Below, piece after piece: positions 1 to 43,400 of a stretch of 43,400 nucleotides of DNA (within the stretch, counting starts at the first letter, position 1; each line of letters opens with the position of its first letter). Source of the DNA: an uncultured Ruminococcus sp. (GTDB lineage: Bacteria > Bacillota > Clostridia > Oscillospirales > Acutalibacteraceae); NCBI GenBank assembly GCA_902779615.1, contig CACZCM010000004.1, positions 1-43,400 of the forward strand. The letters run 5' to 3'. The notes beneath the pieces were generated by a model. It was given only the letters and a program-made list of their open reading frames with translations. It was not told where the DNA came from and ran no database searches. The translations under genes were made by a program, and so were the position numbers.

Positions 1-7
1 GTCCCTC

Positions 8-40
8 TTTCCAAAACAGTCCGCCGGACTGTTTTGGAAA
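8..40. repeat. Perfect inverted repeat, 15-bp arms
   Basis: Arms at 8-22 and 26-40 are exact reverse complements around a 3-base GCC loop, with a TTT/AAA base on the stem. It could act as a bidirectional terminator or belong to the repeat cluster that follows. The gene to the left lies outside the window. Confidence 0.7.
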
Positions 41-53
41 TTCACCCTTGCAA

Positions 54-205
54 AGGGGCGCGGGTCTCCGGTGGAGACCTCTGCGAAGCAGAAGCGCTGA
101 CCGAGCCGGCAGGCAAGACATGGAGCAAGCCTTCGGCGACCAAGGGTGCGGGTCTCCCGGGGAGACCTCTGCGAAGCAGAAGCACCGACCGATGCGGCAG
201 CCGAG
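54..205 (+). repeat. Module C palindromic repeat, two tandem copies
   Basis: Two direct copies (about 54-105 and 147-200). Each holds a GGTCTCC...GGAGACC hairpin followed by a CTGCGAAGCAG hairpin and then ACCGA or a close variant. Related copies occur at 33842-33897 (minus orientation, inside a larger repeat) and 43326-43400. The linker containing CAAGCCTTCGGCGACCAAG (about 130-147) is also shared with the copy at 43.3 kb. No protein-coding signal is convincing here. Open frames through it look like by-products of the GC-rich repeat. Confidence 0.75.
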
Positions 206-224
206 ACCGCTGTCCTTGGATCCT

Positions 225-368
225 GCAAGCCTTTTGAAAAAGGCTTGGCAAAAACTTTATGCTGTGCTCTATCGAACCTTAAGTTAATGATATTGGCTCT
301 CCCCGCACCCTCGGCAGCTTTTTTTGAAAAAAGCGGGGTAAAAACTTTATGCTGTTGCTCTATCGTGC
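225..368. repeat. Module D hairpins, tandem; possible mrdA terminator
   Basis: The palindrome at 226-247 (CAAGCCTTTT...AAGGCTTG) is followed by AAAAACTTTATGCTGT, and a second hairpin (CCCCGC at 301-306 with GCGGGG at 333-338, plus an inner GCTTTTTT/AAAAAAGC palindrome) is followed by nearly the same 3' flank at 340-368. Related hairpins occur at 33992-34040 and 38203-38250. Lying just beyond the minus-strand mrdA stop, these may end the mre/mrd transcript (inference). Confidence 0.55.
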
Positions 369-403
369 TCTTTGTGCAGTTTTACTTTTTGCTCATTTAC
401 AGA

Positions 404-2401
404 TCATTTCTTATTTTTATTCGCAAAATATGCGTCAAGCATTTCCTTCGCCGTATTCATCGAATACGTTCCCTTTCCGCCGTGCTCGATCACTACCGCC
501 ACTGCGACCTCGGGCTTTTCATACGGCGCAAACGCTATAAACGTAACATTGTCAGTTCCTATATTCTCCGCCGTTCCCGTTTTCGCTGCGACGGGGATCT
601 TATACTTTGCAAAAACGTCCTTCGCCGTTCCCGAAGTAACCACCTGCCGCATTCCTTCCTTTACCGTCTTCATATTTTCGGTCGATACTCCGACCGTTTC
701 AACGACCTCGGGTGAACTGCTGTTGTCAATTATAACCTTCTTGCCCGTATAATCGGTGATCTTATCAACAAAGTGTGTTCGAAGTCTGACTCCGTCGTTG
801 GCGATAGTTGCCGCATATGTAGCAAGCTGGATAGGAGTGAAGGCGTTGTCCGATTGTCCGATGGCCGCTTGACAGGTATTTCCTTCAAACCAGGTTTCGG
901 AATCCCGTCCTGCGAGTATACCGGTGCTTTCGTAGACCTCGATCCCGGTATTGACGCCAAGACCGAAACGCTCCGCATAAAAATCCATCGACTGGATACC
1001 CAGCCTTCTTCCGACCTCTGCAAAATAATAGTTGCACGAATCCCTCAGCGCATCTCTGACCGTTTCGCTTGAATGGTACCCCATACATTTGATTATATCA
1101 TTTTTGTAGTAGTCGTAATTCTGGCTGCAAAAAATAGTGGAGTCCCGTGTTACGACCCCCTCTTCCAGCCCGGCGGCTGCAACACAAGGCTTGAAGGTAG
1201 AACCTACAATAAAATTTCCCGTCAGCGCCCTGTCAAACAGCGGAAGCGTCTGATCTTCTATCAGCTGACGATAATATTTTTCGTCGGAAATATATTTTTG
1301 TATATCGAACGAAGGGTACGTTGAACAGGCGATAACCGAGAAATCACTTACATCTATCATTACGGCTGCACCCGCAACACAATCCGAATACATCTTCCCT
1401 GCTTCGTCTACGTTTTTTTTGAGCGCTTTGTTGGCGGCGGTCTGGATTTTAGAATCGATCGTCAGATAAACATTGTTCCCGGGAACTGCCTTAACTGTTT
1501 CCACCTCGTCAACTATTGCTCCGTCCGACGTCTTTGTGATGCGCTTCTCGCCGCTCACACCTCGCAGATATTCTTCAAGCGCAGCCTCAATTCCGCTTTT
1601 GCCGATCTTGTCGTCCGCAGTATAGCCCTTATCGGAGAGTGACTCCAGCTCCTCCTCGGAAACGGAACCGACTGTTCCGATCAAATGCGGAACGAGCGAA
1701 CCGTTATTGTAGTATCTGAAGAACGTTCCCGAACACTCTACCCCGGGGAATCCCTGCGAATTTTCGAGAACGATCGCTATCATATCCCGACTGATATTTT
1801 CGGCAAAACGATAGACCGTTGAATTAGAATAGCCTCGATATTCCATATTGTAGCGAACGCTGATTATATCACGCTTTTCTTTTTGGGTATATGAACTGTC
1901 CTCCAGCTCAAAACGTTCCTCAAACGCCGCCATACAATCTTCTGCCGTTGCGTATCGGTTCATATCGAGCATACTTTTGCTTTTTATAAAATCAATTGTG
2001 GCTTCGTTGCCCTCCATAAAATAATAATTGCCGTTTTTATCTATCGCGATAGGCAGAGCGTCTATCCATTCCTCACGGCGTATATCCATCAGGCTTATAA
2101 GCTTATGGATAACCTCGTTTTCGGTGCCCTCATGCATATAGAGTTTATTGAATATGATATTGTAGCCTGCGTCATTCACAGCTAGCTCTGCGCCGTTGCG
2201 GTCGAGTATCTCCCCTCTGCCTGCGTTTGTGGTCATCGTATATGACGCCGAAGAAAGCGCAGTTTCTTCTGTTTCATCGCTTTTTATGATCTGCCACGAG
2301 AAAAGCCGAACCGCAAAAGCAGCAAACACGGCGACCGTCATCAAGGCGCAGACGGCAGCGCGCAGCGACGCAGTATCGTTTGAATGATCTTCTCTGTTCA
2401 T
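404..2401 (-). CDS. mrdA: Penicillin-binding protein 2 (elongation transpeptidase)
   Basis: Class B PBP of about 665 residues, the D,D-transpeptidase that cross-links lateral-wall peptidoglycan with the MreBCD/RodA elongasome. An N-terminal TM helix spans about residues 15-36, followed by a PBP-dimer domain that includes GRGEILDRNG. The three transpeptidase motifs are present: STFK with catalytic Ser401, S455-C-N457 and K607-TG. The start at 2401 was chosen because an AAAGAGG ribosome site precedes it and its ATG overlaps the mreD TGA by four bases (ATGA). A longer reading frame extends 51 codons upstream into mreD but has no role that I can see. It is the last gene of mreB-mreC-mreD-mrdA. 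The family assignment is firm; mrdA rather than another class B PBP rests on the operon context. Confidence 0.93.
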   Translation of the reverse strand: MNREDHSNDTASLRAAVCALMTVAVFAAFAVRLFSWQIIKSDETEETALSSASYTMTTNAGRGEILDRNGAELAVNDAGYNIIFNKLYMHEGTENEVIHKLISLMDIRREEWIDALPIAIDKNGNYYFMEGNEATIDFIKSKSMLDMNRYATAEDCMAAFEERFELEDSSYTQKEKRDIISVRYNMEYRGYSNSTVYRFAENISRDMIAIVLENSQGFPGVECSGTFFRYYNNGSLVPHLIGTVGSVSEEELESLSDKGYTADDKIGKSGIEAALEEYLRGVSGEKRITKTSDGAIVDEVETVKAVPGNNVYLTIDSKIQTAANKALKKNVDEAGKMYSDCVAGAAVMIDVSDFSVIACSTYPSFDIQKYISDEKYYRQLIEDQTLPLFDRALTGNFIVGSTFKPCVAAAGLEEGVVTRDSTIFCSQNYDYYKNDIIKCMGYHSSETVRDALRDSCNYYFAEVGRRLGIQSMDFYAERFGLGVNTGIEVYESTGILAGRDSETWFEGNTCQAAIGQSDNAFTPIQLATYAATIANDGVRLRTHFVDKITDYTGKKVIIDNSSSPEVVETVGVSTENMKTVKEGMRQVVTSGTAKDVFAKYKIPVAAKTGTAENIGTDNVTFIAFAPYEKPEVAVAVVIEHGGKGTYSMNTAKEMLDAYFANKNKK

Positions 2402-2991
2402 AGCGGATTCCTCTTTGCTCTTCGTCTGCTGGCGCTTGATCGCTGTGAGTGCGGGACGTGCTTGCGTTTTTTGACCTTTATCCTTCGTTTTTCCTTCGTA
2501 AAGCTTCTTGACACCATCAGCGTGACGACATAAATTATCGGCGTACACGCCCATGTATAAAGCAGCCGCATAAGATAATGCTCACGCAGCAGAACATCTG
2601 CGCCGTCATATTGACGGATAAAACAAAACACAAAGAACTTCAAACCCACGACGCACACAGCCGCTGCGGCGCAGTAGAGCAAAACAAAATATATATTATT
2701 TTTCAGATATTTTTTATTCCATTCCGATTCGTAATAGCAAATAAACCCGATAATGATCGATGTAAATCCCATCACGCCGCCCGACGCCGAATCGATTATC
2801 AAGCCGCACAGCACGCCGAAAAACAGCGAGAAATACGGCGTTTCAAAAGCAGCTGCCGACACAGCAAGCGGAACAAGCAGAAGCGGCTTTACCGTATAAA
2901 AAGCGGGCAATAGATTTGGTGTGCCTTCGATCAGAAACAGCAGCGCAAGCTCGGCGATATAAAGCACGCGGCGATAATATTTTCCCGTCAT
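2398..2991 (-). CDS. mreD: Rod shape-determining protein MreD
   Basis: Small polytopic membrane protein (197 residues, about five hydrophobic segments) of the elongasome, weakly conserved in sequence as is usual for MreD. Identification rests on topology and on its position between mreC and the PBP2 gene. The ATG at 2991 was preferred over an adjacent in-frame TTG at 2994. A GAGGGTG stretch upstream may serve as ribosome site, with long spacing. Oddity: the last 35 or so residues form a strongly basic Lys/Arg/Ser tail after the final TM segment, encoded by DNA that overlaps the mrdA ribosome site and start. Translational coupling to mrdA through the ATGA overlap is likely. Confidence 0.82.
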   Translation of the reverse strand: MTGKYYRRVLYIAELALLFLIEGTPNLLPAFYTVKPLLLVPLAVSAAAFETPYFSLFFGVLCGLIIDSASGGVMGFTSIIIGFICYYESEWNKKYLKNNIYFVLLYCAAAAVCVVGLKFFVFCFIRQYDGADVLLREHYLMRLLYTWACTPIIYVVTLMVSRSFTKEKRRIKVKKRKHVPHSQRSSASRRRAKRNPL

Positions 2992-3055
2992 CAAGTATGC
3001 GTCACCCTCTGTTCAAAACGTTAAATGCTTTTTCCGACAAAGGAAGCGCTGCCGA

Positions 3056-3958
3056 TCATTTATCGGAGCCTTCAGTATCTTTATCGGTATTATTTTTCTT
3101 ATCGCTGTCGGAGTTTACGTCGGTATCGGGAGCTTCCTCAATTACTCCCTGACCCTCAAAATCGGTTATGACCACAACATCGCTGATACTGCGAAGATCG
3201 TCATAAGGCTTGATAACAGCGTAAGGCGTCGTATCGAAAACGTTGTAGTCGAGCTTCGTGACCTTTCCGACAACAAGCCCGGGCGGATACACTCCCCCCA
3301 CGCCCGTTGTAACAACAATGTCGCCTTCTTTGATCTTATTGTCGGCAGAGATCACCGAAAGGATAAACTGTCCGTCGCTGCAGTAATTTGCGCTGCCGGT
3401 TGCAATGCCGCTGTCGTGCGTCTTCATATCCATAGCGCCGACCTTCGCTTCGGGCGACAATAAGGTAGTTACCTTTGCGGTAGTAACGCTGACCTCACTC
3501 ACCCAGCCGACCAGCCCGCTGTTAATAATAACGGGGTCGTTCTTTCTTATATCATCTCGGCTTCCCTTATCGATAGTAAATCCGTAAAAATCATCGTTCG
3601 GGTCACGGCGAATAATATCCGCAACGGCAACCTTATAATCAGGGTGATCGTCCTTTATCCCGTAGTATTTTCTAAGCAGCTCGTTCTCTTTTTTTATGTC
3701 ATCGTAATCGATCACACGCTTCAGCAGCTCGTCGACCTCGGCGTGCAGCTCTGCGTTCTCGCTTTCAAGCTCCTCCTTTGACCTGCCCATATACCGGTCT
3801 TCCATCACGGCTGCCGCCGTCTGCTGAAAGGGCTTCATAAAAGCGCTGTACATATCGGTAAATATGTTCTTGCCCGCAGCCGCTGTAACGGCTGCCGTAA
3901 CGATCAGAACAATAAAGGTAGTTGTGAGTATTTTTTTAGCGTGATCTTGCTTTTTCAT
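3056..3958 (-). CDS. mreC: Rod shape-determining protein MreC
   Basis: 300-residue bitopic protein linking cytoplasmic MreB to extracellular wall synthases. Residues about 9-27 form the TM anchor. A coiled coil follows at about 58-95 (SKEELESENAELHAEVDELL), then the MreC beta-barrel region containing the family pattern NSGLVGWVSEV and GDIVVTTGVGGVYPPGL. The C-terminal 30 or so residues are Asp/Glu/Asn/Lys-rich and look disordered, extending past the conserved core. It lies about 100 bp downstream of mreB, and the gap contains a copy of repeat A (3993-4043). It is followed 64 bp later by mreD. Confidence 0.94.
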   Translation of the reverse strand: MKKQDHAKKILTTTFIVLIVTAAVTAAAGKNIFTDMYSAFMKPFQQTAAAVMEDRYMGRSKEELESENAELHAEVDELLKRVIDYDDIKKENELLRKYYGIKDDHPDYKVAVADIIRRDPNDDFYGFTIDKGSRDDIRKNDPVIINSGLVGWVSEVSVTTAKVTTLLSPEAKVGAMDMKTHDSGIATGSANYCSDGQFILSVISADNKIKEGDIVVTTGVGGVYPPGLVVGKVTKLDYNVFDTTPYAVIKPYDDLRSISDVVVITDFEGQGVIEEAPDTDVNSDSDKKNNTDKDTEGSDK

Positions 3959-3992
3959 AACAATTACTTTCCTGATTATCCGGGTCGAGTAT

Positions 3993-4043
3993 TAAAAGCT
4001 CGGCTTTAAACAAGCTGACACAAGCCGCAGGCTTATGCGTTAT
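3993..4043 (+). repeat. Repeat A, truncated copy (A5)
   Basis: Begins AAAAGCTCGGCTTTAAACAAGC and continues through the ACAAGCCGCAGGCTTATGCGTT hairpin, matching the 5' half of the longer copies at 9260-9386 and 38300-38422. It sits between mreC and mreB, ending about 15 bp from the mreB stop codon. Any transcript reading mreB through mreC carries its complement. Confidence 0.75.
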
Positions 4044-4057
4044 CAGACGATACATTT

Positions 4058-5062
4058 TTACTCATAATCCCCGTAATAATCCGTATCCTCGTCCATTTCC
4101 AGTCTTTTTCCCGTGCCAAGCGCAACGCAGTCGAGCGGATCCTTCGCTATAAATACAGGCACATTCGTTTCCTGCGAGATAAGCTTATCGATACCTCTTA
4201 TCAGCGCGCCGCCGCCCGTAAGCATTATACCCCTGTCAAGAATATCCGCACAAAGCTCGGGCGGAGTCTGCTCAAGCGTTTGTTTTATTGCGTCTATTAT
4301 TACCGCAAGATTATCCGCCAGCGCATCTCTCACCTCAGCGGGAGTAATGCTGATCGTCAGCGGCATTCCGTCCGCCAGATTTCTGCCCTTTATATCCATT
4401 GGTTCTTCGTTTTCATACGGGAACGCCGAACCGATCAGTATTTTCACGTCCTCCGCAGTGCGTTCACCGATAACTGCGTTGCGGTTTTTCTTTATGTAGC
4501 TGATGATCGCTTCGTCCAGCTTGTCGCCGCCTACACGAACAGAACACGAATGAACGATATCTCCGTAGCTGATAACTGCGACCTCACTTGTCCCGCCGCC
4601 AATATCAACGACCATCGATCCGACTGCCTCAAACACGGGAAGATCCGCGCCCAACGCTGCCGCCATTGGTTCTTCCATCAGTTCGATATTGCGTCCGCCT
4701 GCGCTTTCCGCTGCGTCCTCTACCGCGCGCCGCTCCACCTCCGTTACGCCCGAGGGCAGAGCGATAACGATCTTCGGGTGGCTGAAAATACCTGTGTGGG
4801 TGGTGGAGCGAATAAACTTTTCCAGCATAGTTGCGGTTATATCAAAGTCTGCGATAACGCCGTCACGCAGCGGGCGCACTGCAATGATCGATCCGGGAGT
4901 GCGCCCCAGCATCTCCTTCGCCTGCGTACCCACAGCCAAGACCTCATCATTCCTTGTGTCAACGGCAACGACAGACGGCTCGCGCATAACAACTCCCTTG
5001 CCCTTTATATACACAAGAGTATTGGCTGTTCCGAGGTCGATCCCGATATCTCTTGCAAACAT
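4058..5062 (-). CDS. mreB: Cell-shape actin homologue MreB
   Basis: 334-residue bacterial actin that forms membrane-associated filaments organising lateral wall synthesis. Phosphate-1 motif IGIDLGTANT lies at residues 6-15, the phosphate-2 motif VVDIGGGTSEV is in the middle, and GGGALIRG marks the adenosine site near the C-terminus. Full length for the family. First gene of the mreBCD-mrdA operon. A good sigma-A-like promoter lies about 100 bp upstream on the minus strand (-10 at 5161-5166). Divergent from fba. MreB versus the paralogue Mbl cannot be decided from sequence alone, but the mreC/mreD neighbours favour MreB. Confidence 0.95.
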   Translation of the reverse strand: MFARDIGIDLGTANTLVYIKGKGVVMREPSVVAVDTRNDEVLAVGTQAKEMLGRTPGSIIAVRPLRDGVIADFDITATMLEKFIRSTTHTGIFSHPKIVIALPSGVTEVERRAVEDAAESAGGRNIELMEEPMAAALGADLPVFEAVGSMVVDIGGGTSEVAVISYGDIVHSCSVRVGGDKLDEAIISYIKKNRNAVIGERTAEDVKILIGSAFPYENEEPMDIKGRNLADGMPLTISITPAEVRDALADNLAVIIDAIKQTLEQTPPELCADILDRGIMLTGGGALIRGIDKLISQETNVPVFIAKDPLDCVALGTGKRLEMDEDTDYYGDYE

Positions 5063-5160
5063 TCCATTCCTTCCTTTCGCAGCATCGGTATTGGCTAAAA
5101 ATTACACATGACTTTACAACCGTTACACTACTGTCTTAAAAAAATTACATTTATGTATCT

Positions 5161-5189
5161 ATTATAAACTAAAATGACAATCTATACAA
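5161..5189 (-). promoter_or_regulatory. Sigma-A-type promoter for mreB operon
   Basis: Reading the minus strand, TTGTAT (5189-5184) and TATAAT (5166-5161) are separated by exactly 17 bp, about 100 bp upstream of the mreB start. Confidence 0.6.
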
Positions 5190-5252
5190 GACTGAATTAA
5201 AAAAATTCGCAATTTTTTTGTGGAAACTCTTTATATTTTCCAAAAGATATAG

Positions 5253-5258
5253 TATAAT
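5253..5258 (+). promoter_or_regulatory. Putative -10 box for fba
   Basis: TATAAT about 75 bp upstream of fba. The best-spaced -35 is only TTTATA at 5230-5235, so the promoter is plausible but weakly supported. Confidence 0.4.
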
Positions 5259-5330
5259 TAATCTGTAGAGTCATGGCAGGCTGTTCCTGTTTACTGATTC
5301 CCGATTAATATTTCAGGAGTGTGAATAAAA

Positions 5331-6194
5331 ATGTTAGTAAACGCCAGAGACATGCTCGTAAAGGCTAAAGCAGGTCATTACGCAGTAGGTCAGTTTAACA
5401 TCAACAACCTCGAGTGGACGAAGGCTATCCTTCTCACCGCTCAGGAGCTTAATTCCCCGGTCATTCTCGGTGTATCCGAAGGTGCGGGCAAATACATGAC
5501 AGGCTTCACGACTGTCGCAGCAATGGTCAAGGCAATGGATGAGTCGCTCGGCATCACAGTTCCGGTAGCTCTTCACCTCGATCACGGCACATATGAAGGC
5601 TGCTACAAGTGTGTAAAGGCAGGCTTCACATCGATCATGTTCGACGGCTCACATTATCCGTTTGAGGAGAACCTCGCAAAGAGCAAGGAGCTGGTAAACG
5701 TTGCTCACAACCTTGGTCTTTCGATCGAGTGCGAAGTTGGTTCCATCGGCGGCGAGGAAGACGGCGTAGTCGGCATGGGTGAGTGCGCAGATCCCGAGGA
5801 GTGCAAGATCATCGCTGATCTCGGCGTAGATATGCTCGCAGCAGGTATCGGCAACATTCACGGCAAGTATCCTGACAACTGGCAGGGTCTTTCATTTGAA
5901 ACACTCGACGCTATCCAGGCTAAAACAGGCGAAATGCCTCTTGTTCTCCACGGCGGTACAGGTATCCCCGCAGATATGATCAAAAAGGCCATCACACTTG
6001 GCGTTTCCAAGATCAACGTTAACACCGAATGCCAGCTTTCATTCCAGGAAGCAACAAGAAAGTACATCGAAGAGGGCAAGGACCTTCAGGGCAAGGGCTT
6101 TGACCCGAGAAAGCTCCTCAACCCCGGCTTCGAAGCTATCAAGGCTACAGTTAAGGAGAAGATGGAACTCTTCGGTTCGGTAGGCAAGGCTTAA
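5331..6194 (+). CDS. fba: Class II fructose-1,6-bisphosphate aldolase
   Basis: 287-residue zinc-dependent aldolase that interconverts fructose-1,6-bisphosphate with dihydroxyacetone phosphate and glyceraldehyde-3-phosphate in glycolysis and gluconeogenesis. Visible family motifs, in order: LHLDHGTYE (catalytic Asp and zinc-ligand His), MFDGSHYPFEEN, the ECEVGSIGGEEDG loop, NIHGKYP (zinc His), VLHGGTG (zinc His and phosphate loop), and KINVNTE. An AGGAGTGTGAATAAAA ribosome site precedes the ATG. It appears monocistronic, with a hairpin terminator at 6222-6252. Codon use looks like that of a highly expressed gene: C- or T-ending codons and few rare ones. Tagatose-bisphosphate aldolase is the main alternative within this fold, but length and motifs fit fba. 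Confidence 0.94.
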   Translation: MLVNARDMLVKAKAGHYAVGQFNINNLEWTKAILLTAQELNSPVILGVSEGAGKYMTGFTTVAAMVKAMDESLGITVPVALHLDHGTYEGCYKCVKAGFTSIMFDGSHYPFEENLAKSKELVNVAHNLGLSIECEVGSIGGEEDGVVGMGECADPEECKIIADLGVDMLAAGIGNIHGKYPDNWQGLSFETLDAIQAKTGEMPLVLHGGTGIPADMIKKAITLGVSKINVNTECQLSFQEATRKYIEEGKDLQGKGFDPRKLLNPGFEAIKATVKEKMELFGSVGKA

Positions 6195-6221
6195 TTATCT
6201 GACATGCAAATATGCTGTTTG

Positions 6222-6252
6222 ATCGCTGCTCTTCGGGGCAGCGATATTTTTT
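6222..6252 (+). terminator. Rho-independent terminator of fba
   Basis: Stem ATCGCTGC/GCAGCGAT with a short TCTTCGGG loop, followed by ATTTTTT. Confidence 0.8.
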
Positions 6253-6284
6253 CAAATTTTTGTTTCGAATATATAATCGGACTA

Positions 6285-6313
6285 TTGCATTTTTCTTCAT
6301 ATTATGGTAGAAT
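6285..6313 (+). promoter_or_regulatory. Putative promoter for the XRE-like gene
   Basis: TTGCAT (6285-6290), 17-bp spacer, TAGAAT (6308-6313) in the very AT-rich 326-bp gap upstream of the regulator. Otherwise I see no defined element in 6253-6520. Confidence 0.4.
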
Positions 6314-6520
6314 AATTTATATTGGTATAGAATTTTTTGTTTAATACATAAATATTTATATATTTAAATTTTTTCTATATGTTTATTCAATATTCTAAAA
6401 ACACGTCTGATCAACCAAAACTCCGAGCAGACAAACTATATTTTGTTTATTCGGCAGAGCTTTCAGGACTTCAAATAATTGTATTACCATACTGCTTCAC
6501 TCGATGAAAAGGAAATGACT

Positions 6521-7993
6521 ATGGAAAATAATTTTTTGAAATTATTAAACGATATTTTAGGCGAATACAGCGATGTTAAGATCTCCGCTATAACTGGGAT
6601 CGAACGCACAAGGATAAACCGAATCAGAAACGGAAAATTTAAGATCGAGCTTCACGAATTACAAAAGATAATCTCGCTTTTCTATGTAGACTCCGCAACT
6701 GCACGGCGGCTGTACGACGCATATCTCTACGATAAGCTTGGCCCGGATAAATACAGATCACGGCAGATCGCCAAAGAATTTTTGGCGGGTCTGAGATTTG
6801 ACAATAATACTCCAAACTTTCTCAATACCGATATCAACATTAACATCAACATTAACAATGAATTCGACGAAACAAAAGAGCTGACCACGATCAACAGTCT
6901 GACCGCTGTCCGCAACGCAAAGATAATGGTACTGCTGAAAGCTCAGTCGAACGGAGAAAAGATCAGGATCATAAGCGCTCCGAATGATAATTTTCTGATA
7001 TCAGAATTATTTACAATAACATCGGCTAAACCCGAGCTTGAAATCGATCACATTTATTCATTGGCGTCTGCCGAGCAGCTGCCCTCTCCTCTTACATATT
7101 ACATCTCCGCAGCAAAGGCGACCTACCCAATTTTTATGCTGAATACCAACTACAAAGCCTACTACAACACAAGCGGATACAGCACAAATGAGCTTATGCC
7201 CTTCCACATCATTACAGGCGAATACAGTATGTCGATATCCGCCGACTCTTCGGCTGCCGTTTTGTCAAAAAACAACGACGTCGTTAAGCTTCACAGCAAG
7301 ATATTCGACGACAGAGTAAAACAATCTGCGTCATTCATAAAACATATCGAAACAACGGAAATGTATCTGCAGCATTACTGTTCGATCATCGAACGCTCCC
7401 AGCCAAAACCAATAAATTTGTTTTATTCCCTCGATTACGAACCATGTGTGCTGAGCTTTCTAACACAGAATGAATTAGAGCTTTGTATGAGATCTATGAA
7501 AGGTAATGATGAGCTTCTAGAAGTATCAAGTCAGTTTGTGAATTCATTTTTTGGATTGTTTATAGGCAATCGCCAAATATCTTTCTTTACAAAAAAGGGA
7601 CTGCGATCATTCCTTGAAACAGGCAAGATCGAGGAAGTTCCCGAAAGCATAGGACTTATCGTACCGCATGAGCGCCGCTTGGAGATCATTAAAATAGTTC
7701 TCGAAAAGATAAAAAATCCAACAGGAAAAAAGATATTCTTTATGCTTAACGAGAATGAGTTTGATCCTCCGCTGGGTCTTAGGTTTTTGGGAGGCGGCTA
7801 CAAAAGCGATCATCTTTTTGTTATTTCCAATGACAAAGACGGCAGCCGCTCAATACTCAGCCTGTCTAATCCCGAAACGGTTTCGGTAATATTTGATTTT
7901 ATGGAATCACTGCCCGAATCCAACATGGTGTACCCAAAGGAAGAAACAGCAGCTTATATTGAAAAGCTGTTGAGTGAATACAATAAATCATAA
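6521..7993 (+). CDS. XRE-type helix-turn-helix protein, unknown effector domain
   Basis: 490-residue soluble protein that I do not recognise as a named family. Residues about 10-60 look like a Cro/cI-type helix-turn-helix (VKISAITGIERTRINRIRNG), so DNA binding is likely. The remaining 430 or so residues have no TM segment and no motif I can name. A low-complexity Ile/Asn stretch (DININININN, about residues 104-115), encoded by a short direct repeat, separates the two parts. The ATG at 6521 was preferred over the in-frame start 14 codons upstream because AAAAGG lies at proper spacing. It is convergent with the membrane protein at 8034-8942, sharing a terminator. A regulator with a large ligand- or partner-sensing C-terminus is a reasonable inference, but no target is evident. 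Confidence 0.75.
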   Translation: MENNFLKLLNDILGEYSDVKISAITGIERTRINRIRNGKFKIELHELQKIISLFYVDSATARRLYDAYLYDKLGPDKYRSRQIAKEFLAGLRFDNNTPNFLNTDININININNEFDETKELTTINSLTAVRNAKIMVLLKAQSNGEKIRIISAPNDNFLISELFTITSAKPELEIDHIYSLASAEQLPSPLTYYISAAKATYPIFMLNTNYKAYYNTSGYSTNELMPFHIITGEYSMSISADSSAAVLSKNNDVVKLHSKIFDDRVKQSASFIKHIETTEMYLQHYCSIIERSQPKPINLFYSLDYEPCVLSFLTQNELELCMRSMKGNDELLEVSSQFVNSFFGLFIGNRQISFFTKKGLRSFLETGKIEEVPESIGLIVPHERRLEIIKIVLEKIKNPTGKKIFFMLNENEFDPPLGLRFLGGGYKSDHLFVISNDKDGSRSILSLSNPETVSVIFDFMESLPESNMVYPKEETAAYIEKLLSEYNKS

Positions 7994-7996
7994 TAC

Positions 7997-8025
7997 AAAA
8001 AACGGCGCTGTTTCACGCCGTTTTT
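7997..8025. terminator. Bidirectional terminator
   Basis: AAAAAACGGCG / CGCCGTTTTT hairpin with an A-tract and a T-tract on opposite sides, placed between two convergent genes and suited to both. Confidence 0.85.
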
Positions 8026-8033
8026 ATTTTTTA

Positions 8034-8942
8034 TCAGCCGAATATATCGATATCATCAAACCTTACATTTTCCGACGTATTCGCCTGTTCTGCCATATGG
8101 TGATATTTGAATGCACACAATGCTGTGATCAAGGACGCTGCGCCTCTTATGTAAGCTAAGCTCAAACTCACGGTAACGTAAGTTTTGTCAGCATTTATAC
8201 CGAATGCGATAAACGCGTCCTTATAGCAATAATAAAGAAACGTGACGACTGCCGCAAGTATTATCAGCGCGCTCGCCACAGTCATTGAAAAAACTCCGAA
8301 TGTATGAGCGCCGTTATTCTTTGCCGCGCTTGTTTTCAATGTCAAGCGTATCGACTTTATAAATTCCACCTGCGATTGAGAATACCAGACCAGCATAAAC
8401 AGCGCAGCGTCGGAAACTGCCATCACAAGCAATATAAGCCATTTTTTGGACTCTGCCTTCTGTATGCCTGCTTTTGATAATTTGAATATATCTGCAAAAA
8501 ACACAGGTCCCTTTATAAAATATGCAGCCGTAAATATCATCATTACGGAAAATACTGCTATCAAAAAAACTAATTGTATTACAGACCACTTTTGCACTAT
8601 GCTAAGGCTTTTCTGCGGTGACGACTCTTTTGACGGATCGACGCTTGATATGTATACCCCGAAGAATACAAATGCAAAAAACAGCGACAACACCAACGAA
8701 GCGGCAACCGCTGCGCCTTGTATCCTCGTGGGCGAAAAATCCGGTGAATATTTCGACGTGACCAATTTCAGCAGAGTAAGCTCCAATATCTCATTCTTTG
8801 ATACAGAGATATACCCAAGGCAGAGTATCCTCAATATCAGAATTATCGGCATGGCTAATATCAACGGACTTCTGCCAAACCGTTTTACCATTAAGAAATT
8901 TCGTTCGTAATTATCGGAAGGAATGTAATTGATCTTTTTCAT
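8034..8942 (-). CDS. Polytopic membrane protein, unknown function
   Basis: 302-residue protein with about six hydrophobic segments (for example ILAMPIILILRILCLGYI near the N-terminus, then AAVAASLVLSLFFAFVFFG, SVIQLVFLIAVFSVMMIFTA, KWLILLVMAVSDAALFMLVW, VASALIILAAVVTFLYYCY and a final one near the C-terminus). I recognise no transporter signature. The second ATG (8942) was chosen because GAAGGAGCG lies nine bases upstream of it. The first ATG, at 8948, is only three bases from that site. It shares a terminator with the convergent XRE-like gene and may be co-inherited with it. Confidence 0.72.
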   Translation of the reverse strand: MKKINYIPSDNYERNFLMVKRFGRSPLILAMPIILILRILCLGYISVSKNEILELTLLKLVTSKYSPDFSPTRIQGAAVAASLVLSLFFAFVFFGVYISSVDPSKESSPQKSLSIVQKWSVIQLVFLIAVFSVMMIFTAAYFIKGPVFFADIFKLSKAGIQKAESKKWLILLVMAVSDAALFMLVWYSQSQVEFIKSIRLTLKTSAAKNNGAHTFGVFSMTVASALIILAAVVTFLYYCYKDAFIAFGINADKTYVTVSLSLAYIRGAASLITALCAFKYHHMAEQANTSENVRFDDIDIFG

Positions 8943-9145
8943 ACGCATCGCTCCTTCACAGAAAAACAGCTATTCTGCTATAATTATTCTAATTCATTTC
9001 AGCTCTAAATACAATAGCTTTTTTTAAAATTCGTGAATCGAATTTTATTTACCGTCTCTTTAAATAACAGAACGATACATTAAATACTTATTATTCTATT
9101 ATTTAATTGTTTTTGAATAATTTATAATTAAGCAAACGTTTTTGC

Positions 9146-9185
9146 AAAGTTTTCAACATTGCATTGAATCAATGTTGAAAACTTT
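9146..9185. repeat. Perfect 16-bp-stem hairpin
   Basis: Arms 9146-9161 and 9170-9185 are exact complements (AAAGTTTTCAACATTG) around an 8-base loop. It lies in the 440-bp gap between two minus-strand genes, immediately before a second perfect hairpin. Confidence 0.75.
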
Positions 9186-9187
9186 AT

Positions 9188-9228
9188 AAAAATAGTCGTT
9201 GAAGTATTTTGCTTCAACGACTATTTTT
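9188..9228. terminator. Perfect 17-bp-stem bidirectional terminator
   Basis: AAAAATAGTCGTTGAAG (9188-9204) pairs perfectly with 9212-9228 around a 7-base loop, and has an A-tract at one end and a T-tract at the other. It would end the minus-strand DUF1846 transcript before the membrane-protein gene. Confidence 0.75.
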
Positions 9229-9259
9229 GTGGTATTAAAATTTAGTAAAAAGCTGTTTT

Positions 9260-9386
9260 AAAAGCTCTGCTTTCAACAAGCAGATACAAACCGTATGCTT
9301 ATGCGTTCAGCATGAATATGGATCCTCTACTGAATGTGAGATGGAACCCGCCGCCTTAGAAACGGCGGACACCTCCTCTGTGGTTA
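9260..9386 (+). repeat. Repeat A, full-length copy (A1)
   Basis: In order: AAAAGCTCTGCTTT palindrome; CAACAAGCAGATAC; a hairpin around CCGTATGC; TTCAG...CTGAA stem; CGCCG/CGGCG stem; and the terminal CTCTGTGGTTAT. This terminal motif includes the minus-strand stop codon of the DUF1846 gene (9384-9386), so the repeat abuts or defines the gene end. It shares its order of parts with the copies at 19050, 33783 and 38300. Confidence 0.85.
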
Positions 9387-10868
9387 TCGGTGATAAAGCT
9401 TGTCGGATTCGTACTGTGGCTCACAAGTCAGGTCTATCCCCAATCTTCGGAATATATCATTATCCTCCTGAGATAAGATCACTACCGAATGCACCTGAGT
9501 GTTTTTAAGCTTAGACACCTGTTCCAAAGCAAGCTTGGCGTTATTATCATTCTCTGCGCTTACCGCCAAAGCAACCAGAACTTCATCAACGTGCATTCTT
9601 GGATTCTGATTCTTCATCACATTTTTCTTTAAATTCTGTATTGCACGAACGACCTCCTTAGGAAGGAGCAGAACTTCATCATCAATTCCAGCAAGCACCT
9701 TTAATGCATTCAGCATCATGGAGCATACTGCGCCGAGAAGATCCGTTGTTTTGCCGGTAATTATCCTTCCATCATTAAGCTCGATCGCAGCCACGGGATC
9801 CCGGTAGTTTTCGGAAAATTTATTAGCCACGACAGCGACCTTTCGATCGTCCTTCGTGATCTCAAGGCGGTTCATCAGCATCTCGATCTTTTTTACTTCA
9901 TCGAGCGCCGTTCCGGTTACCTTATGCTTTACAAGCGCGTCGTAATATCGCCGGATTATCTCCTGCTTTGAAGCCTCACGGATAACGGCGTCATCGGTAA
10001 TTGCAAAGCCCACCATGTTTACGCCCATATCCGTAGGAGATTTGTAGGGCGATTCTCCGTAGATCTTTGTAAAGATCGCATTCAGCACCGGGAATACTTC
10101 CACATCGCGGTTATAGTTTACGGTCGTCTTCCCATATGCCTGCAAATGCCACGGGTCTATCATATTGACATCGTTAAGATCGGCAGTTGCCGCTTCATAT
10201 GCCAGATTGATCGGGTGCATAAGCTCCATGCTCCAGACAGGGAATGTTTCGTACTTTGCGTAGCCCGCCTTCACGCCCCGCTTGTTTTCATGATAAAGCT
10301 GCGACATACAAGTTGCCATCTTGCCGCTGCCCGGTCCCGGCGCAGTTACAACGACCAGCGGACGGGAGGTTACGATATAATCATTTTTTCCGAAGCCTTC
10401 CTCGCTTACGATAAACTGCGGATTTGACGGGTAGCCATCTATAATATAGTGAAGGTATACCTTCACTCCAAGGTTTTCGAGCCGAGCCTTAAACTTATCG
10501 GCCGAAGGCTCGTGATTATACTGAGTGATTACAACGCTTCCGACATATAGTCCTATTTCCTTCAGCTTATCCATAAGACGCAGAATATCCATATCATATG
10601 TAATTCCGATATCGCTTCTCATTTTATTCTGTTCAATAGCTGCGGCGTTAATTGCAAAAATTATTTCTGTTTTGTCTTTGAGCTTTAAAAGCATTCTTAC
10701 CTTGCTGTCCGGCTGAAACCCGGGCAGTACACGTGAAGCGTGATGATCGTCAAACAGCTTGCCGCCGAACTCCATATAGAGCTTGCCGCCGAAGCTGCCA
10801 ATACGTTCGAGTATTTTCTCGGACTGAAGATGAAGGTATTTATCATTATCAAAACCAATTTTATTCAT
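9384..10868 (-). CDS. DUF1846 family protein
   Basis: 494-residue soluble protein matching the DUF1846 family of Firmicutes by its whole length and by remembered sequence features such as the start MNKIGFDNDKYL and the segment FGGKLFDDHHASRVLPGF. A nucleotide-binding-like glycine loop, TAPGPGSGKMAT, places Lys183 where a P-loop lysine would be. Structures are known for the family but, to my knowledge, no established reaction. It is monocistronic on the minus strand, and repeat A supplies its 3' boundary. Three imperfect 10-bp direct repeats (11056-11083) lie about 190 bp upstream and might be an operator. Confidence 0.88.
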   Translation of the reverse strand: MNKIGFDNDKYLHLQSEKILERIGSFGGKLYMEFGGKLFDDHHASRVLPGFQPDSKVRMLLKLKDKTEIIFAINAAAIEQNKMRSDIGITYDMDILRLMDKLKEIGLYVGSVVITQYNHEPSADKFKARLENLGVKVYLHYIIDGYPSNPQFIVSEEGFGKNDYIVTSRPLVVVTAPGPGSGKMATCMSQLYHENKRGVKAGYAKYETFPVWSMELMHPINLAYEAATADLNDVNMIDPWHLQAYGKTTVNYNRDVEVFPVLNAIFTKIYGESPYKSPTDMGVNMVGFAITDDAVIREASKQEIIRRYYDALVKHKVTGTALDEVKKIEMLMNRLEITKDDRKVAVVANKFSENYRDPVAAIELNDGRIITGKTTDLLGAVCSMMLNALKVLAGIDDEVLLLPKEVVRAIQNLKKNVMKNQNPRMHVDEVLVALAVSAENDNNAKLALEQVSKLKNTQVHSVVILSQEDNDIFRRLGIDLTCEPQYESDKLYHR

Positions 10869-11055
10869 TTAAAAACCACTCTTTTTCTGACTGTTGACGA
10901 GCACAGCTGCGCCCGATATCGACATATCCTGCCGAAAATAAAAAATAAGATATAATAAAAATGAGTCCGATGTTTTACAGAGCCATTTTCCAAGAAACAT
11001 CTACCATGAAATTATAACATATTTCGACCGACTAAATCAATGAACGTCATTTAAA

Positions 11056-11083
11056 TGTAACTAAGTGTAACTAATTGTAATAT
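11056..11083. repeat. 10-bp direct repeats, 2.5 copies
   Basis: TGTAACTAAG, TGTAACTAAT and TGTAATAT follow each other with a one-helical-turn period upstream of the minus-strand DUF1846 gene. They could be a regulator site or chance. Confidence 0.45.
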
Positions 11084-11105
11084 GCGCACCTATCAATCAA
11101 TTATT

Positions 11106-11320
11106 ATTATAGTAAGCGTCATTGAATAATAGAGTTGAGATTTGAGCTGATTTGTGGGAAAGTACTTAACGCTAAATGAGCTTTAATGTGGATCTGCTTG
11201 GAGCTGCGAATAAAAATTATTATTCCACTCTCAACTCTCCAAACTCCTACCTAAAAACAGTTTTTAGGTAAAGATTTATGTCGTTTACGATAAAAGCTCT
11301 GCTTTAAACCATCACAAGGC
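11106..11320 (+). repeat. Repeat B copy 1, joined to a partial repeat A
   Basis: About 185 bp that match, with substitutions and small gaps, the reverse complement of 33603-33785. Best-conserved blocks: TCATTGAATAATAG at the left, TAATGTG-ATCTGCTT-GAGCTGCGA in the middle and TAAAGATTTATGTCGTTTACGATAAAA at the right. At its right end it runs into AAAAGCTCTGCTTTAAAC, the opening of repeat A (11291-11320, truncated). No ORF is supported. It occupies the secA upstream region. Confidence 0.8.
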
Positions 11321-11421
11321 TTAACGCGGCATATGAAAAGATGTCTGTTTTCTTCCGTAAATTTTTTGTAAATAAATTATATTGATGTAAAATAAGTAGT
11401 GATTTTTTTCTAAATATATGT

Positions 11422-11427
11422 TATAAT
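11422..11427 (+). promoter_or_regulatory. Putative -10 box for secA
   Basis: TATAAT about 65 bp before the secA start. The -35 position holds only GTGATT, so assignment is tentative. Confidence 0.4.
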
Positions 11428-11491
11428 TCTATTAGGTATGTATGGTTGTCGCATGGATATCCATACAATATAAAAAATGAGGTGATACATC

Positions 11492-14404
11492 ATGGGTTTG
11501 CTGAAAGCTTTGTTTGGTGACTACAGCAAAAAAGAAATTAAAAGGATCAAACCTAAAGTAGACCGTATTTTAGAGCTTGAGGATACCTACTCCGCTATGA
11601 GCGAAGAGGAACTTAAAAATCAGACTAATATTCTGAAGGAAAGGCTCGCTGGCGGCGAAACTACAGACGATATACTTCCCGAAGCATTTGCTGTCTGCCG
11701 AGAGGCTGCATGGCGTGTGCTTGGTATGAAGCACTTCCCCGTTCAGATAATCGGCGGCATCATTCTTCATCAGGGGCGTATCAGCGAGATGAAAACAGGT
11801 GAAGGTAAAACGCTTGTAGCTACTCTTCCGGCTTACCTTAACGGTCTTACCGGAAACGGCGTTCATATCGTTACAGTAAACGACTATCTTGCACGCCGTG
11901 ACTCCGAGTGGATGGGCAAGCTTTACCGCTATCTTGGTCTGACTGTCGGTCTTATCGTACACGACCTCAATCCCGAGGCTCGAAAAGCCGCTTATGCTGC
12001 CGATATTACCTACGGCACCAACAACGAACTTGGCTTCGACTATCTAAGAGATAATATGGTAGTGTATAAAGATCAGAAGGTGCAGCGCGGACATAACTTT
12101 GCTATTGTCGATGAGGTCGACTCGATCCTCATCGATGAAGCGAGGACTCCGCTTATTATTTCAGGTCCCGGCGATAAATCCTCCGATATGTACGGGCGTG
12201 CCGATGTCCTTGCAAAGAGCATGAAAAAGAAGGTCTTTGAGGAGATCGACTCCAAGGAAGATAATGAGGATTATTATAAAGAAAACAATATTGATTACAT
12301 TGTTGATGAAAAGGCTAAAACTGCGACGCTTACTCAGGTCGGAGTTAAGAGAACGGAGCAGTTCTTCGGTATAGAGAACCTTACCGATCCCGACAATATT
12401 GAAATACAGCACTATATAAATCAGGCTATCAAAGCAAACTCCGTCATGAAACGTGATATCAACTACGTTGTCAAGGACGACCAGGTAATTATCGTTGATG
12501 AGTTCACAGGACGACTGATGTACGGCAGACGCTACAACGAAGGTCTGCATCAGGCTATCGAGGCTAAAGAGGGCGTTAAAGTCGAGAGTGAAAGCAAAAC
12601 GCTCGCTACGATCACTTTCCAGAATTACTTCCGTCTTTACAACAAGCTTTCCGGTATGACCGGTACGGCAATGACCGAAGAAGCGGAGTTCAGCGAGATC
12701 TACAAGCTTGACGTTGTGGAGATCCCAACAAATAAGCCGATCGCAAGAGTTGACCTGCCCGATTATATTTTCGGCACTGAAAACGGCAAGTTTACGGCGC
12801 TTATCGAAGATATCATCGCCGCTCACGAAAAGGGCCAGCCCGTACTTGTCGGTACGGTATCCATCGAAAAATCCGAGCTGCTCAGCAAACTGCTCAAGAA
12901 GAAAGGGATCCCTCATAATGTGCTCAATGCGAAGCACCACGAGAAGGAAGCAGAGATAGTTGCTCAGGCAGGCAAGAAGGGCGCTGTTACGATCGCCACA
13001 AACATGGCAGGACGAGGAACCGATATTATCCTTGGCGGTAACGCAGAATATATGGCTAAAGCCGAGATGAGAAAGCAGGGTATCGACGAGGATCTCATCG
13101 CCGAGGCTACAGGCTTCGCAGAAACTGATAACGAAGATATTCTCAATGCGCGTAAGATCTTCACCGAGCTTAACAACAAGTTTAAGGAAGAGATCAAGGA
13201 CGAGGCTGAGGAAGTTCGTCAGGCAGGCGGCTTGTACATCATGGGCACGGAGCGCCACGAATCAAGACGTATCGATAATCAGCTGAGAGGACGTTCGGGA
13301 CGTCAGGGCGACCCGGGTACTTCGAGATTCTATCTGTCGGGTGAAGACGATCTGCTCAGGCTGTTTGGAGGCGACAAGATCAAACAGATTATTGCAAGCT
13401 TTAATGTTGATGAAAGCGTGCCTCTGGAAAGCAAGATGCTTTCGAATATTGTTGAAAGCTCACAGCAGAAGCTTGAAGGCAGAAACTTTGAGATCCGTAA
13501 GAATGTGCTTCAGTTTGACGATGTTATGAACCGTCAGCGTGAGATCATTTACGGTCAGCGTGACCAAGTTCTTGACGGCGACGACCTCAGAGAAACAATA
13601 ATTAAGATGATCGAGCAGACTATCGAATCCACAGTTTCACACTATCTGCCCGAGGATTACACTAAAGAAACATGGAATTATGAAGGACTTAAAGAGTTCT
13701 ACAGAGGCTGGCTGATATCCGAGCATGACGAAGACTTTGACCTTACTGAAGAGGAACTTCGCGACACGGAGAGTGAGTATATCATTGAAAAGCTCAAAGA
13801 AAAAGCGATCAATATGTACGAAGAGAACGAACAGCTTCTCCCGCCTGCCGTTATGCGTGAAGCAGAGAGAGTATACCTGCTTAGAACGGTTGATAAGTAC
13901 TGGATGGAACACATCGACAATATGGACCAGCTTAAACAGGGAATTCGTCTGAGAGGCTACGGTCAGCATGACCCGGTAGTTGAGTACAGGATCGAAGGCT
14001 TTGATATGTTTGACGAAATGATAGATACTATTCGTCAGGATACCGTTAAGCTTATGCTTATCGCTCCGAAGAAGATCTACGAACAGCAAAAGGCGGCAAA
14101 TGAGATTAGAAAGCTTCAGGAGATCTCTCAGCGTCAGGCAGAGGCACACCGTGACGCAGCACGACAGACTGCTGCCGAAAAAGAAGAGCAGGAACGTGCT
14201 GCAAAGGAAGAGGAAGAAGCAGTGAAGTCGGTACTCAAGCGTGAACAGCTTGCAAAGCCAACATGGGTAAGCTCCGACGGCTCCGAACCGAAGAAGCCCG
14301 CTAAGAAATCAAATAAGAAGGTCGGCAGAAACGATCCCTGCCCCTGCGGAAGCGGCAAGAAGTACAAAAAGTGCTGCGGACTTAAAGAAAACAATCAAAA
14401 TTAA
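11492..14404 (+). CDS. secA: Preprotein translocase ATPase SecA
   Basis: 970-residue motor that drives Sec-dependent protein export through SecYEG at the inner face of the membrane. Walker A is GEGKT (Lys106 in MKTGEGKT). The [16 protein letters not shown] Walker B/DEAD-like motif, the preprotein cross-linking domain, GTDIILGG and [10 protein letters not shown] of the second nucleotide-binding fold, and the scaffold and wing regions follow. The C-terminus ends in the SEC-C zinc motif [14 protein letters not shown]. Longer than many Firmicutes SecA proteins owing to a charged Glu/Ala-rich linker (about residues 880-940). GAGGTGA precedes the ATG. It appears monocistronic, with a strong terminator after it. 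It is transcribed toward the origin, i.e. head-on to replication. Confidence 0.98.
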
Positions 14405-14422
14405 TAACAAGGATCAAGATCG

Positions 14423-14456
14423 CCCGATATGTTAATTCGCATATCGGGTTTTTTTT
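14423..14456 (+). terminator. Rho-independent terminator of secA
   Basis: CCCGATATG / CATATCGGG perfect 9-bp stem followed by eight T. Confidence 0.92.
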
Positions 14457-14573
14457 ACTATAAATTACTTGTTATGTAAGCTTGATTGTTACACATTATT
14501 TTACAGGAATAAATTGCATATATATAAAATTTTGGGAAACAATATGATCACATTATTTTTACGGAGGTTCAAC

Positions 14574-15230
14574 ATGAAAAAGGTTTATACTGTGATCATT
14601 TCTCTGCTAATTCTATCGATAATCGCCGCTGTTGTCGGTATGCACGTATCTGCGCTTTCAAAGTACGGCTCGACCGGCAGCGAGGTCACAAAAATTCAGC
14701 AAACTCTGCAGTCACTCGGATATTATAACGGTGCAATAGACGGAGTTTACGGCTCACAGACACGCAGCGCCGTAACATCATTCCAGCGTGATGTCGGATT
14801 GACCCCGGACGGCATTGCAGGATCTAAAACACTTTTGTATCTCGGTCTATCGAATTCATCGGGAAATTACGGATATTCACAAAGTGAGATCGATCTGTTG
14901 GCAAGGATAATATCCGCCGAATCCAGAGGCGAGCCATATGAAGGTCAGGTCGCAGTGGGAGCCGTGATCTTAAACCGTGTTGAACATCCATCTTTCCCAA
15001 ATACTATCGCCGGAGTAGTATATCAAAGCGGCGCATTCTCATGTGTTGATGATGGTCAGATCAATGAGCCTGTCTCAGAATCAAGCAAGCGTGCAGCAAT
15101 GGACGCTTTGAACGGCTGGGATCCGTCAAACGGCTGCATTTATTACTATAATCCGGTAACTGCAACAAGCCAATGGATACGTTCCCGTCCTATCATGCTG
15201 ACTATCGGTAAACACGTTTTCTGTATGTAG
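14574..15230 (+). CDS. sleB: SleB-type spore cortex/cell-wall hydrolase
   Basis: 218-residue exported peptidoglycan hydrolase. Residues 5-27 form a signal peptide or membrane anchor, residues about 32-90 a PG_binding_1 repeat (VTKIQQTLQSLGYYNGAIDG...TRSAVTSFQ), and residues about 104-218 a Hydrolase_2 (SleB/CwlJ) domain. Glu116 in IISAESRGE is the likely catalytic acid by family analogy. The start was set at 14574 because CGGAGG lies just upstream; the longer frame starting at 14469 lacks a ribosome site. In sporulating relatives this family degrades spore cortex during germination, but vegetative homologues with the same domains exist, so the sporulation link is inferred. No ypeB neighbour is present. 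Confidence 0.85.
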   Translation: MKKVYTVIISLLILSIIAAVVGMHVSALSKYGSTGSEVTKIQQTLQSLGYYNGAIDGVYGSQTRSAVTSFQRDVGLTPDGIAGSKTLLYLGLSNSSGNYGYSQSEIDLLARIISAESRGEPYEGQVAVGAVILNRVEHPSFPNTIAGVVYQSGAFSCVDDGQINEPVSESSKRAAMDALNGWDPSNGCIYYYNPVTATSQWIRSRPIMLTIGKHVFCM

Positions 15231-15232
15231 GT

Positions 15233-15328
15233 GGGCGAGTGCCCGCTGACAGTAACGCGCTTTGGTTTGTCTTTTCCTATAATTAATATCGCGCACGATA
15301 GTAATCTTCTGCGCAGCGGGCGCTTGAC
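15233..15328 (+). other. Structured segment after sleB
   Basis: GCCC at 15241-15244 can pair either with GGGC at 15233-15236 (GAGT loop) or, as part of an 11-bp stem, 15238-15248 with 15314-15324. The two folds exclude each other. A TATAAT lies inside (15278-15283). No gene is seen. Either a 3'UTR structure or a small RNA is possible. Confidence 0.35.
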
Positions 15329-15331
15329 CGC

Positions 15332-15366
15332 AAAAAACGCCTTACATTGCTGTAAGACGTTTTTTT
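15332..15366. terminator. Bidirectional terminator
   Basis: CAAAAAACGCCTTACA...TGTAAGACGTTTTTTTT hairpin between convergent sleB and the minus-strand gene at 15379. It has an A-tract and a T-tract. Confidence 0.88.
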
Positions 15367-15378
15367 TGTGTTGGACAA

Positions 15379-16014
15379 TTATTCACTGTTTCGTGAATAA
15401 ACTGTGATTTTGGGCTTTTTATTAATAGTAATATTCGGACATTTCTCGGTGATAGTTTTCTGTAGTTCCTTAAAGACAGCGTCGCTCTGGCTGTTAAATC
15501 TATATTGGCATAAATTATAACCGATTCCCTCGATTTCAATTTCAATATAGCATTTATCGTTGTGTCTTCTTCCGAAATCGTCGACTTTAACGATCTGCCG
15601 AAGACCAATCGATCTTAGTGTGCTATACTCGGCAATGATTCCCGTGCCGCGAACGAAATAATATGTATCTCCCGCGACAAGATCTCCTTCCGCAAGATAT
15701 TTTCCGGTGCGAAAATCATCGGCTACATTTTCCGCAGTGCCGTTTTTGTTTATTGTTTTAAGGCATTTTATATATTTCATCAAAGATGCGTCGGACATAA
15801 AAAATCGAACTAACCTCGCGACTCCATAGAACAATAACAATATAAAAATGCTCGATAAAATCTGATCGGAGCTGCGGTTCATGATCGACAATACCCCGGG
15901 CACTGCGCCGATCCCAATAATCACAAAATACAAAACATGAGCCATCGTGTCGCTTGACCCTGTCGTGCAGAACTTTTGTATTTGATTGAAAGTGTTGGTT
16001 ATCTTCTCGTCCAT
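15379..16014 (-). CDS. Two-TM membrane protein, unknown function
   Basis: 211 residues. Two hydrophobic helices (about residues 24-44 and 52-69) are followed by a soluble region of about 140 residues with alternating beta-like character and no motif I recognise. Its ATG follows the serS stop codon by one base, so it is probably translated from the serS message by coupling. A terminator lies just downstream, making it the last gene of a parA-parB-serS transcript (inference). Confidence 0.7.
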   Translation of the reverse strand: MDEKITNTFNQIQKFCTTGSSDTMAHVLYFVIIGIGAVPGVLSIMNRSSDQILSSIFILLLFYGVARLVRFFMSDASLMKYIKCLKTINKNGTAENVADDFRTGKYLAEGDLVAGDTYYFVRGTGIIAEYSTLRSIGLRQIVKVDDFGRRHNDKCYIEIEIEGIGYNLCQYRFNSQSDAVFKELQKTITEKCPNITINKKPKITVYSRNSE

Positions 16015-16015
16015 C

Positions 16016-17293
16016 TTACTTGATCAGGTCTTTGCCACCCATATACGGACGAAGAACCTCGGGGATCCTAATTGTTCCGTCTTCATTCAGGTTATTCTCA
16101 AGGAATGCTATCAGCATTCTCGGAGGTGCAACAACAGTGTTGTTAAGAGTATGTGCAAAGTACTTTTCTTTACCCTTGCTTACTCTGATTTTCAGACGTC
16201 GTGCCTGCGCATCTCCTAGGTTGGAGCATGAACCGACTTCGAAATACTTCTTCTGTCTTGGCGACCATGCCTCAACATCGATACTCTTAACTTTCAAATC
16301 GGCAAGATCACCCGAGCAGCACTCAAGAGTACGAACAGGGATATCAAGTGAACGGAACAGATCAACTGTATTCTGCCAAAGCTTGTCGAACCATATCTTA
16401 CTCTCATCAGGCTTGCATACAACGATCATTTCCTGCTTTTCAAACTGATGTATCCTATATACACCACGCTCTTCGATGCCGTGCGCGCCCTTTTCTTTTC
16501 TAAAACATGGCGAATAGCTTGTCAGAGTCTTCGGAAGCTGATCCTCGGGAATGATCGTATCAATGAACTTTCCGATCATTGAATGTTCACTTGTACCGAT
16601 AAGATACAGATCCTCGCCTTCAATCTTATACATCATAGCGTCCATTTCGGCAAAGCTCATTACTCCTGTTACAACATTGCTGCGAATCATGAACGGCGGC
16701 ACACAATACGTGAATCCCCTATCGATCATAAAATCTCTCGCATATGCAATAACAGCAGAGTGAAGACGTGCGATATCACCCATCAAATAGTAAAATCCGT
16801 TGCCTGCAACTTTACGCGCGCTGTCAAGATCAATGCCGTTCAGCTTCTCCATAATGTCGGTATGATATGGAATCTCAAAATCGGGCACAAACGGATCACC
16901 GTATCGCTTTATTTCAACGTTTTCGGAATCATCTTTACCGATTGGCACGCTCTCATCTATGATATTCGGAATTATCATCATGTCTTTCTTGACCTTTTCG
17001 GCAAGCTCTTCCTCAAGCGCTTCAAGGCGTGCAAGCTCCTCTGACTTCTCGGTTACGAGCTTCTTCATCTGCTCTGCTTCGTCCTTCTTGCCCTGCCCCA
17101 TCAATGCGCCTATTTGCTTTGAATACTTGTTTCTTTCGGCTCTGAGCCCGTCAGCCTGCTGCTGCGCAGCCCTGCGCTGATTGTCAAGATCAATTACTTC
17201 GTCAACCAACGGAAGCTTATTATCCTGAAACTTCTTCTTGATGTTTTCCTTCACTGCGTCCGGATTTTCTCTCAAAAACTTAATATCTATCAT
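16016..17293 (-). CDS. serS: Seryl-tRNA synthetase
   Basis: 425-residue class II aminoacyl-tRNA synthetase that charges tRNA(Ser). The N-terminal antiparallel coiled-coil arm (about residues 28-105, rich in Lys/Glu/Gln) is followed by the catalytic core. Motif 2 is seen in SPCFRKEKGAHGIEERGVYRIHQFEKQE, which also has the family's serine-adenylate residues, and motif 3 near the C-terminus in HTLNNTVVAPPRMLIAFLENN. Length is normal. An AAAGGAG ribosome site precedes the start. It lies 21 bp downstream of parB. Confidence 0.97.
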   Translation of the reverse strand: MIDIKFLRENPDAVKENIKKKFQDNKLPLVDEVIDLDNQRRAAQQQADGLRAERNKYSKQIGALMGQGKKDEAEQMKKLVTEKSEELARLEALEEELAEKVKKDMMIIPNIIDESVPIGKDDSENVEIKRYGDPFVPDFEIPYHTDIMEKLNGIDLDSARKVAGNGFYYLMGDIARLHSAVIAYARDFMIDRGFTYCVPPFMIRSNVVTGVMSFAEMDAMMYKIEGEDLYLIGTSEHSMIGKFIDTIIPEDQLPKTLTSYSPCFRKEKGAHGIEERGVYRIHQFEKQEMIVVCKPDESKIWFDKLWQNTVDLFRSLDIPVRTLECCSGDLADLKVKSIDVEAWSPRQKKYFEVGSCSNLGDAQARRLKIRVSKGKEKYFAHTLNNTVVAPPRMLIAFLENNLNEDGTIRIPEVLRPYMGGKDLIK

Positions 17294-17314
17294 TAATGTT
17301 TTCTCCTTTATAAA

Positions 17315-18190
17315 TTAGTCGTCTTCCTTAAACCTTTTCATGAGTTCCTTCAGATCGTCTTCGCCATAAAACTCAAGAACCAGTGTACCGCTTGTTTTGC
17401 TCTTTTGGTTTACACGAACCTTTCTTCCGAAGCTTTCGGTCAGCGACAATTCGACTTCACGGTAATATTGAGGTCGTCTGTCAACCTTTTCTTTCAGAAC
17501 AGGCTCTTCATCGATCTCTCCCAGCTTATTTAAAAACTGCACTCTCTTTTCAGTTTCACGAACGCTCAGCCCGTTTTCAATGACTTCTTCCGCAGTCTTC
17601 TCAATGAGTTCATCATCATTAAGCCCCAGCAATGCGCGTGCATGACCGGAAGAGATATCGCCGTTTGTAAGCATTGTCTTTACCGAATCCGGCAGTTTCA
17701 TTAAACGCAGCGTATTAGCCACAGAAGAACGTGATTTATTCACTGTTTCGGCTACCTGTTCCTGAGTCATGTTATACTCCTTGATAAGAGACTCATACCC
17801 CATTGCAAGTTCAAGATCCGACAGATCCTCTCGCTGCAGGTTTTCGATCAGCGCAAGTTCCATTGACTGTGAATCAGTAAGCTCTCGAATAATTACGGGG
17901 ATCTCCGTTAATCCTGCCATTCTCGCCGCACGGAAACGCCTCTCACCCGCCACGATCTCATACCCGCCGTCAAACAGAGGTCTTACAACCAGCGGCTGTA
18001 TTACTCCGTGCTGTTCTATTGACTCGGAAAGTTCCTTTAGTGTTTCGGGATCAAACTCATGTCTTGGCTGACGCTTGTTAGGTTCTATCTCGGAAATTTT
18101 GAGCGATACAGTACTGCTGCTGTCTTCACTCTCATTTTGCAGAAATATTTCGTCAAGACCTCTGCCAAGACCGCCTTTTTTCATCGCCAT
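17315..18190 (-). CDS. parB: Chromosome partitioning protein ParB/Spo0J
   Basis: 291-residue CTP-dependent sliding clamp that loads at parS sites and, with ParA, segregates the origin. It also recruits condensin in relatives. The N-terminal GLGRGLDEIF is the ParA-interacting peptide typical of chromosomal ParB. The ParB/Srx domain has GERRFRAARMAGL and ENLQREDLSDLE, and the helix-turn-helix is TQEQVAETVNKSRSSVANTL. The C-terminal third is the dimerisation region. The ATG at 18190 is preferred because the GTG three codons upstream is part of its GAGAGGTG ribosome site. It lies 40 bp downstream of parA. Confidence 0.96.
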   Translation of the reverse strand: MAMKKGGLGRGLDEIFLQNESEDSSSTVSLKISEIEPNKRQPRHEFDPETLKELSESIEQHGVIQPLVVRPLFDGGYEIVAGERRFRAARMAGLTEIPVIIRELTDSQSMELALIENLQREDLSDLELAMGYESLIKEYNMTQEQVAETVNKSRSSVANTLRLMKLPDSVKTMLTNGDISSGHARALLGLNDDELIEKTAEEVIENGLSVRETEKRVQFLNKLGEIDEEPVLKEKVDRRPQYYREVELSLTESFGRKVRVNQKSKTSGTLVLEFYGEDDLKELMKRFKEDD

Positions 18191-18230
18191 TATTTTCACC
18201 TCTCATTTATTGATTACATTGTGGTAATAA

Positions 18231-18995
18231 TTAATAGTTTTTACCGTCGATCTCACGAGCAAGATCAAGATAAGATGTACTGCCCTTTCCGGATTTATCA
18301 TAATACATGATCGGTGTTCCGAAGCTGGGCGCCTCACTAAGCCTTACAGAACGAGGAATAACGGTGTTAAACACCTTGCGTGGAAAGAATCGCTTGACCT
18401 CCTCAACTACCTGTTGTGTAAGATTTAGTCTTCCGTCATACATTGTAAGCAGCACACTTTCTATCTCAATATGCTCGTTATACTGACGTTTAACACGCCG
18501 TACAGTATTCATAAGCTGTGACAATCCTTCAAGAGCATAATACTCACATTGGATCGGAATAAGAATAGTATCGCACAAGCACAATGCGTTGACCGTAATA
18601 AGTCCAAGTGAAGGCGGACAATCTATGATAATATAATCATACTCGTCACGAAGCGGAATAACAGCCGACTTCAGTATAGCCTCACGGTGTTTCTTATCGG
18701 CGATCTCCAGTTCGGCAGCCGCAAGATCAAGACTTGCCGGAATGATATTTAGATTATCAAACTGAGTTTTTACAACTGCATCTTTACCACTCAGTCCCTC
18801 AACAAAAATATCATATGTACTGTGCTTCGTCGCGCGCTTATCAACTCCTACACCGCTGGTTGCGTTTCCCTGAGGATCTATATCGACAAGCAGCACCTTT
18901 CTTCCTATCATTCCCAATCCGGCGGATAGATTTACTGCGGTCGTGGTTTTCCCGACTCCGCCCTTCTGATTTGCTATTGCAATAATCTTACTCAT
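18231..18995 (-). CDS. parA: Chromosome partitioning ATPase ParA/Soj
   Basis: 254-residue deviant-Walker ATPase of the MinD/ParA family. KGGVGKTT at residues 11-18 contains the signature Lys11 and Lys16. [13 protein letters not shown] and [12 protein letters not shown] complete the nucleotide site. It binds DNA nonspecifically as an ATP dimer and moves ParB-parS complexes. In B. subtilis, Soj also tunes DnaA activity. The lack of an N-terminal DNA-binding extension fits the chromosomal (type Ib-like, short) form. Its upstream region holds a repeat A copy and a parS site. Confidence 0.96.
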
Positions 18996-19049
18996 TGTAA
19001 TCAGCAGCCTTTCATTCTATATTTCTTTTCTTTTCTTAAAATATCTGAT

Positions 19050-19166
19050 TTTAACAGACAGACACAAGCATTAGGCTTGTGCGTTCATTAGGGAATTTAT
19101 ACCCATTACTGAACGTGAGGTTGAACCCACGACTTAAAAGCAGGGCACATCTCATCTGTGGTTATA
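19050..19166 (+). repeat. Repeat A copy (A2)
   Basis: GACACAAGCATTAGGCTTGTGCGTTCATTAGGG, a second stem closing with TACTGAACGTGAGGTTGAACC, and the terminal CATCTCATCTGTGGTTATA, as in the other full copies. The 5' AAAAGCTCTGC palindrome is degenerate here. It lies upstream of parA in antisense orientation. Confidence 0.82.
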
Positions 19167-19287
19167 ATTTAAAATGACTCTAAATCTGCATCAAGCAGCA
19201 GCAGCTCCGGAATAATTTTATTATATCATTTTTTTGCATTAAATAAAAGAGTTTTTCGTGTTTTTTTATAAAAAATGTACGCCTAAA

Positions 19288-19303
19288 TGTTTCACGTGAA
19301 ACA
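19288..19303. promoter_or_regulatory. parS site 1
   Basis: TGTTTCACGTGAAACA, a perfect 16-bp palindrome identical to the consensus Spo0J/ParB nucleation site of Firmicutes, in the gap between parA and the second parB-like gene. Confidence 0.96.
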
Positions 19304-19337
19304 AAAACTGCCGCACGGTTATACGCACGGCAGTTTT
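19303..19337 (-). terminator. Terminator of the second parB-like gene
   Basis: CTGCCG/CGGCAG stem around a 14-base loop. On the minus strand it is followed by a TTTTTG run that adjoins parS. A second perfect hairpin, GGGAGTG/CACTCCC (19349-19367), lies between it and the gene. Confidence 0.65.
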
Positions 19338-19399
19338 CATTGGAGGGTGGGAGTGGTTTGCACTCCCAAAGAAATGTGTATATGGATAATTTCTTGTAC

Positions 19400-20185
19400 T
19401 CATTTTAATTTTGTTTTGTCAATGTTTATTTGATAATAAACACGATCATATGTATCCTGACGCTGACAAGTAATATTGATACCCGATCTGCTTATGGCTG
19501 CAACAGCATTTTCTATCGTGTTGTATAAAAGTCTGACATCTTTAACTGCACGCTTCACTGTCGGCTTAACTCTGACAAGATCGTCAATTAATTCATTGAT
19601 CGTATTGTCATTGATCGTGGTGTAGGCTATTTCTTTAATCAGTTGCTGCTGCTCATCGTGATCCAGACTGCCGATCCGTTCCAGTGTTTCGCTTGAAAGC
19701 GGTTCATTTTGAAGTGCACGTCTTAAAAGCGGAATGACCTCTGTAAGCTTTAAGTATTTATCAACTTTAATTTTAGATACGCCAAGCTGCCTTGCTGCTT
19801 CCTCTTTTGTGAAATCAAGCTCATATATTAGTATTTTTAGTGCGTCTGCACGCTCAAAAACATTCATACTCTCCCTCTGTATGTTTTCAACCAAACTGTA
19901 TACCGCTGACTGTCGCTCCGTACAATGAAGTATTATACACGGAACCTTAGTAAGCCCTGCCATTACAGCAGCCTGCAATCTTCGCTCCCCCAGCACCAAT
20001 TCAAAATCATATTTTGCTTTTACACGTACAGTGATCGGCTGTATTATTCCGTTCTTTTCAATACTTCGCTGAAGTGTACTTAACTCTCTCCTTGAAAATA
20101 TTCGATGCGGCCGAACATTGGGAGAACTTATCATGTATATCGGGATCATCTTAATTTTGTTTTCTGCTTTGACTGCCGATCTCAT
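19400..20185 (-). CDS. Second ParB-family protein, Noc-like by position
   Basis: 261 residues with a full ParB/Srx domain (GERRLQAAVMAGL, VENIQRESMNVFERADAL) and a helix-turn-helix (TKEEAARQLGVSKIKVDKYL). It lies between rsmG and parA, the slot occupied in Bacillus by noc, the nucleoid-occlusion paralogue of ParB. It lacks the GLGRGL ParA-activating N-terminus of true ParB, which also fits a Noc-like role. Against a confident call, I see neither a Noc-type N-terminal amphipathic membrane helix nor a Noc binding site (ATTTCCCGGGAAAT) anywhere in the window. AAGGTGATG precedes the ATG. Confidence 0.85.
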   Translation of the reverse strand: MRSAVKAENKIKMIPIYMISSPNVRPHRIFSRRELSTLQRSIEKNGIIQPITVRVKAKYDFELVLGERRLQAAVMAGLTKVPCIILHCTERQSAVYSLVENIQRESMNVFERADALKILIYELDFTKEEAARQLGVSKIKVDKYLKLTEVIPLLRRALQNEPLSSETLERIGSLDHDEQQQLIKEIAYTTINDNTINELIDDLVRVKPTVKRAVKDVRLLYNTIENAVAAISRSGINITCQRQDTYDRVYYQINIDKTKLK

Positions 20186-20417
20186 AACATTTCATCACCT
20201 TCATTCCGTAAAAATATCATATCATATATACTGCGTGAAGTTTGTCGTAATATATGGCAATTCTAATTTTATTTTTAGAATCAGTAAAACATCGTTTATC
20301 TGTTTTGTAAAAAAACATACAAATTACATCAAATGCTGTCGAACTCAAATTGTAAGAACATATTGGCAACTAGAGATCATCAATGTAATTAACACAGAAT
20401 TTATTCCTAAAACTCTA

Positions 20418-20446
20418 TTGACAAGCATATCACCTTCATTTATAAT
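20418..20446 (+). promoter_or_regulatory. Perfect-consensus sigma-A promoter
   Basis: TTGACA, 17-bp spacer, TATAAT, with AAAGGAGG only 8 bp after the -10 box. The predicted leader is therefore about a dozen bases and begins almost at the ribosome site. Confidence 0.85.
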
Positions 20447-20466
20447 ATACACTAAAGGAGGTTCAT

Positions 20467-21288
20467 ATGAGCAATAACAAAAGTTTTATTGATCAAGTCA
20501 GAAAAAGCATAATCCGAGGATTTGTATCGAGGATCATCATTGTCGGGGTTTTGTCAGTTCTTATTCTAAATGTTTATAAATATGCAGTTAATAACGGATA
20601 TATTGCAAACAACGGTTTTGTAACTCCACTGCTGATCATATCATGTGTTATTATCGGGATAATTGTATTGATCCTCTATGCAGTTCACGTTTTTAAAGTC
20701 CTGAAAACAAAATTCCTTAACCTGGAACAGCAGGCTGCTCAACAAGCTATCCGGATGGCTGACGGATATTCTATGTATCCAAACACGCAGTATGGAGATA
20801 TGTATCAGCAAACTGTTTTACCTCAAAAAAAACGCCAATACCTGATCGTCAATTTTGTTACAATAGTATTTACGTTAGTAATAATCCTCGCCGAAATTGT
20901 GTTATGCACTATATACGCTGAGTATTTAAATGCAAAGTATAATTACATTTCCGCAGAAGCTGTTATTACAGCCGTCAATGAACATGAAATAGAGGTAATC
21001 GACTCAGACGGTCATTACCACTACGAAACAAAATACGATACTGAATATAAGTATGAAATCGATGGAATCAATCAATTTAATAATTTTGACTCTACCAAAT
21101 ACTACAGCGTTGGTCAGATAATCGAAATTTTTGTGGACCCGACCGATAGCTATAAAACACCTACTATCAAATGGGAAAAAGACACCGAGCGGACCATGCA
21201 GATCATTATAATAGGACTTCTGGTATTTTTGATAGTGATAATAGGACTTAGTGCGATCATCAAACGCGCATTAAATAAAGTAATATAA
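20467..21288 (+). CDS. Membrane protein with DUF3592-like domain
   Basis: 273 residues with four hydrophobic helices: about 19-42, 53-77, 121-145 and a C-terminal one at about 242-262. Between the third and fourth lies a region of about 90 residues of the kind seen in DUF3592-like proteins: AEAVITAVNE..., a Y/D/H-rich strand, then VGQIIEIFVDPTDSYKTPTIKW. Function unknown. It is the only plus-strand gene in an otherwise minus-strand stretch, with its own strong promoter and terminator, so it looks like an independent insertion between rsmG and the second parB. The DUF3592 assignment is from pattern only. Confidence 0.75.
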   Translation: MSNNKSFIDQVRKSIIRGFVSRIIIVGVLSVLILNVYKYAVNNGYIANNGFVTPLLIISCVIIGIIVLILYAVHVFKVLKTKFLNLEQQAAQQAIRMADGYSMYPNTQYGDMYQQTVLPQKKRQYLIVNFVTIVFTLVIILAEIVLCTIYAEYLNAKYNYISAEAVITAVNEHEIEVIDSDGHYHYETKYDTEYKYEIDGINQFNNFDSTKYYSVGQIIEIFVDPTDSYKTPTIKWEKDTERTMQIIIIGLLVFLIVIIGLSAIIKRALNKVI

Positions 21289-21323
21289 AAAACAGGGCAT
21301 CCTCAGAGGATGTCCTGTTTTTT
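21287..21323. terminator. Bidirectional terminator
   Basis: AAAAAACAGGGCATCCT / AGGATGTCCTGTTTTTT hairpin with a short loop and one wobble pair, between the convergent membrane protein and rsmG. Confidence 0.92.
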
Positions 21324-21324
21324 A

Positions 21325-22029
21325 TTAGAGCGGATTTTTATTGATCTTTACCCCTCTGCGAGGGTATTTTGAAGGGCACTTTAAGATCTTATCAACTATT
21401 ACAATGCCTCGTGAACTGCCGTCCGGCAATTCAAAGGTCAGTAGATCGGAGAACTCTCCGCCGAGTGTCATAACTGCGTTCTCGGCGTTATTCACTTCTT
21501 CTTTCCAATCACGACCTTTCATCGCAATAAATGTTCCGCCAACCTTTACAAACGGCAGACAGTATTCGCTAAGCGATGACATATTCGCTACCGCTCGGCT
21601 GACGGCATAATCATAAGCTTCTCGGTGTTCCTTTGTCTTTGAAAGATCCTCTGCCCTGCCATGTATAGTAACACACTTCAGATCTAATGCAGGAAGTACT
21701 TCGTTTGATATAAAACTAAGACGCTTATTCAAACTATCCAGCATTGTTATTTTCAAATCAGGACGAGCAATTTTTAAAGGTATCGCAGGAAATCCCGCCC
21801 CTGTGCCAATATCTATTACTTCAGCCTCTTCTTCGAAGTCAATAACGCCCAATACTGTCAAGCTGTCGCAGAAATGCTTAATAATAAATTCATCTCTGTC
21901 AGTGATCGAAGTGAGGTTGATCTTTTCGTTCCATTTAAGAACCTGATCCATGTACTTTTCAAAACGTTCGATCGCTTTATCGTCAAGATCAATACCGAAC
22001 TCCGAACAATATTTGATAAGTTTTTCCAT
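21325..22029 (-). CDS. rsmG: 16S rRNA (guanine-N7)-methyltransferase RsmG
   Basis: 234-residue SAM-dependent enzyme that methylates N7 of G527 (E. coli numbering) in 16S rRNA. The SAM loop is DIGTGAGFPAIPLKI, followed by the acidic ITMLDSLNKR. NEKINLTSITDRDEFIIKHFCDSL is the family N-terminal signature, and AVSRAVANM follows the core. The ATG at 22029 has GAGGTGATT upstream and starts 4 bp after the mnmG stop. A longer frame would overlap mnmG by 116 bp and is rejected. Loss of this enzyme gives low-level streptomycin resistance in other bacteria. Confidence 0.96.
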   Translation of the reverse strand: MEKLIKYCSEFGIDLDDKAIERFEKYMDQVLKWNEKINLTSITDRDEFIIKHFCDSLTVLGVIDFEEEAEVIDIGTGAGFPAIPLKIARPDLKITMLDSLNKRLSFISNEVLPALDLKCVTIHGRAEDLSKTKEHREAYDYAVSRAVANMSSLSEYCLPFVKVGGTFIAMKGRDWKEEVNNAENAVMTLGGEFSDLLTFELPDGSSRGIVIVDKILKCPSKYPRRGVKINKNPL

Positions 22030-22033
22030 AGAA

Positions 22034-23893
22034 TCACCTCGATAGCCATATAACAAGCACTCCAATATCTGCGGGGCTGACTCCCGAAATACGGCTTGCT
22101 TGACCAAGATTTGTCGGATGTACCTTATTAAGCTTCTCCTGCGCTTCAAGACGCAAACCGCTTATAGTTGTATAATCCATGTCAGCAGGTAGCGGCTTTG
22201 ACTCCATCCTCCTCATCTGCTCGACCTGCGCCAGCTGCTTACTGATATACCCCTCATATTTAACCTCAATTTCGATCTGCTCGAAAATATTCGGATCAAG
22301 ATCAGGACGTGTATGATCAATTTCCTTTAATGCTTCATATGATAGCTGAGGACGTTTCATTAGGTCGATCAATCGAACTCCGGTTGTGATCGGCGATGTT
22401 TCACGTGAAACAATTAGTTCGTTCACCTTGTCATTCGGAGCAATAACTGTAGTTTTTAGTCTGTTTAATTCTTGTGATTTTAACTGCTGTTTTTTCAAAA
22501 ACCTATCGTACCGTTCATCTGATATCAGACCGATCCGTCTGCCTATCGGAGTCAGCCGTTCATCTGCATTATCCTGACGCAGGATCAAACGGTATTCACT
22601 TCTTGATGTCATCATTCTATAGGGATCATTTACTCCCTTAGTCACAAGATCATCTATCAATGTACCAATATAAGACCCGGCACGATCAAGCACTATCTGT
22701 TCCCTACCTTTAATTTTAAGAGCAGCATTAATGCCTGCCACAAGACCTTGTGCTGCGGCTTCCTCATATCCCGAAGACCCGTTAAACTGCCCTGCGCCAT
22801 ACAGACCGGGATGATCTATAAATTCGAGAGTGTTATTCATCTGAAGAGGATCAACGCAGTCGTACTCAATAGCATAGGCGCAGCGCATCATCACTGCATT
22901 TTCAAGCCCCTTTATAGAGTGATAGAATTGCAGCTGGACCTCCTCGGGCAATGATGAAGACATTCCCTGAAGATACATTTCTTCGGTATTCTCACCGCAA
23001 GGTTCAATAAACAGCTGATGTCTTGGCTTATCGGCAAACCTCACTATTTTATCTTCTATGCTGGGGCAATATCGTGGGCCTACGCCGTGGATCATACCGC
23101 TGTACAGCGGTGATCTGCTGATGTTGTCTAGTATGATCTGCTTTGTCTTATCGTTAGTCCAGCTGATATGGCACGTCACCTTATTCTCGGGTAGATCTAC
23201 AGTATCATAAGAAAACGGGACGACCGGTTCATCTCCGCATTGTTCTTCAAGCTCCGAGAAATCTATACTTGAGCGCAAAACTCTTGCGGGTGTGCCTGTC
23301 TTAAACCTTCTGAGTGACAAACCGAGATCTTTAAGTGACTGCCCAAGAAATGTTGCCGGGAATATTCCGTCAGGACCGCTTTCATACGACACTTCCCCTA
23401 CGAATATTCTGCCGCCCAGATATGTCCCTGTGGCAATTATAACTGCTGAAAATCTGTATAAAGCACCCATTCGAGTTTCAAGCTGCCACTTCTCTCCGTC
23501 TTTCTTTACAGCAACGACTTCCGCCTGATGCAGCTCAAGATTTTTCTGTATTTCAAGCTTATGCTTCATGACCTCGCTGTACTTGCGCCTATCGATCTGC
23601 GCTCTCAAAGAATGAACCGCAGGGCCTTTTCCCCTGTTAAGCATTCTCATTTGCAGCATACACTCGTCAGCCGTCTTACCCATTTCTCCGCCAAGAGCAT
23701 CTATTTCTCTGACAAGATGCCCCTTTGCAGTTCCTCCGATCGACGGATTACAAGGGCAGTTGCCTACTGCATCCATATTAATAGTGAACACAACCGTTCG
23801 GCAGCCAAGCCTTGCTCCTGCAAGCGCAGCCTCAATGCCCGCATGACCGGCGCCGATAACGGCGATGTCATATTCACCGGCAAAATAACTCAC
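22034..23893 (-). CDS. mnmG: tRNA U34 modification enzyme MnmG (GidA)
   Basis: 619-residue FAD protein that, with MnmE, installs the (carboxymethyl)aminomethyl group at wobble U34 of certain tRNAs. The FAD-binding Rossmann motif is AVIGAGHAGIEAALAGARLG at residues 11-30. The signatures CNPSIGG and GPRYCPSIEDK and the C-terminal helical domain ending in SGVSPADIGVLVIWL are all present. Full length. Lies 21 bp downstream of mnmE and 4 bp before rsmG. A perfect parS site lies inside the gene (22397-22412) and encodes the in-frame residues VSRET. Confidence 0.97.
   Translation of the reverse strand: MSYFAGEYDIAVIGAGHAGIEAALAGARLGCRTVVFTINMDAVGNCPCNPSIGGTAKGHLVREIDALGGEMGKTADECMLQMRMLNRGKGPAVHSLRAQIDRRKYSEVMKHKLEIQKNLELHQAEVVAVKKDGEKWQLETRMGALYRFSAVIIATGTYLGGRIFVGEVSYESGPDGIFPATFLGQSLKDLGLSLRRFKTGTPARVLRSSIDFSELEEQCGDEPVVPFSYDTVDLPENKVTCHISWTNDKTKQIILDNISRSPLYSGMIHGVGPRYCPSIEDKIVRFADKPRHQLFIEPCGENTEEMYLQGMSSSLPEEVQLQFYHSIKGLENAVMMRCAYAIEYDCVDPLQMNNTLEFIDHPGLYGAGQFNGSSGYEEAAAQGLVAGINAALKIKGREQIVLDRAGSYIGTLIDDLVTKGVNDPYRMMTSRSEYRLILRQDNADERLTPIGRRIGLISDERYDRFLKKQQLKSQELNRLKTTVIAPNDKVNELIVSRETSPITTGVRLIDLMKRPQLSYEALKEIDHTRPDLDPNIFEQIEIEVKYEGYISKQLAQVEQMRRMESKPLPADMDYTTISGLRLEAQEKLNKVHPTNLGQASRISGVSPADIGVLVIWLSR
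22397..22412. promoter_or_regulatory. parS site 2, inside mnmG
   Basis: The same perfect palindrome TGTTTCACGTGAAACA as at 19288, embedded in mnmG codons. A chance exact match of 16 bases is very unlikely, so it is probably a functional ParB loading site. Confidence 0.93.
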
Positions 23894-23914
23894 TCCAACT
23901 CACCTCATTATTCA

Positions 23915-25294
23915 TTATTTTCCAACGCAGAATTTAGAGAACACACTGTGTACGATCTCTTCGCTTGCACGTTCGCCTGTCAGCTCGAGCAAATACTGTA
24001 TTGCTTCTTCTATGAGAACTGTTACAGCGTCAAGCGTTATACCTGATGAAACGGCCATGAGCGCTTCTTTTACGCTGTCGGCAGCTTTAGACGCACATTG
24101 ATATTGGCGCTCGTTTGACAATACTGCCGCATTTTCGTCAAATTCGGCAGCGCCGGTCAGTTCTTCAACAGCGCCGATCAGATTATCGATACCTTCTCCT
24201 GTTTCCGCAGATATATATACGAAACGTGAGGCACTCTGTTTTATTTTATTGATATCTGCCAAAATTTCCAGATCAGTTTTGTTGATAACAGCGATTGACG
24301 GTGTATCAGAAAGGACCTCAAGCAATTCAAGATCATTTTTATCAAGCGGGCGTGACGCATCAAACATAACAAGAGCCAAAGCGCAAGACTTTAGTCTTCT
24401 TCTAACCATCTCCACTCCGATCTGTTCGACAGGGTCATCGGTTTCTCGCATTCCCGCAGTATCGGATAAAATTAAAACAGCGCTGCCCATTACAACAGTT
24501 TCTTCTATCATATCTCTTGTAGTGCCGGGAATATCTGTAACAATGCTCTTCTGAGTTCCCGCAAGAAAATTCATCAGCGTCGATTTTCCTACATTCGGCT
24601 TACCTATAATAAGAGTGTCTATCCCCTGCTTTACTGCTTTTCCGCTGTCGTAGGATCTCAGCAGCTTTGACAGTGAATCAAATGCTTTGTTCAGATTCTG
24701 TTCTAAAGTGCTGCTCGATACCTCGGGAATATCCTCCTCCGGATAATCAGCCCAAGCAGACAAGTGTGCAGCCTCGTCAACAAGCAAAGATCTCACACGC
24801 TCTATCTCACGGCTGAGTCTTCCTTCTTTTATATTGAGCGCCGAACGTGCCGCAGCTCTTCCCTTTGCCGAGATAATGTCCATAACAGCTTCCGACTCTG
24901 TAAGATCGATCTTGCCGTTCAAAAATGCTCTTTGAGTAAACTCTCCTGCCTGCGCCGCCTCTGCTCCGCTGTTCAGAACTATCCTTAGAATACGGTTTGT
25001 AACATACATACCGCCGTGACATGATATCTCAACAACGTCTTCCCCCGTGTAGCTGTGAGGGGCACGAAATACCGTTACCACTGCTTCATCTATAGGACCA
25101 GCTCCGTCAAAGATCTTACCGAATAAAGCGCTGTAACCGCTGAGCTGTGAAAGACTCTTTCCTCCGGCAGATCTGAAAATCGAATCGGCGATCTCTACAG
25201 CCTTGCTGCCAGATATTCTTATAACGCTGATACCGCCGGTTCCCATAGGCGTTGAAATAGCCGCTATTGTAGTTCTGTTTATCAAATCATTCAT
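23915..25294 (-). CDS. mnmE: tRNA modification GTPase MnmE (TrmE)
   Basis: 459-residue GTPase partner of MnmG. An N-terminal folate-binding domain (TIAAISTPMGTGGISVIRISG at the start) is followed by a helical domain and an inserted G domain with GKPNVGKST (P-loop, about residues 226-234), DIPGTTRD, DTAGM and NKTD. The C-terminal FCVGK carries the catalytic cysteine (CxGK). Full length. Heads an mnmE-mnmG-rsmG cluster. A terminator-like hairpin separates it from jag. Confidence 0.97.
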   Translation of the reverse strand: MNDLINRTTIAAISTPMGTGGISVIRISGSKAVEIADSIFRSAGGKSLSQLSGYSALFGKIFDGAGPIDEAVVTVFRAPHSYTGEDVVEISCHGGMYVTNRILRIVLNSGAEAAQAGEFTQRAFLNGKIDLTESEAVMDIISAKGRAAARSALNIKEGRLSREIERVRSLLVDEAAHLSAWADYPEEDIPEVSSSTLEQNLNKAFDSLSKLLRSYDSGKAVKQGIDTLIIGKPNVGKSTLMNFLAGTQKSIVTDIPGTTRDMIEETVVMGSAVLILSDTAGMRETDDPVEQIGVEMVRRRLKSCALALVMFDASRPLDKNDLELLEVLSDTPSIAVINKTDLEILADINKIKQSASRFVYISAETGEGIDNLIGAVEELTGAAEFDENAAVLSNERQYQCASKAADSVKEALMAVSSGITLDAVTVLIEEAIQYLLELTGERASEEIVHSVFSKFCVGK

Positions 25295-25315
25295 AATAAA
25301 TCACCGTAATAACAA

Positions 25316-25341
25316 AAGCGAAGGCTTGCGAGCCTCCGCTT
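25316..25341 (-). terminator. Terminator after jag
   Basis: On the minus strand AAGCGGAGGCT/AGCCTTCGCTT with a CGCA loop, followed by TTGTTATT. It separates the rpmH-to-jag block from mnmE. Confidence 0.7.
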
Positions 25342-25386
25342 ATAATACTGCTTCTCATTTACGAGAGGTGTTGATGCCTGAATATT

Positions 25387-26289
25387 TTATTCGCCGTCCG
25401 ACTTCTTCTCGATTTTTGAATAAAGCGGCAACCCTGCCTTCTCAATAGGACTTCTCTGACTGAATGTTGATGTTGTTATCATTTCGTCATCGACAGGCTT
25501 GTTGTAGCGGTTTTCGTATGGCTTTCTTTCAAAATTCTCTTTGTACGGGGTGCGCTTATATGAGCTGCTCTGCGAGCCTCTTCTGCCGCCCTTCTGGTAG
25601 CCGCCTCTTCCGCCCTGACGCCTTCCGTTATTCTGATAGCTTCTTCTCGGCTTAACAGGATTTTTCGGGTCGGGTGCAATAACAACATGACGCTCAAGGT
25701 CTTCGCCCTCCGAGAACGAAATTGCTCCGTTAACACTCTGAACGGCGGTATGGATTATCCTTCTCTCATAAGGATTCATAGGCTCAAGATTGACATTCTT
25801 GCCTGTTTTAACAGCCTTAACAGCAAGCTTTCTTCCGAGCTTAGTAAGGGTCTCTTCGCGCTTCTCTCTGTAGTTACCAGTATTGATAGTGATCCTATAA
25901 TACTGGTTGTCAACATGATTAGCAACAAGTCCGGCAAGATACTGCAGCGCATCAAGCGTTTCGCCTCTTCTGCCGATCACAAATCCAACATCATCGCCGC
26001 TTAAATATATTTCAGCCGTATCTTCTTCTTTCTTGACCTCGGTGGTGATACCTTCAAGCCCCATGCATTTCAAAATGCTGAGCACATATTCTTCGGCTGC
26101 CGCAGCAGGAGTAACAGTAATATATGCTCTGACCTCCGCCGGGCTTCCGCCGAAAATCCCCAAAGTCTTTCCTTTAGGCTCCTTTATCACCTCATACTCA
26201 GCCTTATCGGGCTCCACTCCAAGCTCCTTACAAGCAGACGCCAATGCTTCTTCTATAGTGTCTCCTTTGCTAAATGCTTCTTTTATCAC
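25387..26289 (-). CDS. jag: RNA-binding protein Jag (KhpB/EloR)
   Basis: About 300-residue RNA-binding regulator. An N-terminal Jag_N domain (IKEAFSKGDTIEEALASACKELG) is followed by a KH domain with GRRG in VIGRRGETLDALQYL, and an R3H domain with the RxxxH motif in YERRIIH. In pneumococci this protein, with KhpA, controls cell elongation. The GTG at 26289 is chosen because GAGGTG lies just upstream and the encoded N-terminus aligns with the family; a TTG 11 codons upstream is an alternative. Unusual: about 90 residues after the R3H domain form an Arg/Gly/Tyr/Ser-rich, RGG-like tail, likely disordered and RNA-binding. It lies 44 bp downstream of yidC. Confidence 0.92.
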   Translation of the reverse strand: MIKEAFSKGDTIEEALASACKELGVEPDKAEYEVIKEPKGKTLGIFGGSPAEVRAYITVTPAAAAEEYVLSILKCMGLEGITTEVKKEEDTAEIYLSGDDVGFVIGRRGETLDALQYLAGLVANHVDNQYYRITINTGNYREKREETLTKLGRKLAVKAVKTGKNVNLEPMNPYERRIIHTAVQSVNGAISFSEGEDLERHVVIAPDPKNPVKPRRSYQNNGRRQGGRGGYQKGGRRGSQSSSYKRTPYKENFERKPYENRYNKPVDDEMITTSTFSQRSPIEKAGLPLYSKIEKKSDGE

Positions 26290-26333
26290 ACTTGACACCT
26301 CTAATCTCAATTGCCGCCCCAAAAGTTCGGCAA

Positions 26334-27356
26334 TTATTTCTTCTTCTTCTTTTTTCCGCCCGAGCTGCTGCCCTGCGGCTTCTTTGTGAGGGCAGGCTTT
26401 GAAGCTGCCTTTCTCTCGACCTTCTGCACATTCAGCTCAGCCTCTTCAAGGTACGAGATCCTTGCTGCCTCTTCCTTTGCTGTGAGCGCCTGTGCATTAT
26501 AAAATTTATGAATGATAACAGTCGTAACAAATCCGATAATACTCGAATATATCCAATACAGACCGATAGCTGCGGGAACGGAATATGCGATCCACGCCGA
26601 CATCAGCGGCATAAGCAAAAACATCGAGTTCATGCAGCCCTGCTGTCCTTTCAGGCTAAGGCTCTGACCGTTCATTTTCATCGATATAAGGCTTGTTGCG
26701 AAGCTTGTCACAAAGCAAAGCACCGGAAACAAGATAAATACCGACCAAAAGCCGTGAGAGCTTGGCATATCCAGCAAATTAAGTCCAAAAAGTTTAAATC
26801 CGCTTGAAAACATATCAAGCTTATCGATATCTGCGCTCGAAAGTCCTGTATGAGCTAAAAAGTCCGCATTGTTTTTAATGTCGGAATATATGCTCATAAA
26901 GCTGATCTGACCGTAGTATCCCTCAATATTGGATCCAACCACGGGCAGTCCCTTTGCATAACTCAAAGCCGCCTCAACGCTGGTTTTTGCAATATGGAGC
27001 GTATTGGTTAGCGGATTTCTGATAGCATAATAAACACCAAACAGCAAAAGCATCGGCACAAGAGTCGTTGTGCACCCTGCGGTAGGACTGATGTTCTCCT
27101 TCTCGTAAAGCTTTGCCAACTCCTCGTTAAGCTTATCTCTGTCACGCCCGTATTTCTCCTGAAGCTCCTGCTGCTTTTTTTGAAGACGCATCGTCCCCGC
27201 CATCGACTTCTGAGATTTTATCTGCAAAGGAAACTGCAGCGCACGAAGCACAACGGTAAAAATAAGGATAGCGACTGCAAAATTACGCACAAGACCATAG
27301 GCAAACCAAAGCAAATAGCCGAACAAGTAGCCCAGGAATTCAAATATACCATACAT
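26334..27356 (-). CDS. yidC: Membrane protein insertase YidC/OxaA
   Basis: 340-residue insertase that places membrane proteins alone or with SecYEG. The core 60KD_IMP region begins at about residue 25 (RNFAVAILIFTVVLRALQFPLQ, with the conserved hydrophilic-groove Arg), followed by a cytoplasmic coiled hairpin (LQKKQQELQEKYGRDRDKLNEELAKLYEKE). Further TM helices occur near FILFPVLCFVTSFATSLI, LLMPLMSAWIAYSVPAAIGLYW and SSIIGFVTTVII. There is no lipobox, as in many clostridial forms. The C-terminus is Lys-rich. It lies in the rpmH-rnpA-yidD-yidC-jag block. Confidence 0.96.
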   Translation of the reverse strand: MYGIFEFLGYLFGYLLWFAYGLVRNFAVAILIFTVVLRALQFPLQIKSQKSMAGTMRLQKKQQELQEKYGRDRDKLNEELAKLYEKENISPTAGCTTTLVPMLLLFGVYYAIRNPLTNTLHIAKTSVEAALSYAKGLPVVGSNIEGYYGQISFMSIYSDIKNNADFLAHTGLSSADIDKLDMFSSGFKLFGLNLLDMPSSHGFWSVFILFPVLCFVTSFATSLISMKMNGQSLSLKGQQGCMNSMFLLMPLMSAWIAYSVPAAIGLYWIYSSIIGFVTTVIIHKFYNAQALTAKEEAARISYLEEAELNVQKVERKAASKPALTKKPQGSSSGGKKKKKK

Positions 27357-27440
27357 TTAATTACTACCTCGTCACCGAACCACTTAATACAAGGTAATTA
27401 TCATAATATGCAATATAAAACATTGTGGAACGGATCATAC

Positions 27441-27719
27441 TTATTTCTTTTCGTTATTCTTTATAGCTTTATAATCGATCAATTTGATTTTTCTTACTTT
27501 TGTATTAATTACCGGAACCGGGTCATAGCCGCCGGGATTCCACGGATTGCACCGCAAAACTCGCTTCAGCGTCATGAATGATCCTCTGACAGCGCCGTAC
27601 TTTTCTATCGCCTCTGCGCCATATGCAGAACACGTCGGTATGAACCGACAGCTTGGCGGCGTAAGCGGTGAGATGAATCTTTGATAATAATGAATAAGCA
27701 AAATTAATATGCGTTTCAT
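27441..27719 (-). CDS. yidD: Membrane protein insertion efficiency factor YidD
   Basis: 92-residue member of the YidD family, thought to assist YidC. The family pattern is intact: [25 protein letters not shown] followed by [33 protein letters not shown]. An N-terminal amphipathic or hydrophobic segment suits membrane association. It starts 9 bp after the rnpA stop, so it is cotranscribed. Confidence 0.95.
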
Positions 27720-27728
27720 AATATCGTA

Positions 27729-28073
27729 TTATTTTATCACTCCCGACCGTTTCAGCGCACTGCCGATCGGAGCGATCAGATCGTCGGATTTGATGAACGC
27801 TGTCTTCTTTCGAGCCACAAACACAACATCGAAGCCCCTTGACAAAGACCCCAAAGATTCGGAGTATGTAAAAAGCGCCGCACGGATAACACGCCGGCAG
27901 CGTGAACGTACAACTGCATTGCCGATCTTTTTTCCCGTTGTGATGCCGTATCGGAATCGCCCAAGGCGATTTCCCGAAATATATATCACGACCTCGGGAT
28001 AGACATAGCAGTTTTTGCTGCGGTAAAGTCGGCGAAATGTATTGTTTTCTTTTATGGTTTCAAGATCTGCCAT
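27729..28073 (-). CDS. rnpA: Ribonuclease P protein component
   Basis: 114-residue basic protein subunit of RNase P, which matures the 5' ends of tRNAs. Family features are NNTFRRLYRSKNC at the start and the Arg-rich RSRCRRVIRAAL motif (the RNxxRR-type signature, with Ser in place of Asn). It follows rpmH but is separated from it by an unusually long 376-bp gap containing repeat A. Confidence 0.95.
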   Translation of the reverse strand: MADLETIKENNTFRRLYRSKNCYVYPEVVIYISGNRLGRFRYGITTGKKIGNAVVRSRCRRVIRAALFTYSESLGSLSRGFDVVFVARKKTAFIKSDDLIAPIGSALKRSGVIK

Positions 28074-28097
28074 TTTACTTCACCAAACAACAATTAT

Positions 28098-28180
28098 TAA
28101 AATCTCTGCTTTCAACAAGCAGACACAAGCCGCATGCTTGTGCATTCATTATGGGATTAATCCCCCTAATGAACGTGATA
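28098..28180 (+). repeat. Repeat A, 3'-truncated copy (A3)
   Basis: AAATCTCTGCTTTCAACAAGCAGACACAAGC...GCTTGTGCATTCATTA and the TTCATTA/TAATGAA stem, then ends after GAACGTGATAA. The distal CCGCC and CTGTGGTTATA parts are missing. It lies in the rpmH-rnpA gap, antisense to those genes. Confidence 0.82.
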
Positions 28181-28199
28181 AATTTATGTGACCAATACA

Positions 28200-28449
28200 A
28201 TATTTCAGATCACACATAACCCCAAGCCGATAATGATCTCACCACAAAACAAAAGTCTCCGATAAAACGGAACTGATCATCCTGCGCCCCGCAGTAACTC
28301 GGGACGCAGCATAGAACGAAAGTACAGCGGCAGTATAAAGGCTCGTCAACAGAGTCCTCCGCCGTACAGGGGAATTACACACACCGCCCCTAATTAGGGC
28401 GATAAAAGCTCTGCTTTTATAAGGCGTATTTGCGCCCTTGGTGGTGCAA
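28200..28449 (-). other. Structured rpmH-rnpA spacer, no gene seen
   Basis: On the minus strand this spacer holds three hairpins in order: GGGCGCAAATACGCC...AAAAGCAGAGCTTTT...CGCCC (28437-28397), CTGCGTCCC.../GGGGCGCAG near 28310-28280, and TCCG/CGGA followed by a T-rich run (28264-28240). It may hold a terminator or processing sites, or a small RNA. I cannot assign it to a known RNA family. Confidence 0.35.
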
Positions 28450-28584
28450 TCAATAAGAGAGTCTTTTTCTGCCCTTTGCTCTTCTGCGAGCCAAAACCTT
28501 GCGACCGTTGCGGTCAGCCATTCTCTTTCTGAAACCATGCTCCTTTTTTCTGTGAAGCTTCTTAGGCTGATATGTTCTCAGCAT
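28450..28584 (-). CDS. rpmH: 50S ribosomal protein L34
   Basis: A 44-residue, very basic protein that reads [18 protein letters not shown] and continues with [20 protein letters not shown], a full match to L34. AAAGGAGG lies 7 bases upstream of the ATG and a consensus promoter about 40 bp upstream. The marker gene at the left edge of oriC, divergent from dnaA. Confidence 0.98.
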
Positions 28585-28624
28585 ACTAACCCCTCCTTTC
28601 GGGTATACAACCTTGCAATTTAAC

Positions 28625-28654
28625 ATTATACCTTAAATAGAGGCATTATGTCAA
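28625..28654 (-). promoter_or_regulatory. Sigma-A promoter of rpmH
   Basis: Minus strand TTGACA (28654-28649), 18-bp spacer, TATAAT (28630-28625), both perfect consensus hexamers. Confidence 0.88.
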
Positions 28655-28919
28655 CAAAAAAATGCGGACTGCTCGCAAGTTTTTTCTTCCGACCCCATCT
28701 GATGCCTCTGCAAGGCGCAGGGATCAAGGCACAGCCTGCCCCTGATGCGGATTATTCCTTCAGAATAAGTTTAACAAAAACAGGACAAATGTCAACCATA
28801 ATAAAGAAAAAAGAATAATTTCGTCAAATTGCACAACTAAATTTTCCACATATCAACGTTTTTTCTGCCTCAATTTGTCTTTTTTCTCGAGTTTTCCACA
28901 TTTTATGTTGATTTCCTTA
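28655..28919. other. oriC: oriC left part: DnaA boxes in rpmH-dnaA gap
   Basis: Two direct TTTTCCACA boxes (28842-28850 and 28892-28900), one change from the TTATCCACA consensus, lie in AT-rich DNA. A GC-rich, self-complementary segment (about 28690-28760, CATCTGATGCC...CCCCTGATGCGG) precedes them. With the dnaA-dnaN gap this forms a bipartite origin as in Bacillus. Confidence 0.7.
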
Positions 28920-28948
28920 TTGAAATAATCGCCTTTTTATGCTATAAT
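28920..28948 (+). promoter_or_regulatory. dnaA promoter
   Basis: TTGAAA, 17-bp spacer, TATAAT. The start point would give a leader of about 245 nt before dnaA. That leader contains a GGCAG.../CTGCC structure (28989-29009) and the perfect AATTTTGT/ACAAAATT palindrome (29012-29033). The DnaA box at 28892 is about 20 bp upstream of the -35, so autoregulation by DnaA is plausible. Confidence 0.75.
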
Positions 28949-29201
28949 TATCATGATTATTTGTATGGTGGGCAGTTGTGCTGTCCGTGCGGCGCTGCCT
29001 GCAAACACATAAATTTTGTAGCGGAACAAAATTACAGTCATATAGTTATCCTATTGTTTACGATGCAAAATATTTATTTTCAGTAAGTTTAGTGATGTAA
29101 GGCATTTTGTTTCACAAATAAATCCGACATCACGCTTCAAGAACATTAAATATGTATTTCACACGGGCGATCCGAGTGATATATTGGGGGTTATTTTTTA
29201 A

Positions 29202-30524
29202 ATGGATTCATTTAACGAAACGTGGCCGCTGGTCTGCGATTACTGTCAGCAGCGGATCACAAAGGTAGCGTTCCAGACATGGATCAGCAGGATAGAACCG
29301 AAGGAGATCGACTTCGATATCGGACAAATACAGCTTCTCGTGCCGAACGCTTTTCACAGAGAAACAGTAACTCGCTGCTACATGACGCTCATCAGAGATG
29401 CATTTGCGGAAATATTCGGTCAGCGTTTTGATATCAAGCTTGTTATTCCGGAGGAGATCGAGCTGCCCGAGGATGAAAACGAAGACGCGGGAAATTCCGA
29501 CGATGACGACGCTCCGCTCACATTTGACAACTACATAGTAGGCTCTTCCAACAAATTCGCTCACGCTGCGTCGCTTGCGGTAGCGCAGAATCCGGGCGGT
29601 TCCTACAACCCGCTGTTCATCTACGGAAATTCGGGTCTCGGAAAAACTCACCTTCTTCACGCAATACGCAACGAAGTCCTCAGCAACGACCCTAACATGA
29701 AGATAGCATACGTTAAGGGCGACGATTTCACAAACGAGATCGTCGAGTCGCTGCGCCGAGTAAACCAAGCCGAATTCCGTCAGAAATACCGAAATGCCGA
29801 TGTGCTGTTGGTGGACGACGTTCAGTTTATCGGCGGCAAAGAGTCTACTCAGGAGGAATTCTTCCACACATTCAATGCGCTGTACGAAGCAAAAAAACAA
29901 ATAGTTCTCACGTCCGATCGTCCGCCAAAAGAAATAAAAACTCTCGAAGACAGACTCAGGACCAGATTCGAGTGGGGACTTATCGCCGATATCCAGCCGC
30001 CCGACATTGAAACAAGGATCGCTATCCTAAAAAGCAAAGCGGATTCTCTCGATTTCGAGATCCCGGACGACATTTGCGAATATATCGCCAATAAGCTGAA
30101 AACCAATGTTCGTCAGCTTGAGGGCGTGGTAAAAAAGATAAAAGCAAAAAGCTATCTCAATGGAGAAAAGCCGTCGCTTATGATCGCCCAAGAGGTTATA
30201 TCCGACGTACAAACAAACGACGTTCCCGTTCCGGTTACGGTAGAAAAGATAATTGAAGAGGTTGCAAGAACATACGGAGTCAACCCCGAAGATATCCGTT
30301 CGGTCAAAAACAGGCGCGCTGCGCTCAGCAACGCTCGTCAAGTAGCTATATATATAGTAAGGCAGGTCACAGGGCTATCCATGGAGGCTATCGGAAACGA
30401 ATTCGGAGGAAGACATTATTCCACAATCGTTTATACGATGCAGGAAATGGAAAAGAAGCTCGAAAAAGATGTGCGTCTGAAAGAAACGGTAGAAGATATC
30501 ATAAAGAATATTCAGGATATGTAA
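29202..30524 (+). CDS. dnaA: Chromosomal replication initiator DnaA
   Basis: 440-residue AAA+ initiator that binds oriC DnaA boxes and opens the origin. Domain I is at residues about 1-75. Domain II is a short acidic linker (LPEDENEDAGNSDDDD). Domain III carries Walker A GNSGLGKT (residues 142-149) and Walker B VLLVDDVQFIGG. The domain IV DNA-binding helix-turn-helix has the DnaA signature GGRHYSTIVYTMQEME near the C-terminus. A GGGGG ribosome site precedes the ATG. Flanked by both oriC parts. A GTGATTAC/GTAATCAC hairpin just after the stop could be a weak terminator. Confidence 0.98.
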   Translation: MDSFNETWPLVCDYCQQRITKVAFQTWISRIEPKEIDFDIGQIQLLVPNAFHRETVTRCYMTLIRDAFAEIFGQRFDIKLVIPEEIELPEDENEDAGNSDDDDAPLTFDNYIVGSSNKFAHAASLAVAQNPGGSYNPLFIYGNSGLGKTHLLHAIRNEVLSNDPNMKIAYVKGDDFTNEIVESLRRVNQAEFRQKYRNADVLLVDDVQFIGGKESTQEEFFHTFNALYEAKKQIVLTSDRPPKEIKTLEDRLRTRFEWGLIADIQPPDIETRIAILKSKADSLDFEIPDDICEYIANKLKTNVRQLEGVVKKIKAKSYLNGEKPSLMIAQEVISDVQTNDVPVPVTVEKIIEEVARTYGVNPEDIRSVKNRRAALSNARQVAIYIVRQVTGLSMEAIGNEFGGRHYSTIVYTMQEMEKKLEKDVRLKETVEDIIKNIQDM

Positions 30525-30987
30525 AGAGGTGATTACAAATAGTAATCACTTTAACTTGGCAAGCTTGATCCGCAGTAAATATAGGTGTGATTTTGTTCAT
30601 ATTTTATTCATTTCTTGTTCGAATCTTCAGTCGATTTAAAGGTTATATTTTTCAACATTTCCTTAACATTCCACATCAACTTTTCAAAGTTTTCCACAAT
30701 ACCGATCTCAGCTGCGTTAACTATGTCAACTTCGGTGAAAACTCGTGACAAACTCAAAACGCTCATCCGGATTAAGTTTTAACTGCTTTTTAACTTTTCC
30801 TCACCCCCTACTACTACTACTATATATACTATATACTTAAATCTTTACTTTTTTATCGGCGGCAAAGATTTCTGCCGATCTCAGCCGCGGTTTTTGAAAA
30901 ACGAACACTGCATTATAATTATATCTGACAGCGCGGCTGCAATTTGATTATATTTACAAAATGTAATTCAGGAGGATACGTTCAGCT
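30525..30987 (+). other. oriC: oriC right part: DnaA boxes, C-run and DnaA-trios
   Basis: The dnaA-dnaN gap contains an exact TTTTCCACA box (30690-30698), a near match ATTCCACA (30668-30675), and TTTTCCTCA (30795-30803, one mismatch to the local box). The last is followed at once by a run of C (30804-30808) and then five CTA triplets (30808-30822), whose complement reads 3'-GAT-5' five times, running into TATATATACTATATA. This box / GC-rich / DnaA-trio order is the basal unwinding element known from Bacillus oriC. A dnaN -10 box (TATAAT) lies at 30914-30919 with a weak -35. Confidence 0.82.
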
Positions 30988-32082
30988 ATGAAGGTCGTTT
31001 TCAACAGAACAGAGCTTTCAAATGCGGTGACAACGGTGCAGAGAGCCGTATCATCAAAAAGCTCCACGCCTGCACTTGAGGGCATACTTATAAAAACCAA
31101 AAACAGCGCTGCCGAATTGTGCGGATATGATCTGGAAATAGGGATCACAACATCTATTCCGGCAACAGTCGTTGAACCGGGAGAAATTGTTTTGAGCGCT
31201 CGGCTTTTTGCGGAGATTGTCAAGAAAATGCCCGATGAGATAGTAACGATCGAAACAGATGACAAGCTTTTGGCTTATCTGCATTCGGGTCTGACCGATT
31301 ATCAGATCGTCGGGATCTCATCTTATGAATTTCCCGAGCTGCCGAGCTTCGAAGCCCTCGAAAGTTTCGAACTGGATTCGGGCACTTTGCGTTCAATGAT
31401 AAGAGATACATTTTATGCGATCAGCGATAATCCCTCAAAGCCGGCGCTGATGGGATCGCTGTTTGACGCAGCCGACGGATATTTGAATATTGTTTCGATC
31501 GACGGATTCAGAATGTCGGTAAGACGAGAAAAAATTGAAAGCACAAACAAATTCGAATTTGTGCTGCCGAAAAAAACACTCGGAGAGCTTCTTAAGATCA
31601 ACAGCGATGACGAAAGTCCCGTTAAGATCGTCCTTGGAAAGAAGCACGCAGCTTTCACGATCGACGGTTACTGCGTTGTATCAAGACTGATCGAGGGAAA
31701 ATACGTTCCTTACAAAGATACGATACCTAACGGATGCGACACTACGCTGACTATCGAAACAAAACAGATGATATCGTCTATGGAAAGAATGTCGCTGCTG
31801 ACAAGTGATAAAATGCAGCAGCCCGTACATTTCCTGATAGCTGACGAGGGAATAAAAATGTTCTGCACAACTGCGGTAGGCAAGGCTAACGATTTCATTG
31901 AAACGAGGTTTGAAGGCAGTGAACTCGAGATCGGTTTCAACAACAGATATATGCTTGACGCCGTAAAAAACGTTGACGCTGACGAGCTGCTTTTTGAATT
32001 CAACGGCCCGAACCGTCCGCTTAAGATACTCCCCGTCAAGGGCGACAGCTTTCTGATGCTGGTTGTACCGATGCGAATTTAA
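30988..32082 (+). CDS. dnaN: DNA polymerase III beta sliding clamp
   Basis: 364-residue clamp whose dimer encircles DNA and tethers the replicative polymerase and many repair proteins. The three DNA_pol3_beta domains are recognisable by length and by KVVFNRTELSNAVTTVQRAVSSK at the start, IDGFRMSVRRE in the second domain and PLKILPVKGDSFLMLVVPMRI at the end, which includes the C-terminal peptide-binding cleft. AGGAGG precedes the ATG. Confidence 0.97.
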   Translation: MKVVFNRTELSNAVTTVQRAVSSKSSTPALEGILIKTKNSAAELCGYDLEIGITTSIPATVVEPGEIVLSARLFAEIVKKMPDEIVTIETDDKLLAYLHSGLTDYQIVGISSYEFPELPSFEALESFELDSGTLRSMIRDTFYAISDNPSKPALMGSLFDAADGYLNIVSIDGFRMSVRREKIESTNKFEFVLPKKTLGELLKINSDDESPVKIVLGKKHAAFTIDGYCVVSRLIEGKYVPYKDTIPNGCDTTLTIETKQMISSMERMSLLTSDKMQQPVHFLIADEGIKMFCTTAVGKANDFIETRFEGSELEIGFNNRYMLDAVKNVDADELLFEFNGPNRPLKILPVKGDSFLMLVVPMRI

Positions 32083-32137
32083 TGCATAAAATAAATATCG
32101 GAGGTCAATGTCACGGTTTTGATGTGGCGGCATATTT

Positions 32138-32353
32138 ATGAGAACTGAAAAAATATATATAGATACCGAATATATAAAGCTTGACAGCCTGCTTAAGATC
32201 GGCGGTTTCGGAACCGGCGGACAGGCGAAGCTTCTTGTGCAGAACGGCGGCGTTCTTGTGAACGGCGAGGTCTGCACAATGAGAGGAAAGAAAATGCGTC
32301 CGGGCGATACCGCAGAATGCAACGGTATCGTTCTGGAGGTGTGCGCAAAATGA
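32138..32353 (+). CDS. yaaA: S4-domain RNA-binding protein (YaaA/RlbA type)
   Basis: 71-residue S4 fold ([32 protein letters not shown]) found between dnaN and recF across Firmicutes. It has been linked to ribosome assembly or recF-locus function, but no exact role is settled. Its TGA overlaps the recF ATG (ATGA). A better ribosome site (GGAGGTCA) lies farther upstream and serves only a 4-codon ORF (ATG at 32108), while the gene itself has GGCGG. Confidence 0.93.
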
Positions 32354-33450
32354 ATATCACGTCGCTTGGATTTGAGGGCTTCCGAAATCTTTGTGACGGC
32401 GAGATCACTCCGTGCCGGGGAGTCAATGTGATCTACGGCAAAAACGCGCAGGGCAAAACGAACCTTGTCGAGTGTATATGGCTTTTGAGCGGCAACCGCA
32501 GCTTTCGTGGAGCGCGCGACAGTGAGCTTGTCGGTTTTGGGCGTGACGCTGCAAAAATAAAAGCGGAATTTTTTTCCGAGGGACGCATTCAGACTTCCGA
32601 GATCTCTTTGATCCGAGGTAAAAAGGGTGCTTTTCTGAACGGCGTTAAACAGAGAAGCAGCGCAGCGCTTTTGGGGCATTTGTGCGCAGTTGTGTTTTCA
32701 CCCGAGCATCTGACTCTTGTTAAGGGCGGACCTGACGGCAGACGCAGCTTTATAGATGGAGCTATATGTCAGATAAAGCCCGGCTTCAAAGACACGCTTT
32801 CTTCATATAAGCGCACATTGATCCAGCGAAATTCTTTGCTCAAGGATATCCCAAGGCACCCGGGACTTGAAGAAACACTGGACGCGTGGGATCAGCGGCT
32901 TGCGGTTTTGGGCGCAAACGTTATCAGAGTACGAATGAAATATACCGAAAGGCTTTGTGAATGCGCCTCGAGATACCATATGGGAATATCTCATAACAGC
33001 GAGAGGCTGAATATCGATTATGCCGGAACAGTGCCGAAAGAATACTGCGGCGATATTGGATCGGTAAGGGATCAGCTCCTAAAAATGCTTCTCGACAAGC
33101 GGAATGACGACATTGCCGCAGGTTCAACAAGCGCAGGCCCGCACAGAGATGATCTTGAAATAACGATCAACGGCGAAAGTGTCCGCAGATACGGCTCTCA
33201 GGGCCAGCAGCGAAGCTGCGTGCTGTCTATGAAGATCGCAGAAGAGGAGCTGATAAGGCTTTCCGTATCGGAAGAGCCGCTCGTGCTTTTGGACGATGTC
33301 CTGAGTGAACTTGACTCGAGACGTCAGGATTTTCTGCTTAATGAAATCGGCGACCGGCAGGTATTTATAACGTGCTGCGAGAGCGCATCGGTTGAACGTC
33401 TGAAGGGCGGCAAGCTTTTTGAGATAAACGGAGGCAAGGTCAATTTTTGA
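32350..33450 (+). CDS. recF: DNA replication and repair protein RecF
   Basis: 366-residue SMC-like ATPase of the RecFOR pathway that loads RecA at gapped DNA. Walker A GKNAQGKT lies at residues 30-37, the ABC signature-like [12 protein letters not shown] follows in the C-terminal third, and Walker B is [13 protein letters not shown]. The ATG at 32350, with GGAGGTG upstream and a 4-base overlap with yaaA, is preferred over an in-frame ATG 11 codons earlier that lies within yaaA. Confidence 0.97.
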
Positions 33451-33570
33451 TATTGTTTACGGACGCAAATATCTTATAAAAAGACGGCCTCGGTTTTTGT
33501 ATATTCAAAGGCTCACTTGATACATAATGTTACTTGTTAAACTTGCTATACTAAAATCAAAATTTCGCTG

Positions 33571-33606
33571 AAGCCTTTGAAAAGGCTTTGACGGTACGGC
33601 TTTTTT
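33571..33606 (+). terminator. Putative terminator after recF
   Basis: AAGCCTT TGAA AAGGCTT, a spacer, then TTTTTT (33601-33606). The stem resembles the module D hairpins elsewhere. About 120 bp beyond the recF stop. Confidence 0.45.
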
Positions 33607-33785
33607 ATCGTAAACGACATAAATCTTTACATAAACATTTTTTTAGTGTTGAAAGTGGAGTTTTGAATAATGCTTTTTACAGCTCGCAGTTCTAAGCAGA
33701 TTCACATTATATCAGATTTGGCGTCAATGATTTCCCTACCAAAACAAATTAACTATCAAATCTATTATTCAATGATGTTTACTAT
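33603..33785 (-). repeat. Repeat B copy 2
   Basis: Minus-strand counterpart of 11106-11290, with the shared blocks ATCATTGAATAATAG, TAATGTGAATCTGCTTAGA and TAAAGATTTATGTCGTTTACGA. On its minus-strand 5' side it is fused directly to the terminal CGGTTATA of repeat A copy A6. No ORF is supported. Confidence 0.8.
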
Positions 33786-33976
33786 AACCGCAGAGGGGAA
33801 TGTTCCCCGGGTGTCGCCTGCCGTCGGGGACGGTTCCCAACCGGCTCGGTCGGTGCTTCTGCTGTGCAGAGGTCTCCACAGGAGACCCGCACCCTCTATT
33901 AGGAGGCGGGGAACATCCCCTACTGAACGCACAAAGCCTTTGGCTTTGTCTTTGCTTGTTTAAAGCAGAGCTTTTA
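33783..33976 (-). repeat. Repeat A copy (A6) enclosing module C
   Basis: On the minus strand: AAAAGCTCTGCTTTAAACAAGC, an AAAGCC/GGCTTT hairpin, GTTCAGTAGGGG, GATGTTCCCC, then module C (33897-33842, GGTCTCC/GGAGACC and CTGC...GCAG hairpins plus ACCGACCGAG), then GGGGAACATTCCCC and the terminal CTCTGCGGTTATA. Module C takes the place of the CGCCG stem seen in copy A1. With repeat B it fills much of the 795-bp recF-remB gap. Confidence 0.82.
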
Positions 33977-33991
33977 ATGAGTTGAGAATTT

Positions 33992-34040
33992 ATTAACATA
34001 AAGTTTTCGCCAAGCCTTTTGAAAAGACTTGAGCGAAAAT
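33992..34040. repeat. Module D hairpin
   Basis: ATTAACATAAAGTTTTCGCC then AAGCCTTTTGAAAAGACTT, closed by GCGAAAA, giving a long imperfect stem 34004-34037. Similar to 38203-38250 and, inverted, 225-262. Confidence 0.65.
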
Positions 34041-34245
34041 TTTTACTGTATACCAATATATAAAAATTAAACATTTAATCATACAATTAAAATAGTGATA
34101 AAATATTTTATAAATTGCTTCATAAAATCACAAATTTTTTAAATTTTTTTTGAAAAAACGCCCACAAAATCATTTTTTTATGATATAATTATAATGTGTA
34201 TAAATAATAGGATAAGTGCCGATATTTACGGCAATGGAGGGCGCA

Positions 34246-34518
34246 GTGTATCTACATTTAGGCTCTGATGTGGTGGTCTTAAAATCGTCTGTTATCGGAA
34301 TATTCGATCTGGATACGTCAACCGTTTCCAAGATCACCAGAAATTATCTCGCTGCCGCCGAAAAAGAAGGGCGTGTTGTGACGGTGTCTTACGATCTTCC
34401 GAGGTCGTTTATTGCTGCTGTTGATGACGGAAGAATTACGGTCTACATCAGCCAGCTTTCCTCCCAGACTCTTCTAAAACGCTATTACGGTCATGTCCAA
34501 CAAGATATGTCAACATAA
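34246..34518 (+). CDS. remB: Extracellular matrix regulator RemB (DUF370)
   Basis: 90-residue protein of the RemA/RemB (DUF370, YaaB) family, a small DNA-binding regulator that in Bacillus activates biofilm-matrix genes. The family start is YLHLGSDVVVLKSSVIGIFDLD. The GTG at 34246 is chosen because the encoded MYLHLG matches the family N-terminus and GGAGG lies five bases upstream. An upstream in-frame GTG (34216) lacks a ribosome site. TATAAT boxes lie at 34184 and 34190. Between recF and gyrB, as in most Firmicutes. Its stop codon lies at the edge of a repeat A copy. Confidence 0.9.
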   Translation: MYLHLGSDVVVLKSSVIGIFDLDTSTVSKITRNYLAAAEKEGRVVTVSYDLPRSFIAAVDDGRITVYISQLSSQTLLKRYYGHVQQDMST

Positions 34519-34566
34519 CGCGCAAGCCTATGGCTTGTGTCTGCTTGTCGAATGCAGAGCATTTAA
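34515..34566 (-). repeat. Repeat A, truncated copy (A7)
   Basis: Minus strand: AAATGCTCTGCATTCGACAAGCAGACACAAGCC and AGGCTTGCGCGTTATG, the 5' half of repeat A. It overlaps the TAA stop of remB (34516-34518) and ends 41 bp before the next start codon. Confidence 0.8.
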
Positions 34567-34607
34567 ATAACAACGAATCAATAATAATTATTCAAGAGGA
34601 ATATTAT

Positions 34608-37600
34608 ATGAGCAAGAATATCAGAAAATGCCCGTACTGCGGGAAAAAGGTTTCGTATATTCAGGCTTTGTCGGAAGTCAACAGCGGTGAGCATACGTGC
34701 AGTTACTGTAATAATAATTCAAATATATCGTTCAACAAGAAAATATACATACCTGCGGGCGTATTTCTCGCAGCTGCTGCCATAATTCTTGCAGTGCTGT
34801 TTAGATTGGATCTGGATCAGAATCTGCTGATCGCAGCCGGGGTCGTAATAGTCCTGTTCGGAGTGTTTTATTTTTTGACTCCTCTGTTTTACATGCTTGA
34901 GGCGATCAACGGCATTCAGGCAAGAATTCCTGTAGAACGAAAACGTAAGCGCAGCGATCCGACTGCGAATGCTGTGAAAAGCAGCGCTAAGGCAGCGTCC
35001 GCAGCTGCCGCAAGGGAGAGTAAAGAAATGGGCAAGAAAAACAGCTCCTTCAAGGAGAAACTTAACAAGTTCATAAAAACATATGTTGTTGTTGATGATG
35101 ACGAGGACGCAGAGTCAAATAAACCGTCAGACGTCAATGAGCCGTTTTACGATGAGTTTGTTGACGAAGAAAGCGTATATTCAAATGACGATACATCATG
35201 GAATGTTATCAGCGATTTCAGCAATGATGATGCTAAAAATTATTCGGGCGCTCAGTCTGACGATGAGTTCACCGAGATATCCTCCGATTCATCAGACAGC
35301 GAAAACGAGTCGAATTGGATCGCTGTTCCGCCAACCGAAGATGAATCCGATATCTACAGCGGCAGTACACATATAGAAGAGATCGTTGAAAATAAGACTA
35401 TCGAGGATCAAAAGGCAGTTATTTCCGAAAATATCGGCCCTGCCCCAAATATTGCTGCAAAAGAGGAGCCTGCTTATCAGCCTCGTTACCATAAACTTAC
35501 AAAAACAACAGAGGTCGATAATATTTATGTGCCTGATAAATTGCCCGAAGTACATATAGATATTTTTGAAGAAGAGAAGCAGGAAGATGCCGAAGCTGTT
35601 ATTGAGAAAGCAGACAGCGTTTTGTCGCAGGACGAGCAGGAAGAAGAAGAGATAATGATGTTCTTCGACTCCGCTCCAAGCGAGGACGATGAGCGGGAAT
35701 TCAGCGAAGATGAAGATAACGCAGCTGCGGAAGATGATGAGTCCGAAGCTATGCAGTTAGCGGAAGCTGGCGATCTCGATGAAGCTGATAGCGGCTTGAA
35801 CAGCGAAGAAAATGAGACCGAGGAACGCAGCGAAAATTATCGTGATGAGCTTTTTGAGTATTTGCCCGATGTCGATATAATACAACTGAGATGGAGTGAC
35901 GATACTAAAACACAAAGCGAAGACGAGGATCTAATCGAAAGCGATACGAATGGATCGGACGATATTGCTCCGAATGTGGAGCAGATAGATGACGAATTGG
36001 GTTCGGCTGAAAGCGAACAAAGCTATGAAACAAATAAAGCCGCGGGAGAAGAGTATTCCGAAAACGAATTGACTTTGGATGAAAATAATTTATTCGAGGA
36101 TAATTCGGCGCCTATTTCGTTGGGAGACGAATCTGCTGATATAGAAGACGTGCTTTCAGTGTCCGAAAACGATGAGGATCAAAAAAGCGATGACAACGGT
36201 GAAAATGATTTCATGAATGAGCTTATCCTCGCCGAAGAGAGGATCGCAAGAGATCTTGACGAAATGATGAATTTTGTCAGCGAGGATAGATCGTCGATGA
36301 CGTTGACAGATGATGATCCGGATGATGAATGGGTCAGCGATGATTCGGATATCGAGTTTGAATCCAAAGACGAGATCGACGATCAGCCTGAGGAAGAGCC
36401 CGAAGACGAGATCGAGGATCAGTTTGAGGAAGAGCCCGAAGACGAGATCGAGGATCAGTTTGAGGAAGAGCCCGAAGACGAGATCGAGGATCAGTTTGAG
36501 AAAGAGCCCGAAGACGAGATCGACGATCAGCCTGAGGAAGAACCCGAAGACGAGATCGAGGATCAGCCTGAGGAAGAACCCGAGGACGAGATCGAGGATC
36601 AGCCCGAGGAAGAGCCCGAAGACGAGATCGAGGATCAGCCTGAGGAAGAACCCGAGGACGAGATCGAGGATCAGCCCGAGGAAGAGCCAGAAGACGAGAT
36701 CGACGAACAGCCCGAGGAAGAACCCGAGGACGAGATCGACGAACAGCCCGAGGAAGAACCCAAGGATGATGACGATAGTTTTGTAATAGATTATTCTCAG
36801 GGAGAGGAAAAAACATTACAGGAAGAAATAGATCTTTCGGAGTACCGCACATCAAACTATACAGAGGAAGAGCCGCAAAGCGATGATTCTGAGATAGAGG
36901 AAAAAGAGCCGGAAAAGCCGAAGGTGTCGCGTTACGAGAAAAAGTTCCCCAACGCTGTGAAGGCTGCTGCGGAGGAGGCTGTCGAGAATGAGCGCCGCCG
37001 AAAAGCAGAGGAGGAACGCAGAAAGCGAGATCAGCTTCAGCAGAAAAGCGAACAGCCCCAAAAGACCGAGAACGAAAAGAGCGGGAAGGGATTTTTCGCA
37101 AGACTGAAAGAACGCATTATCGAAGCGACAGAGGAGGAACGCCAAGAGGCTTTTGAGCAGGAAGAACGTGAGCGTAAAAGAGCAGAGAAAGAAGCTCGCA
37201 GAAAGGCGCGCGAAAAGGAAAAAGCAGCATCTCAGAATACGCGGGAGAGCGCCCGATCGAGGTCGAACGGCGAAAAGCTGTATATGAGTGAGGAGGAAAT
37301 GTTCCGAAAGGCTCAGCAGGAGATAGACCGGGAGCCTCGCAGGAAAATGACTCAGGAGGAAAAAGCAAAAATAATTGCCGAGAGAGCGCGCAGAGAGAAG
37401 CAGCAAAGCTCGCAGAACAAGCGAGAGCGAGATGAGCAGGGACGTCGTGAAGAGCAGAGCCAAGCGGCGGAGGAGCGCAGGCGCAGACGCAGCGAGTCAG
37501 ATGAAAATGCAGATCGGATACGTCAAAAGCAGATCGACAAAGCAAAAAACAGCCAGCGCAAGATGAACTCTGAAAACACGGTTCGCAGCAGTAACGCACG

Positions 37601-37673
37601 CAGCCTCAAAGACACCAACAGTGTCAGGTCAAGCGTATCGCAAAATCAGAAGAAGCGAGAGCAGGACGTTTAA
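34608..37673 (+). CDS. Zinc-ribbon, two-TM protein with acidic repeats and basic tail
   Basis: 1021 residues, no family I recognise. Residues 8-34 form a zinc ribbon (C8-P-Y-C11 and C31-S-Y-C34). Two TM helices follow at about 46-65 and 73-95. Residues about 175-765 are extremely acidic and probably disordered, and include eleven 12-residue tandem repeats of the type EDEIEDQPEEEP (587-718). Residues about 768-1021 switch to a basic, Arg/Lys/Glu/Gln-rich probable long helix or coiled coil. AAGAGGA precedes the ATG at 34608; an upstream in-frame start at 34530 has no ribosome site and lies in a repeat. The next gene encodes the same zinc-ribbon/two-TM head alone. A membrane-anchored scaffold is an inference; no enzymatic motif is visible. 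Confidence 0.8.
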   Translation: MSKNIRKCPYCGKKVSYIQALSEVNSGEHTCSYCNNNSNISFNKKIYIPAGVFLAAAAIILAVLFRLDLDQNLLIAAGVVIVLFGVFYFLTPLFYMLEAINGIQARIPVERKRKRSDPTANAVKSSAKAASAAAARESKEMGKKNSSFKEKLNKFIKTYVVVDDDEDAESNKPSDVNEPFYDEFVDEESVYSNDDTSWNVISDFSNDDAKNYSGAQSDDEFTEISSDSSDSENESNWIAVPPTEDESDIYSGSTHIEEIVENKTIEDQKAVISENIGPAPNIAAKEEPAYQPRYHKLTKTTEVDNIYVPDKLPEVHIDIFEEEKQEDAEAVIEKADSVLSQDEQEEEEIMMFFDSAPSEDDEREFSEDEDNAAAEDDESEAMQLAEAGDLDEADSGLNSEENETEERSENYRDELFEYLPDVDIIQLRWSDDTKTQSEDEDLIESDTNGSDDIAPNVEQIDDELGSAESEQSYETNKAAGEEYSENELTLDENNLFEDNSAPISLGDESADIEDVLSVSENDEDQKSDDNGENDFMNELILAEERIARDLDEMMNFVSEDRSSMTLTDDDPDDEWVSDDSDIEFESKDEIDDQPEEEPEDEIEDQFEEEPEDEIEDQFEEEPEDEIEDQFEKEPEDEIDDQPEEEPEDEIEDQPEEEPEDEIEDQPEEEPEDEIEDQPEEEPEDEIEDQPEEEPEDEIDEQPEEEPEDEIDEQPEEEPKDDDDSFVIDYSQGEEKTLQEEIDLSEYRTSNYTEEEPQSDDSEIEEKEPEKPKVSRYEKKFPNAVKAAAEEAVENERRRKAEEERRKRDQLQQKSEQPQKTENEKSGKGFFARLKERIIEATEEERQEAFEQEERERKRAEKEARRKAREKEKAASQNTRESARSRSNGEKLYMSEEEMFRKAQQEIDREPRRKMTQEEKAKIIAERARREKQQSSQNKRERDEQGRREEQSQAAEERRRRRSESDENADRIRQKQIDKAKNSQRKMNSENTVRSSNARSLKDTNSVRSSVSQNQKKREQDV
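36366..36761 (+). repeat. 36-bp tandem repeat, 11 in-frame units
   Basis: Eleven head-to-tail 36-bp units with no gaps, each coding 12 residues. Early units carry Phe at position 8 and later ones Pro. Unit ends vary at I-E-D, I-D-D or I-D-E. Near identity at the DNA level, including many synonymous positions, points to recent expansion by slippage or recombination. Confidence 0.96.
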
Positions 37674-37703
37674 CAACGGTATGATTTGTATTGGGGGAAT
37701 TGA

Positions 37704-38075
37704 ATGTTTAAGTCAGGTGTATGCCCATACTGTGGCAGTACGATCGAATACAAAAAAAGATCGTCTGCCATCAGAGAGAACAGTCACGTTTGCAGAAAAT
37801 GTATGAAAAGATCAACGGTTCGCTTCAAGCAGTCGGGTGTAATGCTTGGCATAATATTTGCAGTTGTACTTATTGCGCTGAATGTTCTGATGTTTGCTAA
37901 AGGGCACAACAAAACCGTGATACCTAATTTTGTGATCACGATAGGCGCAATAATACTATATTTATCACTGCTTCCGCTGACGACGGAATTTATCAGGATC
38001 GAAAGCGAAGATCCTCCCCGAAAGCTAAAGAAAAACCGCCGCAGGCATATCAGAGATAAACGCAAGGGCAGTTAA
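37704..38075 (+). CDS. Small zinc-ribbon, two-TM protein
   Basis: 123 residues, unknown function. C7-P-Y-C10 and C30-R-K-C33 form a zinc ribbon with exactly the same spacing as in the preceding gene (C8/C11/C31/C34). TM helices at about 45-65 and 73-93 also coincide. A Lys/Arg-rich C-terminal tail ends the protein. It is therefore a paralogue of the N-terminal head of the 1021-residue protein, 30 bp downstream of it. GGGGGAA precedes the ATG. The two form an accessory pair between remB and gyrB. Confidence 0.82.
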   Translation: MFKSGVCPYCGSTIEYKKRSSAIRENSHVCRKCMKRSTVRFKQSGVMLGIIFAVVLIALNVLMFAKGHNKTVIPNFVITIGAIILYLSLLPLTTEFIRIESEDPPRKLKKNRRRHIRDKRKGS

Positions 38076-38202
38076 TGCGGCAGCTAAATAATCGCAGAAT
38101 TCCTCTTAGTCTGCTGAGCAGAGATCGTACTCTCGCACCGCGCCGTGACGAAGGGGTATTCGTTAAGATCAAATACGACTATTTAATTGCCTGAGTAATA
38201 AC

Positions 38203-38250
38203 TTAACATAATGAAAGTTTTCGCCAAGTCTTTTCACAAAGGCTTGCGGG
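38203..38250. repeat. Module D hairpin
   Basis: TTAACATAATGAAAGTTTTCGCCAAGTC...ACAAAGGCTTG, matching 33992-34040. Apart from repeats, 38076-38499 shows no gene. Confidence 0.6.
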
Positions 38251-38299
38251 CTGAATCATATACAGATCGATTACGCTAAAATTAGTGACATTTTTAATT

Positions 38300-40443
<2,144 letters not shown>

Positions 40444-40552
40444 TATTGAATAATATTATTGCAGTAAATAGAGATAATCAGTTTTCACCGATGATTTTAT
40501 CGGATATATCTAAATATTTACACACCAACACTACTTACGAGGAAAACACATA

Positions 40553-43093
40553 ATGGATAATGAAATAAATCAGGGGATCCCCCAATCACGAATAATAGAT
40601 GTCGATCTCGATAAGGAAATGAGAAAATCCTTTCTCGATTACTCAATGTCGGTTATCGTCAGCCGAGCTTTGCCGGACGTTCGTGACGGTTTAAAGCCGG
40701 TTCATCGCAGGATCCTTTATGCTAAGTACGAAAATAACATTTTGCCGACTGCGCCGTACAAAAAATGTGCGACAACTGTCGGAGATGTGCTGGGTAAATA
40801 TCACCCGCACGGCGATGCTTCGGTTTATGATGCGCTCGTTCGTCTTGCCCAGGATTTCAGTATGCGCTACCCTCTCGTTGACGGTCACGGAAATTTCGGC
40901 AGCGTTGACGGCGACCCGCCTGCCGCATATCGTTACACAGAGTCGAGAATGAGTAAGATATCGGTCGAAATGCTTCGTGATATAGATAAGGATACGGTCG
41001 ATTTTGTTCCCAACTACGATGACTCTCGAAAGGAACCGTCGGTTCTTCCCACTCGTTTTCCGAATTTGCTCGTAAACGGAAGTACGGGTATCGCTGTCGG
41101 AATGGCGACCAATATCCCGCCTCACAATCTTAGTGAAACGATAGATGCGATCTGCTACTTGATCGATAATCCCAATGTGCTGAACGACGAGAACCCCAAC
41201 GCAGGTCTTAATGAGATCATGGAATTCGTGAAGGGACCCGATTTCCCCACCGGCGGCTTGATAATGGGCAGGAGCGGGATCAGAGCCACCTATGCAACGG
41301 GCAGAGGAAAAATAACGGTTCGGGCAAGAACAGAGATCACCGAGGAGAAAAATGGCAGGTCGAAGATAATTGTCAGCGAACTCCCTTATCAGGTCAACAA
41401 GGCGAAGCTTATAGAAACGATCGCAGAATACGTTCGTGACAAAAAGATCGAGGGTATCTCAAATATAGAGGATCATTCCGACAGAAACGGAATGCATATA
41501 GAGATCGATGTGAAGCGCGAGTTTAACGCTCAGGTAGTTTTGAATCAGCTGTTTACATTCACGCAGATGCAGGTAACATTCGGCGCGATAATGCTTGCGA
41601 TCGTAAACGGTGAACCCAAGATACTTAAACTGAAAGATATCCTGAAACAATACATTAACTTTCAGGTAGATATAATAGTACGCAGATCAAGATTTGAACT
41701 GAAAAAAGCTCAGGATCGTCTTCATATCTTGGACGGATTGAAGATCGCGCTCGACAATATCGATGAAGTTGTTCATATAATGCGTTCAAGCAAGGATACT
41801 CCAACCGCTAAGGCGACTTTGATGGAGCGTTTCGGACTTGACGATATTCAGGCTACTGCTATCGCAAATATGCGTTTGTCACAGCTGACAAATCTTGAAC
41901 AGTCCAAGATTGAGGACGAGATCGCTGCGCTGAACGCCAAGATAAATGATCTGAACGATATCTTATCAAGCGAATCGCGTCAGCTCGGTATAGTCAAAGA
42001 CGAAGTCACAGAGATACGCAACAAATACGGTGACGAGCGCCGAACAGAGATAATGAGCGTCAGCGGCGAGGTAGATATTGAAGATCTGATCCCGCGAGAG
42101 GAGTGCGTTCTGACGCTGACCGATAAGGGTTACATCAAGCGCCTGACTTCCGATACCTACAAGCAGCAGCGCAGAGGCGGCAAGGGTATCACAGGTGTTG
42201 CAAGAAGCGATGATGATGTTGCGGTCGATATGTTTGTTATAAACAGCCACGATTACGTGATGTTCTTTACAAATTTCGGAAAAGCGTATAGGATAAAGTG
42301 CTACGAGATCCACGAAGGCAGCCGAACATCTAAGGGGATGAAGATCGATTCGGTTATCCCGCTTGAAGAAGGCGAGCGTGTCAGCGCAATGATAAAAGTG
42401 CCTTCCGATCAGTCCGAGGACGAGTTATTCGTGGTATTTGTCACCAAAAATGGCATTATCAAGCGTGTTAAGCTGAGCGCCTTTAAGTCGATACGAAAGA
42501 GCGGCCTTATTGCGCTGGATCTTGATGAGGGTGACGAGCTGTCGTGGGTTCGCTTGACTAACGGTCAAAATGAACTGATCGTGGCAACAAAGCTGGGCTT
42601 TGCGATCCGATTCAACGAAAATGATATTCGAGCTATGAGCCGTCAGGCAAGAGGCGTTCATGTTATGAAGCTTTCCGAAGGCGATTCAGTTGTTGGAATG
42701 GCAAGGCTGCGTGAGGGCGGCATTGTTCTGACTGTATCAGAAACGGGCTACGGACGACTGACCAATATAGACGAATATCGTATCCAGAACCGAGGCGGCA
42801 AGGGTATGATAAATTACCACACAGACAAATACGGCTGTGTGGCGGCGATAAAGGTAGTCGATAAAGAAGATGATATTATTTTGATCGCCGACAACGGCAC
42901 GATAATCAGGATCGCAGCCGATACTATCAGCAATTATTCTCGTCACAGCCGAGGAGTTAAGGTGATCAAGCTTGCGGAAGGCTCTAAGGTGGTAACTATT
43001 GCCAGAACAGCCAAAGAGGATAAAGAACCAGAGGGCGATGAGAGCGCTGACAACAGTGAAAACTCTGCTGATAAAACAAATGATGTAACATAA
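40553..43093 (+). CDS. gyrA: DNA gyrase subunit A
   Basis: 846-residue breakage-reunion subunit of gyrase. The catalytic tyrosine is Tyr128 in RYTESRMS. The GyrA box QRRGGKG in the C-terminal beta-pinwheel marks it as gyrase rather than topoisomerase IV. In the quinolone-resistance region [10 protein letters not shown], Ala89 stands at the E. coli Ser83 position, and Asp93 at the Asp87 position is retained. The tail is acidic. GAGGAAAA precedes the ATG. Same strand as gyrB with a 110-bp gap, as in many Firmicutes. Confidence 0.98.
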
Positions 43094-43207
43094 TAACAAT
43101 ATAATTATAACGTCAGATATTATTTGAGATACACCAATGTAAATCCAATATATAACTGCGCAAAGTCTTCGGGTTTGACGCTGATCGTTTAGATCAGAGT
43201 TTTCAAA

Positions 43208-43246
43208 AATCCCCGCAGCTGAAAATCAAATCAGGCTGCGGGGATT
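43208..43246 (+). terminator. Putative gyrA terminator hairpin
   Basis: AATCCCCGCAGC / GCTGCGGGGATT perfect 12-bp stem with a 15-base loop, about 115 bp after the gyrA stop. No proper T-run follows, so termination is likely but not certain. Confidence 0.6.
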
Positions 43247-43325
43247 GCTTCATACGAACTAACTTAATAGTCGCCGTGTCATGGCGAGTGTGCTTTAATG
43301 CAAAACGTTATTTACGCCTAAAAGG

Positions 43326-43400
43326 TGGCTGGAGTAAGCCTTCGGCGACCAAGAGCGCGGGTCTCCGAGGGAGACCACGGCGTCGCAGAAGCTCCGACCG
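43326..43400 (+). repeat. Module C repeat, cut by window end
   Basis: TAAGCCTTCGGCGACCAAGAG, a GGTCTCC/GGAGACC hairpin and GCAGAAGC-CCGACCG match 126-195 in the same orientation. It is cut off by the window edge. Confidence 0.78.

Follow-up and report, generated by a model that had tools for sequence, protein, structure and literature searches.

We describe a tandem pair of genes, here termed LONG and SHORT, that lies between remB and gyrB in an uncultured Ruminococcus sp. The pair occupies this site by more than chance and recurs across a large clade. Our main reading, to which we assign a probability of roughly 0.45, is that LONG and SHORT would be an ancient, TIGR04104-related membrane pair that was inserted once, that LONG would act as a membrane-anchored, multivalent docking scaffold, and that one subclade with a run of ten adenines (A10) in LONG would probably make two products from the gene. 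The window is the whole 43,400-nucleotide stretch of DNA that was analyzed. Its relevant features are as follows.

34216..34518, + strand: remB, 100 residues, upstream boundary of the slot (NF046065, 60.7 bits, E 1.2e-16, cut-off 40)
34608..37673, + strand: LONG, predicted zinc ribbon, two transmembrane (TM) stretches and a giant tail, 1021 residues (open reading frame; genus-wide conservation between remB and gyrB; TIGR04104 match below the cut-off)
34608..34919, + strand: LONG head, residues 1-104, with C8 P9 Y10 C11, C31 and C34 and a TM hairpin at 44-66 / 69-94 (AlphaFold model and invariant columns)
35049..35105, + strand: tail island FKEKLNKFIKTYVVVDDDE (mean identity 0.64 to seven congeners)
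35478..35525, + strand: tail island QPRYHKLTKTTEVDNI (mean identity 0.65)
35640..35687, + strand: tail island EEEEIMMFFDSAPSED (mean identity 0.62)
36367..36761, + strand: 12-residue acidic repeats, 36 bp x 11.0 copies (Tandem Repeats Finder)
36921..36989, + strand: tail island KVSRYEKKFPNAVKAAAEEAVEN (mean identity 0.70)
37095..37220, + strand: tail island FARLKERIIEATEEERQEAFEQEERERKRAEKEARRKAREKE; the frame transition of the A10 subclade falls shortly past its equivalent (mean identity 0.66)
37281..37673, + strand: C-terminal charged module of about 130 residues, in frame in the window; in the A10 subclade its counterpart occupies the -1 frame (weak match, given below)
37704..38075, + strand: SHORT, tandem paralogue with predicted zinc ribbon, two TM stretches and a short basic tail, 123 residues (open reading frame; TIGR04104, 31.7 bits, E 1.5e-7, cut-off 45; kept in the genus)
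38500..40443, + strand: gyrB, downstream boundary of the slot (open reading frame and conservation)

The identities of the two boundary genes, as first proposed, were upheld by the profile match for remB and by conservation for gyrB, and the open reading frames agree with the protein lengths given at that time. LONG starts at the ATG at 34608 and its stop ends at 37673; the mechanical open reading frame begins at 34530. Shine-Dalgarno-like sequences, read by eye, lie upstream of both 34608 and 37704. The neighborhood of the pair in the window includes dnaA, dnaN, recF, gyrB and gyrA. An Rfam scan of the window returned nothing at the gathering threshold. Promoter-like sites showed no excess (7 vs 7.3 in shuffles), and terminator-like sites were in excess (14 vs 4.9 in shuffles), with many falling within genes.

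Both proteins share the cysteine pattern CxxC-x19-CxxC, at positions 8, 11, 31 and 34 of LONG and 7, 10, 30 and 33 of SHORT, with no other cysteine in either; the offset, originally put at within one residue, is exactly one. The two TM stretches claimed for each protein were recovered as paired 19-residue hydropathy windows (>1.6); the window starts are 44-53 and 67-82 for LONG, 39-51 and 71-79 for SHORT. Invariant columns of LONG over 45 rows are C8, P9, Y10, C11, Y17, E28, C31, C34, S38 and P92, and the four cysteines of SHORT are invariant over 53 rows. In an AlphaFold model of LONG residues 1-106 (pLDDT 82.5, pTM 0.66) the ribbon adjoins the hairpin. The cysteine pattern and this model point to a head in which a zinc ribbon, predicted to bind zinc, sits on a membrane hairpin. 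Cysteines, head model and composition agree with the originally described plan of ribbon, hairpin and giant charged tail. Among solved structures, only weak zinc-finger matches limited to the ribbon were found (best E 0.0039 with the SHORT profile and 0.064 with the LONG profile).

By profile comparison, both heads are distantly related to TIGR04104, a family that has a name but no assigned function. The first 124 residues of LONG scored 37.4 bits (E 2.4e-9) and the whole protein 31.9 bits; the trimmed window heads scored 38.1 bits (LONG) and 32.4 bits (SHORT). Because these values lie below the curated cut-off of 45 bits, we call the window heads relatives rather than members of the family. 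Both heads align from position 2 to position 90 of the 93-position profile, and matches at E <= 0.01 were obtained for 45/45 LONG heads and 51/53 SHORT heads. Both window heads have two N-terminal CxxC pairs about 20 residues apart, and they share with the family a CxxC-x19-CxxC pattern followed by a hydrophobic stretch; in contrast to LONG, the family profile has only 93 positions and no giant tail. The original prediction knew of no described system of this form, a statement that has to be amended for the heads, which relate to this named family, itself without a function. Literature searches on the name TIGR04104, and on any three of remB, yaaB, gyrB and recF together, found no paper in the collection searched, and a search on zinc-ribbon terms gave only papers that seemed unrelated. 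Neither Pfam nor NCBIfam gave a match to LONG that exceeded the cut-off of the model.

As to the proposed check in related genomes, the pair is conserved at this locus. Nineteen of 21 congeners retain it, whole or in part. The remaining two (G012 and G020) lack an orthologous gyrB as well; in their drafts the search, made with GyrB alone, gave nothing beyond a GyrB relative with 34% identity. The locus therefore appears to be missing there, and the two were rejected as counter-examples. A similarity scan supplied 80 loci in addition to the window, a set that is not a census. The order remB-LONG-(SHORT)-gyrB is complete in 74 of these 81, and the other seven are pieces cut by contig ends. A count that comes nearer to a census is given by other genera of the family, in which 48 slots have remB and gyrB on one piece; 14 hold LONG and/or SHORT in short-tailed form and 34 hold neither, with gaps of 162 bp or less in 32 of those 34. 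The original statement that the two flanking genes are normally adjacent holds for those 34 genera. Counted at any genomic place, the head profile matches 68/200 family genomes and 49/135 genera. SHORT is absent beside LONG at 7/81 loci and from 5/14 filled slots of other genera (L112, L114, L122, L125 and L160), which makes an obligate LONG-SHORT complex unlikely.

LONG and SHORT form separate clades with support of 100/100, in keeping with the tandem paralogy first proposed, and the duplication is therefore old. In the GyrB tree, a single branch (support 94/74; present in 91% of bootstrap trees) has the rows without the pair on one side, and the genus with the giant tail forms one clade (100/100). 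The tree is consistent with the pair having been gained once and the giant tail having arisen once, although the single-gain branch is not strongly supported. On the simplest view, a single insertion between remB and gyrB would have brought the pair into the ancestor of a large Ruminococcus-like clade. A recent mobile insertion was rejected because 14 of the 48 slots outside the genus are filled and a single gain suits the tree. The description of the pair as accessory is not supported: the data fit a single old gain that most congeners have kept in whole or in part.

Among the genomes examined, only the window's genus has the giant tail, which measures roughly 750-1200 residues there, whereas tails in other genera are modest or almost nonexistent; the pair itself is more widespread. 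Residues 161-760 of LONG contain 247 D/E vs 26 K/R, and residues 761-1021 contain 59 D/E vs 74 K/R. These counts, together with the 36-bp repeats (10 register starts in residues 599-707, with a spacing of 12), match the predicted succession of an acidic, repeat-bearing and then basic extension. Mean identity between the window tail and those of seven congeners is 0.63 within islands and 0.21 outside them, and the closest pair gives pS 0.62 and pN 0.16 over the tail. By these measures the tail is acidic, fast-evolving and under purifying selection, with conserved islands. Helical moments were no higher than in shuffles for three of five island stretches, leaving amphipathic membrane helices unsupported for those three, and modestly higher for the other two (fractions 0.03 and 0.02, uncorrected). 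The widest FHA-type phospho-threonine pattern, which was picked post hoc, gave 11 matches in 10 of 26 representative tails from outside the genus vs 0.36 expected from shuffles. A fourth pattern, TT[VI][FILM], had no match in the tails, and window LONG had no match to the FHA-type motif. We regard a common phospho-threonine tail motif as a lead only.

An unforeseen feature of one subclade is an A10 run in LONG, present in all four species whose contigs reach the site (G009, G011, G015 and G021). Past the run, frame 0 stops after one codon in G009 and after three in the others. The -1 frame, which carries the conserved C-terminal module, stays open for 147 codons in one species and for exactly 153 in each of the other three; the G015 -1-frame protein weakly matches window positions 37281-37676 (E 9.1e-5, 29% identity). 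Over the 153 codons, dN/dS of the -1 frame is about 0.11-0.15 in three species, G009 being left out. The first ATG, GTG or TTG in this frame is at codon 82 in G011 and G015 and codon 29 in G009, and G021 has a GTG at codon 6. The A10 run is likely a dnaX-type slippage site giving two isoforms in this subclade. As expected for that type, there is an A run of at least nine at the transition and, the GTG of G021 aside, a constrained alternative frame without its own start. According to PMC1088944, avoidance becomes evident in a large share of genomes at a run length of nine, and PMC3711429 reports 10 A in nine of the 17 dnaX genes of its cluster. The A10 run, the two overlapping frames and the prompt stop in one of them are shared with dnaX-type programmed transcriptional realignment. 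LONG differs in that its longer product requires the slip, that the protein is a membrane-anchored tail, and that slippage is predicted from sequence alone. The window pair has no A run >7, and its LONG is one open frame without the A10 site. For the subclade, it is unlikely that the break reflects assembly error or gene decay. In favor of error or decay, the four assemblies are many-contig drafts, G007, a fifth congener, shows a single frame break within its repeats, and the early GTG of G021 could begin a separate protein. Against it, exactly ten A occur at the same place in every species reached, with dS of 0.96-2.25 among three of them across the 153 codons that follow; the open continuation is nearly uniform in length and constrained where compared; and the first possible start comes late in the other three species.

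Conserved islands set within a variable acidic matrix keep the proposed membrane-tethered scaffold plausible. Basic residues after the second TM stretch suggest that both protein ends would be cytoplasmic. The LONG head, perhaps with SHORT where present, would anchor LONG at the membrane, and the islands would bind cytosolic partners, which the acidic linker would keep apart and flexible. The tail of the genus consists of this fast-changing linker, the short islands and the terminal charged module. In the A10 subclade, a fraction of the product would carry that module and the rest would lack it. We give about even odds to a docking scaffold tethered to the membrane, with programmed slippage of RNA polymerase or the ribosome setting the dose of its conserved C-terminal module (147-153 residues) in this subclade. 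The C-terminal half of RNase E, the degradosome scaffold, is likewise a disordered tail held at the membrane, in which variable linkers separate short conserved islands. This is an analogy only: LONG is anchored by a zinc-ribbon TM hairpin instead, and no ribonuclease domain was matched in it with Pfam or NCBIfam.

Other readings of the pair were weighed against the docking scaffold. A zinc- or redox-responsive membrane sensor, whose tail relays a signal or titrates a regulator such as the neighboring RemB, would suit the invariant cysteines, the ribbon lying beside the hairpin and the constant neighborhood of remB, which NF046065 names a matrix regulator. We consider it improbable, as the pair is absent from the remB-gyrB slot in 34 of 48 other genera and a sensor has no need for a tail of hundreds of residues. 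Somewhat less credible is a largely neutral tail, a runaway acidic extension by repeat expansion in which only the small heads matter. In congeners that have both gene ends, the length of LONG varies between 855 and 1313 residues (frame-0 products), 36-bp repeats are of a kind able to expand by replication slippage, and linker identity is low; however, pN is far under pS, the islands are strongly conserved and the -1-frame module is constrained in the three species tested. The acidity of residues 161-760 and the position among replication and gyrase genes could also reflect a nucleic-acid mimic or a gyrase or nucleoid tether that binds DNA-binding proteins near oriC, a reading close to the original suggestion. 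This appears the least probable, given that homologues in other genera hold the same place with short tails and that LONG matched no DNA- or gyrase-binding family above cut-off. A link to gyrase, DnaA or ParB is suggested by position alone.

A zinc-ribbon membrane family without an assigned function is a long-standing gyrase neighbor across a large gut and rumen clade that includes Ruminococcus bromii YE282, and in one genus it gave rise to a scaffold-like protein about a thousand residues long. Short-tailed forms occur in named strains, among them Ruminococcus sp. zg-924 and FMBCY1, which makes the function testable. If the A10 site is real, a membrane scaffold joins the genes that may use slippage for two products, and a dnaX-like decoding switch would act on a membrane scaffold encoded beside gyrase.

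The window is one entire contig of a 2.8 Mb draft genome and carries the gene order dnaA, dnaN, an S4-type gene, recF, remB, LONG, SHORT, gyrB and gyrA. The identity of remB comes from its match to the RemB family model NF046065, and we take the others to be dnaA, dnaN, S4, recF and gyrA from the window translations. The two genes in the slot between remB and gyrB are:

34608-37673, + strand, LONG, 1021 residues
37704-38075, + strand, SHORT, the tandem paralogue of LONG, 123 residues

Each protein has just four cysteines, arranged as a CxxC-x19-CxxC ribbon ahead of two hydrophobic stretches; the original prediction that cysteine positions are common to LONG and SHORT to within one residue was borne out, with a one-residue offset between the ribbons. 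An AlphaFold model of the LONG head (ribbon plus transmembrane hairpin), built from 45 homologues, had a mean pLDDT of 82.5 and a pTM of 0.66, with helices at residues 44-66 and 69-94. No Pfam family was found at its cut-off in LONG or SHORT. TIGR04104, a named putative zinc-finger family, matched the first 124 residues of LONG at 37.4 bits and SHORT at 31.7 bits; because these matches run along the profile length yet lie below the cut-off of 45, the heads are, judged by sequence, divergent relatives of TIGR04104. Scanned singly, 45/45 LONG heads and 51/53 SHORT heads matched at E 0.01 or better. Across the order the model matched 13/197 genomes (1 above cut-off), and among 14 control genomes it matched none. 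Our literature search found no paper naming TIGR04104. In the SHORT of the window (38020-38075), the basic stretch is not followed by the FDENPLKGTSFD-like C-terminal peptide found in many congeners. The recF-remB gap (33600-34160) contains pieces of a MITE-like, high-copy interspersed repeat; at E <= 0.001 the own genome has 55 pieces that match (query counted; 40/303 candidates scored), and a 26-base part has four copies in the window at <=2 mismatches.

LONG was found in 17/21 other congener genomes (E 2.3e-31 or better), SHORT in 15/21 (E 1e-25 or better), and one or both in 19/21. The locus seems to be missing from the drafts of the two congeners with neither gene (G012 and G020), since the GyrB search yields just a 34%-identical relative there. 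Seven congeners (G004, G006, G008, G009, G010, G013, G018) have a single gene, or both on separate contigs, and their matches sit close to contig ends.

In the family, NF046065 detected remB in 55/60 genomes, own genome counted, and remB pieces were fetched for 52/54 other genomes (all but G063 and G103), plus G026. Among slots of other genera with remB and gyrB on one piece, 14/48 are filled by LONG and/or SHORT homologues by profile, two of these (L134, L141) on weak matches of 33-38 bits, and five of the 14 hold LONG without SHORT; the remB-gyrB gap is <=162 bp in 32 of the 34 slots that hold neither. Anywhere in the genome, the head profile matched 68/200 family genomes in 49/135 genera. 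An order-wide search matched 26/295 genomes; 7 of these belong to other families, and their matches are all weak (E 3e-7 to 5e-4). The named genomes scanned gave 88 confirmed stretches, of which the best 80 were taken, with Ruminococcus bromii YE282, Ruminococcus sp. FMBCY1 and zg-924 among them. With the window these make 81 loci, picked by similarity and not a census, of which 74 have the order remB-LONG-(SHORT)-gyrB and the other 7 are pieces cut by contig ends; LONG lies directly 5' of gyrB, without SHORT, in 7/81. Two tandem SHORT genes lie 3' of LONG in L199 (7567-8234) and L208 (7536-8223), so the duplication has continued.

The original prediction had the pair as an accessory insertion; the finding holds up, and is of greater interest than such an insertion would be. 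A GyrB tree with 64 rows (the label of L163 assigned by hand) has one branch (94/74; 91% of bootstrap trees) with all 33 genomes that lack the pair on the same side; in this tree the window's genus is a 100/100 clade of 16 rows nested in the pair-bearing set, with every row labelled as giant, including G006, G008 and G009, whose contigs carry just part of LONG. A head tree of 60 rows, with only 105 columns and an arbitrary root, splits LONG (32) from SHORT (28) at 100/100. Together, these patterns are most simply explained by a single entry of an old LONG/SHORT duplication into the slot, with the giant tail arising later. Across the 67 loci from other genera, LONG counted from the start of the head spans 161-284 residues, apart from one protein of 437 (L184), and a few distant LONG proteins consist of little besides the head (100 and 121 aa). 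Several short LONG tails from other genera (L186, L190, L199, L208, L244) bear G[TSK]T[RK][IV][IM] and YTR[MI]IP[KR]-type peptides, which are reminiscent of FHA-binding phospho-threonine motifs.

In three congeners (G015, G011 and G021), LONG stops soon after the conserved island FFSxxKEKIVEATEEER, at CAAAAAAAAAATCGAAAARGTAA, with the -1 frame remaining open over 153 codons and ending shortly 5' of SHORT. G009, the sister of these three on the GyrB tree, has a run of exactly ten A followed by a single sense codon and a stop, with a -1 frame open for 147 codons and surrounding DNA that differs from that of the three. The probable programmed-slippage sites of this A10 subclade are:

L173:8159, G015
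L176:9547, G021
L076, 7264, reverse strand, G011
L073:728, G009

A run of exactly ten A, an early 0-frame stop and an extended -1 frame thus occur in 4/4 subclade species with contigs reaching the site; in each of them the third frame is closed within 3-7 codons. The -1-frame protein matches the C-terminal module (the charged end of LONG, ~130 aa in the window) that other congeners have in frame, and as a query it has a match in 15/22 genomes of the genus, the query's genome counted. Between G015, G011 and G021 the continuation has a dS of 0.96-2.25 and a dN of 0.12-0.24; its first ATG/GTG/TTG is at codon 82 (G011, G015), 29 (G009) or 6 (GTG, G021). Nine single-frame LONG proteins outside the subclade, window included, divide into four with an in-frame A9 and five with no run of nine; the A9 of G001, G014 and G017 lies at the end of the FFSxxKEKIVEATEEER island or beyond it, that of G016 elsewhere, and the longest A run in the pair of the window is <=7. 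A passage of PMC3711429 describes dnaX genes with 10 A and frameshifting that increased with run length in three test cassettes, and one of PMC1088944 gives nine as a common run length for counter-selection to become visible. Slippage or frameshifting would probably yield two LONG isoforms in the A10 subclade.

Residues 161-760 of LONG hold 247 acidic and 26 basic residues, and the last 261 hold 59 acidic and 74 basic; a 36-bp repeat encodes a 12-residue acidic unit eleven times. Of the 12 congeneric LONG proteins available with both ends, 8 were aligned for the tail, two of them frame-0 products of the A10 subclade; the window's LONG had a mean identity to the other 7 of 0.63 in islands versus 0.21 in the rest. 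The closest pair has pS 0.62 and pN 0.16 in the tail and pS 0.37 and pN 0.075 in the head; synonymous sites of the other six pairs are at or near saturation, with tail pN about twice head pN or less. Because of these values and the identity of islands versus the rest, the tail is coding sequence under constraint, a loose acidic matrix in which short stretches are conserved; the rival reading is a neutral runaway extension. In G007 (L177), LONG (7001-9685) has a frame break within the acidic repeat region, the remaining tail lying in another frame, which may be an assembly error, strain decay or phase variation; in its relative G002 (L174), LONG is in one frame.

The finding itself is real, and for the function of the pair we infer that LONG is most likely a multivalent scaffold, anchored in the membrane and oriented towards the cytoplasm, a topology suggested by the basic stretch after the second transmembrane helix. 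The tail resembles the scaffold half of RNase E, by analogy alone. As rivals to this scaffold, LONG might be a zinc or redox sensor, or a gyrase or nucleoid tether. The protein class is not new; what is novel is that a TIGR04104-like head bears a giant scaffold-like tail, together with the A10 site.
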